A DNA stretch of 64,000 bases from NCBI GenBank assembly GCA_005880795.1, contig VBGP01000021.1, positions 1 through 64,000 on the forward strand. The letters run 5' to 3'. The DNA comes from Chloroflexota bacterium. GTDB taxonomy: Bacteria; Chloroflexota; Dormibacteria; Dormibacterales; Dormibacteraceae. The translations under genes and the position numbers were made by a program. Of this stretch, positions 1 through 64,000 are shown in pieces (position 1 is the stretch's first letter; each line of letters opens with the position of its first letter). Below the pieces are notes generated by a model. It worked only from the letters and a program-made list of their open reading frames with translations, searched no databases and was not told the DNA's origin.

Positions 1-306
1 GTGCTTGATCCCAATGCGGCGAAAACCGATGCCTGCCACGTCGGTTAAAGCGGCACGTCGCCAGATCCCAAAGAGGTTCCGCTTGGCGATGGTCGTCTCA
101 TCGACCACGATTTCCGCTTCGGTGAGGAAGAGCCACGCTGCAAGAGCCATAACCGCGATCGTGCCCACGTATGCGATCCCATTCTCGATCGGGTACTTCC
201 AGAGCTGAACCAACGCGATCAGGCCAAAGGTCGGCAGGCCGAACGGTCCTGGCCAGCCGGCTGGACGAGGGTCGTACCACCAGGCGCGACCGACCGACTT
301 CCATAC
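1..306 (-). CDS. Partial membrane protein with PH-like domain (3' end off window)
   Basis: The minus frame read from 306 down to 1 is open and runs off the left edge. It encodes a Trp-rich start (WWYDPRPAGWPGPFG), two hydrophobic segments (FGLIALVQLW and GIAYVGTIAVMALAAWLFL), then a beta-rich stretch (EIVVDETTIAKRNLFGIWRR) that looks like the start of a bacterial PH domain following a two-helix anchor. The function is unknown; such proteins are membrane anchored with a cytosolic PH fold. An oddity is that this frame has no ATG or GTG after the upstream stop at 307-309. The only nearby ATG (302-304) is in a different frame, so either the start is unconventional or a base is missing or added near 280-300. 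The shadow frame starting at 304 lacks any membrane pattern. Confidence 0.55.
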
Positions 307-409
307 CTATTGAACTTGAGGCGGCCGGCCACTACTTAAGGCGTCACCAGCATTGAAGGCGGGTCGAGTGGGACCAGCGAAAATGTCCCGGACTGATCAG
401 CGGTGCGCT

Positions 410-438
410 AAAAGCCCCCTGAACCCGCTACCGGGTTC
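410..438 (-). terminator. Rho-independent terminator of rpsU
   Basis: The arms GAACCCG and CGGGTTC (421-438, loop CTAC on the plus strand) overlap the rpsU stop codon. Read on the minus strand they are followed by AGGGGGCTTTT, a short T run at 413-410. Confidence 0.5.
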
Positions 439-601
439 GGCGGCGTCGCGCGCGGAGGCTTTTGATCTTGCGTGCCTCGGCCGGCGGTACGTAGTGCGAG
501 CGCCGTCGCATCTCGCGCACGAGTCCCTGTTCCTGCACCTTGCGGCGGAACTCGCGCAGCGCCTGCTCGAACTCCTCGGGGTCCTTGACGACTATCCGCA
601 C
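428..601 (-). CDS. rpsU: 30S ribosomal protein S21
   Basis: This short gene encodes 57 residues starting from GTG. The sequence begins MRIVVKDPEEFEQALREF, continues with RRKVQEQGLVREMRRRSHY and ends in a very basic tail (KSLRARRRRTR), which is the S21 pattern. S21 binds the 30S platform near the anti-Shine-Dalgarno region and assists initiation. An in-frame TGA lies two codons upstream (GTT between), so the GTG at 599-601 is the only sensible start. It is monocistronic, with a terminator hairpin overlapping its stop. The length is typical (57-70 aa). Confidence 0.93.
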   Translation of the reverse strand: MRIVVKDPEEFEQALREFRRKVQEQGLVREMRRRSHYVPPAEARKIKSLRARRRRTR

Positions 602-665
602 AACCCGTCAAGGATACAGGCCGGGGTATTGGGCCTGCTTTGTTAACCGCGGCCCCCTCCTGCTG

Positions 666-1940
666 CTACGGATTCACACCGGCGAGAGTCACCGTCGCGG
701 TGTGCGTGCCGCTCTGGTCGACCCAGGTCACCGACACCTGGTCGCCAGGGTGATGCGACTTGACCGCCGTACCGAGCGTGTCAGAGGAAGTGACCGCGCT
801 CCCGCCGACCCTGGTGATCACCGAGCCGCGGGCGATGCCGGCCGAAGCGGCCGGAGTGCCCGACTGCGGCGTCGCGGTGACCAGGGCGCCTGAGGTCACG
901 CTGAGACCCAGCTGCGCGGCGTTCGAGGAATCGACCGACTGGACCTGCACTCCGAGGTACCCGACCTGCCCGTAGGTCAGGTCGGACGCCTGCTCGTGAC
1001 CACGAATCCGGTTGACGACCCCGAGCGCGGTGTTCGATGCGACGGCGAACCCGACGTCCGAGGCTGAGGAACGAAAGCCCTGCGCCTGGCCCGCGGTGAT
1101 CATGCCCACGACCTGGCCCGAGGTGTTGACCAGCGCCCCACCTGAGTCGCCCGCGTAGATCACGGCGTCGCTCTGAATCATTCCGTTCAGGGTCTCGGAG
1201 GTGCTTCCCCCCTCACTCGCCGTGATGGTCTGGTCGAGCGCCGTGACCTGGCCCTGCGTGACGTGGGGCGCCCCGCCCTGCCCGAGCGCGTTGCCAATGG
1301 CCACGACCGTGTCGCCGACCTTGAGCGAGGAAGAGTCGGCGATGGTGACCGTGGGCAGGCCGGAAACGTTGGAGTCGATCTGGATCACGGCGACGTCCTC
1401 AGCGACGTCGACGCCGACGACGTGGGCAGAGTAGGTCTGGGAGCGGCTCTGCACCACGACGGTGATGCTGGTCGAGCCACTCACGACATGATTGTTGGTC
1501 AGGATCTCGCCGGTCGAGGTGACGAGCATGCCGGTCCCGGCGGCCTGCCCGCTGCCAACCGTCGTGTTGATGTCGACGATTGCCGGGCTGACCTTGGCCG
1601 CGATGGCGTCGGTGGTGGAGTTGCTCGAACCAGTGCTGGGGGCGACGGCCTGGATCGGGGATTGGGGCTGCGTCGCCTGCGCGGCCTGGCGGGGATTGAC
1701 CGCTCGGGCGAGGCTCCAGCCGATGCCGGCTCCGGCCACCGCCGCGACGACCGCGATCAGGACCGCGAAGGCGGCGACGCGGGTCCAGATCGAGCCCCTC
1801 GCCGCGGGTGGAGGCGGCGGAATCCATGCCGAAGGAGGCCCCAGGGTCCCAGCCGATGGCGGCGCAAGAAAGGTCGGCTCTGACGGCGTCGGCACAGGCT
1901 GCTCCGGCGGCCCCTGCTCGTTTGGATTCTCGGTCGACAT
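666..1940 (-). CDS. HtrA/DegP-like trypsin serine protease with PDZ domain
   Basis: The 424-residue protein has a Pro-rich cytosolic N-terminus (residues 1-50), one membrane anchor (about 54-77), a trypsin-like domain (about 105-310) and a C-terminal PDZ domain (about 335-424). The catalytic triad is visible: His151 in TNNHVV, Asp182 in AEDVAVIQID and Ser266 in GDSGGAL. It would face the extracytoplasmic side and degrade or sense misfolded envelope proteins. I chose the ATG at 1938-1940 because GGAGGT lies 6 bases upstream; an upstream in-frame ATG at 1980-1982 lacks this site. It is transcribed alone, facing away from rpsU's upstream region. Confidence 0.9.
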   Translation of the reverse strand: MSTENPNEQGPPEQPVPTPSEPTFLAPPSAGTLGPPSAWIPPPPPAARGSIWTRVAAFAVLIAVVAAVAGAGIGWSLARAVNPRQAAQATQPQSPIQAVAPSTGSSNSTTDAIAAKVSPAIVDINTTVGSGQAAGTGMLVTSTGEILTNNHVVSGSTSITVVVQSRSQTYSAHVVGVDVAEDVAVIQIDSNVSGLPTVTIADSSSLKVGDTVVAIGNALGQGGAPHVTQGQVTALDQTITASEGGSTSETLNGMIQSDAVIYAGDSGGALVNTSGQVVGMITAGQAQGFRSSASDVGFAVASNTALGVVNRIRGHEQASDLTYGQVGYLGVQVQSVDSSNAAQLGLSVTSGALVTATPQSGTPAASAGIARGSVITRVGGSAVTSSDTLGTAVKSHHPGDQVSVTWVDQSGTHTATVTLAGVNP

Positions 1941-2049
1941 CGATGTACCTCCGGTAACTCCCTTTAGCGGTGTTTTGTCCATCAGGTTGCCCGTGCAACC
2001 TGTGAGGCGAATCGACGGATCCTTAGCGTTTCCTGGGAGTTTGCGGGCC

Positions 2050-4143
2050 TCAGTGCTTCGGCGACGCCGACGCCGAAGGCAAGGGCGACGCTGAAGGCGA
2101 CGATACGGGAGAACCGGACGGCGAGGGAGACGCGGACGGAGATGGCGAGGCAGAGGGCGATGGATGCAGGGGCGCCGCGATCTGCTCGCCCGGCGCGCTC
2201 GTCGCTGGTTCCGGCGGTGGCGGAGGCGCGGCCAGCGAGATGAGGAGCATCAGGACCAGCGCAACGACGGCGACCGCGGCCGGGATGGCCAGCGTATCGG
2301 CGCCCACTCCAGGCCGCCCGCCCGTGCTCTGGGCCGACGTCCTGTACGCGCGACGCAGCGGAGTCAGGTGGATCCCTTCAGCCGAGGCGCCGGCCCAGGG
2401 CGCGTTCGCATAGATCGCGGCCTGGAAGATCAGCAGCACCGCCAACGCTCCCGTCGCGAAGGACGGGGCGCGGACGACCATGACGATCGCCGCGGCAAGA
2501 CCGGTCGCGGCCAGCAAGGTTTCGACCTGCGCCGAGCGCACCGCCGATATCGCCGATTTTTCGCCCTCCTTGACCTTCGGCGTGCGCAGGAACGTGGTGT
2601 GGAAGCGGATGAGTCCACGCAAGCAGGCCATCGTCACGACCCAGCTCAACGCGAACCAAACCTGGAGGCCTGCGATCGCATCGCGCCAGGTGCACCGCGT
2701 CCTGAGCTTCATCGCCCACACCGCGCGCACCAGGCCGGTGGCCAGGAAGGCGACGGGCAGACCCAGCGCAACGCCGGTCATCCTCCGGATCGGGAGCTGG
2801 TGGTGCATCGCGGTGGACAGGGCGGTGAGAAGAAGGAGCACCGTGAAGCAGAACATCAGCGCATCTCCAAACCACTGCACGTTGCCGAGCAGATAGTGGA
2901 CGCGCTGCGCCACGGTGAGGCGCTCGCCATGGCCCGGCAGCACCAGGCGGCGCCAGTGCAGGCGCAGGATCTGCACGCCGCCCAACGCCCAGCGGAAGCG
3001 CTGCTTCTTGAGCCCGTCGAAGCTGAGTGGCATGAGGCCGTGACCGTAAGCGCGGTTGACGTACACGCCTGCGTGCCCGCGCGCGAGGATGCGCAAGCTC
3101 GCCTCCGCGTCCTCGGTCACGACGTCTGTGTTCCAGCCGCCGATCTCCTCCAGCGCGCTGCGCCGGATCAGGCCCATCGTGCCCGCGAAGATGATCGCGT
3201 TGCGATGTGCCCGCGAGGGCATGGTGATATCGAAGAAATACCGGTAGCTGTAGTACAGGCCGCGCAGGTACTGGTCGTCCTCCCAATCGCGGTAGTTCTG
3301 CGGGGTCTGCACGAAAGCGACCTTGGCGTCCGCAAAGTGACCGGCGAGCGCGCGCAGCCAGTCCGGCCGCACCACGTAGTCGGAGTCGACGACCCCGATG
3401 ATCTCGACTTCCTTGGGCAGGCGTCGCGTGGCTTCGTTGAGCGCCCCGGCCTTGAAGCCCGGCCAGTTCTCCAGGTGCATGAACTGGAACCGTGGCCCGA
3501 GCTTCTCGCAGAGGGCCTTCAGCGCTTGCCACGTCTTTGGGTCCGGCGTGTTGTTGTCGACGACCTGGACGATGAGGTCGGGATAGTCGAGGGCCGCCAG
3601 CGCGTTGAGCGTCTCGCCCACGACCTCGAGAGGTTCGTTATATGCGGGGACCTGGATGGCGACCCTGGGGAGATGGTTGGGGTCGCTCGGATGCACGGCA
3701 TCCGACCTGCGGCTCAGCGTGTCGACGATCTCGAACAGATACGAAAGCGACAGTGACAGTGCCGCGAGCTCCAGCACCAGCAGCAGCGATGACGCGACCA
3801 GGTAGACCACGTCCTGCGCGACCGCATACGTGATCGACCCTGCATAGAGCAGATATGCGAAGGAGGCAAGCGCCGCCGTGGCGAAAAGCTGCGACCCGAG
3901 CCAGCTCCACCTGCGCATCGCGAGGCGGGTGATGGCCGTGGCGAAGAGAGCGATGCCGGACAGCGTGAGCTCGAAGTCGCGATCCTGGCTGATGATCGTC
4001 GCGTTCCAGGCTACGAGCGCGATCAGGATCAGGCCGAGCGGCAAGCCGAACCAGATGCGCGTGCGAATCGCGCCGCCGAAGAACGAGCCAACGGTGGTGG
4101 CCGCGCTCAGGACGCCAAAGAAAAAAGCTGCGTGGAGAAGCAC
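2050..4143 (-). CDS. Membrane glycosyltransferase family 2, cellulose-synthase-like
   Basis: The 697-residue protein has four N-terminal membrane segments (1-140), a GT2 catalytic domain (about 160-400), further C-terminal membrane segments (about 415-600) and a low-complexity Ser/Pro/Ala tail (about 635-697). Processive-transferase motifs are present: PAYNE at 166-170, DSD at 253-255, TED at 343-345 and QRFRW at 381-385. It probably polymerises and exports a beta-linked polysaccharide from a nucleotide sugar. No BcsB, BcsC or PilZ partner is visible nearby, so the polymer is unknown. The tail is encoded by imperfect 6-base repeats (2055-2165), which may vary in length. The start is GTG without a clear ribosome-binding site. 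Confidence 0.85.
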   Translation of the reverse strand: MLLHAAFFFGVLSAATTVGSFFGGAIRTRIWFGLPLGLILIALVAWNATIISQDRDFELTLSGIALFATAITRLAMRRWSWLGSQLFATAALASFAYLLYAGSITYAVAQDVVYLVASSLLLVLELAALSLSLSYLFEIVDTLSRRSDAVHPSDPNHLPRVAIQVPAYNEPLEVVGETLNALAALDYPDLIVQVVDNNTPDPKTWQALKALCEKLGPRFQFMHLENWPGFKAGALNEATRRLPKEVEIIGVVDSDYVVRPDWLRALAGHFADAKVAFVQTPQNYRDWEDDQYLRGLYYSYRYFFDITMPSRAHRNAIIFAGTMGLIRRSALEEIGGWNTDVVTEDAEASLRILARGHAGVYVNRAYGHGLMPLSFDGLKKQRFRWALGGVQILRLHWRRLVLPGHGERLTVAQRVHYLLGNVQWFGDALMFCFTVLLLLTALSTAMHHQLPIRRMTGVALGLPVAFLATGLVRAVWAMKLRTRCTWRDAIAGLQVWFALSWVVTMACLRGLIRFHTTFLRTPKVKEGEKSAISAVRSAQVETLLAATGLAAAIVMVVRAPSFATGALAVLLIFQAAIYANAPWAGASAEGIHLTPLRRAYRTSAQSTGGRPGVGADTLAIPAAVAVVALVLMLLISLAAPPPPPEPATSAPGEQIAAPLHPSPSASPSPSASPSPSGSPVSSPSASPLPSASASPKH

Positions 4144-4182
4144 TTAAGAGAGAACGCGTCTTAACAAGCTTTGACTTGGCGA

Positions 4183-4662
4183 TCAGGCGGTGGCTTTCTT
4201 GTCCATCAAGGGTGCCGCGCCTGCCTCGAGATGCTCGGCGACCCGGTTGAGGAGCCGCCTCAGCTCCGCGCGATCTGTCGGCACGAGCTGGGAGATGGCC
4301 TTGGCGACCCTGGCTGCTCCCAGGCTCCACAGCCGCTTGAACAGCCGATCCGCCTTCGGCGTCAGCTCCACCCAGGTGAGCCGGCGGTCGTCCAGGTCCG
4401 GCACGCGGCGAGCGTAGCCCTGCTCTTCGAGTCGGTCGATCAGGGGGACAAGAGTCCCTGGCGTCACGTGCAGGCGTCGTGCCAGCTCCCTGCCGCTCTG
4501 CCTTCCCCACCGGCGAATCGCGACCAGGGCTCGGAACTGAGCCATGGTGAGGTCAACGTCCATGAAAAAGCTGGCGGTCTCGTCCGCGAACGCAGCGCGC
4601 TGCCGGATAAATGCGATCATGGTCGACCGGAGCTCCTCGCTGTCCAGCTCGGATCGCCTCAC
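4183..4662 (-). CDS. MarR-family transcriptional regulator
   Basis: This encodes 159 residues with a winged helix: the recognition region is GRELARRLHVTPGTLVPLIDRLEEQGY followed by the wing DDRRLTWVELTPKADRL. MarR proteins bind as dimers to palindromes and are usually released by small ligands. The gene is divergent from the ABC exporter pair starting at 4739 and shares the 76-base intergenic region with its promoter, so it most likely represses the exporter and itself. GTG at 4660-4662 is the first start; an internal ATG 14 codons later is an alternative. Confidence 0.85.
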   Translation of the reverse strand: MRRSELDSEELRSTMIAFIRQRAAFADETASFFMDVDLTMAQFRALVAIRRWGRQSGRELARRLHVTPGTLVPLIDRLEEQGYARRVPDLDDRRLTWVELTPKADRLFKRLWSLGAARVAKAISQLVPTDRAELRRLLNRVAEHLEAGAAPLMDKKATA

Positions 4663-4684
4663 CTGTTCGACTGTACCAAATGGG

Positions 4685-4712
4685 TTGACTCACGTCAATC
4701 ATTCGATATAAT
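4685..4712 (+). promoter_or_regulatory. Near-consensus promoter with dyad for ABC exporter operon
   Basis: TTGACT (4685-4690) and TATAAT (4707-4712) are separated by 16 bases. A perfect inverted repeat TTGAC-TCAC-GTCAA (4685-4698) covers the -35 element and is a plausible MarR operator. The exporter ATG follows 26 bases after the -10 box, with GGGG and GAGGG just before it. Confidence 0.75.
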
Positions 4713-4738
4713 CAAACGATCGTCATGGGGTCCGAGGG

Positions 4739-6466
4739 ATGCTGATCCGGCTCTTGCGGTCGTACCTGCGGCCTTACGCGCGAGAGGTTGCGATCGTCAT
4801 CGTGCTCGTCCTGATCCAGTCGATCGCCAACCTCTACCTCCCCAACCTGAACGCCGACATCATCAACAACGGCGTCGCCAGGGGGGACATACCTTATATC
4901 TGGAGGACGGGCGGCGTGATGCTCGGCATCACGCTCGTGCTCGGCGTCATCGCGGTCGGCGGCGTCTACTGGGCATCGCTTGCGTCCCAGGCGGTCGGGA
5001 GGGACCTGCGGACTGCGGTCTTCGGCAAGGTCCAGAACTTCTCGGCGCGCGAGATGAATCGCTTTGGCACCCCCTCCCTGATCACGCGCAACACCAACGA
5101 CGTCCAGCAGATTCAGCTGTTTCTGCAGATCGCGCTGACCATGATGGTGAGCGCGCCGATCATGGCGGTCGGCGGCGTGATCATGGCGCTGCGCGAGGAC
5201 GTGACGCTATCAGGCCTGCTCGTGGTCGTGATTCCGGTCTTGATCGCCATCGTCGCTTTCATGTTCGTCAAGGCGATTCCCCTCTTCCGTTCGATGCAGG
5301 TGAAGATCGACCGCATCAACCAGGTCATGCGCGAGCAGATCATGGGAGTCCGGGTAATTCGGGCCTTCATCCGCACGGACTATGAGAATCGCCGGTTCGA
5401 ATCCGCGAACTATGACCTGACGTCGACCGCTCTGCGCGTCAACCGCATCTTCGTCATCGCCTTCCCCGCGGTCCTCGCCGTGATGAACATCACGACCATC
5501 GCGGTGCTGTGGTTCGGAGGCCACCTGGTCGACAGCGGCCAGATGCCAATCGGCAACATGACCGCCTTCCTGATGTACATCATGCAGATCCTGATGTCGC
5601 TGATGATGGCCATCGCGATGGTCATCCTTGTGCCGCGCGCGGAGGCCAGCGCCGCGCGGCTGCAGGAGGTCGTCACCACCGTCCCCTCCATCGAAGAGCC
5701 TGCGCGGACCATCGAGCCCGAGCGGCTCACGGGAGTGGTCGAGTTCAGGGACGTCACCTTCGGCTATCCGGGTGGCGAGAAGCCCGTGCTGCAGGACCTC
5801 GCGTTCGAGCTGCGGCCCGGCCAGACGACAGCGATCATCGGCGGCACCGGCTCCGGCAAGACCACCCTGCTCAACCTCATCCCCCGCTTCTTCGACGTCA
5901 GCGGGGGCGGCGTGCTGGTCGACGGCGTCGACGTGCGGGAGCAAACGCTGGAGCGGTTGTGGAGCCGGATGGGCATCGTCCCCCAGCGCGCGTACCTGTT
6001 CGGCGGCACCGTCGCCAGCAACCTGCGGTTCGGCAACGAGCAGGCCACCGACGACGAGCTGTGGCACGCGCTGGAGGTGGCCCAGGCGAGGGATTTCGTG
6101 GAGGAGATGGGAGGCCTCGAAGCGCCGATCGACCAGGGCGGAACCAACGTCTCCGGCGGCCAGCGTCAGCGCCTCGCGATCGCGCGGGTGCTGGTCAAGC
6201 GGCCCGCCGTCTACCTATTCGACGACTGCTTTTCCGCGCTCGACGCAGGCACCGACGCCCGTCTCCGGGCCGCGCTGCGCTCAGACACGCGGCAGTCCAC
6301 GGTGCTGATCATCGCCCAGCGCGTCAGCACGATCATGCACGCCGACCGGATCATCGTCCTGGACGAGGGCCGGGTCGAGGGCATGGGTACGCACGACGAG
6401 CTGCTCGCCTCGTGCGAGCCCTATCGGGAGATCGTCGACTCGCAGCTGGGCGAGGCGGTCGCATGA
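4739..6466 (+). CDS. ABC exporter half-transporter, subunit with degenerate ATP site
   Basis: The 575 residues contain six membrane helices (about 1-300) and a nucleotide-binding domain. Walker A GGTGSGKTT is near residue 368, signature VSGGQRQR near 470 and Walker B VYLFDDCFSALD near 492. The residue after the Walker B Asp is Asp rather than catalytic Glu, and the switch His is Gln (IIAQRVSTI). This combination marks the degenerate-site partner of heterodimeric multidrug exporters such as LmrCD/BmrCD. Its own signature is canonical and would complete the active site of the partner encoded at 6463. The start codons of the two genes are linked by an ATGA overlap. Divergent MarR control suggests drug or toxic-compound export. 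Confidence 0.88.
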   Translation: MLIRLLRSYLRPYAREVAIVIVLVLIQSIANLYLPNLNADIINNGVARGDIPYIWRTGGVMLGITLVLGVIAVGGVYWASLASQAVGRDLRTAVFGKVQNFSAREMNRFGTPSLITRNTNDVQQIQLFLQIALTMMVSAPIMAVGGVIMALREDVTLSGLLVVVIPVLIAIVAFMFVKAIPLFRSMQVKIDRINQVMREQIMGVRVIRAFIRTDYENRRFESANYDLTSTALRVNRIFVIAFPAVLAVMNITTIAVLWFGGHLVDSGQMPIGNMTAFLMYIMQILMSLMMAIAMVILVPRAEASAARLQEVVTTVPSIEEPARTIEPERLTGVVEFRDVTFGYPGGEKPVLQDLAFELRPGQTTAIIGGTGSGKTTLLNLIPRFFDVSGGGVLVDGVDVREQTLERLWSRMGIVPQRAYLFGGTVASNLRFGNEQATDDELWHALEVAQARDFVEEMGGLEAPIDQGGTNVSGGQRQRLAIARVLVKRPAVYLFDDCFSALDAGTDARLRAALRSDTRQSTVLIIAQRVSTIMHADRIIVLDEGRVEGMGTHDELLASCEPYREIVDSQLGEAVA

Positions 6467-8484
6467 TCAACCGCCCAGGAGCGGCCCGCGAGCAGCGGCG
6501 GCAGCCCGGGGGCTGGATGGGTGGCATGGCGGGCCCGCCCGCGTCCAAGCTCAGCCATCCCGGCAAGACGCTGCGGCAGCTGCTCGGCCGCCTGCGACCC
6601 GAGCTCCGCCTGATCGGCGCGGTTGCCGTGCTCGGCATCGGGAGCGTGGCCTTTTCGGTCATCGGACCCAAGATCATCGGCACCGCGACGGACATCATCT
6701 TCAACGGCATCGTCGGCAAGATGCTGCCCGCGGGCCTGACCAAGGCGCAGGCCATAGCCCTCCTCCAGGCGCACGGCCAGGGACAGATCGCTCAGATGCT
6801 GTCCGGAATGAACGTCACACCGGGACGGGGGATCGACTTCACAGCCCTCGGGATGACGCTGCTCCTTGCCGTCGCCCTTTACCTCTTGTCGTCGGTGCTC
6901 ATGTGGGCGCAGGGCTACATCATGGCCGGGGTCGCGCAGCGCACCGTCTACGGGCTGCGCCGCGACGTCGAAGCCAAGCTGTCGAGGCTTCCGCTCAAGT
7001 ATTTCGACAGTCACTCCCACGGCGACATCCTCAGCCGGGTCACCAACGACATCGACAACATCACGACGACGCTGCAGCAAGGCTTGAGCCAGATCCTCAC
7101 CTCGGTGCTGACCGTGGTCGGCGTTCTGGCGTTCATGATCTGGATCAGCCCGCTCCTGGCGCTGATCGCGCTGGTCACCGTACCGCTGTCGGTCGTTGTG
7201 ACCCTGCTCATCGCGCGGCGCTCCCAAAAGCAGTTCGCCGCCCAGTGGAAATGGACCGGCAGCCTGAACGGGCACGTCGAGGAGATGCACACCGGCCACG
7301 CGCTGGTGCAGGTCTTCGGCCGAAGGGCCAGCGCGCAAAAAGTATTCGAGGAGCACAACGGCCGCCTCTTCGAGGCGAGCTTCAAGGCGCAGTTCCTCTC
7401 CGGGATCATCCAGCCGGCGATCCAGTTCCTGGCCAACCTCAACTACGTCGCCGTGGCTGTGATCGGCGCCTATCGCGTGGCTTCGGGAACCATGACCCTG
7501 GGTGACGTGCAGGCCTTCATCCAGTACTCGCGCCAGTTCACCATGCCGATCATGCAGATCGCGGGCCAGATGAACCTGCTGCAGTCCGGCCTGGCGTCGG
7601 CGGAGCGGGTCTTCGAGCTGCTGGACGCGGAGGAAGAGACGTCCGACGTCGACACCGGCGCTCAGCCGGATGCGGTGAGCGGCCAGGTCGCGCTGGAGAG
7701 CGTGAACTTCAGGTACGAGGCGGACAAGCCGCTCATCGCCGACTTCAACCTGCAGGTCCGGCCGGGCCAGACGATCGCGATCGTGGGACCGACGGGCGCG
7801 GGCAAGACGACCACCGTGAACCTGCTGATGCGCTTTTACGACATCGATTCGGGACGCATCCGCATCGACGGCGTGAACACGCGCGAGGTCCCGCGCGATG
7901 AGGTCCGCAGGGTGTTCGGGATGGTGCTGCAGGACACATGGCTCTTCGCCGGCACGATCCGGGACAACATCGCCTACGGCAAGGAAGGCGCGACCGAGGA
8001 TGAGATCATCGCGGCCGCGCAAGCGGCCCACGTCGACTCCTTCGTCCGCACGCTGCCCAAGGGCTACGAGACCGTCCTCGATGAGGACGCGTCAGACCTC
8101 TCGTCGGGCCAGAGGCAGCTGCTCACAATCGCGCGCGCCTTCCTCGCCGACCCCACCATCCTGATCCTGGACGAGGCGACCAGCAACGTGGACACGCGCA
8201 CCGAGGTCCTGATCCAGAAGGCGATGGCACAGCTCCGCCAGGGCCGCACGAGCTTTGTGATCGCCCACCGGTTGTCGACCATCCGGAACGCGGACGCGAT
8301 CGTGGTCATGGACTCCGGCAAGATCGTCGAGCAGGGCAGCCACGCTGAGCTGCTGCAGCGGAAGGGCTTTTACTTCAGGCTCTATAACAGCCAGTTCGCC
8401 GAGTCGTGGTCGGGCAACGGCGAGGGGCCCGAGCCCTCTCAGCGTACGCTCGAGACCGTTTCGAAAAGGACCTCGTCCGCGTAG
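6463..8484 (+). CDS. ABC exporter half-transporter, catalytic subunit
   Basis: The 673-residue partner begins with an unusual Gly/Pro/Arg-rich leader (about 1-45), then six membrane helices with a long first loop, then the ATPase. Walker A GPTGAGKTT is near residue 441, Walker B ILILDEATSNVD near 568 with the catalytic Glu, and the switch His is in VIAHRLSTI near 600. Its signature is LSSGQRQ rather than LSGGQ, so together with the other subunit one site is canonical and one degenerate. It starts at the ATG overlapping the upstream stop (ATGA). The 3' end overlaps by 46 bases a zinc-finger gene on the other strand. Confidence 0.9.
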   Translation: MINRPGAAREQRRQPGGWMGGMAGPPASKLSHPGKTLRQLLGRLRPELRLIGAVAVLGIGSVAFSVIGPKIIGTATDIIFNGIVGKMLPAGLTKAQAIALLQAHGQGQIAQMLSGMNVTPGRGIDFTALGMTLLLAVALYLLSSVLMWAQGYIMAGVAQRTVYGLRRDVEAKLSRLPLKYFDSHSHGDILSRVTNDIDNITTTLQQGLSQILTSVLTVVGVLAFMIWISPLLALIALVTVPLSVVVTLLIARRSQKQFAAQWKWTGSLNGHVEEMHTGHALVQVFGRRASAQKVFEEHNGRLFEASFKAQFLSGIIQPAIQFLANLNYVAVAVIGAYRVASGTMTLGDVQAFIQYSRQFTMPIMQIAGQMNLLQSGLASAERVFELLDAEEETSDVDTGAQPDAVSGQVALESVNFRYEADKPLIADFNLQVRPGQTIAIVGPTGAGKTTTVNLLMRFYDIDSGRIRIDGVNTREVPRDEVRRVFGMVLQDTWLFAGTIRDNIAYGKEGATEDEIIAAAQAAHVDSFVRTLPKGYETVLDEDASDLSSGQRQLLTIARAFLADPTILILDEATSNVDTRTEVLIQKAMAQLRQGRTSFVIAHRLSTIRNADAIVVMDSGKIVEQGSHAELLQRKGFYFRLYNSQFAESWSGNGEGPEPSQRTLETVSKRTSSA

Positions 8485-8726
8485 CACCAGACCCACGCCT
8501 CACCCGGCTCATATGAGGCGACGAGCGGGTGGTTGGTCTTGTGGAAATGCTTGGTCGCGTGCCGATTCGGAGATGAATCGCAGCAGCCGACGTGACCGCA
8601 CTCGAGGCACAGGCGTAGGTGGACCCAACTGTCGCCGGTCGCCAGGCACTCCTCACAACCCTTGGGAGTGTTTGGCTCGGGGATCCTCGTGTCGCTTGTG
8701 AAGTGAGTGCACCTGCTCGCAGCCAC
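8439..8726 (-). CDS. UBP-type zinc finger protein
   Basis: The 95 residues start at GTG and carry a single zinc-finger of the ubiquitin-specific-protease type: C6-T-H8, then PKGCEECLATGD, WVHLRLCLECGHVGCCD and a trailing HATKHFHKTNHPLVAS. Cys and His spacing matches the UBP zinc-binding core. In bacteria these stand-alone domains are of unknown function; since bacteria lack ubiquitin, binding of protein C-termini is only an inference. The gene converges on and overlaps the 3' end of the ABC exporter gene, and is divergent from cydA. Confidence 0.82.
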   Translation of the reverse strand: MAASRCTHFTSDTRIPEPNTPKGCEECLATGDSWVHLRLCLECGHVGCCDSSPNRHATKHFHKTNHPLVASYEPGEAWVWCYADEVLFETVSSVR

Positions 8727-8784
8727 GCGTCCTTCTTATACGCCGACGTGACACTCGTCATCGGAGGACGATGGAAGAGACGCG

Positions 8785-10200
8785 ATGACCTCGACCGTAT
8801 GGCTGGCGGGAGAGTCGGCTCTTCTGCCGAGCCGCATCCAGATGGCGTTCACCCTTGCGTCTCACGTGCTGCTGGTGCCTCTGGGCGTAGCCCTTCCCTC
8901 ATTGACCCTGTTGATGGAGGGTATCGGTATCGCGCGCAACGACCCGGTGGCTCTCAAGATCGCCCGGCGGTGGTCGGTCGTGATGGCGGTTCAGTTCGCG
9001 GTCGGCGCGGTGACCGGGACGATCCTGTCGTTCGAGTTCGGCATCCTGTGGCCACGCATGATGGGGCGCTTCGGCGCCGCGATCGGGCTTGGCTTCGCGA
9101 TCGAGGGCCTGGCTTTCTTCCTCGAGGCGATCTTCATCGGCATCTATCTGTACGGATGGGAAAGACTCCCGCGGCGAACGCACTTCATGCTCGGGTTGGT
9201 CCTCCCGCCCGCGGGTTTGCTCGGCGCGTTCGGCGTGCTGTCGGCCAACTCATGGATGAACACCCCCGGCGGCGTGACGCTGCAAGCGGGCCGGCTCGTC
9301 GACGTCAACGTCATCGCCGCGCTGTTCACGCACGCGCTTGGCTACGAGTTCTGGCACTTCCTGATCGCGATCTACATGACGGCCGGCTTCGCCGTGGCTT
9401 CGGTCTACGCGGTGGCCTGGCTGCGCGGGCGGCGGGACCACTACCAGAGGCTGGCCTTCCTGGTTTCCTTCACGGTCGCCGCCGCCCTCACCCCGGTCCA
9501 GCTCGTGGTCGGCGACCTGTCCGCCCGGGCGCTCGTCACAGACCAGCCTGCCAAGTTCGCCGCGACGGAGGTCACCTGGAAGACGCGCGACCACAACCCT
9601 GAGGTCATCGGTGGGCTCATCGACGACTCCGGCGACGTCCGCTTCGGCATCGCCGTGCCGGTCCTCGATTCGATCCTGGTGGGTTACTCGCCCAACGCCG
9701 TGGTGCGCGGCCTGACCGATTTCGCCGCGAACGCCAGGCCCAGCACGGTCGAGGCCAACATCACGCACCTCGCCTTCGACGCCATGGTGGGGCTCGGCAC
9801 CGCCGGGGCGGCGCTGGCCGCCTGGTACTTCTGGGTCCTGCTTCGCCGGCGGCGCTTGCCCGAGTCGGTCTGGTTCTACCGGCTGGCGGCGCTCGGGGGA
9901 GTCGGCTGTTACCTGGCGGTCGAGGCGGGCTGGGTCACGACCGAGGTCGGTCGCCAGCCGTGGATCGTGTACGGGCTGATGCGAGTCTCTGACGCGGTCA
10001 CCTCCGCGCCGGCTTCGTTCGTATGGACGATGCTGGCCACGCTGGTCGTCGTCTACGCCCTGATCGCGTACTTCTTCGTCACCCTGCTGCTGAGGCTCGC
10101 TGCGCGCTGGAGGCGCGAGGACCTGAAGACACCTACCGCGCCGGAAGAGGGCGTGCCCTACGGGCCGCGACCGGCGAGGTTCCCCGAGCCCGGCTCGTGA
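8785..10200 (+). CDS. cydA: Cytochrome bd ubiquinol oxidase subunit I
   Basis: The 471-residue multi-pass protein matches CydA: RIQMAFTLASHVLL near the N-terminus carries the heme b595 His, THALGYEFWHFLIAIYM holds the heme b558 His, and GRQPWIVYGLMRVSDAVT is the highly conserved C-terminal motif. With CydB it reduces O2 to water with quinol electrons at high oxygen affinity. It is shorter than the E. coli protein (522 aa), consistent with the short Q-loop class. It overlaps cydB by GTGA, so the two are translationally coupled. No cydX or cydDC is seen here, though the nearby ABC pair at 4739-8484 looks like a drug exporter rather than CydDC. Confidence 0.92.
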   Translation: MTSTVWLAGESALLPSRIQMAFTLASHVLLVPLGVALPSLTLLMEGIGIARNDPVALKIARRWSVVMAVQFAVGAVTGTILSFEFGILWPRMMGRFGAAIGLGFAIEGLAFFLEAIFIGIYLYGWERLPRRTHFMLGLVLPPAGLLGAFGVLSANSWMNTPGGVTLQAGRLVDVNVIAALFTHALGYEFWHFLIAIYMTAGFAVASVYAVAWLRGRRDHYQRLAFLVSFTVAAALTPVQLVVGDLSARALVTDQPAKFAATEVTWKTRDHNPEVIGGLIDDSGDVRFGIAVPVLDSILVGYSPNAVVRGLTDFAANARPSTVEANITHLAFDAMVGLGTAGAALAAWYFWVLLRRRRLPESVWFYRLAALGGVGCYLAVEAGWVTTEVGRQPWIVYGLMRVSDAVTSAPASFVWTMLATLVVVYALIAYFFVTLLLRLAARWRREDLKTPTAPEEGVPYGPRPARFPEPGS

Positions 10201-11201
10201 ACCTGATCGCACTTTCGCTGCTGCTGTCGATCACGGCCTACAGCACCGCGGGCGGAGTCGATTTTGGCGCGGGCATCTGGGACCTGCTCGCGGGCACGTC
10301 GGCCCGCGGCCGCGAGGCGCGCGCCCTGATCGACCATGCGATGGCGCCGGTGTGGGAGGTCAACAACGTATGGCTGGCGTTTGCCATCGTCCTGTGCTGG
10401 ACCGGATTCCCAATCTTCTTTCAAAGCACCTTCACCAGCCTCTATCCCCTGTTCAGCCTGGCCCTGATCGGTCTCATCCTTCGCGGCGCTTTCTTCGCGT
10501 TCCGGCACGTGGCGGACGAACCTCGGGCCCACCGCATCGCCGACCTTGTGTTCGGCCTGTCTTCGGTGCTGACGCCATTCTTCTTCGCGGCCTCCCTGGG
10601 CGCGATCGCGTCCGGCCGCGTCGGAATCGCCGGACCGAGCCAGTCGGTGCTCGCCGCCTCGTTCAGCCCCATGTCGATCAGCTTCGGACTCGTTTCACTG
10701 GCCGCGACCGCCTTCAGCGGCGCGTCGTTCCTGGTGGGCGACGCACGCCGCTACGGCGCGGACGAGCTCGTCAGGTATTTCCGTCGTCGAGCCGTGACCG
10801 CCGCGCTGGTTCTGATCGCCATGGGCTCGGTGGCCCTGGTCACGATCGGATTTCAGGCCCCGACGCTCTTCAGGTCGATGCTGGCCGGGCCAGGCCTGCC
10901 GTTCGCGCTGATCACGATGATCGTCACTCCGCTCGTTGCCTTCCTGCACTGGCGAGGCATCTTTCGCTGGTACCGGGTCCTGACAGTGGGCGCCGTTGGC
11001 TCCATGGTCATGGCCTGGGGGTTTGCCCAGTCGCCGTACCTCCTCCCCGGACAGCTGACGATCGCGCAGGCGGCCGCGCCTCCCGGCACGCAGGCGCTGT
11101 TGCTCATCGTCGGAGCCGCTCTCGTGCTGGTCATCGCCCCCGCCATGGCTCTTCTCTACTACCTCGACCAGCGCAGCGCCCTCGACGTGCCGAAAGCCTG
11201 A
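10197..11201 (+). CDS. cydB: Cytochrome bd ubiquinol oxidase subunit II
   Basis: The 334-residue protein has about eight membrane helices and the family N-terminal signature ITAYSTAGGVDFGAGIWDLL. It forms the bd heterodimer with CydA. The start is the GTG at 10197 overlapping the cydA stop; the longer upstream open frame is a shadow of cydA. No obvious terminator follows before the MarR gene at 11276. Confidence 0.9.
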   Translation: MNLIALSLLLSITAYSTAGGVDFGAGIWDLLAGTSARGREARALIDHAMAPVWEVNNVWLAFAIVLCWTGFPIFFQSTFTSLYPLFSLALIGLILRGAFFAFRHVADEPRAHRIADLVFGLSSVLTPFFFAASLGAIASGRVGIAGPSQSVLAASFSPMSISFGLVSLAATAFSGASFLVGDARRYGADELVRYFRRRAVTAALVLIAMGSVALVTIGFQAPTLFRSMLAGPGLPFALITMIVTPLVAFLHWRGIFRWYRVLTVGAVGSMVMAWGFAQSPYLLPGQLTIAQAAAPPGTQALLLIVGAALVLVIAPAMALLYYLDQRSALDVPKA

Positions 11202-11263
11202 CCTACCCCAGATCGTCACTCGAGCAGACCGTCGGTTGAGCGGTTGATTCGTGAAAATCCGGG

Positions 11264-11269
11264 CATAAT
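11264..11269 (+). promoter_or_regulatory. Candidate -10 box of MarR-SDR-DUF385-MFS operon (leaderless)
   Basis: CATAAT lies 6 bases before the ATG at 11276, so the transcript probably begins at the start codon. GGTTGA occurs twice just upstream (11233-11238 and 11242-11247); the second is at -35 distance. Confidence 0.5.
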
Positions 11270-11275
11270 CGCCAC

Positions 11276-11728
11276 ATGCCGATTCCGCCCTCACTCGCCG
11301 ATCGACCCGGGGCGCTCCTGGTGATCGCGGCCAGGACCGGGCAGGAGCTGGCCAAACGCCGGCTCAGCCCCCTCGGCTTGAGCGTCCAGCTCTGCGGCGT
11401 GCTCAACCTGCTCGCGGAGGGGCCCGTTTCTCAGCAGGCGCTCGGCGAGCAGCTCGGAATCGACCGGACGACGATGGTCGAGCTGATCGACCAGCTCGAG
11501 CAGCAGGCGGTCGTCGTGCGCCGCCGCAACCCCGCCGACAGGCGCTCCTACGCGCTGGGCCTCACCCCGCGCGGCCGGACCGTGCAGAAGCGCGCGGCCC
11601 GGGCCTTCAACGCCGCGGCGGACGAGTTCTTCGGCCCCCTCAAATCAGGCGAGCAGCAGGCTCTGACGGACATGCTGCGACGCATCATCGCCTCAGCCGA
11701 TCCTCAGCTAAAGAAATCATCCGCTTAA
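11276..11728 (+). CDS. MarR-family transcriptional regulator
   Basis: The 150-residue winged-helix protein has VSQQALGEQLGIDRTTMVEL as helix-turn-helix and RRNPADRRSYALGLTPRGR as the wing with the family DRR motif. It is the first gene of a run of four on the same strand (SDR, DUF385, MFS), so it likely autoregulates this detoxification or efflux operon in response to a ligand. No Shine-Dalgarno site is present; the -10 box directly upstream suggests leaderless translation. Confidence 0.85.
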   Translation: MPIPPSLADRPGALLVIAARTGQELAKRRLSPLGLSVQLCGVLNLLAEGPVSQQALGEQLGIDRTTMVELIDQLEQQAVVVRRRNPADRRSYALGLTPRGRTVQKRAARAFNAAADEFFGPLKSGEQQALTDMLRRIIASADPQLKKSSA

Positions 11729-11765
11729 GGGAATAACTCGCGCGTCGACTGGCTTCTGGTCGGTC

Positions 11766-12635
11766 ATGAACGCGACGCCCCGACGGATACTCGTCACCGG
11801 TGCGAGCAGCGGGATCGGCCTCGCCACGGCGCGCCAACTCGCTGCCACAGGCCATGAGGTCGTCATGGTGTCGCGTGAAACCTCGCGCGGCACCCAGGCA
11901 CTCTCCAGCGTGGCGGCAGATGCGACCGGCCCGGGACCAAGCTTCCTTCCCGCCGACCTCTCGAGCCAGGCTTCGATCCGCGACCTCTCGGTCCGGCTGC
12001 ACGATCGCTTCAGCTCGGTCGACGCTCTGGTCAACAACGCAGGCACGGCTGCAACACGCCGAGAGCTCACGGTCGATGGCATCGAGCTCACCTTCGCGAC
12101 GAATCATCTCGCGCCGTTCCTGTTGACCCATCTCCTCTTGGATCTACTGCACGGCGGTCGCGTCGTCGGCACCACTTCCGAGTCGCACGCCGGACGCCTC
12201 GACTTCGACAACCTCCAGGGCGAGCGCGGATACAACTTCTTCTCCGCCTACTCGCGCTCCAAGCTCGCCAACATCCTGTTCACGTACGAGCTGGCCAGGC
12301 GCCTGGCCGGCACCGCCATCACCGCCAACTGCTTCACGCCAGGCCCCTCTGCGACCAACTTCGGCCGAGGAACCGGCGGTGCGATGGGCCTGATGTCGGC
12401 GGCGGTGCGTTTGATCGGCGGCAGCCCGCAGCGAGGCGCCCGAATTGCTGTCCGCCTCGCAACGTCACCTGAGCTGGACGGCGCGAGCGGCCTCTATTTC
12501 TTCCACGGCAAGCCTGCTCGCAGCAAGGCGATCACCTACGACCCAGTGATCGCTGCCCGCCTCTGGGCGGTCAGCGAGGAGCTGACGAATCCCGGCCGGC
12601 AAATCACTCAGCCATCAAAGGAGGCAATCAAATGA
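11766..12635 (+). CDS. Short-chain dehydrogenase/reductase (SDR)
   Basis: The 289-residue Rossmann protein has the nucleotide-binding motif TGASSGIGLATARQLA (residues about 11-26), NNAG near 85 and the catalytic Tyr-x-x-x-Lys in AYSRSKLAN. The sequence most resembles retinol-dehydrogenase-like SDRs acting on unknown alcohols or ketones with NAD(P). It overlaps the following DUF385 gene by ATGA. The association with a MarR regulator, a deazaflavin enzyme and an MFS pump suggests xenobiotic modification followed by export, which is inference. Confidence 0.85.
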   Translation: MNATPRRILVTGASSGIGLATARQLAATGHEVVMVSRETSRGTQALSSVAADATGPGPSFLPADLSSQASIRDLSVRLHDRFSSVDALVNNAGTAATRRELTVDGIELTFATNHLAPFLLTHLLLDLLHGGRVVGTTSESHAGRLDFDNLQGERGYNFFSAYSRSKLANILFTYELARRLAGTAITANCFTPGPSATNFGRGTGGAMGLMSAAVRLIGGSPQRGARIAVRLATSPELDGASGLYFFHGKPARSKAITYDPVIAARLWAVSEELTNPGRQITQPSKEAIK

Positions 12636-13105
12636 ACGCCGCCGCAAGAGGCATCCAGCTCGGAGCTCGCGCTCGTCGCGCGGTCCGGTTCTTCGCGGGC
12701 TTCATCAACCCGCTCACGCTCGTCATCGCGGGGAGGCGTTGGATGCCGATCGTCGGCGTCATCCACCACCGCGGACGCAAGTCCGGGCGGATGTACGACA
12801 CACCGCTTGGCATGCGACCGCTGGGCGACACGTTCGTGATGCCGCGCACGTTCGGCGAGAACGCCGCGTGGTACCTGAACGTCAAGGCAGCCGGCTGGGG
12901 CGTGGTCACCTACAAGGGCCACGACTACACAGTGGTCGAACCGCAGGTCATCGACTACGCGACCGCCGCACCGGCTTTCCCCCGCTACGAGCTGCTGCAG
13001 TTCCGCCTGGTCGGTATCAACGAGTACCTGCGCATGAGGCAGGCACCGGCATCCACAACACGCCCGCCTGACGGCACCCGCGTGAATTCCAAAAGGAGAG
13101 ACTGA
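12632..13105 (+). CDS. DUF385/Ddn-type deazaflavin-dependent nitroreductase-like protein
   Basis: The 157 residues contain the split-barrel pattern of F420-dependent nitroreductases: VIHHRGRKSGRMYDTPLGM, then FVMPRTFGENAAWYLNVKAAG. Mycobacterial members (Ddn) use reduced F420 on quinones or nitro drugs. The protein may therefore need coenzyme F420, but no F420 biosynthesis gene is in this window. A strong AAAGGAGG site lies before the ATG, which overlaps the SDR stop. Confidence 0.78.
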   Translation: MNAAARGIQLGARARRAVRFFAGFINPLTLVIAGRRWMPIVGVIHHRGRKSGRMYDTPLGMRPLGDTFVMPRTFGENAAWYLNVKAAGWGVVTYKGHDYTVVEPQVIDYATAAPAFPRYELLQFRLVGINEYLRMRQAPASTTRPPDGTRVNSKRRD

Positions 13106-13107
13106 AA

Positions 13108-14610
13108 ATGGCAACTTCCTTGAGCACCCCTCCCCACCCGGCGCTTCGCGCCGACCTCCCCGGCAAGCGGGGAGGTGAAAAGTCTCGCAACCTCACCCTC
13201 GCGCTGATCGTGATCGCGTTCGCCCAGCTCATGGTCGTGCTGGACACCACCATCGTCAATGTCGCGCTCCCGTCGATCCAGCGCGCGCTGAGCTTCAGCG
13301 CCACCGACCTCGAGTGGGTGGTCAACGGCTACGCGCTCGCCTTCGGCGGATTGCTTCTCCTCGGTGGCCGGGCCGGCGACCTGTTTGGGCGGCGGCGGAT
13401 GTTCATCGCCGGGGTCCTGCTGTTCGCGGCCGGCTCCTTTGCCGGCGGTCTCGCGACCACATCGACCTGGCTCATCGTTGCGCGCGTCGTCCAGGGCGCG
13501 GGCGGCGCCATCGTCGCGCCCACCGCGCTGTCTTTGATCGCGGACACGTTCCAGGAGGGGGCGGCGCGCAACCGCGCCCTGGGGATCTATGCCGGAGCGG
13601 CCGGCGGCGGCGGAGCCGTCGGACTGATCCTGGGTGGCCTGATCGTCAACTACCTGTCGTGGCGGTGGGTCCTGTTCGTCAACGTCCCGATCGCGCTCGT
13701 CCTGGCCTTCGCGGCGCCGCGGGTGCTCGCGGTGTCGGACGGGCGGTCAGGCCGGCTCGACCTGCCCGGCGCGATCTCCGTCACGAGCGCCATGACACTC
13801 CTCGTCTATGGGCTGTCGCGGGCGGCGACGCAAGGCTGGAGCGACAGCGTGACCGTCGCGACGCTCGGCTTTGGCGCCGCGCTGCTGGTGCTCTTCATAT
13901 TGATCGAGCTCCGCAGCGAGCAACCCCTCATGCCGTTGCGAATCTTTGCGAACCGGAACCGCACCGGCGCCTACCTGCTGAGGATGGTGGCGGGGGCGAC
14001 GACGCTCTCCGTCCTCTTCTTTTTGACCCAGGTCGTGCAGAACGTGCTGGGCTACAGCCCGCTCCAGGCCGGCTTCGCATTCTTGCCGCTAGGCGCAGGG
14101 GTCGTCATCACGGCCCAGGTCACCTCGCGCGTGGTCGGACGCATCGGTCCGAGAGTGCCGATCACCGTCGGCGCGCTCGTGGTGGCGGGTGGCCTCGCGT
14201 GGCTGTCTCGCATATCCGATCACGCTAGCTACGTCCCCGACATACTCCCGGCCCTCATCGTCCTGTCGGTCGGGCTTGGCCTGATCTTCTTTCCCACCAC
14301 GGTGGTCGCGGTCTCGGGCGCGTCGCGACGTGAGTCGGGTCTCGCGTCGGCCGTGCTCAACGTCAGTCAGCAGCTGGGCGGGTCGATCGGCCTGGCCGTT
14401 CTCGGCACTGTTGCCGCCAACGTCAGCAAGGACCAGCTTGCCAACGTACGTCCGACTCGCGCACTGATCGGCCAGGCGCTGATGGCGGGGTTCACGACGG
14501 CGTTCGAGATTGGTGTCGTGATCGCGCTCGCCGGATTCGTGATCGCGCTGCTGGTGATCCGCGTCCGTTCGCCCAAACCGTCCACTGCCGCGCTGCCCGA
14601 AGCGGCCTGA
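13108..14610 (+). CDS. MFS drug:H+ antiporter, 14-helix DHA2/EmrB type
   Basis: The 500-residue transporter shows LDTTIVNVALPSIQRAL in helix 1, the loop motif GGRAGDLFGRRRMF and about 14 membrane helices, as in EmrB/QacA. It probably expels lipophilic drugs using the proton gradient. GGAGAG lies 9 bases before the ATG. Its first 25 residues are encoded by a dispersed palindromic element (13125-13177) that gives the non-homologous stretch TPPHPALRADLPGKRGGE ahead of the first helix. It ends the MarR operon and is followed by a strong terminator. Confidence 0.9.
   Translation: MATSLSTPPHPALRADLPGKRGGEKSRNLTLALIVIAFAQLMVVLDTTIVNVALPSIQRALSFSATDLEWVVNGYALAFGGLLLLGGRAGDLFGRRRMFIAGVLLFAAGSFAGGLATTSTWLIVARVVQGAGGAIVAPTALSLIADTFQEGAARNRALGIYAGAAGGGGAVGLILGGLIVNYLSWRWVLFVNVPIALVLAFAAPRVLAVSDGRSGRLDLPGAISVTSAMTLLVYGLSRAATQGWSDSVTVATLGFGAALLVLFILIELRSEQPLMPLRIFANRNRTGAYLLRMVAGATTLSVLFFLTQVVQNVLGYSPLQAGFAFLPLGAGVVITAQVTSRVVGRIGPRVPITVGALVVAGGLAWLSRISDHASYVPDILPALIVLSVGLGLIFFPTTVVAVSGASRRESGLASAVLNVSQQLGGSIGLAVLGTVAANVSKDQLANVRPTRALIGQALMAGFTTAFEIGVVIALAGFVIALLVIRVRSPKPSTAALPEAA
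13125..13177 (+). repeat. Dispersed bipartite palindromic element, family B, in coding sequence
   Basis: Two hairpins are adjacent: CGGCGC-TT-CGCGCCG-like and CTCCCC-GGCAAGC-GGGGAG. The copy lies in frame at the 5' end of the MFS gene. A second copy in inverse orientation is at 42513-42562. Confidence 0.7.
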
Positions 14611-14619
14611 ACACCCGGT

Positions 14620-14650
14620 GCGCGCGCCCGACGCGGGCGCGCGCTTTCTT
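14620..14650 (+). terminator. Rho-independent terminator after MFS operon
   Basis: Perfect 11-base arms GCGCGCGCCCG and CGGGCGCGCGC with a 3-base loop ACG, followed by TTTCTT. It overlaps the stop of the convergent molybdopterin gene. Confidence 0.9.
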
Positions 14651-15662
14651 ATTGGGTCGGGAAGGGCGACTGCCACCAGTACGGAAGGTCATCGACCTCT
14701 ATCGCGGTGACCCACTTCACCCACCAGAAGCCGCGGCGGCCTGGCGCGACCAGGCGCGCGGGAAAGCCATGCCCTGCGTCGAGGGGCTGATCGCCAAAAC
14801 GGGTGGCCAGGAGAAGGCTCACCGCCTGGTCGATCGGAAAACGCCGGTCATAGCCACTGTGAGAGACGACTCGGATGCTCGCGCCGCGCATGTCCTTGAC
14901 GAGTCGATCAAGTCGCGCGCCAGACCAGACCTGGGTCGAATAGAAACCCCCGGTGCAGTCGAGGGTCGCGACGACACGATCGTCGAAGGCCGCGAGCTCC
15001 TCGTAGCTCAGGGCGCGGTCGCCGATTCGAAGTCTCCAGTCTTTCGCTTCGACTTGCGGGATGGAATCGAACATCCACGAGCTCACCGGCATCAGACCTG
15101 GCGCATACGAACCGGCCTCGTAGGAGCCGGTGAACCTGCGCGCCGCGCCCGGCAGCCCGGTCGCGCGCACGACGAGCTCGCCGGCGCCGTAGGCTACCGC
15201 GGCCGTCGAAATCACGACTGCGCCGCGCAGGAAATTGCGTCGTGACACGTCAGTGCCGCGGATCCGAATGCGCCGGACGGCGACGTGCCAGACCACAAAC
15301 GGAACCGCGGCCAGGGCGGCGCCGACATGAACCTCCATGGCGCTGAAAGGTCCCGCGTAAACGAGCAAGCCGGTTGAGTGGGCCAGGCCGGCGAGCAGAG
15401 ATGTGATCACCAGCAGGCCCAGGAGGATAGAGGCCCACCGATGCGGCCGGTTGCGGCTCATCCCGCGCCGCGCGATCATCGATTTCCAGGGCAGCAGGAG
15501 GAGGATGGCAATTCCGCTCGTTGCATGCACGACGAGGGACCATCGCGCCGGCGCCGTGGCGTAGGCAAAGGCGAGCCAGCCGGTCAGAAAAGCGCCGAGC
15601 AGCAACAGGAGCAGCCCCAGGTTGGTGCGGGCACCAAACCGCGTCGGCACGCGACTTCCCAT
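14649..15662 (-). CDS. Membrane-anchored molybdopterin oxidoreductase (sulfite-oxidase fold)
   Basis: The 337-residue protein starts with four hydrophobic helices (about 15-130) resembling a small cytochrome b561-type membrane domain, then SRRNFLRGAVVISTAAVAYG (a twin-Arg-like linker and fifth helix) and a C-terminal sulfite-oxidase-type molybdopterin domain (about 190-337). The Mo-ligand Cys is likely the one in VATLDCTGGFYSTQVW. A Trp-rich C-terminus (FWWVKWVTAIEV, DLPYWWQSPFP) is typical of the family. The catalytic domain would lie outside the membrane. The substrate is unknown. It is convergent with the MFS gene. Confidence 0.82.
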   Translation of the reverse strand: MGSRVPTRFGARTNLGLLLLLLGAFLTGWLAFAYATAPARWSLVVHATSGIAILLLLPWKSMIARRGMSRNRPHRWASILLGLLVITSLLAGLAHSTGLLVYAGPFSAMEVHVGAALAAVPFVVWHVAVRRIRIRGTDVSRRNFLRGAVVISTAAVAYGAGELVVRATGLPGAARRFTGSYEAGSYAPGLMPVSSWMFDSIPQVEAKDWRLRIGDRALSYEELAAFDDRVVATLDCTGGFYSTQVWSGARLDRLVKDMRGASIRVVSHSGYDRRFPIDQAVSLLLATRFGDQPLDAGHGFPARLVAPGRRGFWWVKWVTAIEVDDLPYWWQSPFPTQ

Positions 15663-15708
15663 GCTCAGATCTTGCTCTGACGCAGAGAATGTGATCGCCA
15701 GGCGTTGC

Positions 15709-15741
15709 GAAGCCCCCGGACAAACACCGTCCGGGGGCTTC
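15709..15741 (-). terminator. Strong hairpin between two minus-strand genes
   Basis: Perfect 13-base arms GAAGCCCCCGGAC and GTCCGGGGGCTTC with a 7-base loop. No T tract follows on either strand, so it could be a terminator for the 15762-16043 gene or an RNA-stabilising hairpin. Confidence 0.55.
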
Positions 15742-15761
15742 GAACTATCGACCCGTGGTCG

Positions 15762-16043
15762 TTATTGAGCCTGGCAGAACTGCGAGAAGCCCGAGTTGGT
15801 CGGTCCCGTGTCGTGCCCGAGGCCACCGTCTTCCTTGGCGTCGGCTGCGATCCAGTTGACCCCGCCGTTGGATGCGAAATGATGCGAGAAGGCTCCGAAC
15901 GCGCCGTGTCCGGCGTCGCAGTTGGCGGCCGCCGCCGGTGGCTGGTTGTAGCCGTCGTCGTTGGCGCTCACCTGCACCAGGCCCACGCCGCAAAGCAGCC
16001 CGACAACACTTATCACACCAAATACCTTTTTCCTCATCGACAC
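15762..16043 (-). CDS. Small secreted protein of unknown function
   Basis: The 93-residue protein starts at GTG (or an ATG two codons on). It has a Lys-positive N-terminus, a hydrophobic core (VFGVISVVGLLCGVGLVQV) and a likely signal-peptidase site after VSA. The mature part is about 65 residues, rich in Gly, Asn, Ala and His, with two cysteines (NCDAGH and SQFCQAQ) that could form a disulfide. I recognise no domain. It stands alone between hairpin 15709-15741 and the CPBP gene. Confidence 0.6.
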   Translation of the reverse strand: MSMRKKVFGVISVVGLLCGVGLVQVSANDDGYNQPPAAAANCDAGHGAFGAFSHHFASNGGVNWIAADAKEDGGLGHDTGPTNSGFSQFCQAQ

Positions 16044-16119
16044 CCCCAGATGGCTTCTGTCTCCCTGTTAGGCGACTCCGTCGAGTATGACACTCAACGG
16101 GGAGATCCTTAATGGGATC

Positions 16120-17001
16120 TTAAGCTTCCAACTGGTTGACGCCCCGAGTCAGCGTGCGGGGGTTGGTGCCGAGGACCACACCCAACGCTGCCAGCCCGTG
16201 CAAAACGGCGACGATGATCGGAATCGCATGCAGGCCCGAGTCCGGGGTCTGAACGATCGAGTTGTCGATGTTGTATGCGCCATGCGCCACCAGGACCAGA
16301 AGCAGACTGCCGCGTGAGCCGTTGTAGAGCCACGCGTACAGGATCGCCGTCGAAGTCAGGCGCAGGTAGGTCTGCGGGAAGTCGGTCCAGTCGAAGAGCG
16401 ACAGCCCGCCCGGAACCGCGACCGGCCACAGATGCCATGTGCTCCACAGCAATCCGATCACGATGGCCGCCGCCAGCGCACCGATTCCGGTTTGAAGGCG
16501 GCGCTGGCCGAAGCCTCTCCACCCCAGCTCCTCGCCGACCGCGCCCGCGATGACTGCGCCGATCGTGAACAGAAGCGCCGACATCCCTCCTTCCGCGGTT
16601 CCAGTGGGTAGGGCCAGCCAGTGTCGCGGTGCGTTGCCCCCGAGGAGCACGTAGACGAGATCGCCCAGGAGCAGCAGCGGGATCGGACCCAGCAGCGCCA
16701 CCAGGTACCAGCCGGGGTGGATACGCCATCGACCCAGCGGCTTCAGGAGGCGGCGTACCCCGCCGGCGCCAGGCCAGCGCCAGGCCACCAGAAGCGCGGC
16801 CACGGTGGGCGTATAGGCGGTGAAGAGGATGCCCACGATAGCGATCGGGGGCGCACCGGACGAGTTGGCTGCGAGCTTGGCCAGGTCGAGGTGGAGGACA
16901 TAAAGGGGCAGCAGGCCGAGGAACAGCAGCGCAAAAACGAGGACGGCCCACGCCACGACCGCCCTGTCGATATGCCGGGACGGTGCCGCTGAAAGGTCCA
17001 T
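16120..17001 (-). CDS. CPBP-family intramembrane protease
   Basis: The 293-residue protein has about eight membrane segments and the CPBP (Abi, CAAX-prenyl-protease-like) motifs: EELGWRGFGQRRLQ (Glu-Glu-x-x-x-Arg), then LWSTWHLWP (His) and VLVAHGAYNIDNS (His/Asn). These are intramembrane metalloproteases linked to bacteriocin self-immunity or regulated proteolysis; the substrate is unknown. It is one of four CPBP genes in this window and the only one not in the 26-29 kb cluster. Confidence 0.85.
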   Translation of the reverse strand: MDLSAAPSRHIDRAVVAWAVLVFALLFLGLLPLYVLHLDLAKLAANSSGAPPIAIVGILFTAYTPTVAALLVAWRWPGAGGVRRLLKPLGRWRIHPGWYLVALLGPIPLLLLGDLVYVLLGGNAPRHWLALPTGTAEGGMSALLFTIGAVIAGAVGEELGWRGFGQRRLQTGIGALAAAIVIGLLWSTWHLWPVAVPGGLSLFDWTDFPQTYLRLTSTAILYAWLYNGSRGSLLLVLVAHGAYNIDNSIVQTPDSGLHAIPIIVAVLHGLAALGVVLGTNPRTLTRGVNQLEA

Positions 17002-17036
17002 CCGACCTTCTTCTTGTTAGGTGGGCGGCGCGAGCT

Positions 17037-17357
17037 CTACCAGAGGTCTCGGTTCACGGGCCGAAGCTTCGCGCTTGCTGTGGCGCTCGATTGACCAGTC
17101 AGAACCACGACCGGTATGTGCCGGCAGGCATCGTCAGCGCGAAGAGCCTCGATGAGCGGAAGGCTGCCCGCTCCGTTGGCCCCGAGATGGATGAAGATCA
17201 CGTTCGGAGCGCCCTGCCTCGCTCGGCCGAGACCCTCGGTCCGGTCGCGGGCCGTGACCACGCTGTAGCCATCGCCCTCCAGGCGTTGCTGATTGGCCTG
17301 GCTCGAGGCGGCGTCGTCATCGACCAACAGAGCGGATGCGATACGGACAGCGTTCAC
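17037..17357 (-). CDS. Stand-alone receiver domain lacking the phosphoacceptor Asp
   Basis: The 106 residues form a CheY-like fold: the acidic start ALLVDDD, helix QANQQRLEGDGYSV, then strand NVIFIHLGANGAG, and VVVLTGQSS. At the phosphoacceptor position (end of the third strand) the residue is His (IFIHLG) instead of Asp, and no DNA-binding domain follows. It may therefore be a phosphorylation-independent pseudo-receiver or a decaying gene. I chose the GTG at 17355-17357, with AAGGGG upstream, over a longer open frame whose extra N-terminus is the antisense of intergenic and helicase 3' sequence. Confidence 0.6.
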   Translation of the reverse strand: MNAVRIASALLVDDDAASSQANQQRLEGDGYSVVTARDRTEGLGRARQGAPNVIFIHLGANGAGSLPLIEALRADDACRHIPVVVLTGQSSATASAKLRPVNRDLW

Positions 17358-17440
17358 TGCGGACCCCTTGTTACATCCTCTGCCGTGGGACGGCAGGTTC
17401 GCGGAGGAACGCCAGCCTGTCGCCGTCAGTCTAGACGCAT

Positions 17441-18646
17441 CTACCGGCGCCGACGCTGCCGTGATGGATTCGGCCTGCGCGAGACCACCCCGCGCTGATC
17501 CGGCCTGTTCTGGTGCGGCGGCTCTTCCACGTATGACCATCCGCCATCGCGCGTGAGGCCCGAGGTGTCCACGGTCCTGAGGAGCGGGGCGCCCTGGCGG
17601 CGCAGCTTGGCCCAGTTGTCGTGATCCTCGTCTGTGATGAAGGTGAGCGCGCGGCCGGAGTTTCCGTTGCGGGCGGTCCGTCCGATGCGATGGGTCATCG
17701 CGTCGGCGCTGTCAGGAAGGTCGTAGTTGATGACCAGGTCGACGTGGCTCACGTCAAGGCCGCGGGCCGCGACGTTGGTCGCCACGAGCACGTCGGCTCG
17801 TTCGTTCCTGAACGACTGCATCACATGGTCCCGAGCGCTCTGGGCCATGTTGCCCTGGAGCTCGACCGAGCGATGGCCGAGCTTCTGCAGGTCGCGGTTC
17901 AGCTTTCGCACCCCGTGCTTGGTTCGGCCGAAAACGATCGTGGCTCCCTGCTTGCGCAGGATGTCGCTCAGCACGCGCAGCTTGGCACCGCGCTGGGTAC
18001 GCACGAATCCGTGCTCCAGCAGCGATGGTCCTTCAGCCACGACCTTCACGAAGACCGGGTCCTGAAGGTGCTTGGCGATCATTCTCGACACCCACTCGGG
18101 CATCGTCGCGGACGCCAGGACGGTCTGCGGCGAGTAGGTGAGGCCGATGATTTTTTCGACGTCTCTTGCGAAGCCGGCGTCAAACATCTGGTCCGCCTCA
18201 TCGAGCACCATGTATTCGAGGCGGCTGAGCGAGACCAGTCTCTTGCTGATCATGTCCAGGATGCGGCCCGGCGTTCCGATGACCACGTCGACGCCTCGCC
18301 TCAATGCGGCCGTCTGGGTGTGATAGCCCACGCCGCCATACAGCAGCGCGGTGCGCCAGCCCGAATCGAGCGACTGGAAGACGGCCTGGACCTGGATCGC
18401 CAGCTCGCGTGTGGGCGCGACGATCAAGGCTTGGGGGCCGGGCTTGCCCCGCTCGAGTCTGTCCAGGAGAGGAACGAGAAAGGCCAGCGTCTTGCCGCTG
18501 CCTGTCGGCGATTGAATGACGACGTCGCGGCCGTCGAGGAGGGCGGGGATCGACTCGGATTGAACGCGGTTGAGGGTATTGATTTGCTGCCGGGTCAGCG
18601 CGGCTCCGACAGGCGCGCTTACGCCGGCTTCGGCGAATGTTTGCAA
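17441..18646 (-). CDS. DEAD-box ATP-dependent RNA helicase
   Basis: The 401-residue helicase has all motifs in order: SPTGSGKT (I), PTRELAIQ (Ia), TPGRI (Ib), VLDEADQM (II), SATMP (III), then VLVATNVAARGLDVSHVDLV (V) and HRIGRTARNG (VI). It unwinds RNA in ribosome assembly or mRNA decay. The C-terminal tail is short and Arg-rich (SRRPNPSRQRRRR), likely for RNA binding. The start is TTG at 18644-18646, supported by TGGAG about 6 bases upstream; no ATG or GTG fits. An untranslated leader of about 150 bases lies upstream. Confidence 0.92.
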   Translation of the reverse strand: MQTFAEAGVSAPVGAALTRQQINTLNRVQSESIPALLDGRDVVIQSPTGSGKTLAFLVPLLDRLERGKPGPQALIVAPTRELAIQVQAVFQSLDSGWRTALLYGGVGYHTQTAALRRGVDVVIGTPGRILDMISKRLVSLSRLEYMVLDEADQMFDAGFARDVEKIIGLTYSPQTVLASATMPEWVSRMIAKHLQDPVFVKVVAEGPSLLEHGFVRTQRGAKLRVLSDILRKQGATIVFGRTKHGVRKLNRDLQKLGHRSVELQGNMAQSARDHVMQSFRNERADVLVATNVAARGLDVSHVDLVINYDLPDSADAMTHRIGRTARNGNSGRALTFITDEDHDNWAKLRRQGAPLLRTVDTSGLTRDGGWSYVEEPPHQNRPDQRGVVSRRPNPSRQRRRR

Positions 18647-18796
18647 CGAAGCTCCAGGGTGCCTCTCTTTTTCTTCTTATTTGCCGCGATCTACAGGACT
18701 CTGTGCTGAGACAGGAAGAGAGGACCCGAGCGGGCGACGCACCCGTGCGTCTCGGTCAGTCTACCGGATCGCGACCTCGACCAAACATCCCGTAGG

Positions 18797-19237
18797 TCAG
18801 GAAACCGTTTCGACTGTTGCGGTGCACCACGCATACAGAGCGTCATAAACCGGCATCTCAGCCTCGAGCTTCTCGAGGTCACGATCGCCATAGAGGCGTC
18901 GAAATCCCATCGCGACTGCCTTGAGTCCCGCCGCCTCGCGCGTCTGGCCGAGGTCGGCCTGGATATCGGCCCCGTGGACGATCTCAGCCAGACGGCCCAA
19001 GGCAGGATCCCTCAGTCCATAGCGCACCAGGATCGATTCGAACGAGCAGCGCCCATCGACGTGGCCGAGCTCGGCACCTTCGACGTCGAAGGGTTCTGCT
19101 CCTTCTTCTCGCGCGACCCTTGAAACGTCGTCTTCGTCTACATAGAGAAATTCCGCGCCTGGATCTATGAACCGCCGGATCAGCCACGGGCACGCGATCC
19201 GATCAACAGCGGCGTTCTTTCGGGTCACCCACTTCAT
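18797..19237 (-). CDS. ChrB-domain (chromate resistance) protein
   Basis: The 146-residue protein matches the C-terminal domain of ChrB: MKWVTRKNAAVDRIACPWLI, then IDPGAEFLYVDEDDV, with LGHVDGRCSFESI and VHGADI. ChrB regulates or supports the ChrA chromate exporter in proteobacteria. Here no chrA and no N-terminal ChrB domain are present, so a role in chromate response is only inferred from the family. The ATG at 19235-19237 is the natural start. Confidence 0.8.
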   Translation of the reverse strand: MKWVTRKNAAVDRIACPWLIRRFIDPGAEFLYVDEDDVSRVAREEGAEPFDVEGAELGHVDGRCSFESILVRYGLRDPALGRLAEIVHGADIQADLGQTREAAGLKAVAMGFRRLYGDRDLEKLEAEMPVYDALYAWCTATVETVS

Positions 19238-19362
19238 GGCTCAGGGCTCCTTGCGCTTGGCGCCAAAACTAGCTGGATAGGCAATCCGCCAAATGCGGAG
19301 CATACGTCGCATTATCTGACCCCTTGCGCAGAGTTGAAGTGCGTGGACAATGATCTCGGTCG

Positions 19363-19797
19363 ATGAACCCAGCCGAGCAGGCGATGAGAAAGGGAGCCGT
19401 CTCCCGTCCGCGAGAAATCGCGCGCCAGGCTTACGTTTACGGACTCTGGCTGCTCTTCGCATCGATCATCGTTCAGTTCTTTCTTGCCGGCCTGGGGGTG
19501 CTGGATAACTCGTCCTTTTTCTACTGGCACGTGAACGTAAACGGAGCCGTGGTCGGTTTGCTGCCTCTGTTACTCGTTGCGGTCGGCTGGTTCGGACGAG
19601 TGCCCGGGCGAACTCTATGGCTTACCGCGGCGGTCTTCGGACTTGTGGTGCTTCAATCACTTCTCATCGCTCCGTACCGCAACGCCGCTACAGGATGGGT
19701 CCGCGCTATCGCGAGCCTCCATGTCGTCAACGCATTGTTCATTTTCTGGGTCGGCTTGAGATTGCTGGAGAAGGCCGGCAGGCTCACGAGTCGATAA
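19363..19797 (+). CDS. Four-helix membrane protein (DUF6220-like)
   Basis: The 144 residues form four membrane helices with the pattern HVNVNGAVVGLLPLLL, RVPGRTLWL and a final SLHVVNALFIFWVG. The same H-x-x-N-G, R-x-P-x-R-T and L-H-x-x-N-A-L landmarks occur in the protein at 34771-35235, so the two are paralogues. The function is unknown. No ribosome-binding site is visible. It converges with the methyltransferase gene at 19801 with only 3 bases between stops. Confidence 0.7.
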   Translation: MNPAEQAMRKGAVSRPREIARQAYVYGLWLLFASIIVQFFLAGLGVLDNSSFFYWHVNVNGAVVGLLPLLLVAVGWFGRVPGRTLWLTAAVFGLVVLQSLLIAPYRNAATGWVRAIASLHVVNALFIFWVGLRLLEKAGRLTSR

Positions 19798-19800
19798 CCT

Positions 19801-20385
19801 TCAGCGGCGTCGCAAGCGATACCAGGCGGTGTCGTTTCCGAACATCGGTCGGCCCGCTTCTTCCGAGACGATCTCCCAGCCGGAGGCAAACCGCTGCGCC
19901 ACCTCCCCACGGGCCATCCCCCGCGGGCCGACGCGACCGGGGTCGCCCCGCCTCACCATGCCGAACAGCAGCATCGTCGCATCCTGCCTGGCAACTTCAG
20001 TGGCACCCTCGACGTAGGCATCTCGGCGAGCGTCCGCGATGCTGTGAAAGCATCCGAGATCAAGCAACAGCGCGTAACCCTCACCAACGCCAACCTCGGC
20101 GAGACGCGTGACATCCCCAACAACGAATCGAGGTGACACGCCGGCGGCGGCGGCCTTTCGCCGCGCTTGCTCGATGGCTCGCGGCACGAAGTCGACGCCG
20201 GTCGCGTCCCAACCGTGTTGCGCCATGTAGATGCAGTTGGTCCCAGTGCCGCAGCCGAGGTCTAGCGCCTTGCTGGGCTCCAGCCGCCCAGGGCCCTCGA
20301 CCACCGAGACGAGCTCGGGGGGCGGGACGCCAGAATCCCATGGCTTGAACCCGAACAGGTAAGCGGCCCGAAAGAAAAAGCTCAC
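19801..20385 (-). CDS. Class I SAM-dependent methyltransferase
   Basis: The 194-residue protein carries the SAM-binding motif ALDLGCGTGTNCIYMAQHG, then ATGVDFVPRAIEQAR (acidic ribose contact) and LLLDLGCFHSI. It belongs to the large small-molecule methyltransferase group related to thiopurine or tellurite methyltransferases; the substrate cannot be read from the sequence. The start is GTG at 20383-20385. Confidence 0.85.
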   Translation of the reverse strand: MSFFFRAAYLFGFKPWDSGVPPPELVSVVEGPGRLEPSKALDLGCGTGTNCIYMAQHGWDATGVDFVPRAIEQARRKAAAAGVSPRFVVGDVTRLAEVGVGEGYALLLDLGCFHSIADARRDAYVEGATEVARQDATMLLFGMVRRGDPGRVGPRGMARGEVAQRFASGWEIVSEEAGRPMFGNDTAWYRLRRR

Positions 20386-20415
20386 CCTCGAAGGTAGGTC
20401 AGGGACCGAGGAGGG

Positions 20416-20748
20416 TCAGGGCCGGCAGATTTTCGGCGAGCAGACTCCGCCCCCAGATCCCTGCTTGACGACGTCAGGGCCGGCGTCCTCTGGCCCACCA
20501 GACGTGACCGTTCCGGACGAGTGACCCGCGCCGGTCGATGGCACCTCTGTTCCGGAGCCGGATGACGCCTGATTCGCGTTCGTGGCGCCGCCTTGGGTCG
20601 ACGCGGGCGCGGCGACCGGCGCTGCGTCCCGGCCATGATTGCCGGAAATCGAAACGACCCCAGCGTGGAGCGCCAGATAAACCACCACCAGGGCCATCAC
20701 GAGCACCAGTGGGATGAGGGCGATCTTGCCCGGTGCGCGGGCAGTCAT
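20416..20748 (-). CDS. Small membrane-anchored Ser/Gly/Thr-rich protein
   Basis: The 110 residues comprise a short basic start, one hydrophobic anchor (IALIPLVLVMALVVVYLAL) and a long low-complexity extracellular tail rich in Ala, Ser, Gly, Thr and Pro ending KQGSGGGVCSPKICRP, with two cysteines. I recognise no domain. The ATG at 20746-20748 has TGGAG upstream; an earlier ATG lacks one. It is separated from the upstream secreted-protein gene by a strong terminator. Confidence 0.55.
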   Translation of the reverse strand: MTARAPGKIALIPLVLVMALVVVYLALHAGVVSISGNHGRDAAPVAAPASTQGGATNANQASSGSGTEVPSTGAGHSSGTVTSGGPEDAGPDVVKQGSGGGVCSPKICRP

Positions 20749-20781
20749 GACCACTCCAGAGTACCTCGGTTGCAACCAACG

Positions 20782-20812
20782 ATGGAGGGGCCGCGCGCCG
20801 TGGCCCCTCCAT
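20782..20812 (-). terminator. Terminator hairpin of the 20836-22683 gene
   Basis: Perfect 11-base arms ATGGAGGGGCC and GGCCCCTCCAT around a 9-base loop lie just after the stop of the large secreted-protein gene; only a weak T content follows. Confidence 0.6.
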
Positions 20813-20835
20813 TCTCCGAACTGCGTGTGGATCGC

Positions 20836-22683
20836 CTAGCCGCTGTTGCTGTCGTCTCCGCCGCCGGCGGCACTTACACCGCAGCCGGACGGCCCGAAGT
20901 GGCGGACGTCATTGAATCGATATGTCAGAGCTCCACCTCCGCCGAAGACGAGGTACGCCAGCTTGAACAAGTCGTGCCCGAACTGGACCCCGGCACCGCC
21001 GGTTGAAGCCGAGTAGTTGCCGAACTGCCACGCACACTTGCCACTGGACACGCTCTGGCCAAACGTCGGATAGAACGCCGTGGTACCTGTGTCATTCTTG
21101 GGCGGCACCGCGCAAGGCTCTCCGGTGTTCGTCCAGGTACCGGTCACGGAATCCTTCGTCCAGCGTGTTCCGGTGTTGCGGCTGCAGTCGTAGTCCGTGA
21201 CGTTCACGGCGGTGATGCGCGGCAGGTCGGCTTCGAAGGCCACCTGCTGGTAGGGATGACCGTCCTCTCCCTGCCCCGTCACGGGGCTGGAGAAGGTGAT
21301 CGGCGTCGGTGCTGTAGGAGCCGGAGCCCAGCGACCCGCGATGTATGGAGCTCCGTCAAAGCCATCGTTTTGCGTCAAACAGCCGGGGATGGCCACCCCA
21401 CTTCCGTCGGAGCCGGCGACTCCGCCGCCGTATTTGGCGAACGCCGAGCCCTCTTCACCTGTGAAGCAGCCGTAGGTGCTGTCCGCGTCGTTGTGCACCG
21501 TCAGACCGGGACCCTCGCGGCCCGCCACGTTGCAGTGCCCGGAGCCAATTCCGGTTCCAGGCGCCAACGAGCTGCCGGCGTTGGGCTCTGTGACGTTGTT
21601 GCACCAGTCCCAGTGGCCGATCTCGTCGGAAAAGGAGATGTTGTAGGAGTGGGCCGCCCACTGCACGCGGGTCCCGCCCTGGTCGGTGCAGACCTTCGCC
21701 TGAGAGAAACCGCCCGCTGAATTGTTCGGATACACGCCGGTCGGGCAGGTGACATCGGCCGGCGGCCGTGAGGTCGAATACTCTGGGTGGAAGTTGAATG
21801 GGACGTTGTTGCAGGCAGTCCCGTTCGGCTGGTAATCCGGATAACCAAAGCTGTTGGCCGCGCTGGCGGTCATCGATCCGGTGGTTTGCGTCGTCAGGTC
21901 CTTGACCACGGTCTGCAACCCGTCTTTGGTGTCGTGAATGGACACCGTGAGGCGGTCACCCTGGTTCATGAGCAGCCAGTCGTTGGTGACTGTGAACGAG
22001 CTGCCGTTGAGGTCGATCGGGTTCGCCGGACCCGTGGGCTTGCCGCTCTTGGTCAGGTAGGCGAGGTTCGGATACTCGAGCCCGCCGATCTGCGAAGTGC
22101 ACGTGAGGTTCAGCGTTGTCCCGTTGATGGGGTCCTCCGCAAGGCTCCAGAGCACCATTGCAACGCACCATCTCTTGGCGGTGCAGCTGGTCGGAAAGTA
22201 GCCCGGTGGATAGAACTGGAGTTCCAGGAAAGCCTGGCCCGGAGCCTGCGCGAGGGGTTTGATGTTGCTGTCGCTGTCCGGGGTGCAGGTCTTCGTCTGC
22301 TCCGGATACGAGCCAGGATTGCAGATGATCATCCCGAACCAGAAAGCTGGGTGAAGCTGGAAGTCCCAGGTTGCCGGTGTGCTGCCTGCCGCGTCGGGCA
22401 TCGCCGCCGGCTCCGTCGGCAACGTCAGCTGATACGTCGAGTTGTTGCCAGCGCCCGGACGGTTCGAGTAGAAAAGCATGCTCGGCTCATCGTGGCCGAC
22501 GTAGTACTCGAATCCGGCGTCCTTCCAGTCCTGTACCTCGAGACAACGGGCATCGTTCTGGCAATTGATGACCCGATGTGGAACGCTCGCGGTGACCTGA
22601 CTGAAGGTCACGCCAACGAAAAGGGTGCCGGTGATGAGAGGCACCATGGCCGCCAAAAAGAGACGAGGTCGCCACCTGTGCAT
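20836..22683 (-). CDS. Large secreted Cys-containing protein of unknown function
   Basis: The 615-residue protein has a signal peptide (MHRWRPRLFLAAMVPL then a hydrophobic core) and a mature part rich in Gly, Thr, Asn, aromatic residues and many cysteines. It looks beta-rich: stretches such as HPAFWFGMIICNPGSYPEQT, WAAHSYNISFSDEIGHWDWC and GCLTQNDGFDGAPYIAGRW. There is no recognised catalytic motif. I chose the ATG at 22681-22683 because GGGAGGG lies 6 bases upstream; the longer frame starts in the promoter region. It is extracellular or cell-surface by inference and monocistronic, with its own promoter and terminator. Confidence 0.65.
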   Translation of the reverse strand: MHRWRPRLFLAAMVPLITGTLFVGVTFSQVTASVPHRVINCQNDARCLEVQDWKDAGFEYYVGHDEPSMLFYSNRPGAGNNSTYQLTLPTEPAAMPDAAGSTPATWDFQLHPAFWFGMIICNPGSYPEQTKTCTPDSDSNIKPLAQAPGQAFLELQFYPPGYFPTSCTAKRWCVAMVLWSLAEDPINGTTLNLTCTSQIGGLEYPNLAYLTKSGKPTGPANPIDLNGSSFTVTNDWLLMNQGDRLTVSIHDTKDGLQTVVKDLTTQTTGSMTASAANSFGYPDYQPNGTACNNVPFNFHPEYSTSRPPADVTCPTGVYPNNSAGGFSQAKVCTDQGGTRVQWAAHSYNISFSDEIGHWDWCNNVTEPNAGSSLAPGTGIGSGHCNVAGREGPGLTVHNDADSTYGCFTGEEGSAFAKYGGGVAGSDGSGVAIPGCLTQNDGFDGAPYIAGRWAPAPTAPTPITFSSPVTGQGEDGHPYQQVAFEADLPRITAVNVTDYDCSRNTGTRWTKDSVTGTWTNTGEPCAVPPKNDTGTTAFYPTFGQSVSSGKCAWQFGNYSASTGGAGVQFGHDLFKLAYLVFGGGGALTYRFNDVRHFGPSGCGVSAAGGGDDSNSG

Positions 22684-22726
22684 GTAAACCCTCCCAGACT
22701 TACACGTTCCCCCGACGCCACCCGAA

Positions 22727-22755
22727 AACGTAACACCGGCAGGCCGGACGCACAA
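22727..22755 (-). promoter_or_regulatory. Promoter of the secreted-protein gene
   Basis: On the minus strand, TTGTGC (22755-22750) and TACGTT (22732-22727) are spaced by 17 bases, and the ATG lies 43 bases further on behind GGGAGGG. Confidence 0.5.
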
Positions 22756-22785
22756 GACACTGGTGAGAGGTCTCTGCGGTGGTGG

Positions 22786-24198
22786 CTACTGTTGACTGCG
22801 CGAATCCGTGGTCAGTTGGAACGGGAGCCGGGGCGGTATGCCATCGATTTCCGGGTCCGCCGACATCGCAAGGGCGATCGCCACTAGATCTGCTGTCCTT
22901 TGCAGTCGCTTCTTCTCGCGAGGGCTGAAAGGTGCGCCGCCCAACCGCGGTCCCAGCGCCAGCGTGCCCAGTTCGCGAGCTCCCGCGTGCAGCGGGATGG
23001 AAAGGACGGCAGACCCCTCCCACTTCCCGTGTGTCATAGCGGGTTCCTCCGAACCGTTTCTGTCCAGGAACAGGGCGGCCGTCGAGCGCGCCCCCTCAGC
23101 CGCATCGTCGAGCAGCCTGCTTGCAAGGCGCGGCGGGCTCAAGACGCCAACGACGGTCTGCACTTCGTCTTCCAGAGCCTTCATGAGGCGCTCGAGATCG
23201 CGCGAATCCTTGAATCGCTTGTCGACGAATGACTGCACCGAGTTGCGGGCGGGGGTGAATATCGTGGCCAGCAAAAACACCGTGACCACGATGGCGGCAT
23301 CCGAGCGCTGTCCCGTAATGGCCAGAAACACCTTCTGGAGGAGCGTCACCAAAGCTGCGTAGATGCCCGCGAGGAGGGCGCTGAGTGAGACGTAGACGAT
23401 CGCTCGATTGATGAGCAGATCGATGTCGTACAGGCGGTAACGCAGGATGGCGACGCCGACCGCGATTGGTACCGCGGTGTAGGCCACGTTGAAAACGAGA
23501 AACGCATCGATGGAGAAGGCGGGCCGAATCAGAAAGACCGCGACTTCGAAGGCAAGGTCCACCGCCACGACGGCGCCGGCGACGGCCACCCATTTGACCT
23601 GTTGGTGCGTTTCATGCGATCCGCCGCGGAATCGGCCGACCAGCGAGGACACCGCCGCCGCTACCGTGCCCACGCTGCCAATGATGCCCGCGGCATTCAA
23701 CGCTTGAGCGAAGCTCCCCTGTCCAATGAGTGCTGCGATGAACTGCAGCGCCAACGAAGCCACGGCAAGGTAAACGATCGGGCGCCACCTCGCCGATGGG
23801 AGATGGCCACCAGGAAAGAGGAGCAGGCCGAGCGTCGTCGGGGCCAGGAACCCGACGATGAACGTCAGGCTGGAAACGGCATCTACGACCGCGGCGGCGT
23901 GCACCAGCCCTGGAACCGCCAGCCCGATCTGTGAGTAGGCTGCCGTAACCGCGGATATGCCGGCTGAGAGTCCCGAAACGGAGAAAATCCAGCCGACAAG
24001 ATGGTGCGGGTGGCGCGACACGACCAGGGCGCCGACGATCGAGAAAGCGAGCACCCCTACCCACGCAAATGGCGAGCTGAGCTCGTCTTCGATGCTCAGC
24101 GGCAGGCCGTGCGGCTGCGAGATGATGAGGCTCGCGAGGGGGATGCACGCAGCCGTCAGGACGACGCAGCCCCACGCGACAAAGCGCGCACTCCTCAC
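22786..24198 (-). CDS. Membrane sensor-like protein with GAF-like domain, no kinase
   Basis: The 470 residues have about eight membrane helices (about 1-300), the sequence RYRLYDIDLLINRAIVYVSL typical of a family of actinobacterial and chloroflexal sensor kinases, and a C-terminal GAF-like segment (about 345-455). No HisKA or HATPase domain follows; the gene stops right after the GAF-like part. The GTG start overlaps the stop of the response-regulator gene (GTGA), so it is the third gene of the 25939-22786 operon. It may be an accessory input module for the two-component pair, or a truncated kinase. Confidence 0.7.
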   Translation of the reverse strand: MRSARFVAWGCVVLTAACIPLASLIISQPHGLPLSIEDELSSPFAWVGVLAFSIVGALVVSRHPHHLVGWIFSVSGLSAGISAVTAAYSQIGLAVPGLVHAAAVVDAVSSLTFIVGFLAPTTLGLLLFPGGHLPSARWRPIVYLAVASLALQFIAALIGQGSFAQALNAAGIIGSVGTVAAAVSSLVGRFRGGSHETHQQVKWVAVAGAVVAVDLAFEVAVFLIRPAFSIDAFLVFNVAYTAVPIAVGVAILRYRLYDIDLLINRAIVYVSLSALLAGIYAALVTLLQKVFLAITGQRSDAAIVVTVFLLATIFTPARNSVQSFVDKRFKDSRDLERLMKALEDEVQTVVGVLSPPRLASRLLDDAAEGARSTAALFLDRNGSEEPAMTHGKWEGSAVLSIPLHAGARELGTLALGPRLGGAPFSPREKKRLQRTADLVAIALAMSADPEIDGIPPRLPFQLTTDSRSQQ

Positions 24199-24800
24199 AA
24201 CCACCCCTTCGCCTCGGCCATCCTTGCCGCCTCCGAACGGTTGCGCGCACCCAGCTTCTGAATCGCGTTCGAGAGGTGGTTGCGCACGGTGCCGTGGGAA
24301 AGAAAGAGCGTTCGGGCAATCTCCTCCAGGTCGGCGCCTCGGTCGGTAGCTGCGAGGACCTGCCGTTCTCTTTCGGTCAATGGGCTGATACCTTCGCTCA
24401 GAGCCAGCGCCGCCAGGCCAGGGTCGACCACGCGCTCGCCTCGCGCTGTCCGACGGATCGCGAGGGCAAGCTGCTCTGGCGGTGCGTCCTTGAGCAAGAA
24501 CCCATAGGTACCCGTGGTCATCGCGCGACGCAAGAATCCCGGCTTGCCGAATGTCGTGAGGATGAGGCTGCGACACTGGGGCAGCGCCTCGTGCAGTGCG
24601 GCCGCTGCTGAGATTCCATCGCCGCCAGGCATCTCAATGTCCATCAAGGCCACGTCAGGACGGTGGGCCATCGCCGCAGCTACTACCTCGTCGGCTCTGG
24701 CCACCTCCCCTACAACCTGGATATCCTCTTCCATGGCGAGAAGCGCACGCAACGCCCCGCGCACCATGGCCTGATCCTCCGCGAGGAGGACGCGAATCAT
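24195..24800 (-). CDS. NarL/LuxR-type response regulator
   Basis: The 201-residue protein has a receiver domain (MIRVLLAEDQAMVRGALRAL, phosphoacceptor Asp in VALMDIEMPGGDG, Lys in GFLLKDAP) and a LuxR-type helix-turn-helix (LTERERQVLAATDRG, then EIARTLFLSHGTVRNHLSNA). It is the partner of the histidine kinase encoded immediately upstream with an ATGA overlap, like DesK/DesR. Targets are unknown; the divergent CPBP genes at 26096-28751 are obvious candidates. Confidence 0.92.
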   Translation of the reverse strand: MIRVLLAEDQAMVRGALRALLAMEEDIQVVGEVARADEVVAAAMAHRPDVALMDIEMPGGDGISAAAALHEALPQCRSLILTTFGKPGFLRRAMTTGTYGFLLKDAPPEQLALAIRRTARGERVVDPGLAALALSEGISPLTERERQVLAATDRGADLEEIARTLFLSHGTVRNHLSNAIQKLGARNRSEAARMAEAKGWL

Positions 24801-25939
24801 CTAGACGCCTCGGCATCGATGGCATTCGGCTGTGGGTGGGCCGTACCTAAAATCGTCGCTCGCAACCGGAATCCCGCTTCAGGCAGCGCCGCAGCTTCCA
24901 GCGTTCCGCCCAGGAGGGCAAGGCGCTCGTCGAGCCCACGCAGGCCGTTGCCGGCCGGCGCCTGAGGCACGCGCCAGCCGTCGTTCAGGACTTCGACCTG
25001 CAGCCGGCCGTCAATTCGATTCAGGGTGATCCCGCAATGCTTGGCTCCGGAATGCCGGATGACGTTGGTCGTCGCCTCGCGCACCACCCACCCCAGCACC
25101 GCCTCCGTTTCGCGGTCGAGGGCTCCCAGGCTCTGCTTGACGTCGACTTCAATTCCCGCAGCCTGGAGCGCGACTCGAGCCGCCGTGAGTTCGGTGGCGA
25201 GAGTCGGCTGCCGATAACCTGACACCGCCTCTCGCACCTGCTGAAGCGCGTCCCGGCTGAGAACAACGATGTCGCGGACCTCGTCGGCTCCGTGCACTCC
25301 CTCGGGAAGCAGTCGTGTCGCCAACTCTCCTTTCAGGGTGATCAGCGAGAGGCTGTGACCTAGCAGATCATGGAGGTCGCGGGCGATCCGATACCGCTCT
25401 TGGCCGGCCGCATGCTGGGCGATTTCGGCCCGCGCTGCGCGCAGCTGAGACAGAGTGTCGAGAAGGTAGCGAAGCACCATTGCGCTGCCCCCGAAAAGCA
25501 CCACACCCGGCAGGACCAGAACAGCCTGAAGCACGAGCTCGGCGATCGGCAGCCGGGCCAGCAAGATCACCTCCATCAGCGTCGTGGCTCCCACCAGGCC
25601 AAGCCCAATCAGCGCGCGCCGCGGCGGGAAGCTGAAGCCCGCGACCAGGAGGGGAATCAGGAAGTAGTTCGCTGACATCTGGCCTGAGAGGTGATCGAGA
25701 GCCACAGCGAGCAGCGTTAGTGCTCCCACGGTGGCGGATGGAACCGCCAGGCCGTGCGATCTGAAGCCTGAGAAGCAGTACCAGACGTAAACCACGGAGT
25801 AGACCACCGCCGCGACACCGAAGATCGGGACAGCTGCGCCACGCACGATTCCCTGCAGGTAGGCCTCGACTGCCGGCCACATCAGCGCGAGCGCGGTCAG
25901 CGCGACGTACCTTCCCCATCTCTCGCCCAGGCTCATCAC
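24797..25939 (-). CDS. Sensor histidine kinase, DesK-like (HisKA_3)
   Basis: The 380-residue kinase has five to six membrane helices (about 1-150), a coiled linker, the phosphoacceptor His in RIARDLHDLLGHSLSLIT and a C-terminal ATPase with VVREATTNVIRHSGAKHC (N box) and NGLRGLDERLALLGG (G box). It would autophosphorylate and pass phosphate to the regulator at 24195-24800. A TACTCT box 8 bases before the GTG suggests a leaderless start there; the next codon is ATG. The upstream open frame to 26050 is non-coding in character. Confidence 0.88.
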   Translation of the reverse strand: MMSLGERWGRYVALTALALMWPAVEAYLQGIVRGAAVPIFGVAAVVYSVVYVWYCFSGFRSHGLAVPSATVGALTLLAVALDHLSGQMSANYFLIPLLVAGFSFPPRRALIGLGLVGATTLMEVILLARLPIAELVLQAVLVLPGVVLFGGSAMVLRYLLDTLSQLRAARAEIAQHAAGQERYRIARDLHDLLGHSLSLITLKGELATRLLPEGVHGADEVRDIVVLSRDALQQVREAVSGYRQPTLATELTAARVALQAAGIEVDVKQSLGALDRETEAVLGWVVREATTNVIRHSGAKHCGITLNRIDGRLQVEVLNDGWRVPQAPAGNGLRGLDERLALLGGTLEAAALPEAGFRLRATILGTAHPQPNAIDAEASR

Positions 25940-25947
25940 TAGGGCCG

Positions 25948-25953
25948 AGAGTA
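25948..25953 (-). promoter_or_regulatory. -10 box of two-component operon (leaderless)
   Basis: TACTCT on the minus strand ends 8 bases before the GTG at 25939; no Shine-Dalgarno sequence is present. Confidence 0.45.
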
Positions 25954-26095
25954 CAGCCGGCGAGTTCGCATTCCAAGTGATCGCGGGTAGATAGCAACCG
26001 TGATCGCAGTCATGGCCAAGACCTGATCTCGGGCACTTTCGCCGTCGCACGAAACTGCGGATGCTCGCTGCATCAACTTCGTGGAGGTGGCCGCC

Positions 26096-26998
26096 GTGGA
26101 TTCAATCAAGCAGAGGATCGCCAGGCACCCGGTGAGCGCCTTCCTGCTGATTCTCTATCCGGTCAGCTGGATCCTCTTTCTTCCAGCTGTGCTGGGCAAA
26201 TCGGGGCTCGGAGTCCTGCCAGTGGACATTCCGGCCCAGGCAGGCATCCTGCTGGTCACGATCTTCGGTTTGACCGGCGTTGCGTACCTCGTCACCCGGC
26301 TCGCCGACGGTAAGGAAGGGGTCAGGCGGCTTCGCCGTCACTACTACCAGTTTCGCGCGGCGCCCCAGTGGTACCTCATGGCCGTGTTCGGTGCCCCCGT
26401 CCTGTTGGTCATCGTCGGTCTGATTGGCCGTGGCGGCAGCGCGCTGAGCCCGTTCGGCAATCACGTGTCGGGAATCCCCACCACGTATCTGCTGAACGTG
26501 GCTCTCATCGCGATCCTCATCTCGGTGTGGGAAGAGGGCGCCTGGATGGGATTTGTGACAGCGCGGCTGCAAGAGCGCTGGGGGCCAGTGATGGCCAGCA
26601 TCGTGGTGGCTCCGTGCTTCGGGTTCGTGCACCTGCCCCTCTTTTTCATCACCGGCGGCCTGATCGACAACGCCAGACCGCAGGGCTTTCACGTGCTCGA
26701 GTACGCGATCTACCTCTTGCTCCTGTTTTCCATCCCAGTCCGGATCGTGATCACGTGGGCTTTCAACTCGACGAAAGGCAGCCTGCCGGTCGTGGCCTTG
26801 ATGCACGCTTCCATCGACACCACCGCTTCCGGCGTGGTGCTGGCTACGTTCTACCCAGGCATCGACGGCCGGTTGCTGTACGTCGCGATCGCCGTGGTTG
26901 CCGTCGCGGCGATTGTCTTCACTCGCGGACACCTGGGCTATCACACCGAGGCAGACGCTGCTGCTGCCTCACTGGCGCCTCAGCCTGTGCGGGCATGA
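26096..26998 (+). CDS. CPBP-family intramembrane protease, copy 1 of cluster
   Basis: The 300-residue membrane protein has about eight helices. The CPBP glutamate pair is present in WEEGAWMGFVTARLQERWG, but the usual Arg after E-E-x-x-x is Met here. Later motifs FGFVHLPLFF (His) and ALMHASIDTT (His) remain. The start is the GTG at 26096 because GGAGGT lies 7 bases before it; the longer start at 26081 would include that site. It overlaps the next gene by ATGA. It is divergent from the two-component operon. Confidence 0.82.
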   Translation: MDSIKQRIARHPVSAFLLILYPVSWILFLPAVLGKSGLGVLPVDIPAQAGILLVTIFGLTGVAYLVTRLADGKEGVRRLRRHYYQFRAAPQWYLMAVFGAPVLLVIVGLIGRGGSALSPFGNHVSGIPTTYLLNVALIAILISVWEEGAWMGFVTARLQERWGPVMASIVVAPCFGFVHLPLFFITGGLIDNARPQGFHVLEYAIYLLLLFSIPVRIVITWAFNSTKGSLPVVALMHASIDTTASGVVLATFYPGIDGRLLYVAIAVVAVAAIVFTRGHLGYHTEADAAAASLAPQPVRA

Positions 26999-27870
26999 GT
27001 TCCGAGATGCAAGCAATCGAGGTCGCCTCCACTTCGCAGACACAGTCGGGTTTCGTGAAGCTGCTCCGTCGATATCCGCTCATCTCTTACTTCGTGATGG
27101 CTTACGCGATCTCGTGGTTTTACGTGATCGTGTTCGAGATCGTCTGGCCGCTACCGGACACGATCGTCACTGACGTGCCGCTGCTCTTCGGTCCGGTGGG
27201 GGCGGGATTCGTGATGACGGCCGTGGTGGCCGGCCGGGCCGGAGTCAAGCAGCTTCTGCGCAGGCTCGTGCTGTGGCGCGTCAGTCCGCGTTGGTATTTG
27301 CTCGCGGTTGTCGGAATGCCCGCGCTTTACCTGCTCGGCCTGGCCTTGGTGCCCGGCGCGTTCAGCTCGATCAGCCTTCCCCTCACGACCTTGCTGCTTC
27401 TGCCTGCTTTCTTCGTGGTGATTCTGGTCACAGGCGGTCCGCTGCTCGAAGAGCCTGGGTGGCGCGGCTTCGCGCTGCCTCGCCTGCAGCAGCGTTGGGG
27501 TCCGCTGGTCGGGACCCTGATCCTTGGCGTGCTCTGGGCCGGATGGCACGGTCCCCAGTACTTCACGCCCGTCTTCTCGGCAACCAACGGTGGGCTCACT
27601 GTTTCTGGTGTTGCCATTTTCCTGGTCGCGGCGGTCAGCTTTTCATTGATCATCACCTGGGCCTTCAATCACACAAAAGCCAGCCTGGTGATCGCGATCT
27701 TGATCCACCAGTGCATCAACTTTTCCCAAGGACTGACGACCACCATCCTTCCCGGGGCAAAGAACAATGAGGTTGGCCCGGTGTTCGCCTTCGCCGCGGC
27801 CGCGGTGATCATCGTCATTGCCACACGCGGTCGTCTTGGCTACTCGCCGCAGGGCGAGAACAAGAGATGA
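26995..27870 (+). CDS. CPBP-family intramembrane protease, copy 2 of cluster
   Basis: The 291-residue protein has the fully canonical active-site motif LLEEPGWRGFALPRLQQRWG, followed by LWAGWHGPQYF (His) and LIHQCINFSQ (His and Asn). It is the best candidate in the cluster for an active intramembrane metalloprotease. ATGA overlaps link it to both neighbours, so the three genes form one translationally coupled unit. Confidence 0.88.
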   Translation: MSSEMQAIEVASTSQTQSGFVKLLRRYPLISYFVMAYAISWFYVIVFEIVWPLPDTIVTDVPLLFGPVGAGFVMTAVVAGRAGVKQLLRRLVLWRVSPRWYLLAVVGMPALYLLGLALVPGAFSSISLPLTTLLLLPAFFVVILVTGGPLLEEPGWRGFALPRLQQRWGPLVGTLILGVLWAGWHGPQYFTPVFSATNGGLTVSGVAIFLVAAVSFSLIITWAFNHTKASLVIAILIHQCINFSQGLTTTILPGAKNNEVGPVFAFAAAAVIIVIATRGRLGYSPQGENKR

Positions 27871-28751
27871 GCATCGACCTTACTAGCGACCAGGCGGCCC
27901 GCGCCCGATCGAAATCGGGGTTGCTACGCGCCCTTGAGTTTCCGCTCGCTCGCATCGCCGCCGGCATCGTGGCGGCCGGGGCGCTGCTCGTGCCCGCCCA
28001 ACTACTGGCCGGCGGAGCGAGCTCGACCACCATTCGCGGTGCGCTGACCGAGGTCTACACGGGCTTGGCCGCGGGCCTTGCCCTATGGCTGGTGGCGCGA
28101 TTGATCGAGAAGCGCCAGCTGGCTGAGGTCGGGCTGCCTTTTGGCCGAGGCACCGCCTTTCTCCCGATGGGATTTGGGATCGGCGCAGCAATTGCTGGGG
28201 CCTCGATCGGCATCCTGGCGGCCATCGGCTCGTATTCAGTTGTCGGCAACGGAGACCTCTCGGGCTCCACTGGCAACCTTCTGCTGCTCCTGGTTTTCGA
28301 GCTCGGTTCGGCGGCCCTCCAGGCCATCCTTTTCTATGGGATCGTCTTCAGGGTTCTCGCGGAATGGCTTGGGCGATGGCCGGCCATTGCGCTGGCGGTC
28401 GTCCTGTTCGGCGCCATCCACCTCACGGGGCCAGACGCCAGCGCCTTCAGCGCCGTGGTGGTCGGTTTGTCCGGTGGCGTGCTTCTCGCGGTCGGCTACA
28501 TCGCCACTAAGGGCCTATGGCTCCCGATGGGAATTCTGTGGGGAATCAACTTCGCCTTCGCCGAGATCCTGGGCGCAATTCCGAGCGCGCACCATCGGCT
28601 GTTCGAGGCCCGGTTGTCAGGGAACGAGCTGTTGAGCGGAGGGGCGGCGGGTGCGGAAGCGGGTGGCGCAACGTTGATCGTCGTCGCGATTGCGATCGCA
28701 CTGACCTTGTGGTCGGGCTCGAGCCGACTCCGATCCGAGGTAGTCCGATGA
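27867..28751 (+). CDS. CPBP-like membrane protein lacking the catalytic glutamates, copy 3
   Basis: The 294-residue protein has the same helix layout, but where E-E-x-x-x-R is expected the sequence reads LQAILFYGIVFRVLAEWLG, with Gln-Ala in place of Glu-Glu. The second motif FGAIHLTG keeps its His. It is therefore probably catalytically inactive and could act as a regulator, immunity or substrate-adaptor partner of the active copy upstream. It overlaps copy 2 by ATGA. The stop lies 12 bases from the stop of the convergent AhpD-like gene. Confidence 0.75.
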   Translation: MSIDLTSDQAARARSKSGLLRALEFPLARIAAGIVAAGALLVPAQLLAGGASSTTIRGALTEVYTGLAAGLALWLVARLIEKRQLAEVGLPFGRGTAFLPMGFGIGAAIAGASIGILAAIGSYSVVGNGDLSGSTGNLLLLLVFELGSAALQAILFYGIVFRVLAEWLGRWPAIALAVVLFGAIHLTGPDASAFSAVVVGLSGGVLLAVGYIATKGLWLPMGILWGINFAFAEILGAIPSAHHRLFEARLSGNELLSGGAAGAEAGGATLIVVAIAIALTLWSGSSRLRSEVVR

Positions 28752-28763
28752 AGACTGCCCCAC

Positions 28764-29348
28764 TCAAAGCATCTTGACGAGCTGTTCGGCGAGTTGTGGT
28801 CCGTCCATCGGAAGTCCTGACGCGGCCTCCATCCGGCCGCTGAAGTTGAAGAAAGAGATCAACGCATTCGCCTGGTAGATCCCGCGCTCGTCCCAGCCGG
28901 CCGCACGAAGAGCGTCAAAGTCCGCGTCGTCTACAGCCCCGGGCGTCTCCGTCAATTTCTTTGCGTAACCGAGCAAGGCGCGCGTCTTCGGATCCAGCTC
29001 GTAGGTCGGCCAGGTTGTGGCGAACTCGTGGTCCAGATGGTCCAGGCCCGTGAGACGGCGCAAGGCCGCCGAGTGGAGACCGAGTCAAGGTGCACCGCCG
29101 ATCAAGCCGTTGACGACCGTTGCCACCATCTCTCGCTGCACCACGGTCAATGTGACCCGGCGACCCATGTAGATGTGCTGGAAGAGGCGACTCATTCGGT
29201 AGGCCAATCGGAGGTCGGCGAGCTGGACACGCGCGATCCCGGGAACCGCTCCCAATCGCTTCACCATGAGCCTCTCCAGCAGACGCGGCAGCCTGCCCTG
29301 CACGCCCGACGAGTAGAAGCGGCCTGCGTAGACAGATTTCATCTGCAT
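28764..29348 (-). CDS. AhpD/CMD-like peroxidase-family protein with in-frame TGA (candidate selenoprotein)
   Basis: One frame of 195 codons is interrupted only by TGA at 29087-29085 (codon 88). Before it lies VQREMVATVVNGLIGGAP and after it LGLHSAALRRLTGLDHLDH, which is the AhpD-core/peroxidase-related pattern. The family has C-x-x-C-x-x-x-H here: the TGA falls exactly on the second Cys, the His is conserved 4 residues on, and the first Cys is Gly. The rest (LDPKTRALLGYAKKLTETPG, WDERGIYQANALISFFNF) is intact with no frameshift. A 5-bp hairpin with a G-first loop lies 21 bases after the TGA. It is either a selenocysteine codon or a nonsense pseudogene. It is preceded by a shared promoter/operator module. 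Confidence 0.6.
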
Positions 29349-29356
29349 CCCTGCAC

Positions 29357-29385
29357 ATGATTCACCTTCAAGGCTCGTCTGTCAA
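29357..29385 (-). promoter_or_regulatory. Promoter of AhpD-like gene, three-block module copy 1
   Basis: On the minus strand, TTGACA (29385-29380), a 17-base spacer and AATCAT (29362-29357). The ATG at 29348 is 8 bases after the -10 box. Flanking blocks TTTCGCGTGCAC (29412-29401) and TCATGTGC (29360-29353) recur at the SnoaL promoter with the same distances. Confidence 0.65.
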
Positions 29386-29408
29386 GATTCAAGTTCCGAG
29401 GTGCACGC

Positions 29409-29439
29409 GAAAATGTGGGGCGGCGGCGGTCGCCGCCCC
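29409..29439 (-). terminator. Rho-independent terminator of SnoaL-like gene
   Basis: Arms GGGGCGGCG and CGCCGCCCC (29417-29439) with a 5-base loop, followed on the minus strand by ACATTTT. It abuts the upstream block of the AhpD-like gene's promoter. Confidence 0.75.
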
Positions 29440-29458
29440 GGCGCCGGCGCTAAAAGAG

Positions 29459-29899
29459 CTAGGTCTTCGGTGTCGCCTGCATGGACGGCACCACGCCGAG
29501 CTGCTGCAGCATGCCGAGCTGGTCGTAGCTCGACCAGCTCTCGACCTGTTTCCCATCGCGGAATTGGGTGATCATGATGCCGCCGATTGAGACTCGCTTC
29601 CCGGTCGGTGCGATGCCCATCAGCGTCCCCTTGTGGGTGCCCGTAGCCGTGATGCGCGCGGCCACCTTGTCCCTTTCTTCGATCAGGTCCGTGAGCTCGA
29701 ATTCGGTGTCCGGAAAGGCGCTCCGGTACATCCCGACCAGCTGCTTGACACCTTCCGGCCCGGCAAACACGCCACCCGGCGCGGCTGGATCATGGGTTCT
29801 GCAGCCGGGAGCGACAAGTTCGTCCACGAGCTCGAGCTTGCCCCGGTTCCAGACCTGGTCGACGTACGTGCGAGTGAGTTCCTTCAAGTCTTCAGCCAT
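29459..29899 (-). CDS. SnoaL-like polyketide-cyclase-family protein
   Basis: The 146 residues fit the SnoaL/NTF2 fold: YVDQVWNRGKLELVDELVAP, CRTHDPAAPG, VGMYRSAFPDTEFELTDLIE, then ARITATGTHKGTLMGIAPTG and MITQFRDGKQVESWSSYDQLGM. Members isomerise, cyclise or hydrolyse small molecules; the substrate is unknown. I chose the ATG at 29897-29899, with GGGAGGG 8 bases upstream, over an ATG at 29986 inside the operator. It is divergent from the TetR gene and shares a promoter type with the AhpD-like gene. Confidence 0.85.
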   Translation of the reverse strand: MAEDLKELTRTYVDQVWNRGKLELVDELVAPGCRTHDPAAPGGVFAGPEGVKQLVGMYRSAFPDTEFELTDLIEERDKVAARITATGTHKGTLMGIAPTGKRVSIGGIMITQFRDGKQVESWSSYDQLGMLQQLGVVPSMQATPKT

Positions 29900-29972
29900 C
29901 GTTTGGCCCTCCCTGCGAATTGGGCCTCTCGGTTGACGAGGAATGGTCCGGGATGAGGCCCACGGGTGCTCA

Positions 29973-30000
29973 TTTTTCATGTGCACCCACGCACATGAAA
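29973..30000. promoter_or_regulatory. Operator palindrome between SnoaL and TetR genes
   Basis: Perfect 11-base arms TTTTCATGTGC and GCACATGAAAA around ACCCAC. It overlaps the -10 box of the SnoaL promoter and is the likely binding site of the divergent TetR protein. Confidence 0.65.
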
Positions 30001-30049
30001 ATCCATCCGGGCCGATCTGTCAAGATTCAATTGCACCCGTGCACGCGAA
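29994..30049 (-). promoter_or_regulatory. Promoter of SnoaL gene, three-block module copy 2
   Basis: On the minus strand: TTTCGCGTGCAC (30049-30038), TTGACA (30022-30017), a 17-base spacer and TTTCAT (29999-29994). Distances between blocks are identical to copy 1 at 29353-29412. Confidence 0.6.
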
Positions 30050-30058
30050 AGTAGAGGA

Positions 30059-30646
30059 ATGGCCCGCCGTTACCGCCTGAAAGCTCGCGGGCGGCGTCAG
30101 GACGACAACCGTCGTCGGATAGTCGAGGCCGCGTATCAGCTTCACATGACCATCGGCGCCTCTCGGGCGAGCACTAGCGCGATTGCGAGGCTGGCGGGAG
30201 TAAAGAGGCCCACCGTCCAGCGCCATTTCCCTGACCTCGCGAGCCTTTTCATGGCGTGCAGCCTGCACGGAATGCAGCTCGATCCCCCGCCCGATCCGGC
30301 CGCCTGGCAGCGCGTCAAAGATCCCTGCGACCGTCTGCGCATAGCCCTGTGCGAGCTGTACCCGTCGTACCGAAGGCGCCGCGCCGTCTATCTCGACATG
30401 CCCAACTTCGAGGGCGTGCCTGGGCTCGAGGCGTTATGGGCCGTACAGGCGCAACAGATGGAGGGGCGGCGCCGGGTTCTCGCGGAGGGCTGGCAAGTCT
30501 CCGCCGACCGGCGAGAATCGCTGATCGCGGCTGTCGGCCACGCAATCGATTTCTGGACGTGGCGCTCCTTGACTGAGGGTCAGGGCCTGGACGACGAAAA
30601 GGCCGCCCTTCTGATGACCGAGATGGTGGAAGGAATCACCAGGTGA
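30059..30646 (+). CDS. TetR-family transcriptional regulator
   Basis: The 195 residues begin with a basic tail and a TetR helix-turn-helix (NRRRIVEAAYQLHMTIGASR, then AIARLAGVKRPTVQRHFPDL). The C-terminal ligand domain is unassigned. It is divergent from the SnoaL-like gene with 159 bases between starts containing a perfect palindrome, so autoregulation plus repression of SnoaL and the AhpD-like gene is likely. It is translationally coupled (GTGA) to a small membrane protein. Confidence 0.85.
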   Translation: MARRYRLKARGRRQDDNRRRIVEAAYQLHMTIGASRASTSAIARLAGVKRPTVQRHFPDLASLFMACSLHGMQLDPPPDPAAWQRVKDPCDRLRIALCELYPSYRRRRAVYLDMPNFEGVPGLEALWAVQAQQMEGRRRVLAEGWQVSADRRESLIAAVGHAIDFWTWRSLTEGQGLDDEKAALLMTEMVEGITR

Positions 30647-31089
30647 CGAACCTGTATGTCTGGCTGCGGTTCCTCCATCTGTTCGGCCTTGCGGTGTTTC
30701 TCTTCGCGCACGGAGTCACCGGCGGCGCATCCCTTGCTCTGCGCGCACCGGTTTCGGTCGCCAGTCGCAGGCTGCTCTGGCTCTCGCAGCGGGCGGGGAT
30801 AGTCGCCAATGCCGGCCTGGTCGTCGTGATAATCACCGGAGTCTGGATGGCCTTCGCAGGGCATTGGTGGGGCCGGGGCTGGCTATGGGTATCGCTCGTA
30901 GTCCTCGTCGCGGTGCTTGCCGCGATGGGCTTCATCTCGCGGCCGTATTACATGGCCCGGGACGCCGCCCAACACCCGGATGATGTTCTAGCAGAGCGCC
31001 TCCGCCACACCAGACCGCTCGCAGCCGTTTGGATAGGCGCGCTCGGACTGACCGCCCTGATATTTCTGATGGTGTTCAAGCCCTTCTAA
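30643..31089 (+). CDS. Four-helix membrane protein (DUF2269/CopD-like)
   Basis: The 148 residues start at the GTG overlapping the TetR stop. Four membrane helices are clear, with the conserved opening YVWLRFLHLFGLAVFLFAHG (a helix-1 His typical of DUF2269 and CopD-like heme or copper membrane proteins) and GVWMAFAGHWWGRGWLWVSL. The function is unknown; coupling to a TetR that may regulate an AhpD-like gene hints at redox or small-molecule stress. Confidence 0.7.
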   Translation: MTNLYVWLRFLHLFGLAVFLFAHGVTGGASLALRAPVSVASRRLLWLSQRAGIVANAGLVVVIITGVWMAFAGHWWGRGWLWVSLVVLVAVLAAMGFISRPYYMARDAAQHPDDVLAERLRHTRPLAAVWIGALGLTALIFLMVFKPF

Positions 31090-31092
31090 ATC

Positions 31093-31119
31093 GAGGCGCC
31101 CGCCCGCGCCGGGCGCCTC
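31093..31119. terminator. Hairpin between convergent genes
   Basis: Arms GAGGCGCCCG and CGGGCGCCTC with a 7-base loop between the stops of the DUF2269-like gene and the modular secreted-protein gene; weak T content on the plus side (TCCAATTT). Confidence 0.6.
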
Positions 31120-31130
31120 TCCAATTTGCC

Positions 31131-34100
31131 TCAGTTGACGGAGATGTCGTCGTACAGCGTGTAGGTCGGATCGGGCGGGTTGATCCAGTTGTCGTCGTGG
31201 TCGATAAGGGTCAGCGTGTACGAGTGGCCACCGGTCAACGTGACCGACCTCTGGACCCAGCTTCCGTTGTTGGTGCAGGTCCTCGCGAGCACCGTCGTGG
31301 TGGTGTTGGTCGTGTTGTCCTTCAGTGTCACCGTGGCCCAGTCATAAGTCACGGTGTCAGTGCAAACGACGCGATACCAGAACGATAAGGTGTGCCCGGT
31401 CCCGGTGGGCGCGGTGAAGGTCTGAGAGATCGAGCTGTCGCCGCTGAACGGCGAGGAGCTGCCGACCTGCGCCGAGTGTGTGCCGGTATGAGCTGTGCTG
31501 CTGACCGAGGTGGCGCCGCTGGTCGCCCAGCCGGTTAAGTCGCCGGTTTCGAACCCACCGTTGACTATCACGCTGGCGGGGGCCGGGTTGACCAGCAACG
31601 TGACGCTTGCGGTGTGGCTCAGGCTCCCGCTGCTGCCCGTGATGGTGATCGTGTACGTGCCTGTCGTCGCTGTGCTGCCCGTCGTCGCGGTCAGCGTCGA
31701 TGAGCCACCGCCTGCGATCGACGCCGGGCTGAACGACCCTGACGCGCCCGCGCCGAAGCCGATGGCCCCAAGCGTGACCGCGCTGCCGAATCCGTTGGTC
31801 GCGGTCACTGTGACGGTATAGGTCGTGCTGTTGCCAACGGTCACGGTCCGGCTCGAGGGAGTGGCGGAGATAGCGAAATCAGGCGGCCCGGTGACGACCA
31901 GGGTCGCGCCGATGCTGTGGTTGAGGGTGCCGCTCGTGCCGGTGATCGTGATCGGGGATGATCCCGTGGCCGCGTCCGAGGTGGTCGTCACGCTCAGCGT
32001 TGAGGTGCCGCTGCCCGTGACTGAGGTTGGGCTGAATGTTGGGGACGCGCCCGAACCGAAGCCCGAGGCGCTCAAGCTAACCGTGTCCACGAACCCGTTC
32101 TGCGCCGTCACCGTGACGGTGTAGCTGGTGCCGCTGCCCTGCACGACGCTCTGGCTGGATGGGCTCACGGCGATGGCGAAATCTGGGGCGGGCGGAGCCG
32201 CCAGGGCAACGTCGTCGAAGAACGTGTAGGTGGGATCGCCCGGGTAGTTGTCGTCGTGGTTGAGCAGGTTCAGCGTGTAGCTGTGACCGCCGGTCAGCGA
32301 GGCCGGGCTGCTCTGCACCCAGGCGCCACTGTTCGAGCAGGTTCTAGACAGGAGCGTGGCCGTGGTCCCGGCGGTGTTGTCGGTCAGGCTCGCCGTGGCC
32401 CAGTCGTATGTGACGGTGTCAGGACAATGGACCTGATACCAGAACGTAAGTGGCCCTGTCGGGGTGGGAGCCGTGAAGGTCTGCGCGATCGTGCTGTCGC
32501 CGTTGAAAGGCGAGGTACTTCCGACCTGTGCGGAGAAGCTGCCGGTGTGAGGAGTGGTGCTGACCGATGTGGCGCCGCTCCTCGTCCAGCCGGTGAAGTT
32601 GCCGGTCTCGAATCCACCGTTGACGACCCCGCCGGTGGCGGAGTTGACGACCAGCGTGACGCTGGTGCTGTGGGTCAGGCTGCCGCTGCTTCCCGAGATC
32701 GTGATGGGGAAGCTGCCCATGGCGGCCCCGCTCGTCGTGGTCACGCTGAGGGTTGACACTCCTCCACCTGTGACGCTGGTGGGATTGAAGACGCCAGAAG
32801 CACCGCTGCCGAATCCGCCCGCGCTCAGGCTGACCGCGCTGTTGAATCCGTTCTGCGCGGTGACCGTGACCGTGTAGCTCGTGCTGCCGCCCTGGATGAT
32901 CGTCTGGCTTGCCGGCGAGGCCGAGATGGTGAAGTCAGGGGCGGGCGGTGTGCCGCATCCAGGGAACTTGAATGACGCGATGCGGGTTCGCCAGTTGAAG
33001 GAGCCGTTGGAAGGGATGTACTCGTTTGCGTACCAGAACGTGCAGTCGTCGGCCGGGTCGACCGCGATCGTGGAGTAGTCACCCCACCGGCTCAAGTTGC
33101 CGTTCTGCGAGCCTGCTCCGGCGATGATCGTTCCCTCGCCCTGCGTCATGGTGCCCGCGGGGTCACCCACGAGACGTCCCGTGTATCGAATCTGCGGGTG
33201 CATCGAGCTGCTGCTGACGCTGTAACCCAGCCCGATGTTGCCCGAGGAGTCCTGGGCGATGCTGCCCATCCATCGATAGTTGGCATCGGGCGCGTATGTG
33301 CCTTGCTGGACGATGCCAAGGCTGTTGCCCCCGCCCGTGCGCAGCTCATACCAGCGGATGCCTACCGAGCTGCCGGCGGCGATGCTGCGATCGACCACAA
33401 GCGCCTCGTGGTCTCCGAAGTTGCGGTAAGCGAGCCGGTACATGAGGCGGTCGCCGAGCGTGTCCAGCCGCTGGCTCGTCCCGGACTGCGGCACGCACGC
33501 GTTGACGTTGCCGCCACAAGGCGATGTGAACGCGGCGGTGGCCAGCGTCGTGGGCCCAGTCAACGTCGTGTTGGCCGAGTTGGCCCAGTCCGTGTGGAAG
33601 GCCCAATAAGCCAGCTGGTTGGAGACCGCTCCGTCGGCGACCAGATAGTTGGGGGAGCCGGCGGGCGGCTGCCGTGTCCCGTCGAAGTCGGAAGGCAGCA
33701 GGCCTCCGTAGTTCGCGCCGAGGCTGAAGCACTGCTGCGTGGCGGCGGCGCCGGTCAGCATGCTGGTGCGGTCGTACGCGCAGGCCTCGCCACCGAGAAA
33801 CGAGTTGCCTGCGGAGTTGAACATGTTGAAGGTTATGTAGTAGGCGTCAGGCCAGACCGCCATCTTGGGGTAGTCCGGAAACTGGTTCCCGTAGCTGAAC
33901 GAATAGCGGTAGTAGGCACCGGTGGGGTCCCCGGTCTGGGACACCGCCACGCACTGCAGGAAGTCGGGATTGGGTGACGTGATGGCGAACTGGCTGATCA
34001 CCCAGCGATTGGCGATCGAGTCGTATTTCGCGATCGGGTCGCCATCGTTGTCCGCCTGGCAGTTGCCTCCGAAGCCACTCCACAGCGTGTTGATCGGGAC

Positions 34101-34583
34101 TGGACCGTAGATCGTGGAGCCCGATTTGTTGAAGATCGCAAAGTCGGTGTTCACGATCTCGAGCACGTGGCCAGGTCCAACGGCGAGGTTGGTGTCTGGA
34201 GGAGCCGAGTTGACGCTGAAGGTCCCCTGAGGGCCGGTGAAACCGTTGCCGACACCCTCGAAGTTGAGCGTGGTCGCCGGCGCGGCTGCCGCGGTATTTG
34301 CGGAGGGCCGGCCGCTGGTGGCGCTCTGGCCGAAGTCAGCCTTGTGGTACGGCTTGGCCCGCTGATTCTCGTGGCCGCCGCGTTGGTCTTGCTGATTCCC
34401 GAGGATCTCGCGCAGCGGTGGCGAGAGGTCCATGTGGACCGCGGGTGACACCTGCGCGCCGTGCAGCACGGGCGGCGGCGGCGGAGCGGCGGCCGTAGCC
34501 CCGACCGCGGGCGCAAGGCCCATCACAAACGCGATCCCGGCCATGACCGGCAGCAGCGATCGCCGAAGCATTGGTACGGTCAC
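31131..34583 (-). CDS. Large modular secreted protein with Ig-like and carbohydrate-binding-like repeats
   Basis: The 1150-residue protein has a signal peptide (MLRRSLLPVMAGIAFVMGLA), a long N-terminal domain (about 60-540) with beta-propeller-like segments (TNLAVGPGHVLEIVNTDFAI, YDSIANRWVISQFAI), three roughly 95-residue Ig-like repeats each opening P-D-F-x-I and containing SYTVTVTAQNGF, and two roughly 150-residue modules opening VNGGFETG and ending in HDDN-Y-F-D-D, like discoidin/MAM-type sugar binding. The order is propeller, Ig, lectin-like, Ig, Ig, lectin-like. The start is the GTG at 34581-34583, with GGGAGG 6 bases upstream. It is likely an extracellular adhesin or polymer binder. Confidence 0.75.
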   Translation of the reverse strand: MTVPMLRRSLLPVMAGIAFVMGLAPAVGATAAAPPPPPVLHGAQVSPAVHMDLSPPLREILGNQQDQRGGHENQRAKPYHKADFGQSATSGRPSANTAAAAPATTLNFEGVGNGFTGPQGTFSVNSAPPDTNLAVGPGHVLEIVNTDFAIFNKSGSTIYGPVPINTLWSGFGGNCQADNDGDPIAKYDSIANRWVISQFAITSPNPDFLQCVAVSQTGDPTGAYYRYSFSYGNQFPDYPKMAVWPDAYYITFNMFNSAGNSFLGGEACAYDRTSMLTGAAATQQCFSLGANYGGLLPSDFDGTRQPPAGSPNYLVADGAVSNQLAYWAFHTDWANSANTTLTGPTTLATAAFTSPCGGNVNACVPQSGTSQRLDTLGDRLMYRLAYRNFGDHEALVVDRSIAAGSSVGIRWYELRTGGGNSLGIVQQGTYAPDANYRWMGSIAQDSSGNIGLGYSVSSSSMHPQIRYTGRLVGDPAGTMTQGEGTIIAGAGSQNGNLSRWGDYSTIAVDPADDCTFWYANEYIPSNGSFNWRTRIASFKFPGCGTPPAPDFTISASPASQTIIQGGSTSYTVTVTAQNGFNSAVSLSAGGFGSGASGVFNPTSVTGGGVSTLSVTTTSGAAMGSFPITISGSSGSLTHSTSVTLVVNSATGGVVNGGFETGNFTGWTRSGATSVSTTPHTGSFSAQVGSTSPFNGDSTIAQTFTAPTPTGPLTFWYQVHCPDTVTYDWATASLTDNTAGTTATLLSRTCSNSGAWVQSSPASLTGGHSYTLNLLNHDDNYPGDPTYTFFDDVALAAPPAPDFAIAVSPSSQSVVQGSGTSYTVTVTAQNGFVDTVSLSASGFGSGASPTFSPTSVTGSGTSTLSVTTTSDAATGSSPITITGTSGTLNHSIGATLVVTGPPDFAISATPSSRTVTVGNSTTYTVTVTATNGFGSAVTLGAIGFGAGASGSFSPASIAGGGSSTLTATTGSTATTGTYTITITGSSGSLSHTASVTLLVNPAPASVIVNGGFETGDLTGWATSGATSVSSTAHTGTHSAQVGSSSPFSGDSSISQTFTAPTGTGHTLSFWYRVVCTDTVTYDWATVTLKDNTTNTTTTVLARTCTNNGSWVQRSVTLTGGHSYTLTLIDHDDNWINPPDPTYTLYDDISVN

Positions 34584-34770
34584 GCCTTCCTCCCGAACCC
34601 GGTTCTGCAACGAAGCCGCCACACGTTAGCACTGGGTCCGGGTTTTGGCTACACGCGTCGAATCCGGCGTCTACGTCGAGCCCAAATCACCGATCGAAAG
34701 CCGGCCTTTCTCGGGGTAACCTTGCCGGGTTGAAAACAGGTTCACTCGCTAAGTCGACAGGAGGGTAGCC

Positions 34771-35235
34771 GTGGCGAACATCTTTCGGAAGGTCTATTCG
34801 GTGGTCGGGGCCCTCCTAATGGCCGAGTACGTTCTCCAGCTCTATTTCATCGCCGCAGGGATCTTCACCATCGCAAACGCCGACGACAACCAGAAATCCG
34901 TCTACTCCGCCTTCAAGAATGCAGACAGCTTCATGGGCCTTCACGCCTTCAACGGTTGGCTGGTCGGAATCCTGATCATCGCCTTCTTCGCCATTTCGTT
35001 GGCGGCGCGGCTTCCGAGGAGAACCATTGGACTCAACGGCCTCCTCCTGGTGCTGTATATCGCCCAGTTTGTGCTGGCCCATACCGGGATCGCGGCGCTG
35101 TCGGCACTCCACGGAATCAACGCGCTCGTCCTGATTGGGCTGACCGGCTACCTGACCGGCCGCAACTGGGCTTTTGGCCGGCGAGTTGCTCCAACGACCG
35201 CCTACAAGTCCGAGCCCGTGCCAACGCCGCGATAG
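34771..35235 (+). CDS. Four-helix membrane protein (DUF6220-like), paralogue
   Basis: The 154 residues start at GTG behind GGAGGG. Four helices carry the landmarks HAFNGWLVGILIIAFF, RLPRRTIGL and ALHGINALVLIG, aligning with the 19363-19797 protein. The function is unknown. It is divergent from the large secreted-protein gene. Confidence 0.75.
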   Translation: MANIFRKVYSVVGALLMAEYVLQLYFIAAGIFTIANADDNQKSVYSAFKNADSFMGLHAFNGWLVGILIIAFFAISLAARLPRRTIGLNGLLLVLYIAQFVLAHTGIAALSALHGINALVLIGLTGYLTGRNWAFGRRVAPTTAYKSEPVPTPR

Positions 35236-35272
35236 ACGTTAGTCGACGAACTCCATCGACCCGCAGCGATAG

Positions 35273-35294
35273 GTGCGTTTTGCGCAAACCGCAC
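35273..35294. repeat. Palindromic repeat, TTTTGCGCAAA family, copy 1
   Basis: A near-perfect 22-base palindrome GTGCGTTTTGCGCAAACCGC(AC), with one mismatched pair. Related copies lie at 35315, 36085 and 36129. Confidence 0.6.
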
Positions 35295-35314
35295 GTATCG
35301 CAGGGCACTCAAAG

Positions 35315-35336
35315 GTGCCTTTTGCGCAAAACGTAC
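35315..35336. repeat. Palindromic repeat, TTTTGCGCAAAA family, copy 2
   Basis: The core TTTTGCGCAAAA is a perfect 12-base palindrome with partly matching GTGCC/CGTAC flanks, 42 bases after copy 1. Confidence 0.6.
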
Positions 35337-35383
35337 GCAGGCCTTGTGGCCTGCCGAGCTCCGGTTTTTGGCGAGACCACTCC

Positions 35384-35914
35384 CTATCTCCACCCACCGA
35401 ACGCACGACGGAGCAATGCGGCCCCGGCGAAAACAAATCCGACGCCAGCAGTCAAGATTCCCCACCCTTGAACACCGTCGTTGAGAAACGCATGCCCGGC
35501 GACGAATATCGCGACGCCGATTACACCAACTATCGTCCAGCCAGCAAGCGTCGGCTTGAATCCAGGCAGCGTAGGCGCGACGCCCCGCGCCAGGAAGCCT
35601 TCGATCTCCGTTCGCAGATCCTTTTCGGCATCGCTGATTTGCTTCGTCTGTGTCCACTCGCCGAACGGCCACCAGGACAGACGGGCATACGTCGTGGCTG
35701 TGCCCCAGGCTGGACCTAGACGTCCCCGGCCAGGAAACAGCGACTCGACGCCAATCTTGGTCCGGTTCCACCACATGTCGAAGCCCCCGCCCAGCTGTCC
35801 GAACCGGCCGTCGTAATCGCGCTGCAACCGGACGTACAGCGCGGCAATTTCAGTCCTGACCGGAGGCGGAGGCTGCACCGCAGAGGAATTGTGCAGGACG
35901 CTCGCGGTGATCAT
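35384..35914 (-). CDS. Membrane protein of unknown function with C-terminal two-helix anchor
   Basis: The 176 residues comprise a soluble, mostly helical N-terminal part (about 1-115, including TEIAALYVRLQRDYDGRF and DAEKDLRTEIEGFLARGV) and two C-terminal membrane helices (TIVGVIGVAIFVAGHAFL and GILTAGVGFVFAGAALL). I recognise no family. ATG at 35912-35914. The gene is flanked on both sides by copies of the TTTTGCGCAAAA palindrome, and its upstream region holds a small PIN-like fragment on the other strand. Confidence 0.6.
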   Translation of the reverse strand: MITASVLHNSSAVQPPPPVRTEIAALYVRLQRDYDGRFGQLGGGFDMWWNRTKIGVESLFPGRGRLGPAWGTATTYARLSWWPFGEWTQTKQISDAEKDLRTEIEGFLARGVAPTLPGFKPTLAGWTIVGVIGVAIFVAGHAFLNDGVQGWGILTAGVGFVFAGAALLRRAFGGWR

Positions 35915-35923
35915 TAATTTGCC

Positions 35924-36010
35924 GTGAACCTCTACTTCGACAGCAACATCTGCGACCTGATCGTGAAGAGGAACAAGCGGAAGGTCTACGTGTCGCTTGA
36001 GGGCACCTAA
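35924..36010 (+). pseudogene. Possible N-terminal fragment of a PIN-domain gene
   Basis: A 28-codon frame from GTG reads MNLYFDSNICDLIVKRNK, then RKVYVSLEGT and stop. The opening Y-F-D-S-N-I resembles the first strand and catalytic Asp of PIN-domain toxins. No ribosome-binding site and no downstream continuation are visible, so it is probably a remnant or a chance frame. Confidence 0.3.
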
Positions 36011-36084
36011 CGGAGGCGTTGCGCGCGCCGGAACGCATGCGGATCCCGGGTGTTGGTCTCAGACGCCGCCTCCGCCTTGATTCG

Positions 36085-36105
36085 GCGCACCTTGCGCAAA
36101 GGAAC
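36085..36105. repeat. Palindromic repeat, divergent copy 3
   Basis: The core TTGCGCAA inside CGCACCTTGCGCAAAGGAAC, related to the 35273 and 35315 copies. Confidence 0.4.
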
Positions 36106-36128
36106 GGATGGCGTGTGACCCAAGGGCC

Positions 36129-36144
36129 CGTTTTGAGCAAAACG
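36129..36144. repeat. Palindromic repeat, copy 4
   Basis: CGTTTTG-AG-CAAAACG, perfect 7-base arms, close to the 3' end of tRNA-Thr and possibly serving as its terminator hairpin. Confidence 0.5.
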
Positions 36145-36169
36145 CGCGGAACTCCGAGTGGAGATGATT

Positions 36170-36245
36170 TGGAGCCCACGCCCGGATTCGAACCGGGGAC
36201 CTTTTCCTTACCAAGGAAATGCTCTACCGCCTGAGCTACGTGGGC
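36170..36245 (-). tRNA. tRNA-Thr(GGT)
   Basis: The minus strand folds as a cloverleaf: acceptor GCCCACG/CGTGGGC, D arm with GTAGCTCAGGCGGTAGAGC, anticodon loop TTGGTAA giving GGT, and T arm CCCGGTTCGAATCCGGG. The discriminator is T and CCA is encoded (36172-36170). Confidence 0.95.
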
Positions 36246-36257
36246 GGGCTCAGTCCG

Positions 36258-36263
36258 ATTTTA
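36258..36263 (-). promoter_or_regulatory. -10 box of tRNA-Thr
   Basis: TAAAAT on the minus strand, 12 bases before the mature 5' end. It is overlapped by the divergent rhodanese promoter region. Confidence 0.55.
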
Positions 36264-36276
36264 TCTGCTACATAGT

Positions 36277-36282
36277 TAGGGT
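36277..36282 (+). promoter_or_regulatory. -10 box of rhodanese gene (leaderless)
   Basis: TAGGGT ends 7 bases before the ATG at 36290; no Shine-Dalgarno sequence lies between. Confidence 0.45.
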
Positions 36283-36289
36283 CCGAATC

Positions 36290-36667
36290 ATGCCCACCGT
36301 AGACGAGGTCGTCGAAAGGGCCAGGCGGCGGCTCCGGCGGGTGACCGCCCAGCAGGCCGCGGCGGAACTGGCCGATGGCGCGTTGCTGGTCGACACCCGA
36401 ACGCCAGAGCAGCGAACGAGAGATGGAGAGATCCCGGCCGCGTTGGTCATCGATCGCACCGTGCTCGAGTGGCGGCTGGATCCGAGCTCGCAATCGCGCG
36501 TCCCAGAAGCGAAAGATCACGAGATTCGAGTGATCGTGATCTGCGCCGAAGGCTACTCCTCGAGTCTTGCCGCGGCGTCGCTGCAGGACCTCGGCCTGGT
36601 CAACGCGACCGACGTCATTGGTGGATTTCTGGCCTGGCAGGCAGCCGGCCTGCCGGTGAAGCGCTAG
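36290..36667 (+). CDS. Rhodanese-domain sulfurtransferase
   Basis: The 125-residue single-domain protein has the rhodanese features: GALLVDTRTPEQRTRDGEIP near the start, the active-site Cys in VICAEGYSSSLAAASL and the C-terminal DVIGGFLAWQAAGLPV. It would carry a persulfide sulfur from an unknown donor. The start ATG has no ribosome-binding site but is preceded by a -10-like box; the upstream frame runs through tRNA-Thr and is not coding. A 26-residue remnant of a paralogue lies at 59454-59534. The stop overlaps the convergent mtrB-like stop. Confidence 0.85.
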   Translation: MPTVDEVVERARRRLRRVTAQQAAAELADGALLVDTRTPEQRTRDGEIPAALVIDRTVLEWRLDPSSQSRVPEAKDHEIRVIVICAEGYSSSLAAASLQDLGLVNATDVIGGFLAWQAAGLPVKR

Positions 36668-36897
36668 GCGCCCGACTCGACCTTCCCGACGTCGGTCATG
36701 ACCTCGGCCTTGCCGCGGATCTTGATCGCCGCCGTCAGCTCCGTGAACTGCGCGACCAGGACCTCGCCCGCGTCCAAACGCTCGGAGTGATGGGAGCGGG
36801 TGTCCTTGCCGCGGGTCAAGCCCATGATCACGACGCCGTCCTCCAGCGCCTTGACCACGATGTAACGGCCGCTACCCTCTTCTTCCTCGCTCACCAT
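36664..36897 (-). CDS. mtrB: Tryptophan RNA-binding attenuation protein (TRAP) homologue
   Basis: The 77-residue protein aligns end to end with Bacillus TRAP (75 aa): YIVVKALEDGVVIMGLTRG, then DTRSHHSERLDAGEV, AQFTELTAAIKIRG. The RNA-contact Lys and Arg of I-K-x-R-G are present (K59, R61); the third contact Lys is Arg40 here. Tryptophan-pocket residues Thr28 and Gln50-Phe-Thr52 are kept. In Bacillus an 11-mer ring binds (G/U)AG repeats in trp leaders when tryptophan is high. No trp gene is in this window, so the target is unknown. The ATG lies inside the 3' end of dnaE (26-base overlap), so it is co-transcribed with the polymerase. Confidence 0.85.
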   Translation of the reverse strand: MVSEEEEGSGRYIVVKALEDGVVIMGLTRGKDTRSHHSERLDAGEVLVAQFTELTAAIKIRGKAEVMTDVGKVESGA

Positions 36898-39800
36898 TTC
36901 CCCGTCCGTTGCCGTTGGACTGCACCTTCGGCCGCACCATCTCGAGCTTGGTCACCGCCTGGCCGACCAGCTCATCGATCTCGGCCATGAGCGCCGGACC
37001 GGCGAGCACATGATAGCGATCGGCGTTTACCACCACCTCGCGGCTGCCGACCACGACGTGGAGCACGACCTCGTCGGTCCCCGGGTGCCGCGCCAGCACC
37101 GTTTCCAGCCGCTCCGCGAGACCGGCGTCGCTGCTTGGAATCCGTACATGGACCAGCTGGCGGCGCGCGACGGGTAAGCAATCCGGGTCGTCCCACAGCC
37201 ACGCCATATCCGCGACGACCGAGGCGGTTTCGACCTCTGCCTCCAGCTCGGGATCGACGGGCGATGACGCGGCGCCGCTCGCGCGCGTGCTGCCGGCCCG
37301 CGCGTCCACCTTGCCCTGGACCACCACGACCTTGTCCGGCTCGAACAGCAGACGCGTCTGTTCGAACACGCGCGGGAAGAGCACGACGTCGACTGAGCCG
37401 GTGAGGTCTTCGAGCGTCGCGTAAGCCATGATCTGGCCCTTGCGGGTGACGACGCGGCGGACTTCGCGCACCAGGCCGGCCACCCGCACCTCGGTGTCCT
37501 GCAGCGCGCTGGTCACCTCGACGGCCTGGGTGTCGGACAGCTTCGCCAGCTCGGCCGTGATCCGCCGCAGCGGGTGATCGCTCAGATAAAGACCAAGCAG
37601 CTCTTTTTCCAGCCGAAGCTTTTCGTCGCCGGCCATCGGCGCGACATCGAGCGTCAACCCGTAGTCGTCCGGCACCGCTTCCGGCGAACCGACCATGTCG
37701 AGCAGCGAGGTCTGGCCCGACTCGCGGTCGCGCCGCGCACGTTCGGCCCGGCTCACCGCGTGGTCGAGCGCCGCGATCAGCCGCGCGCGCTCGCCGAGCG
37801 AGTCACAGGCGCCCGACTGGACCAGCGATTCGAGCACGCGGCGGTTCACGTCCTGCACCGCGGACGTGCGTTCGCAAAGATCCTCGAGCGACTTGAAGGC
37901 TCCGTCGGCGTCGCGCAGCGTGACGATGCTTTCGACCGCGTGCCGGCCCACGTTCTTGATGGCAGCCAGTCCGAAGAGGATCCGGCCACGCCCCTCTCCC
38001 TGGCCCTCTCCCCTGAGGGGAGAGGGTACCTCTGAGTCGGACATTGAGAAGTCGGTTCGCGATCTATTGATGTCGGGAGCCAGCACGTCGATGCCACGCA
38101 GCCGGCAGTCGACGATCGCCGTCGCCACCCGCTCCGCGTTGCCCTCCATGTTCACGAGCAGCGCGGTCATGTACTCCAGCGGGTAGTTGGCCTTCAGATA
38201 AGCGGTCTGGTAGCTGATCACCGCGTACGCGGCTGAGTGGCTCTTGTTGAAGCCATACGACGCGAAGGCCGCGATGCGGTCGAAGAGGTGCTCGGCGGCC
38301 TGGTCGGCGATTCCTTTGGCGACGGCGCCCTTGACGAACTTCTGCCGCTGCTGGGCCATCTTGACCCGGTCTTTCTTGCCCATCGCGGAGCGCAGGATGT
38401 CGGCCTCGGAGAGCTTGAAGCCGGCCAGCACCCGGGCCGCCTCCATGACCTGCTCCTGGTAGGTGAAGACGCCATACGTGCTTTCGAGAATCGGCTCGAG
38501 CCACTCGTGCGGATACTCGATGCGCTCGCGCCCGTGCTTCCGCGCCACATAGGCCGGGATGTCCTGCATCGGCCCTGGGCGGAACAAGGCGATCGTGACG
38601 ATGATGTCCTCGAATCGCGACGGCCGCATGTCCATGATCATCCGGCGCATGCCCGCGCCTTCGAGCTGGAACACGCCATGGGTGTCGCCGTCAGAGATCA
38701 GCCGGTACGTCTTCGCGTCGTCGTAAGGGATCTTCTCGATGTCGATGACCGCGCCGGTGCGCTCCTTGATCAGGCGCAGGCACGTGGCGATGATGTCGAG
38801 GTTCTGCAGGCCCAGGAAGTCGATCTTCAAGAGCCCGATGTCTCCGACTGCCTTCATGTCGTACTGCGTGATCACCGCCTCGCGTCCCGGTCCGAACTGC
38901 AGCGGCGTGTAGTGCACCAACGGCTCGGGCGCGATCACCACGCCCGCGGCGTGCGTGCTGACGTTGCGTGACACGCCCTCGAGCGCTTTGGCGACGTCGA
39001 TCAATCGCTTGGCCTCTTCGCTGGACTCGTAGGCCTCTCGGAACTCGGGGATCTCTTTGACCGTGTCCTCGAGAGTCTTGGACCGGCCCTGCCATACCGG
39101 CACGAGCTTGGCCAGCCGGTCGGTGTCGCGCAGCGGAACCTCGAGGACCCGGCCCACGTCGCGAATCGCGGCCTTGGACGCCATCGTCGTGAAGGTGATG
39201 ATCTGCGCGACGCGATCGGTGCCGTATTTCTCGGACACGTATCGAATGACTTTTTCGCGACCCTCGACCGAGAAGTCGCAGTCGATGTCAGGCATGGACA
39301 CGCGATCGATGTTCAGGAACCGCTCGAAGATCAGCCCGTGCTGCAGCGGGTCGAGGTTGGTGATCCCCAGGCAGTACGACACCAGGCTGCCGGCGGCGCT
39401 GCCTCGGCCGGGCCCGACCATGATCCCGTTCTGCCGCGCGAAGTTGTAGAAGTCCCACACGATCAGGAAGTAGGACGCATACCCGGTCTGGCTGATGACC
39501 GACAGCTCCTGGTCCGCGCGCTCCCGGACGGCGGGCGACGGTTGTCCGAAGCGCCACTCCATGCCTTTGGCCACGAGCTTTTTCAGGTACTGGTCCGGCT
39601 TCAGGCCGTCGGGAACGTCAAAGGGCGGCAGAAGCGAGACACCGAGCTCGAGCTTGAGATCGCACTGATCGGCAACCTCGAGCGTGCTGGCCAGGGCCTC
39701 GGGCATGTCCGCGAACGCCTCGATCATCTCGGCCGGCGTCTTGAGGTAGTTCTCCTGGGTCGAGAACCGCCAGCGGTTGGGATCGTTGAACCGTGCGCCG

Positions 39801-40489
39801 GTCTGCAGGCACAGCAGAACGTCGTGCGCCTCGGAGTCGTGGCGGTGCACGTAGTGCAGGTCGTTGGTGGCGCAGACCCGGAGGCCGAACTCCTTGCTGA
39901 ATCGCGCCAGCACGGTGTTGACCTCGACCTGCTTGTCGATGCCGTGGCGCTGGACCTCGAGGAGGAATCGGTCCTTGCCGAAGATGTCGCGATAGCTGGC
40001 GACCGATTCACGCGCTCCATCGACGTCACCGTCGACGATCCGGCTTGCCGCCTCTCCCTGCAGGCAACCGGAAAGCGCGATCAGGCCCTTCGAGCGCTCG
40101 GCCAGGATCTCCTTGTCGATGCGGGGCTTGTAGTACATCCCTTCCATCTGGCCGACGGTGCACAACCGCATGAGGTTCACGTAGCCCTCGTGGTCAGCGG
40201 CGAGCAGGGTCAGGTGGTTGGGGTCACGGTCGACGCGCCCCTCGCGCAGCAGGCGTGAACGCGGCGCGACGTAGACCTCGCATCCGATGATCGCCTTGAT
40301 GCCGGCCTCTCTGCACGCCTTGTAGAAATGGATCGCGCCGTACATGACGCCGTGATCGGTGAGACCGAGCGCCGGCATCCCGAGCTCGGCGGCGCGGGCG
40401 ACCATCGCGGGAATACGGCTGGCGCCATCGAGCAGCGAGTACTCGGTGTGGTTGTGGAGGTGGACGAAGGTTTCAGGGGCGTGCTGCAT
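36872..40489 (-). CDS. dnaE: DNA polymerase III alpha subunit
   Basis: The 1205-residue replicative polymerase has the N-terminal PHP domain (FVHLHNHTEYSLLDGASRIP), the palm with MPDIDCDFSVEGREKVIRYV carrying catalytic Asp residues, fingers, the helix-hairpin-helix region and a C-terminal OB fold (VRVAGLVREVRRVVTRKGQ). Around residues 818-835, between TDFSMSD and ILFGLAAIKNVG, there is an extra SEVPSPLRGEGQGEGRGR, encoded by a dispersed palindromic element inserted in frame. I chose the ATG at 40487-40489 because homology starts at FVHLHNH; upstream codons are intergenic. It overlaps the TRAP homologue gene at its 3' end. Confidence 0.95.
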   Translation of the reverse strand: MQHAPETFVHLHNHTEYSLLDGASRIPAMVARAAELGMPALGLTDHGVMYGAIHFYKACREAGIKAIIGCEVYVAPRSRLLREGRVDRDPNHLTLLAADHEGYVNLMRLCTVGQMEGMYYKPRIDKEILAERSKGLIALSGCLQGEAASRIVDGDVDGARESVASYRDIFGKDRFLLEVQRHGIDKQVEVNTVLARFSKEFGLRVCATNDLHYVHRHDSEAHDVLLCLQTGARFNDPNRWRFSTQENYLKTPAEMIEAFADMPEALASTLEVADQCDLKLELGVSLLPPFDVPDGLKPDQYLKKLVAKGMEWRFGQPSPAVRERADQELSVISQTGYASYFLIVWDFYNFARQNGIMVGPGRGSAAGSLVSYCLGITNLDPLQHGLIFERFLNIDRVSMPDIDCDFSVEGREKVIRYVSEKYGTDRVAQIITFTTMASKAAIRDVGRVLEVPLRDTDRLAKLVPVWQGRSKTLEDTVKEIPEFREAYESSEEAKRLIDVAKALEGVSRNVSTHAAGVVIAPEPLVHYTPLQFGPGREAVITQYDMKAVGDIGLLKIDFLGLQNLDIIATCLRLIKERTGAVIDIEKIPYDDAKTYRLISDGDTHGVFQLEGAGMRRMIMDMRPSRFEDIIVTIALFRPGPMQDIPAYVARKHGRERIEYPHEWLEPILESTYGVFTYQEQVMEAARVLAGFKLSEADILRSAMGKKDRVKMAQQRQKFVKGAVAKGIADQAAEHLFDRIAAFASYGFNKSHSAAYAVISYQTAYLKANYPLEYMTALLVNMEGNAERVATAIVDCRLRGIDVLAPDINRSRTDFSMSDSEVPSPLRGEGQGEGRGRILFGLAAIKNVGRHAVESIVTLRDADGAFKSLEDLCERTSAVQDVNRRVLESLVQSGACDSLGERARLIAALDHAVSRAERARRDRESGQTSLLDMVGSPEAVPDDYGLTLDVAPMAGDEKLRLEKELLGLYLSDHPLRRITAELAKLSDTQAVEVTSALQDTEVRVAGLVREVRRVVTRKGQIMAYATLEDLTGSVDVVLFPRVFEQTRLLFEPDKVVVVQGKVDARAGSTRASGAASSPVDPELEAEVETASVVADMAWLWDDPDCLPVARRQLVHVRIPSSDAGLAERLETVLARHPGTDEVVLHVVVGSREVVVNADRYHVLAGPALMAEIDELVGQAVTKLEMVRPKVQSNGNGRGNGERGRRG
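37991..38026 (-). repeat. Dispersed palindromic element, family A, inside dnaE
   Basis: CCCCTCTCCCTGG followed by the hairpin CCCTCTCCCC-TGA-GGGGAGAGGG (38004-38026). The same hairpin arms occur at 54068-54090, and a related copy is at 50541-50586. Confidence 0.75.
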
Positions 40490-40520
40490 TCTTTGGACTG
40501 GGTGTGGCGGACCCCTCGGA

Positions 40521-40527
40521 TAGTCTA
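40521..40527. promoter_or_regulatory. Overlapping divergent -10 boxes of dnaE and aminotransferase
   Basis: TAGTCT (plus, 40521-40526) and TAGACT (minus, 40527-40522) overlap on the heptamer TAGTCTA. The plus start codon is 10 bases on and the minus one 32 bases on. Confidence 0.4.
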
Positions 40528-40536
40528 AGCACTGCC

Positions 40537-41706
40537 ATGGCCCGAATCGCCCTGCCTTCGCTGGCCAACGGGCCCGCCGAATCCGCACATTCCGGCATCC
40601 GCGAGATCGCCAACGAGGCGCTGCGGACGCCGGGCGCGATCCGGCTCGACGTCGGGCAGCCCGACTTTCCCACTCCGCAGCACGTCAAAGACGCGGGTAA
40701 GCGTGCGATCGACGAGAACAAGACCTTCTACACGCACACCCAGGGGTTGATGTCGCTGCGGGAAAAGCTCGTCGACAAGCTGGACCGGGTCAACGGGATC
40801 AAGTCCTCGCCGGAGGCGATCGCGTGCGCGCCAGGTGGCGTGGGCGCGATCGCTGCGATGTTCGCCGCCGTCCTCGGGCAGGGCGATGAAGTCTTGCTCC
40901 CCGACCCTGGCTGGCCGAACTACCGGATGATGCTGCCCTGGCTCGGCGCCCGCCCATTGTTGTATCCCTGCCCGCCATCAGACGGATTTCAGCCCGACCT
41001 CGAGGCGCTGGCGGCATTGATCACGCCGCGTACGAGAGTCATGGTCGTCAACAGCCCCAACAATCCGACCGGCGCGGTCTATCCGGTCGCCACCATCGCG
41101 GCGATGATCGAGCTCGCCCAGCGCAACAACCTGTGGCTGCTCAGCGACGAGTGCTACGACCAGATCCTTCTGGACGGCAGCTGGACAAGCCCAGCCAGCC
41201 TTGCGCCGGACGACGCTCGTATCGCGACGGTTTTCACCTTCTCCAAGACCTATTCGATGACCGGCTGGCGCCTCGGTTACCTGGCCGGGTCTGTCGAGCT
41301 GGTGGACACCGCGACCAAGGTCCTCGAGTCGAACTCGTCCTGCGTATCGACGATCAGCCAGGTCGCGGCTGAGGCGGCGCTGGTGGGCCCGCAAGACTGC
41401 GTCGCCGAGATGGTCGGTGCCTACCGCCGGCGCCGGGACATCGTTGCCGGCATCCTCGAGGACGCCGAGCTGTTCATCGCCAAACCCACCGGAGCCTTCT
41501 ACATCATGGCCGACGTCTCACCCGCCGGAATGGCCTCCCGCGACCTGGCGTTCGCCCTCCTACGCGAGCGCGGCGTCAGCGTCGCCCCAGGGACGGCCTT
41601 CGGCCAGGTGGCCGGCGAGGCGGTCCGGATCAGCCTCGCCAGCTCGGACGCCGATCTCCGAGAGGGAGTTGGGCGGCTGGCCGAATTCGTACACACGCGT
41701 ACGTAA
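40537..41706 (+). CDS. PLP-dependent class I/II aminotransferase
   Basis: The 389-residue fold-type I enzyme has RLDVGQPDFPTPQHV at the N-terminus, NSPNNPTGAVYP (cofactor ring and substrate contacts), LWLLSDECYDQIL (Asp to pyridine N, Tyr to O3') and the Schiff-base Lys in FTFSKTYSMTGWRLGYLAG, then the C-terminal substrate Arg in AVRISLASS. It is most like aspartate or aromatic aminotransferases of subgroup I; the exact substrate is not readable. I chose ATG 40537, where the homologous part begins. It is divergent from dnaE with 47 bases between starts. Confidence 0.88.
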   Translation: MARIALPSLANGPAESAHSGIREIANEALRTPGAIRLDVGQPDFPTPQHVKDAGKRAIDENKTFYTHTQGLMSLREKLVDKLDRVNGIKSSPEAIACAPGGVGAIAAMFAAVLGQGDEVLLPDPGWPNYRMMLPWLGARPLLYPCPPSDGFQPDLEALAALITPRTRVMVVNSPNNPTGAVYPVATIAAMIELAQRNNLWLLSDECYDQILLDGSWTSPASLAPDDARIATVFTFSKTYSMTGWRLGYLAGSVELVDTATKVLESNSSCVSTISQVAAEAALVGPQDCVAEMVGAYRRRRDIVAGILEDAELFIAKPTGAFYIMADVSPAGMASRDLAFALLRERGVSVAPGTAFGQVAGEAVRISLASSDADLREGVGRLAEFVHTRT

Positions 41707-41782
41707 TCCCGCGCCGTTCGTTTATCCTGCCGAGGTTGATCTCGGGCGTAACCGTTCCCGCCTACGCTTCGTTTGGCCCGAT

Positions 41783-41887
41783 ATGCAGCTGCTGAGGCCG
41801 ATCCTGACGATGGTTGTCAGGTCGCTCGGCCCAGGGCGACTGCGCCTCGTCGTGGTCAAGTTCGCCCAGAAGCTCGACCGCCCCTAA
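41783..41887 (+). CDS. Possible 34-residue basic small protein
   Basis: In the 149-base gap after the aminotransferase, a plus-strand frame from ATG reads MQLLRPILTMVVRSLGPGRL, then RLVVVKFAQKLDRP. It is an amphipathic, basic peptide of third-position-GC-rich codons. It overlaps by 32 bases the 3' end of the opposite membrane-protein gene. There is no ribosome-binding site. Evidence is weak. Confidence 0.25.
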   Translation: MQLLRPILTMVVRSLGPGRLRLVVVKFAQKLDRP

Positions 41888-42503
41888 ACAGGTCGATCGC
41901 CGCGATCACCGCCCATATGGCGGCGAGGATCGTGAACAGGAACCCGAAGCCGATCGGGATCAGGGCCAAACCAAGTCCTCCCAGGACGACCGCGGACCAA
42001 CCGGTGGCGCGCCGGGCGGCCTGACGGGCAAGCGCCGCTCCCAACAGGAGAAGCGCGGCGGCGAGCAGCACGATGCCGGTCCATCCTCCCCAGTCGGCGG
42101 CGGCATGCGCCTGCAGCACAAGGGCTCGGAACTCCGGAGACTCAGGCGAGACTCCTTCGTCGAGGACCGCGCCCAGCGCGAACTGGAGGGATAGAAAGCC
42201 GACAAACACGGCAGCTGCGATCGCGGCCAGGTACCGCGCGAGGCGCGCCGCGCTTTCCGCGGCAGGCGGAAGCGTCATCGAGATGATCGCGATTCCGACA
42301 AACCACAGGAGCACCGCGACGGTCAGGGCCTTGCTGGCCAGGTCGAGCACCGCTCGGCCCGAGGGGTCGGCCAGGTAGACCCACAGGTTCGGCGCATTTG
42401 GTCCTTCCGCTCTGTACAGGGCGGCGACGCCTGTCACGAAGGCCGTGGCCGAAAGCAGGAACGATACGGCTCCGACACGAAGGAGGAAGGGGCCTGGACC
42501 CAC
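41856..42503 (-). CDS. Multi-pass membrane protein of unknown function
   Basis: The 215 residues have about five to six hydrophobic helices (VGAVSFLLSATAFVTGVAAL, ALTVAVLLWFVGIAIISMTL, LAAIAAAVFVGFLSLQFAL, GIVLLAAALLLLGAALA and a final pair). The loops are Ala- and Gly-rich with no catalytic motif. No family recognised. A family B palindromic element lies directly upstream, in the space before the methyltransferase gene. Confidence 0.65.
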   Translation of the reverse strand: MGPGPFLLRVGAVSFLLSATAFVTGVAALYRAEGPNAPNLWVYLADPSGRAVLDLASKALTVAVLLWFVGIAIISMTLPPAAESAARLARYLAAIAAAVFVGFLSLQFALGAVLDEGVSPESPEFRALVLQAHAAADWGGWTGIVLLAAALLLLGAALARQAARRATGWSAVVLGGLGLALIPIGFGFLFTILAAIWAVIAAIDLFRGGRASGRT

Positions 42504-42512
42504 GCTTCAGCT

Positions 42513-42562
42513 CCTCTTCCCCGCTCGCCGGGGAAGGTGGCGCGCAGCGCCGGATGGGGAGA
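42513..42562 (-). repeat. Dispersed bipartite palindromic element, family B, second copy
   Basis: Read on the minus strand it aligns over about 50 bases with 13125-13177: TCTCCCCATCCGGCGCTGCG, then a CTTCCCC/GGGGAAG hairpin. It fills the gap between the 42503 start and the 42572 stop. Confidence 0.7.
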
Positions 42563-42571
42563 CTCGCACCC

Positions 42572-43813
42572 TCAACTCCGCTCCAATAACGCCACCGACT
42601 CGATGTGATAGGTCTGCGGAAACATGTCCACGATCGCGGCGCGCCTGACCCGGTAGCCGCCCCGAACCAGGCCGACCAGGTCGCGCGCGTGAGTTGAGGG
42701 CTCACACGACACGTAGACGATTCGGTCCGCCCCCAGCCGGATCAGCTCCGCGAGCGCGGCCGGCTCGCAGCCGGCCCGAGGTGGATCCAGGATCACAGCC
42801 TGGTGCTGCCCCAGGCGGATACCGCGCAGCACGGTCTCGACCTTGCCCGGCAGGTACTCGATGCGGGCCGAGTTGATCCGCGCGTTGAGGCGCCCGAGCT
42901 GCACCGCGTGCGGGTTCTCCTCGATCGCGGTCACGCCCGCGCCGTCGCGCGCCACGGCCACCGAGATGGTGCCGATTCCGGCGTAAAGATCGAGCACGCG
43001 CTCGTCGGACTTCGCGGCCAGCATGTCGAGCGCGGTTCGATAGAGGACGAGCATCTGGCGGTAGTTGGTCTGCACAAACGTGTCGCTGCGGGCGCGGAAA
43101 GTCAGACCCCAGAACTCGAGCGACATCGTGTCGTCGAGCAGGGTCAGCTCCGGGAGCAGCTCAGCCACGCGGTGCGCGAACTCGTCGCGCGGCCACCTCG
43201 GCTCGCGGCCGCGAAACCGCAACCTCCAGAGCAACCCGCTCCCTCCTGGCTCGACGGTCACGAGCATGTTCTGCAGGCTGTCGAGGTGCATCTCGTTCGC
43301 CACCTGGGCGAACATCGGCAGCGCTCGCTCGATGCGCAGGTCGTGGATGAGGCAGCTGTCGATTGGAAGCACGGAATGAGACCGCATGCGGTGGAATCCG
43401 AACCTCCATCCCTCGGCGCCCGCCACCGCCTCGAACTCTCCCCGGATCCGGTAGCGCCAGGGTTCATCCATGCCGAGCACGGGGGTGTCCGGTGGCAGGC
43501 GCAGGCCGGCCCGTGCCCACGCTTCCTCGACCACCTGCTTTTTGAGCTCGAGCTGATACGCGTAATCAGCATGCTGGAGCTGGCATCCTCCGCACACGCC
43601 GAAGTAAGGGCACGGTGGGGACGCGCGGCGTGGCGACGGCTCGATCACGCGCGTGGTGGCAGCGACCGCGACCCCTCCCTGGCGTCCTCGCGGCTCGGCC
43701 TCCACGACCTCGCCGGGCAGCGCGTAGCTCACGAGCCAGACCTTGCCGTCCTCTCTGGCGACCGCGGCGCCGCCGTGGGCCGGCGAGGTGGGCTTGAGGA
43801 TCAGCGGCGCCAA
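42572..43813 (-). CDS. TrmA/RlmD-type RNA (uracil-5-)-methyltransferase
   Basis: The 413-residue enzyme has an N-terminal TRAM-like part, the iron-sulfur cysteines in SPPCPYFGVCGGCQLQHADY, the SAM site in VLDLYAGIGTISVAVARDG, DPPRAGCEPAALAEL and the catalytic nucleophile Cys in IVYVSCEPSTHARDL. It makes 5-methyluridine in 23S rRNA or tRNA; which target cannot be decided. The start is TTG at 43811-43813, inside the end of the PHP phosphatase gene (13-base overlap), so the two are co-transcribed. Confidence 0.9.
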   Translation of the reverse strand: MAPLILKPTSPAHGGAAVAREDGKVWLVSYALPGEVVEAEPRGRQGGVAVAATTRVIEPSPRRASPPCPYFGVCGGCQLQHADYAYQLELKKQVVEEAWARAGLRLPPDTPVLGMDEPWRYRIRGEFEAVAGAEGWRFGFHRMRSHSVLPIDSCLIHDLRIERALPMFAQVANEMHLDSLQNMLVTVEPGGSGLLWRLRFRGREPRWPRDEFAHRVAELLPELTLLDDTMSLEFWGLTFRARSDTFVQTNYRQMLVLYRTALDMLAAKSDERVLDLYAGIGTISVAVARDGAGVTAIEENPHAVQLGRLNARINSARIEYLPGKVETVLRGIRLGQHQAVILDPPRAGCEPAALAELIRLGADRIVYVSCEPSTHARDLVGLVRGGYRVRRAAIVDMFPQTYHIESVALLERS

Positions 43814-44592
43814 AGCGAGACCGGGTCGCGCGCCGGCTTGAAGCCCGCGGACTCGACCATCTGGGTGGCGATCCGGAAGCCCTCCCCCACCTTGTCGGGC
43901 TGGTGGGCGTCGCTCCCGTACTGCACCGCCTGGCCGCCGAGCTCACGCCACCACCGAACGACCGTCAGGTCCGGGCAAAGGGTGTGGCCGCGGGTGGTGT
44001 TCACCTCGAGGACGCGTCCAGTCCGGGCGGCCGCGCTGAGGATGGCTCGGATCTCCGCCTCGTAGTCCTTTTCCTCGTAGGGCGCCACGCCGTCGAGCCA
44101 GTACCGCTTGGGATAGTCGAGGTGGGCCAGGGTTTCGAACGCCTGGCCGCTGTCCACCATGGCCAGGAGCTCGCGGAAGTACTCGCGCACCGCGGCGGGA
44201 AAGTCGATGCCCTCTTTCTTGCGAAACTGGCTCGCGTCGAGCATCCCGCCGTCGAGGCGGATGCAGTGAATCGATCCCAGCACCTGGTCCAGCGGTCCGG
44301 CGGCGAGCACGGCTGCCGTCTCCTCGGGAAACCAGTGCGGCTCGCCCAGCTCCACCCCGGTGAGGATCCGTAGGCCGCTGAACTTGGCGCGGCACCGCTC
44401 GATCGAGTCGAAGTAGCCGTCGAGGTCGACGGAGTGCTGACCCTCGTGCACGATCGCCCAGTCGGCGTGCTCGGTGAAGGCAAGTGCGGGAAGGCCGAGC
44501 TCGAGTGCGCGCTCGCAGCTCTGTTCCATCGAGCCGCGCGGGGCGTCCCACGACCACTCGGTGTGCACGTGGAGATCGGGAGGGAGGGCCAC
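43801..44592 (-). CDS. PHP-family phosphatase, histidinol-phosphatase-like
   Basis: The 263-residue PHP protein starts MALPPDLHVHTEWSWDAP (metal-binding His-x-His), with ALAFTEHADW, a middle LGSIHCIRLDGG and the C-terminal YGSDAHQPDKVGEGF. These are the metal ligands of PHP phosphoesterases of the HisK/YcdX type. Hydrolysis of histidinol phosphate is the best guess; no his genes are nearby. A -10 box TAGCCT 6 bases before the GTG suggests a leaderless start. Confidence 0.82.
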   Translation of the reverse strand: MALPPDLHVHTEWSWDAPRGSMEQSCERALELGLPALAFTEHADWAIVHEGQHSVDLDGYFDSIERCRAKFSGLRILTGVELGEPHWFPEETAAVLAAGPLDQVLGSIHCIRLDGGMLDASQFRKKEGIDFPAAVREYFRELLAMVDSGQAFETLAHLDYPKRYWLDGVAPYEEKDYEAEIRAILSAAARTGRVLEVNTTRGHTLCPDLTVVRWWRELGGQAVQYGSDAHQPDKVGEGFRIATQMVESAGFKPARDPVSLWRR

Positions 44593-44598
44593 CTTGTA

Positions 44599-44608
44599 AG
44601 GCTACAAT
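44599..44608. promoter_or_regulatory. Two overlapping divergent -10 boxes in a 24-base intergenic region
   Basis: Minus TAGCCT (44604-44599) is 6 bases from the GTG at 44592; plus TACAAT (44603-44608) is 8 bases from the GTG at 44617. Both transcripts would be leaderless. Confidence 0.5.
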
Positions 44609-44616
44609 CCGACTCC

Positions 44617-44937
44617 GTGGGGTACGTGGCGGAGGGGTTCGCCTATGTCTTCGGCACCGTGCTGATCGGGGCGGGGCTGTACCTGGTGATGCGGGGCACG
44701 TTTCCCGCCTGGTGGCGGCGACGGCTCATGTGGCCGCTGGTCCGGGTGACCCCAACCGTGTCCCACCTGCAGGGCTGGGCCGCCATAGGCCTCGGCGTCT
44801 CAGTCCTGGCGATCGTCTTCACGACAGTTGCCCCGGAGGTTGTCGCTGGGCTTCTGGTGGTGCTTGCGCTGGCCGCCTACGTCGTCGGGCTGGCGCTGTT
44901 CGTCTTCAGCACCTGGCTGTCCCGCCGCCCGGCCTAG
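44617..44937 (+). CDS. Small three-helix membrane protein
   Basis: The 106 residues start at GTG with no Shine-Dalgarno site. Three hydrophobic helices ([58 protein letters not shown]) flank a basic loop ([20 protein letters not shown]). No family recognised. It converges on gatB with a 4-base overlap of stops and is divergent from the PHP gene by only 24 bases. Confidence 0.65.
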
Positions 44938-46331
44938 GCAAGCAGTTTCAGCAGCAGCTCGTTCGCGACCTTCGGGTTGGCCTGGGGGGCGCGCTTGCGC
45001 AGGTCAGCCATCAGTGCCTGCATGGCCTGCTTCTTCCCTGAGCGGTAGTCAGCGGCCGCCTTGGGGTTGGCGTCGATCACCGCCTCGGCCAGCACGCGGA
45101 GCTCTGAGGGGTCGCTGACCTGCGAGTAGCCGTGCTCGGCGACTATCTCCGCAGGCGTGCGCCCGGTCTCGACCGACTCGAGGTGGACCTCTCGCGCCTG
45201 GTCGCGCGTCACAGCGCCCTGCTGCAAGAGGTCGATGAGCTCCGCGAGGTATTCCCCCGACATCAGCTTGCCGGTGGGCGCGACCTCGTTGACGATCCAG
45301 TTCGCTGTGGCCAACGCGGGCGCGCCTTTCGCAACGGCCGTTTCATAGAGGTCGGCGAGGTCCCGATCCGCCCCGATCACCGCGACCTGAGCCGCCGGCA
45401 GCTGGTCGAGCAGCCTGGCCCGGCGCACGCTGGGCAGCTCGGGTAGCGCGCGCCGTAGCTCCTCGATCCACGCTCGGTCCAGCTCGAGCGGCGGGATGTC
45501 CGGCTCCGGGAAGTACCGATAGTCCTCGGCGAACTCCTTGCTCCGCTGCGAGAAGGTGCGCTGCTCGGTCTCATCCCAGCCGCGCGTCTCCTGCACCACC
45601 GCCCTTCCTGACTCCAGGGCCTGCTGCTGGCGGTCGACCTCATAAAGGATCGCGCGATGCAGCGCGCGAAACGAGTTGATGTTCTTGAGCTCGGTTTTCA
45701 CGCCGAGCTCTTGCGATCCCACGCGGCGGATCGAAATGTTGGGTTCCGCCCGCAGCTGGCCCTTCTCCATGTCCGCTTCCGAAGCGCCGATCGCGCGCAG
45801 CAGCGCGCGCAGCTCCATCGCGTAGTCGCGAGCTTGATCGGCTGAGCGCAGGTCCGGCTCGCTGACGATCTCCATCAGCGGAACACCCGCGCGATTCAGG
45901 TCGACGTACGACTCCGACGCCTTGTGGAGCTTGTCGCCGGCGTGGATGAGCTTGCCGGTGTCCTCTTCCAGGTGCACGCGACGGATGCGCACCCTGCTCG
46001 CACCGACCTCGAGATAGCCGTTCACGCTCATCGGAAGGTCGTACTGGCTGATCTGGTAGCCCTTGGGCAGGTCGGGATACATGTAGTTCTTGCGGTCGAA
46101 CTTCGTGTGCTGCGGGATCTCGCAGCTCAGGGCGAGTGCGGTCTTGATGCACGCTTCGACAGCGGCTTTGTTCGGCACCGGCAAGACGCCCGGCATGCCG
46201 AGGCAGATCTCGCACACGTGTGTGTTGGGCGGTTCGTTGAGACCCGCGATCGAGCAGCCGCAGAACATCTTCGATTTCGTCTTCGGCTGGACGTGCACCT
46301 CCATGCCGATGACAACTTCCCAGCTAGACAA
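44934..46331 (-). CDS. gatB: Asp/Glu-tRNA amidotransferase subunit B
   Basis: The 465-residue GatB starts [20 protein letters not shown] (family signature V-x-I-G-x-E-x-H), with CGCSIAG and [16 protein letters not shown] around the zinc-like Cys cluster, and ends in the YqeY-like tRNA-binding tail ([20 protein letters not shown]). It phosphorylates tRNA-bound Glu or Asp and binds the tRNA in GatCAB, allowing Gln or Asn insertion without GlnRS or AsnRS. It overlaps gatA by 8 bases in the gatC-gatA-gatB operon. Confidence 0.95.
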
Positions 46332-47793
46332 CCCCAGCCACCTCGGCTTTCATCTCGCTCGCCTCTTCGTACGCTCGCGCGACGCGGAGGACTACGTTCT
46401 CGCCCCACTGCGGGCCGAGCACCTGCAGACCGACCGGCAACCCGTCAGCCGTTCCACAGGGGACGCTGATCCCCGGCAGCCCCGCAAGGTTGCCGCCCAG
46501 TGTCAGCACGTCGCACAGGTACATCGAGAGCGGGTCTTGCGTCTTGGCCCCGATGGGAAAGGCGACGGTCGGCGAGGTGGCGCTGACGATGGCGTCGCAC
46601 TTCTGGAACGCCTGGTCGAAGTCGCGCTTGATCAAGGTCCGCACTTTTTGCGCCTTGAGGTAGTAGGCGTCGTAGTACCCGCTCGACAGCGCGTATGTCC
46701 CCAACATCACGCGCCGTCGCACCTCGGTGCCGAACCCGTTGCGCCTTGTCTGCAGGTATTCCTCGGTGATGTTCGGGGCGTCGATCTCGGAGAGGCCGTA
46801 CCTCACGCCGTCGAAGCGCGCCAGGTTGGAGGAGCACTCGGCCGGCGCGATGATGTAGTACGCGGCCAGTCCGTAGTCGGTGTGCGGCAGCGAGACGTCG
46901 ACGATCTCCGCGCCCGCCTGACGCAGGATGAACAGGGCCGCGTCGATCGCATCCTTCACGCCCGGCTCGATCCCCTTCACGTCGTAGTACTCGCGCGGCA
47001 CGCCGAGCCGCATGCCTTTCACGCCGGCGCCGAAGTTGTTCAGAACCTCCATCCCCGGACGGTCGGAAGACGTCGCGTCGAGCGGGTCGAGTCCGCTCAT
47101 CAGCGAGAGGACGATCGCGGCGTCGTCGACCGAGCGCGCGAAGGGACCGATCTGGTCGAGGCTCGACGCAAAGGCGATCAGGCCGTAACGGCTGACACGG
47201 CCGTAGGTCGGTTTCATCCCGACCACACCGCACAGCGCGGCAGGCTGCCGGATCGATCCACCGGTGTCCGTGCCGAGCGCGATCATCGCCTCGCCCGAGG
47301 CCACGGCGGCGGCGCTGCCTCCCGAACTCCCGCCCGGGACGCGCTGCAGGTCCCACGGGTTGCGGGTCGGAAAGTAGCCGGAGTTCTCGGTCGAGCTGCC
47401 CATCGCGAACTCGTCGCAGTTGGTGACGCCGAGCATCACGGCTCCGGCTTCAAAAAGGCGCCCCACCGCGGTTCCGGTGTAGGGCGGTTTGAAACCGCGG
47501 AGGATCTGCGAACCGGCGGTCGTCTCCACACCGCGCACGCACAACACATCTTTCACCGCAAGCGGAATGCCGGCCAGCGCCGGCGCGTCGCCCTGCCTGA
47601 TCCGGCGATCGGCCTCCTCCGCCTGCTTCTCCCACAGCTCAGGCGTGAAACGGAGGTAAGCCTTGACGTGCTTGTCGAGGCGTTCGATTCGGTCGACGTG
47701 TGCGGTCACCAGGTCGGCGGACGAGATCGAACCGAGTCGGAGCAGCCGCGATGCTTCGGTGATCGTCAGCCGGGTGAGATCGTCGGAGGTCAA
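46324..47793 (-). CDS. gatA: Asp/Glu-tRNA amidotransferase subunit A
   Basis: The 489-residue amidase has the signature Lys in [13 protein letters not shown], the Gly/Ser motif [18 protein letters not shown] and the nucleophile Ser in [19 protein letters not shown]. It releases ammonia from Gln for the transamidation in GatCAB. The start is TTG at 47791-47793, overlapping the gatC stop as TTGA, so gatC and gatA are translationally coupled. Confidence 0.95.
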
Positions 47794-48083
47794 GTCTCTT
47801 CCTGGATGGCGGGCACGCGGAAGAACCCGTTGACCGGAGCGGGAGCGTTGGCGAGCGCCTCCTCCTGGCTCAGACAGGGACGCGGCTCGTCATCGCGCAG
47901 CCTGCTCGCCACCGCGACGACCTGCGCGGTCGGCGGGATGTCCTCCGTGTCGAGCTGCTGCAGCCGGTCGATGTGGCCGAGGATGCCGCTCAGCTGGTCG
48001 GCGTAGAACTCCTCATCGCCTGGCTCGAGGCCGAGCCGCGCGAGCATGGCGACATGGCGGACTTCTTCTTTCGAAAGCGGCAT
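47790..48083 (-). CDS. gatC: Asp/Glu-tRNA amidotransferase subunit C
   Basis: The 97-residue protein starts MPLSKEEVRHVAMLARLGLE and continues with LSGILGHIDRLQQLDTEDIPPTAQ and a final [14 protein letters not shown], the GatC pattern that wraps around and stabilises GatA. It is the first gene of gatCAB. The upstream region contains two 16-base direct repeats, one within a 20-base palindrome (48145-48208). Confidence 0.93.
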   Translation of the reverse strand: MPLSKEEVRHVAMLARLGLEPGDEEFYADQLSGILGHIDRLQQLDTEDIPPTAQVVAVASRLRDDEPRPCLSQEEALANAPAPVNGFFRVPAIQEET

Positions 48084-48144
48084 CGAAATCTAGTGTCCCG
48101 CACCGGAGGACCCAGGCGTCACGCCGAGCGCGAGGTCCCATGCA

Positions 48145-48208
48145 CTCGGATAGTCCGGACGAAGCCGCACGAAGTCCACAGCCAACCTCGGATAGTCCGG
48201 ACTATCCG
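48145..48208. repeat. Direct repeats and palindrome upstream of gatCAB
   Basis: CTCGGATAGTCCGGAC occurs at 48145-48160 and 48187-48202. The second copy extends to a perfect palindrome CGGATAGTCCGGACTATCCG (48189-48208). CCTCGGATAGTC also occurs in the dnaE/aminotransferase promoter region at 40514-40525. Confidence 0.65.
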
Positions 48209-48233
48209 GGGTGAGGCAGTCGGCCGGCCGCTT

Positions 48234-52820
<4,587 letters not shown>

Positions 52821-52829
52821 GGAGAATCG

Positions 52830-52835
52830 AGTTTA
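52830..52835 (-). promoter_or_regulatory. -10 box of pcrA (leaderless)
   Basis: TAAACT on the minus strand ends 9 bases before the GTG at 52820. The divergent cyclase gene starts 31-40 bases away. Confidence 0.4.
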
Positions 52836-52866
52836 GCGGTGGCTGGAAAAGCCACATCCGGCCGTT

Positions 52867-54063
52867 ATGCTCCACATGGCTTTGGCTCGCGAAATCGATC
52901 TCGGCATGCGTGATCACCTTCTTTACGAGCTCGCCCGCGACCTCAGCTCATCCCTGGAGCTCGACGTGGTGCTCGAGAAGGTCATGGACCGGGTGATCAC
53001 ATTGATGAAGGCCGCCCGTGGCTTCATCGTGCTGATCGACCCCGTCGACGGCAGCCTCTCGGTCCAGATGTCGAGCGGCGAGGCCGACCCCGAGAAGGCC
53101 CGTCAGTTCCTCGGCTCGCGGACGGTCATCGAGCAGGTCGTGAGGACGGGCCAGGCTGTGGTCTCGACCGACGCCAGCCTGGACGACCGCTTCAAGGGCC
53201 AGCAGTCGGTGATCCTTCAGAACCTACGGTCGATCATCGCGGTGCCGCTTGTCACCAAGGGCAAGGTCATCGGCGCCGTCTACGTCGACAGCCCGTTCCG
53301 CGCTGCCATCTTCGAGGAGAAGGACAAGGAGCTCCTGCAGGCGATCTCCGACCTGGCGGCCATCGCGATCGACAACGCGCGCCAGTACGAGCGGTCGGAG
53401 TTTCTGCGCGAGCTGTTCGAGGCTCACGTCAACAAGCAGGTCACCGACTACGTGATCAGGCGTTCGGACCGGACGCTGCGGTTCCTGCCCGGCGAGCGGC
53501 GCCAGGTGACCATGCTCAACTCCGACATCGCGGGGTTCTCAACCCTGTCGCAGAGCATGGAGGCCGAGGAGCTGGTCCGCTTCCTGAACGACTACTTCCA
53601 GCGAATGATCCGGGTCGTCCTGGACCATGGCGGCAACATCGATAAGTTCCAAGGCGACGGCATGCTGGTCGTCTTCGGAGCCCCGAACCCGATGGACGAC
53701 CACGCCGAGCGGGCGCTGCACGCCGCGCTGGCCATGGTGCATGAGGTCGACCGATTCAACCGCGAGCAGATCGGCTCCGGCAAGCCTGCGATCGCCGTCG
53801 GGATGGGCCTCGACACGGGCGACGTGGTGGCGGGTCACGTCGGATCCGACGACCGCATGGAGTTCACGCTGATCGGCGTGCCGGTGAACAACAGCGCCTA
53901 CCTGTCCAAGGTCCGGCCGGCCCGGGTCCTGATGTCGGAAACGACTCGAGCCCGGCTGCCGAATGGAATCACGGTCGCGGACTACGAGCCGATGGTCCTG
54001 AAAGGCGGAAAAATGCCGCAGCCGATCTTCGAGCTAGCAATCAGCGTCACAACAGCTGAATAG
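52867..54063 (+). CDS. GAF-domain class III adenylate/guanylate cyclase
   Basis: The 398 residues have an N-terminal GAF domain (about 20-180, including LMKAARGFIVLIDPVDGSLS and SIIAVPLVTKGKVIGAVYVD), a helical linker (about 180-215) and a class III cyclase domain (about 215-390). Metal-binding Asp residues appear in MLNSDIAGFSTLSQ and FQGDGMLVVFGAP; the end VPVNNSAYLSKVRPARVLMS fits the family. It makes cAMP or cGMP in response to a ligand bound by GAF. The start may be ATG 52867 or ATG 52876; neither has a Shine-Dalgarno site. It is followed by a family A palindrome. Confidence 0.87.
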   Translation: MLHMALAREIDLGMRDHLLYELARDLSSSLELDVVLEKVMDRVITLMKAARGFIVLIDPVDGSLSVQMSSGEADPEKARQFLGSRTVIEQVVRTGQAVVSTDASLDDRFKGQQSVILQNLRSIIAVPLVTKGKVIGAVYVDSPFRAAIFEEKDKELLQAISDLAAIAIDNARQYERSEFLRELFEAHVNKQVTDYVIRRSDRTLRFLPGERRQVTMLNSDIAGFSTLSQSMEAEELVRFLNDYFQRMIRVVLDHGGNIDKFQGDGMLVVFGAPNPMDDHAERALHAALAMVHEVDRFNREQIGSGKPAIAVGMGLDTGDVVAGHVGSDDRMEFTLIGVPVNNSAYLSKVRPARVLMSETTRARLPNGITVADYEPMVLKGGKMPQPIFELAISVTTAE

Positions 54064-54067
54064 ATTT

Positions 54068-54090
54068 CCCTCTCCCCCCAGGGGAGAGGG
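54068..54090 (+). repeat. Dispersed palindromic element, family A, after cyclase gene
   Basis: CCCTCTCCCC-CCA-GGGGAGAGGG, arms identical to the dnaE copy, followed by GGGTGGGTG. It lies between convergent stops and could act as a terminator. Confidence 0.75.
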
Positions 54091-54105
54091 GGGTGGGTGT
54101 GCTTT

Positions 54106-54690
54106 CTACCCCTGACAGACCCAACGCCCAGGGCCGTAGTGCGAGTACAGCCACGCGGCGGCAAAAGCGTTGGCGCGGGGGTCAAAGGGCGACTGGCTGG
54201 CGTAGGGCGTCCCTGACCAGGTGCTCGGCAGGAACTGGAACAGCCCTGAGGCGCCGCTGTCGGTGTTGACCGAGTTCGGGTGATAGCGCGACTCGCAATA
54301 AGCGACGTTCATCGCCCACTGCACGGCGGCGGGGCCCAGCGGGCTGAACGCGTCGGTGATGTCCTTGGCGATGTCAGCCGGCGGACCGGGATGGTTGCTG
54401 CGGGCGGCGATCGCGGCGGCCTGCGCCTGGGCGGCCGCCTCAGCCTGCTTTTCCGCCTCGTAGTTCGCCAGCCCCTGCTTGAGCTCCAGCGACCACGACT
54501 GGACCTGGGCCATCTGAGCAGCCTGGACGCGCTGGTCCACGGTCTGCTTCACCACGGAGTTCCGATCGAACGCGCTCAGCTGCGTGACGGCGATGGAAAC
54601 GGTCTGCTGCTGATGCGGCGTGAGGTGCGGCAGGATCACCGTGACCAGGATCACGACCCACACCAGCACCGCCCGAAATAGCGGCAGCAA
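54106..54690 (-). CDS. Secreted lytic-transglycosylase-like protein (SLT fold)
   Basis: The 194 residues have an N-terminal signal/anchor (AVLVWVVILVTVILPHL), an Ala/Gln-rich coiled coil (about 50-100) and a C-terminal lysozyme-like domain with the catalytic Glu in MNVAYCESRYHPNSVN and GASGLFQFLPSTW. Such Rpf/SLT-like enzymes cleave peptidoglycan. The start is TTG at 54688-54690, and the purine-rich AAGGAAGGAGCGAAGAGAAG before it can pair with an upstream complementary stretch, so translation may be controlled by RNA structure. Confidence 0.82.
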   Translation of the reverse strand: MLPLFRAVLVWVVILVTVILPHLTPHQQQTVSIAVTQLSAFDRNSVVKQTVDQRVQAAQMAQVQSWSLELKQGLANYEAEKQAEAAAQAQAAAIAARSNHPGPPADIAKDITDAFSPLGPAAVQWAMNVAYCESRYHPNSVNTDSGASGLFQFLPSTWSGTPYASQSPFDPRANAFAAAWLYSHYGPGRWVCQG

Positions 54691-54858
54691 CCCCTTCTCT
54701 TCGCTCCTTCCTTGGACTCGCCCTACCCTGGGGCGGTGTCAGGCCTGAGCTAGGAGCGAGACGTAGAGAAGACGCGCTCAGGTACCGGGAAAGGAGACAC
54801 CCTACCACATGGCCGGCAACGTTCCGTAGCCGTACGCCCCAGTACCGAACCGCCTCGT
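54691..54858 (-). promoter_or_regulatory. Structured mRNA leader of the transglycosylase gene
   Basis: In the 168-base leader on the minus strand, CTTCTCT and CGCTCCT are exactly complementary to AGAGAAG and AGGAGCG of the ribosome-binding region, and CCTGAGC pairs with GCTCAGG. This could sequester the start site. The setting (cell-wall hydrolase gene) resembles c-di-AMP riboswitch targets, but I do not see the conserved ydaO blocks clearly. Confidence 0.4.
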
Positions 54859-55557
54859 TCAGAACAGGTGGGTCAGCTTATCCCTCAGACGTTTCCGGCC
54901 GGCGGGCTCCGCGTAAGCCGGCATCATTGCCGTCATCTTCCGGAAGGCAAGGTCGGTGAGGGCGGCGGGGTCCTGGTCCGCCGATGGCAAGGCATCTCCG
55001 ATGACCACTCGGATCCGCTTGCGCAGCCAGAGGTCTTTGGTGCCCGAGAGGACGACCGGGATCACCGGGACGCCGGCCTTGATGGCGAAGTGCGCGAAGC
55101 CCTTGTGGAAAGGCATCAGCTCGCCCTCCCTGGGCCCGTAGTTGCCTTCCGGAAAGATGGCGACCGCGCCACCGAGCTCGAGGCAGCGATCCACATGGCG
55201 GTAGAGGGTCGTGTCGCCGTGGCGCTCGCGCACGACGGGCACATAGCCGCCGGCGGTTCGGACGAGCCACCACTGGAGCTTGCGCGTGATGAGGATCGTC
55301 GGATCGGCCAGGAAGTGGAGGTGCGGCTCGACCGGGAACAGGATTAGCAGCGTGAACTCGTCGAGCCAGTTCAGGTGGTTGGCGATGACGACGTAGTTGC
55401 CAGTCCGAGGAATGTTCTCGCGCCCTTCCACGTCAAAGGCAAACAGGAGACGAAGGATCGGGACGCCGAGCAGGCGGATGATCCGGTACGCCAGGTTGGC
55501 GCGCGGGCCGACGGGCAGAAGATCGGCGGCCGGTAGGGCGACGTTCGCGGTGCTCAC
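54859..55557 (-). CDS. plsC: 1-acyl-sn-glycerol-3-phosphate acyltransferase family protein
   Basis: The 232-residue PlsC-type acyltransferase has the NHxxxxD motif in VIANHLNWLDEFTLL and the FPEG motif in VAIFPEGNYGPREGEL, then GVPVIPVVLSGTKDLW. It transfers an acyl chain to lysophosphatidate in phospholipid synthesis at the inner membrane face. One amphipathic or membrane helix lies near residues 25-45. It starts at GTG 55557. Confidence 0.85.
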   Translation of the reverse strand: MSTANVALPAADLLPVGPRANLAYRIIRLLGVPILRLLFAFDVEGRENIPRTGNYVVIANHLNWLDEFTLLILFPVEPHLHFLADPTILITRKLQWWLVRTAGGYVPVVRERHGDTTLYRHVDRCLELGGAVAIFPEGNYGPREGELMPFHKGFAHFAIKAGVPVIPVVLSGTKDLWLRKRIRVVIGDALPSADQDPAALTDLAFRKMTAMMPAYAEPAGRKRLRDKLTHLF

Positions 55558-55569
55558 GGCACCGCGAGT

Positions 55570-57240
55570 CTAAGCCTCGAGAGGCCACCACTCCAGGAAG
55601 CGGTTGTAGGTGCCGAGACCGCCCTGGACCGCCTGCACCTCGCTGGTCAGGACTTGATAGTCGCCCTGTGACACCTTGCCGGTGTTCACGTCCGCCTGCA
55701 GCTCGTTGAGGAACGCGTTGAGCTGATTGTGAGCGGCCTTGGAATCGCCGCGCGCGGCTGCGGCAGACGCCGCGTTCAGCTTCACCTGGAGGCTGTTCTT
55801 CTGGCCCGCGTTGAGCCCGGAGAGGTTCTGCACCGCGCCCGCGACCATGCTCAGCGCGACCTGTGTGGTCACCACGGTGACGGTCCTTGTGGCGGTGCTG
55901 ACTCCGCCCTCACCGTCGCTCACCTGGAATGTCACGGGGTAGTTCCCGGGGCCGGCGTAATGGTGCGTGACCATCGGGCCGGATGCCGTCGCTCCGTCGC
56001 CGAAATTCCAGGTGATCGTGTATGCGTCTGCGGTGTCCGCGTCGCTGAATGTGCCATTGAAGGTCAGCGTCTGTTCGGCTGCGATGAAGAGTGGAAGGGG
56101 CTGCGTCACGCCGACGATCGTGGCTTTCGGCGCGACGTTGGTCGCGGTCACGGTCATCGATGTGGAGTCAGCCAAGCCGCTGTCATCCTTCACCCCGAAG
56201 GTGACGTAGTAGCTGCCGTCGTCATCTGGCGTGAAGCTGAACGCAGTGCCCGATCCAGTGGTGTACGGATTGCCGTTCTTCAAAACAGTCCAGGTGTACA
56301 CGGCAGCCGCCTTATCCGCGGCATTGGGGATCGTCGCTCCGCCGGTGAAGGGAACAGCGGTCCCCTCGGGAACGACCAGCGGGTCGGTGAGGATTTGCGC
56401 GATCGGCTTGACCATGGCGACATCGAGCGTGAACGGGGCCGCGCTGGTGAGGCCCTGGCCGTCGCTGGCCGTGATGACGACGGTCTGTGTGCCGTCGTCC
56501 GGCCCGGGCTGCTGCATCCACGACCAGGTGCCGTTGGTGCACGCCGACACCACGCCCGACGAGGCTGAGAGGGTCACGGGGTCCCCGTCAGGATCGGAGC
56601 AGGTTCCCGTGTTGCTCGCGACGGTGCCTTCCGCCACACTGACTGCGCTCTTGCCCGCCGCGACGTTGGGCTTGGAGTTCACGTTGGTCGCGACCCAGTC
56701 CTCAAAGCCGAAGTCGCGGTGGCTTGTGCTGGTCGCCCACGTGCGGCCGAGGATGTACGCGCTGCCGCCCGCGTAGAGGTCCGCGGAGCCGCTGTCATAC
56801 CAGGTGAAGGTGCCGGCCCAGACCTGGACCTCGATCGCGTAGCGGGTGCCGGACGTGATCTGGACCTTGGGGTTGAAAGTGAAGTCGTGGGGCTGCTTGC
56901 AGCACGTGATCGATGCCGGGTTGGCCGCCGTGCCAAGGACCTGCGAGCCTGGGGTGCCGTCGGCCGCGACGTTCTGGATCGTGACCGTCACGCCCGGGAA
57001 GCCGCCCGCGGAGTCCGACTGAAGCGACACGCGGTCGACCTGGCCTGTGACGCCCGCCGTGAAGGTCTGCGCCAGGACAGGAAGGTTGCTCTGCTGGCTG
57101 CGCGGGGGGTTCATGAGCAGCGACTGGTCGGGGGTATCGCCGGCGGCCTGCGCCGGGATGGCAGAGGCCAGTGGCAGCACCACCGCAATCGCGGCCGCCA
57201 CAGAACTCCTGCCGACAACTTTCCTTAACGAGATCTTCAC
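55570..57240 (-). CDS. Secreted PKD-domain protein
   Basis: The 556 residues start at GTG and have a signal peptide (VAAAIAVVLPLASAIPAQA), an N-terminal beta-rich domain (about 30-165, FTAGVTGQVDRVSLQSDSAG), Ig-like segments with Asp-rich turns (CSDPDGDPVTL, ITASDGQGL), a PKD domain (about 365-455, WNFGDGATASGPMVTHHYAG) and a C-terminal helical module (about 460-556, GLNAGQKNSLQVKLNAASAA) like FIVAR repeats. It is probably cell-surface or extracellular. The upstream ABC protein (57288-59372) is on the same strand 47 bases away. The longer frame upstream is antisense to that gene's 3' end. Confidence 0.7.
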   Translation of the reverse strand: MKISLRKVVGRSSVAAAIAVVLPLASAIPAQAAGDTPDQSLLMNPPRSQQSNLPVLAQTFTAGVTGQVDRVSLQSDSAGGFPGVTVTIQNVAADGTPGSQVLGTAANPASITCCKQPHDFTFNPKVQITSGTRYAIEVQVWAGTFTWYDSGSADLYAGGSAYILGRTWATSTSHRDFGFEDWVATNVNSKPNVAAGKSAVSVAEGTVASNTGTCSDPDGDPVTLSASSGVVSACTNGTWSWMQQPGPDDGTQTVVITASDGQGLTSAAPFTLDVAMVKPIAQILTDPLVVPEGTAVPFTGGATIPNAADKAAAVYTWTVLKNGNPYTTGSGTAFSFTPDDDGSYYVTFGVKDDSGLADSTSMTVTATNVAPKATIVGVTQPLPLFIAAEQTLTFNGTFSDADTADAYTITWNFGDGATASGPMVTHHYAGPGNYPVTFQVSDGEGGVSTATRTVTVVTTQVALSMVAGAVQNLSGLNAGQKNSLQVKLNAASAAAARGDSKAAHNQLNAFLNELQADVNTGKVSQGDYQVLTSEVQAVQGGLGTYNRFLEWWPLEA

Positions 57241-57287
57241 TTGACCCGGATGACGGGCCCGAAATCGAATTCCTGCGCGGCTTCGCG

Positions 57288-59372
57288 CTATTCGTATCGG
57301 AGGGCGGCGACCGGGTCGAGACGGCTGGCGCGGAGGGCTGGGAAAAACCCGCTCAAGGCGCTGAACAGGGTGGCCAGAGCCAGCGCGCCGACGGCGAGCC
57401 ACCAGGTGATGCGGAAGACCGAAAGGTCGAGCGGGATCCCCTGGCCCGCCGCGAGGTTGTTCACGACGATGTTGCCGACCACCCCGACCAGAGCCGCAAG
57501 GCCAAGGCCCACGGCGCCGCCGATCAGCCCGATCATGCCCGCCTCCGACATGAACATCCCGCGCACGTCGGCGGAGCGGGCGCCGAGCGCTTTCATGATC
57601 CCGATCTCGCGGGTGCGCTCTAGAACGGCGGTGTACATGGTGTTGGCGATCCCGAGGCAGGCCACGATCAGAGCGATCGCGGCGAGGCCCGAAAGGCCGA
57701 TCCCGAGGATCGTGATGAACTGGCTGAAGCCCTTGAGAAAGTCGCTGCTGGTCGTCGCCTGGTAGCCAAGATTCTTGACCTCCTTGGCGACCGCGTCGAC
57801 ACTCCCCGGCGTCTCCGCAACGAGGGTGATGTTGCTGAACTCGTCCGCCGTCCACTGGTTGGCTTTTGCCATCTGCTCCCAGTAGCCGGTCGCGGTCGTG
57901 TAAGGGGCGCTGATGAAGTAGGCGCCGCCAGTGCCTATGTTGCCCGCGCTCGAGAGGACCCCCACGATGGTCATCTCGAGCGGCAGGGAATTCTTGGCCG
58001 GCTGCAGCCCGGAACCCGGCAGGTAGATGCCGGGGAACTGTCCGTGAAAGGTGACCTTGTGGCCGACCGCGGTCGACGGAGTGAAGCCAAGCTTGGTCGC
58101 GGTGTCTCCGCTGATCAAGACCTCGTTGGCGGTGTCAGAGGATGGGAACCTGCCCGCGGCGAGGAACTTGGACAGCGCCTGGGGCGTTTCCGCGAGCGGC
58201 GTGAAAGAGGTCAGGTAGACGTTCGAGAGGTCGGACTGCCCCCCGCCCAGCGTGCCCTGGATCTCGAGGTTCCCGTACGCGTCCTTTACGTGCGGCAGCG
58301 CGGCCATCCTGGCCAGGGCGGCGGCGTCGAGGGGCTGGTGCTTGGTCGGATCGCTCAGACCGAATCCGTTTTCTCCGACCGAGACCTGGTTCAGCTGACC
58401 TGTCACGGCGAACGCGTTGGTCAGCGAGTCCTGGACGCCGGTGGAGAACGAAACGATGATGGCCATGGCGGCGATGCCGATCGCCACCCCCGCCGAGCTC
58501 AACGTGGTGCGGAGCTTGCGACGCCTCACGCTGGTCGCACCCATGCGCGCGGATTCCAGCCACGCGAGCCTGCGCACGTGCTCCTTCGGCTGCATGGGTT
58601 TTTCCGGCACCTTCCGGCCGCCCGGGTCTTCGACGATGTTGCCGTTTCTCATCCGCACGATCCGGTTCGCCACCGCAGCGACCTCCGGGTCGTGCGTGAC
58701 CATGACGACCGTGCCACCGAGGCCGTGCATCTCCTTGATCAAGTCGAGCACGCCCTGGCCGGCCTCCTCGTCGAGGTTTCCTGTCGGCTCGTCGGCGAGG
58801 ATGAGCCCGGGCCGGTTGGCGAGGGCGCGTGCGACAGAGACGCGCTGCTGCTCGCCCCCGGAGAGCCTGGTCGGCCGGAAGTTGACGCGGTCCTTCAGCC
58901 CGACCTTCTCGAGAAGGCGGCGACCTCGTTCGCGACGCTGCGCGGCCGGGATCCCGCCGAGGGTCATGGGCAGCGCGACGTTGTCGAGCGCGCTCATGGT
59001 CGGGATCAGGTTGAAGCTCTGGAAGATCGTTCCCACGTGCTGGAGCCGGTAGTCGGCGAGCTGGCGGTCGCGCATCTCGTTGAGCTTCCGGCCGCCGGCG
59101 ACGATGGTGCCCTGGGTCGGCCGATCCAGCCCGCCGAGCAGAGACAGCAGGGTCGACTTGCCGCAACCCGATGGACCCATGATCGCGATGAACTCGCCCG
59201 GCGCGATCGAGAGCGAAACGCCGCGCAGGGCGGTCACCGCGACCTCGCCCATCCGGTGCACGCGGACGACGTTGGTGAGCTCGATGCCGACCGGTTCGCC
59301 GAGAAGCTCGCCCGGCTCGGGTGGGACCGCCGCGGGAGCGGTTGGCGGGACCTCTTGTTCAACTACTGCCAT
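57288..59372 (-). CDS. MacB-like ABC protein, ATPase fused to FtsX-type permease
   Basis: The 694 residues begin with a LolD-type ATPase (about 25-260): [19 protein letters not shown] (Walker A), [20 protein letters not shown] (signature) and [14 protein letters not shown] (Walker B). A first membrane helix near 300, a large extracytoplasmic domain (about 330-560) and three C-terminal helices follow, the MacB layout. MacB-type proteins couple ATP hydrolysis to mechanical transport outside the membrane. ATG 59372 was preferred; GTG 59384 directly adjoins a TAGACT -10-like box. Confidence 0.88.
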
Positions 59373-59453
59373 GTCAAGCGCCACAGTCTACTGGGCCGTT
59401 TAGCGTTCGCCGCCTGATCTCGATGTGGCCGGGTAAAAAAACGAACGCTGTAG

Positions 59454-59534
59454 GAGATGGGACTCGCCAACGCGACGGACGTGATCGACGGATTCGATGG
59501 CTGGCTTGCCGCGAGGCTGCCCGTCGAGAGCTGA
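59454..59534 (+). pseudogene. Rhodanese C-terminal remnant
   Basis: The frame reads EMGLANATDVIDGFDGWLAA, then RLPVES and stop, aligning with the last 26 residues (DLGLVNATDVIGGFLAWQAA...) of the rhodanese at 36290-36667. A TAG stop immediately precedes it, so only the 3' tail survives. Confidence 0.65.
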
Positions 59535-59562
59535 TGCTGACTCGGCGTCTCGAGCGTGGCGG

Positions 59563-60765
59563 TCAGTCGTCGATCGCCTGGTAGGCAGCCGTCCAGAAGT
59601 CGATACGAACTGGCAAGGAGACCGCCGCATGCGCCCGCTGGATCATGAGGATCATCGTCATCTTCTCTGTCGGGTCGTTGCACCATTCGGTGCCGTACAG
59701 GCCGGGCCACCCGTAGCTTCCAACCGACGGTCCGAGGTGCGTACGCCGGGTGCGCACCGACATCCCGAAACCCCAGCCGATTTCGTCGAAGTACCCCTGC
59801 TGCCAGTGCTCGGACACCTCTTTCTGGGCGGGCGTCAGATGGTCGCTCGTCATCAGCGTCACCGACGGCCGCGACAGCACCTGCTCGCGGCGCCAGGTGC
59901 CGCCGGCGAGCAGGGCCGAGGCGAAGGCGAGGTAATCGTTGGCGGTCGAGACCAGTCCACCGCCGCCGGATTCGAACGCAGGCGGCCGGCTCCAGTACCC
60001 ATCGGGGGCGTCCGCCACGACGAGCTCGCCGGTGGCGTCGTCGCGTTTGTACGCGGTCGCCAGCCGGCCGAGACTCGCGGCGGGCACGCTGAAGGCGGTG
60101 TCCTTCATCCCTAGCGGCTCGAAGATGCGCTCGCGCAGAGCATCGCCAAACGACATGCCGGTAGCCCGGGCGACAAGCACCCCGGTCACGTCCGCCGCGG
60201 CGTTGTACATCCACCGCTCACCTGGCTGGTAGACGAGCGGAAGCGCGCCGAGCCGGCGAATAAACTCGTCCGGCGGCGGCTCGGGATCTTCGCGATACAG
60301 CGCATCAACCGCGTCGGCGATCGGGACCGTTCCCGGCTCGACCCCCACCACCATGCCGGTGCCCAGGGTGTAGGTGAGCAGGTCGCGCAGAGTAATCGAG
60401 CGCGTCGCTGGGATCGTCTCTTCCAGCGGCCCGCTTGGATTTGCGAGCACCTTCATGTCCGCCAGCTCCGGGAGGAGCGCGTCGACCGGGTCGTCGAGGC
60501 GGAGTGTGCCATCCTCGACCAGCGTCATCGCGCACGCGGCGACAATCGGCTTGGTCATCGAGGCCATTCGGCAGATCGTGTCGGCCGCCATCGGGGTCTT
60601 CGAGCTTGGGCCCTCGAAAGCGAGATTGCCCATTGCCTCGATGTGGACCTCGCCGCGGCGAGCCACGACGGCGACCGCACCCGGCACGTCGCCAGCGTCG
60701 ACGTAACGACCGACCGCCTCCCGTACCCGGGCGAGGCGCTTCAACGAGAAGCCTCCGGTTGCCAA
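59563..60765 (-). CDS. Serine hydrolase, class C beta-lactamase/esterase family
   Basis: The 400-residue protein has the S-x-x-K motif at 69-72 (CRMASMTKPIVAACA), the Tyr-x-Asn motif in RWMYNAAADVTGVLVARATG and a late GW/G segment near GSYGWPGLYGTEW in place of the usual K-T-G/H-x-G. Members act as esterases, D-aminopeptidases or penicillin-binding proteins rather than true beta-lactamases. No signal peptide is visible, so it is likely cytosolic. The start is TTG at 60763-60765 with GGAGGAGA just upstream. Confidence 0.83.
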   Translation of the reverse strand: MATGGFSLKRLARVREAVGRYVDAGDVPGAVAVVARRGEVHIEAMGNLAFEGPSSKTPMAADTICRMASMTKPIVAACAMTLVEDGTLRLDDPVDALLPELADMKVLANPSGPLEETIPATRSITLRDLLTYTLGTGMVVGVEPGTVPIADAVDALYREDPEPPPDEFIRRLGALPLVYQPGERWMYNAAADVTGVLVARATGMSFGDALRERIFEPLGMKDTAFSVPAASLGRLATAYKRDDATGELVVADAPDGYWSRPPAFESGGGGLVSTANDYLAFASALLAGGTWRREQVLSRPSVTLMTSDHLTPAQKEVSEHWQQGYFDEIGWGFGMSVRTRRTHLGPSVGSYGWPGLYGTEWCNDPTEKMTMILMIQRAHAAVSLPVRIDFWTAAYQAIDD

Positions 60766-60817
60766 TCTCTCCTCCGGATATCGACCGTGCTGCTGGTGTC
60801 GGCGCAGGTCATGACAC

Positions 60818-60894
60818 TGGTGCCGGCGCGGGGACTCGAACCCCGGACCCTCGGTTTAAAAGACCGCTGCTCTACCAAGCTGAGCTACGCCGGC
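60818..60894 (-). tRNA. tRNA-Lys(TTT)
   Basis: The minus strand gives acceptor GCCGGCG/CGCCGGC, D arm GTAGCTCAGCTTGGTAGAGC, anticodon loop CTTTTAA (anticodon TTT) and T arm CCGGGGTTCGAGTCCCCG, with discriminator A and encoded CCA. A TAAATT -10 box lies at 60909-60904. Confidence 0.96.
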
Positions 60895-61004
60895 GCTGCT
60901 ACGAATTTAGGCCATCGGGCGGCGCGCACCGGCCGCCTCCTTCTCCCGTCGCGCGTTTACCGAGGGCTTAAGCGGCGACCCGATGCTGTATTGTCCCCGC
61001 CGCG

Positions 61005-61658
61005 ATGAGCGCAGCGCTAACCGGCTGGTCGCAAGACGCCAACTGGTTCTGGGACGGCGAGAAATGGAACGACGCCCTGTCCGAGGACGGGAAGTGGCGC
61101 TTCGACGGAAGCGGCTGGCAGCCGTTCGCGGGCCGGCGGACCACGGTGCCGGCCCAGCCGCTGTACCCAGCGACTCCACCACCACCGCCACCGCCACCTC
61201 CGCCGCCCCCGGCGCCCGCCTGGGCGGGCTCGGCCGTGGCCGCCCCTCCCCCGCCTCCGCCTCCGCCACCCGGTGCTGTTCCCGCGGTCGTCATGCCGTC
61301 GTGGGTGGCTCCGTCGGAGATCGAGCGCATCGAGCAAGAGAAACGTGAGCGAGCGATGCTGGCGGCCCAGCCGCCGCCGCCCGTGCCGGCGGCGCAGGAC
61401 TGGCGCCTGGTCGGCGAGCGGATGCAGTACAGCGACTACAGCCACAATCCCAACTACGCGAGCTGGCAGGTCGGCGGAACGAGCATCCTCATCTACATCG
61501 TCCTGCTCTGGCTCTGTGGACCCATCTCGGCGATCTTCGTCTGGATGACGGGGTGGAGTCTCACCAGCAAGGTGATCACGACTTTCATCTCCCTCATCGG
61601 ACTGGCCGTGGTCCTGCTGCTGGTGGTGGCCGCCCACTGGACGCCCACGACGGGCTGA
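61005..61658 (+). CDS. Trp-rich, Pro-rich small membrane protein
   Basis: The 217 residues have an N-terminal Trp-repeat region (DANWFWDGEKWNDALSEDGK, then WRFDGSGWQPF), two poly-proline runs (12 and 9 Pro) around residues 60-95, a charged helix and two C-terminal membrane helices (ILIYIVLLWLCGPISAIFVW and LIGLAVVLLLVVAAHW). The Trp-x-x-D-G-x-x-W pattern resembles DUF2510-like surface-binding repeats seen in actinobacterial membrane proteins. The function is unknown. TATTGT lies 10 bases before the ATG, and there is no Shine-Dalgarno site. Confidence 0.65.
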   Translation: MSAALTGWSQDANWFWDGEKWNDALSEDGKWRFDGSGWQPFAGRRTTVPAQPLYPATPPPPPPPPPPPPAPAWAGSAVAAPPPPPPPPPGAVPAVVMPSWVAPSEIERIEQEKRERAMLAAQPPPPVPAAQDWRLVGERMQYSDYSHNPNYASWQVGGTSILIYIVLLWLCGPISAIFVWMTGWSLTSKVITTFISLIGLAVVLLLVVAAHWTPTTG

Positions 61659-61678
61659 GCGGCGCAGACCGTAACTAG

Positions 61679-61684
61679 TAGCCT
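61679..61684 (+). promoter_or_regulatory. -10 box of substrate-binding protein gene (leaderless)
   Basis: TAGCCT ends 7 bases before the GTG at 61692; no Shine-Dalgarno sequence. Confidence 0.4.
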
Positions 61685-61691
61685 TCCCCGA

Positions 61692-63362
61692 GTGCGCAGG
61701 CTTCGCCGGTATCTGCCCGCGAGTGCCGGGATAGCGATCGGCCTGATAGCGCTGCTGCTCGTCGTTTTCATGCCTTCGCCGAACAGCTCAGGATCAGGTC
61801 AGGCGCCGCTCGCTGCCGACCAGACACTCAGCTTTCCAATCGCGCAGGACCTCGCCGACCTCGACCCCGCACTGATCTCGAACCCCGCCGACGTCGACCT
61901 CCTGCGCAACCTGTTCTCCGGTCTCTACCGATTCGACGCGAAGTTGCGAGAGGTGCCCGACCTGGCGGTGGGCCAGCCGGTGCTGTCGGCGGACGGCCTG
62001 ATCTATACCTTTCACCTTCGCCAGGACGCACGTTTCTCCAACGGCGACCCCATCACCGCCAGCGACTTCGTCTACAGCTGGCACCGGGCAGCGGCCAAGC
62101 AAGGCGACTACGCCGGGCTGTTCGGCGTGATCGCCGGTTACTCGGACTTCGTGTCCGGCAAGGTCGCACAGATGAGCGGGCTGCGCACGCTCGACGACTA
62201 CACGCTCGAGGTCACCCTGGTCAAGCGGGCGGCTTACTTCCAGACCGAGACCGGACTGTGGCCGTTCTGGCTCGTGGACAAAAAGGTCATCGCGTCGGCC
62301 GGCGATGCTGTCTGGTTCAACAAGGCGGAGACGCTGGTCGGCAGCGGTCCGTTTCGCCTGACCGCCCGGACTCCTGGACAATCGATGGACTTCGCGCCCG
62401 TGGCCGGGTGGTATGGCGGCAAGACAGGCTCGCTGACGCGCGTGCACGTCGAGGTCATGGCCGATACCGCCGCCCAGGTCGCCCAATACGAGTCCGGGGT
62501 TTTCAGCCTGATCGGTTTCGGGCGCCAGCCTCTGGCCCCGGCCGCGGCGACGCGCTACACGTCAGACCCGAAGCTCAAAGACCAGCTGGCGCTGGTGCCG
62601 GCGGGCACGACGTTCTGGATCGGCTTCAACCTCAGGTCCGGCCCCTTCGCGAGCGTCGACGGCGGACGAGCAGGGCGGCGCGCCTTCAGCGAGGCGATCG
62701 ACCGCCAGGCCCTGGCCGGCGCGGTCTGCAACCAGAAGACGACATGCGTCGCCGCGACCGGAGGCGTGATCAGCAAGGGCCTGCAGGGATACCTTGGCGA
62801 CGGCGCGGACTACAACGTGAAATTTGACCAGGCGACCGCCAAGACCGAGTACCAGGCGTGGGACCCGGACGGTTCGAAGGTCAAGGGGCTCACCTACACC
62901 TACGACACCAACCCGTTCAATAAGGCCGTGTGCGAGAACCTGGCCGCGCAGTGGAAAAAGAATCTCGCCGTCACGGTCGCGTGCGTGGAAGTCGACCGCA
63001 AGACTTTCTTCGACCAGCGCAATGGCGCATGCGCGTATCCGATGTTCCGGCAGAGCTGGGGCGCCGACTATGACCATCCGCAGGACTGGTTCGACTACCT
63101 CTTCGTGACCGGCGCCAGCTCGTCCGGTTCGTGCTACTCGAACCCCAACCTCGACCAGGTGGTTGGCTCCGCCGACGCTGGGCCGCCGGCGTCAGGAACG
63201 ACGGGCTACCGCGTCGCGGGATTCATGCTCGTCAATGATTCGATCTACGGCGGCTTGCTCTACGGGGTGCAGCAGTACCTGGTGCATCCGTATGTGAAAG
63301 GCGCGGGCGGCAACGCGCTTTACGACAACGATTGGACCGGAGTGCGAATCCTCAAGCACTAG
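61692..63362 (+). CDS. Oligopeptide ABC transporter substrate-binding protein (SBP_bac_5)
   Basis: The 556 residues have an N-terminal membrane anchor or uncleaved signal (AGIAIGLIALLLVVFMPSPN) and the peptide/nickel-binding family pattern: SFPIAQDLADLDPALISNPA, LVDKKVIA, and GLIYTFHLRQDARFSNGDPI with the signature W-H in DFVYSWHRAAAKQG. It would present peptides to a permease outside the membrane. No permease or ATPase gene lies downstream in the window; the next gene is convergent. There is no lipobox Cys after the hydrophobic stretch, so it may be anchored by the helix. Confidence 0.87.
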   Translation: MRRLRRYLPASAGIAIGLIALLLVVFMPSPNSSGSGQAPLAADQTLSFPIAQDLADLDPALISNPADVDLLRNLFSGLYRFDAKLREVPDLAVGQPVLSADGLIYTFHLRQDARFSNGDPITASDFVYSWHRAAAKQGDYAGLFGVIAGYSDFVSGKVAQMSGLRTLDDYTLEVTLVKRAAYFQTETGLWPFWLVDKKVIASAGDAVWFNKAETLVGSGPFRLTARTPGQSMDFAPVAGWYGGKTGSLTRVHVEVMADTAAQVAQYESGVFSLIGFGRQPLAPAAATRYTSDPKLKDQLALVPAGTTFWIGFNLRSGPFASVDGGRAGRRAFSEAIDRQALAGAVCNQKTTCVAATGGVISKGLQGYLGDGADYNVKFDQATAKTEYQAWDPDGSKVKGLTYTYDTNPFNKAVCENLAAQWKKNLAVTVACVEVDRKTFFDQRNGACAYPMFRQSWGADYDHPQDWFDYLFVTGASSSGSCYSNPNLDQVVGSADAGPPASGTTGYRVAGFMLVNDSIYGGLLYGVQQYLVHPYVKGAGGNALYDNDWTGVRILKH

Positions 63363-64000
63363 GTGACTGCGGCGGCCGTACCCAGAACATCGGGTGCCAT
63401 CGTCGAGGCGAACGGTCCGTCCGGGTTGTCGATCAGCCAGACGTGCAGCATCTGCGGCGTCGTCTTGTGGGTGCTGCCACGCGGACACGATCCGCTCTTC
63501 TCGTTGGCGTTGGACGATGGATCGTTCACGAATGCGACCGCCATTCCCGTGACGTCGTCGAAGCAGATGTTGGAGTGCTGATGCCAGACGGTCAGCGGTC
63601 CCCCGACCTGCGGGCCGGACTCGAAGCTCCTGGGCATGATGTACATCGCACCGATCAGCACCGGGCCTTGCTTCGCGTTGAAGTAGATGAGCGACTGGAC
63701 GTGCAGCGGGTTCAGGATGTCGGCGTCGGTCAGGTAGGCCGGGTTGACGTAGTGCACGACCTGGTCGGCCTCCGGCTCCATCGCTTTGTAGCCGGCCGCC
63801 ATGGCGGCGTTCAGGCTGGCATACCTCGCGACGGACGCCTTCGTGTCGGTGACCAGCTTGGCTGCCGCCGCCAGCTCGGTCGCGGTGGGCTGCCGCTCGA
63901 GCGTGGAACTCGTGTGGTTATGGGTCGCCGTCGTGGAAGAGGTCAAACCCGACCGTTCGACCGAGGCCGCCCACCCCGCGATGTCGCCGGATACCACCAG
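63359..64000 (-). CDS. Partial secreted or surface protein of unknown function (5' end off window)
   Basis: The minus frame is open to the right edge, so the true start lies beyond 64000. The visible 213 codons have a Thr/Ser/His-rich linker (TTATHNHTSSTLERQPTATE), a helix (ASVARYASLNAAMAAGYKAM) and a beta-rich C-terminus (HYVNPAYLTDADILNPLHVQ, QHSNICFDD, LHVWLIDNPDGPFAS). The His and Asp residues could bind metal. I recognise no family with confidence. It is convergent with the substrate-binding gene (4-base overlap). Confidence 0.6.
   Translation of the reverse strand: MVVSGDIAGWAASVERSGLTSSTTATHNHTSSTLERQPTATELAAAAKLVTDTKASVARYASLNAAMAAGYKAMEPEADQVVHYVNPAYLTDADILNPLHVQSLIYFNAKQGPVLIGAMYIMPRSFESGPQVGGPLTVWHQHSNICFDDVTGMAVAFVNDPSSNANEKSGSCPRGSTHKTTPQMLHVWLIDNPDGPFASTMAPDVLGTAAAVT

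Follow-up and report, generated by a model that had tools for sequence, protein, structure and literature searches.

Does the in-frame TGA of an AhpD-like gene from a Chloroflexota bacterium (Dormibacteraceae) specify selenocysteine (Sec), or is it a recent lesion in the codon of a catalytic cysteine? The window analysed here is the 64,000-nt stretch at positions 1 to 64,000 of contig VBGP01000021.1, and within it the gene occupies a frame of 194 codons whose sole interruption is the TGA at codon 88 (Table 1); a mechanical list of open reading frames shows it in separate pieces. The first-pass annotation of this DNA had described one frame with AhpD-like sequence on both sides, and profile searches confirmed that description. 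Residues 30-179 of the read-through protein, which span the TGA, match TIGR01926 ('peroxidase-related enzyme') with 79.5 bits, for a cut-off of 81.8, and the Pfam CMD match to the read-through protein is also slightly below its cut-off; another member of the same clade (L090) passes the TIGR01926 cut-off with 107 bits. The protein around the TGA reads NGLIGGAP-U-LGLHSAALRRLT. Aligned with its family, the protein has the TGA in the column of the second Cys of the motif C-x-x-C-x-x-x-H; Gly85 occupies that of the first Cys, while His92 matches the conserved His and Glu73 the proton-relay Glu, just as an earlier ungapped alignment had it for the two Cys sites and for the His that follows three residues on. 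The gene's own terminator is also TGA, which counts against a genome-wide reassignment of this codon.

Table 1. Features of the predicted selenoprotein locus, in coordinates of the 64,000-nt window.
Feature	Position	Strand	Remarks
AhpD-like gene, predicted selenoprotein (GxxU clade)	28764..29348 (incl. stop codon)	-	ATG start here, GTG start in relatives
Predicted Sec88, in-frame TGA	29085..29087	-	TGA in 10/10 clade members
Gly85 codon	29094..29096	-	First Cys site of other AhpD-like proteins
Glu73 codon	29130..29132	-	Counterpart of the AhpD relay Glu; invariant in 20 homologues; relay as in PMC3141380
His92 codon	29073..29075	-	Counterpart of the AhpD relay His; invariant in 20 homologues
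Predicted SECIS hairpin, 5-bp stem and 6-nt loop GCCTTG	29056..29071	-	
Codons +5 to +12 past the TGA, synonymous-site constraint	29049..29072	-	
Promoter-like TTGACA-N17-AATCAT	29357..29385	-	Ends 9 bases ahead of the start codon; kept in four close relatives
Imperfect palindrome CATGTGCAGGGATGCAGATG, candidate TetR operator	29340..29359	-	Over the start codon of the predicted selenoprotein gene
SnoaL-like gene, upstream	29459..29986	-	PF07366, 128 bits; same promoter and palindrome
Second palindrome copy	29978..29997	-	Covers the SnoaL-like gene's start codon
Divergent TetR-family regulator	30059..30646	+	PF00440; 70-84% identical in L082-L085

Relatives of the gene were collected from three sources. 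Within the family, three genomes have it at 77-88% identity with the TGA at the identical codon, a fourth relative came from a search of the class, and the remainder from a scan of GTDB genomes with the peptides QREMVAT and EAASGLPM; since the TGA codon lies outside both peptides, the scan did not select for it. The TGA was present at the position of codon 88 in 10 of the 10 clade members found, the window gene being one of them. These sequences come from at least four phyla (Dormibacterota/Chloroflexota, Actinomycetota, KSB1 and Acidobacteriota), their contigs being labeled Chloroflexi, Dormibacteraeota, Chloroflexia, Rubrobacter, uncultured actinobacterium, KSB1 and Acidobacteria. The phylogenetic tree grouped the ten GxxU proteins into one clade (support 98/96). 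Beside it, and inside a group supported at 100/100, stand two AxxC proteins (L046 and L093) and a CxC protein (L101), all three with Cys at the Sec position.

Among close relatives, dN/dS ranged from 0.04 to 0.17 upstream of the TGA and from 0.04 to 0.09 downstream of it. The first-pass annotation had left open whether close homologues have Cys or TGA at this codon, and had offered as its alternative a recent Cys-to-stop nonsense mutation. Such a lesion, which would make the gene a young pseudogene, would fit a frame that is ordinary apart from the TGA, and also the lack of selA and selB in the draft genome. However, homologues both close and distant keep the TGA and have no other lesion, and, because the same TGA recurs in ten genomes of several phyla and is followed by sequence under strong purifying selection, we reject a nonsense mutation, whose residual probability we regard as negligible. 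A second copy in one relative, G034 (L042/L091, G034:C110:3063-3368), consists of the part past the TGA only, shares about 80% identity with the gene of the window and is probably a truncated remnant. No relatives of the gene were found in viral contigs, and those found in plasmids were distant (below 60% identity).

A putative SECIS element lies directly downstream of the TGA. Thirteen nucleotides separate the UGA from the hairpin CGGCG-GCCTTG-CGCCG, in which a G at +19 from the UGA is the first base of the loop, a layout that agrees with SECIS geometry. The stem and the 6-nt, G-first loop noticed at first reading thus stand, and the region proved to be under synonymous constraint; the distance of the loop, put at 21 bases at first reading, is 19 nt here. 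Pairing of the stem is intact in all ten sequences, with one change to G-U, and no covariation was seen among them, as the stem scarcely varies. The folding energy is ordinary (z from -0.5 to -1.3, about -0.5 for the hairpin alone; not significant), and Rfam gave no SECIS match within 29000-29120. Synonymous sites were more informative. The nine 11-codon windows with the least synonymous divergence in the gene all lie between codons -1 and +17, and the lowest value is reached at +5 to +15. Over codons +5 to +12 the synonymous mismatch was 0.31, compared to a codon-shuffle mean of 0.69 and to 0.53 in the rest of the gene; none of 400 shuffles reached so low a value, a count that is not an exact probability because the shuffle ignores relatedness. 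It is conservation (the TGA in all ten plus the synonymous constraint), and not stability, that raises the hairpin region above chance.

Part of the machinery for Sec insertion was detected in the organism's own genome. When selA, selB, selC and selD were looked for, as had been suggested at the outset, selC (a tRNA-Sec with anticodon TCA, 69.7 bits) and a SelD of 340 bits were found, and selA and selB were absent from the draft, which consists of 217 contigs and is 95.5% complete. The SelD (L017, G000:C170:16920-17822) is itself a predicted selenoprotein, with an in-frame TGA in its active site GAGUACK; UxxK is the motif given for Sec-containing SelD (PMC13188914). The best match to the SelB model in this genome, a 398-aa frame of EF-Tu-like length whose contig also has, close by, a longer frame of EF-G size, was judged not to be SelB. 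Elsewhere in the family, six loci have selA, selB and metF adjacent to one another, the SelA there being identified at 480 bits. As metF is likewise missing from the draft, the three genes are probably one unassembled block, that is, an assembly gap. SelB was above the cut-off in 49 of the 61 genomes searched (the own genome and relatives) and in eight of the ten that host a GxxU gene, the exceptions being the own draft and G113. The tRNA-Sec clearly exceeded its threshold in the own genome as well as in G009, G034, G110, G111, G112 and G114, and doubtful in G030 (47.9 bits). G113, which has a GxxU gene, and G115, where the Cys form alone was found, yielded no SelB and no clear tRNA-Sec.

The conserved UGA, the coding constraint, the hairpin region and the Sec machinery are computed results, and from them we infer Sec insertion into the GxxU protein; we hold it very probable that the gene encodes a working AhpD-like selenoprotein, as first proposed, in view of selC and SelD, the conserved TGA and the constrained hairpin region. 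Two other ways of translating the message deserve mention: the UGA could be read through, in a programmed or leaky manner, with an ordinary amino acid, or two separate proteins could be made, for a TTG just past the UGA offers a restart that would yield a 99-aa frame. Both are very unlikely. The codon sits in the column of the catalytic Cys, where the sister proteins have Cys, SelB and tRNA-Sec are present in most hosts, and the synonymous constraint is located where a SECIS is expected; moreover, the restart product would have an active site without its nucleophile.

The AlphaFold2 model of the protein (pLDDT 87.3) shows an all-helical AhpD-like fold whose best match in the PDB is 3C1L (TM 0.73 by query length) and which also matches 2PFX and 6K40; together with PA0269 (2O4D), these structures are the best profile and fold matches. 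PA0269 shares the spacing Glu-(15)-Cys-(4)-His with the present protein, so that Glu73, Sec88 and His92 are spaced as in the AhpD/PA0269 relay. That relay comprises Glu118, Cys130, His132, Cys133 and His137 in M. tuberculosis AhpD and Glu36, Cys48, Tyr50, Cys51 and His55 in PA0269 (PMC3141380). Glu73 and His92 are invariant in the 20 homologues, and Pro87 occupies the Tyr/His position of the AhpD relays. Unlike 3C1L, 2PFX and PA0269, in which the CxxC is intact, the ten GxxU proteins contain no cysteine at all, and the first Cys is replaced by Gly in every one.

We compared this clade with catalogued selenoproteins. The first-pass annotation had called a G-x-x-U form unusual, and this holds: a 2026 review table of prokaryotic selenoproteins lists the AhpD-type families (TIGR01926, PF02627, NF041047 and NF041238) as CxxU only, with GxxU confined to unrelated families (PMC13188914), and earlier metagenome surveys (Sargasso Sea, GOS) agree in describing the AhpD-like selenoprotein as CxxU (PMC2398784, PMC1088965). 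The CxxU family TIGR01926/COG2128 resembles the present clade in its family membership, in placing Sec second in the redox motif and in the conserved Glu and His, but the present clade has Gly first and no Cys, and groups apart, with the AxxC/CxC relatives. None of the NCBIfam selenoprotein models matches the GxxU members tested. This includes NF041238 (AhpD_rel_CFYUT (seleno)protein), which also describes an AhpD-related selenoprotein family and partially matches CxxU relatives from the same family as the window gene (L024 and L041), whereas the motif here is GGAPU and not CFYU. The AxxC relatives L046 and L093 (Dormibacterota/Chloroflexota) are a sister group, 40-44% identical, that has likewise lost the first Cys and adjoins a divergent TetR gene; they differ in that Cys fills the Sec site and another Cys, possibly a substitute partner, comes right behind the His. 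No description of GxxU AhpD-type or Dormibacter selenoproteins was found in the open-licence literature, and an earlier description elsewhere is possible. Further AhpD-like genes whose TGA forms part of a CxxU motif, all of the known type, were seen in the same family (L024, L029, L032, L039, L040, L041 and L045) and in a member of the Pirellulaceae (L095).

For the GxxU protein we propose the following scheme. SelB and tRNA-Sec would decode UGA codon 88 as Sec, guided by the hairpin 13 nt downstream. Sec88, at the site of the second Cys of the AhpD CxxC, would be activated by Glu73 and His92 and then oxidised, most likely by a peroxide, after which an external thiol or protein would reduce the oxidised Sec88. 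As the chain has no cysteine, an intramolecular Se-S bond is impossible, and the reductant must be external. Against peroxidase-type chemistry, a CMD protein without the first Cys has been considered devoid of peroxidase activity (PMC3141380). The data favour most a peroxidase, or a reductase related to one, that draws on an external thiol; peroxidase-type chemistry of this kind is, in our estimate, somewhat better than an even bet. With similarly modest confidence, we regard the clade as a multi-phylum AhpD-like subfamily with a lone Sec and no cysteine in which an external thiol or partner completes the cycle, the substrate possibly being other than a peroxide. A selenoprotein that is not a peroxidase, its lone Sec carrying out another reduction such as reductive dehalogenation in the manner of the AhpD-like debrominase Bmp8, is an unlikely reading, though not a negligible one: the matches by fold and profile include Bmp8, the present protein lacks the full CxxC pair of AhpD peroxidases, and a SnoaL-like cyclase gene adjoins under the same palindrome; on the other hand, the nearest matches are peroxidase-related proteins, the Glu/His relay is retained and nothing points to a halogenated substrate.

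While the catalogued AhpD-type selenoproteins are of the CxxU type, with a Cys near the selenium, the GxxU clade has kept the predicted selenium and lost every cysteine. It thereby lets one ask whether a selenolate alone, with the AhpD Glu/His relay, makes an efficient catalyst, and which reductant serves it; if the one-Sec mechanism is true, it differs from the two-residue CxxC/CxxU cycle. The clade would also widen the use of Sec among soil bacteria that have received little study, the Dormibacterota for example. Genes of this kind are readily annotated as broken or split in two.

The surroundings of the gene suggest how it may be regulated. The palindrome, of the form CATGTGCANGGGTGCANATG, occurs at exactly two places in the window, for an expectation of 0.01, and in the window as well as in L082 (at 1765 and 2412) and L084 (at 1647 and 2990) it covers the start codons of both the selenoprotein and the SnoaL-like genes, with the same promoter ahead of each. 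The window and L082-L085 share a TetR gene oriented divergently from the selenoprotein gene; in L092, L093/L100 and L094 a TetR gene adjoins the Cys form, though a more distant one (37-41% identical). The selenoprotein and SnoaL-like genes beside the divergent TetR gene are thus a candidate small regulon, in which the regulator would probably repress both genes by binding the palindromes at their start codons. Neighbours other than the TetR and SnoaL genes are not conserved across phyla, so they give no clue to the substrate. In the window, a run of plus-strand membrane-protein frames (26081-28751) adjoins the selenoprotein gene; the last of them (27867-28751) matches the Rce1-like CAAX protease family, and the others look similar by eye. 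On the other side, a minus-strand frame of 1163 aa (31131-34622) with repeat modules of the type 'DFxISxxPxSxTV', recognized by eye, probably encodes a secreted repeat protein.
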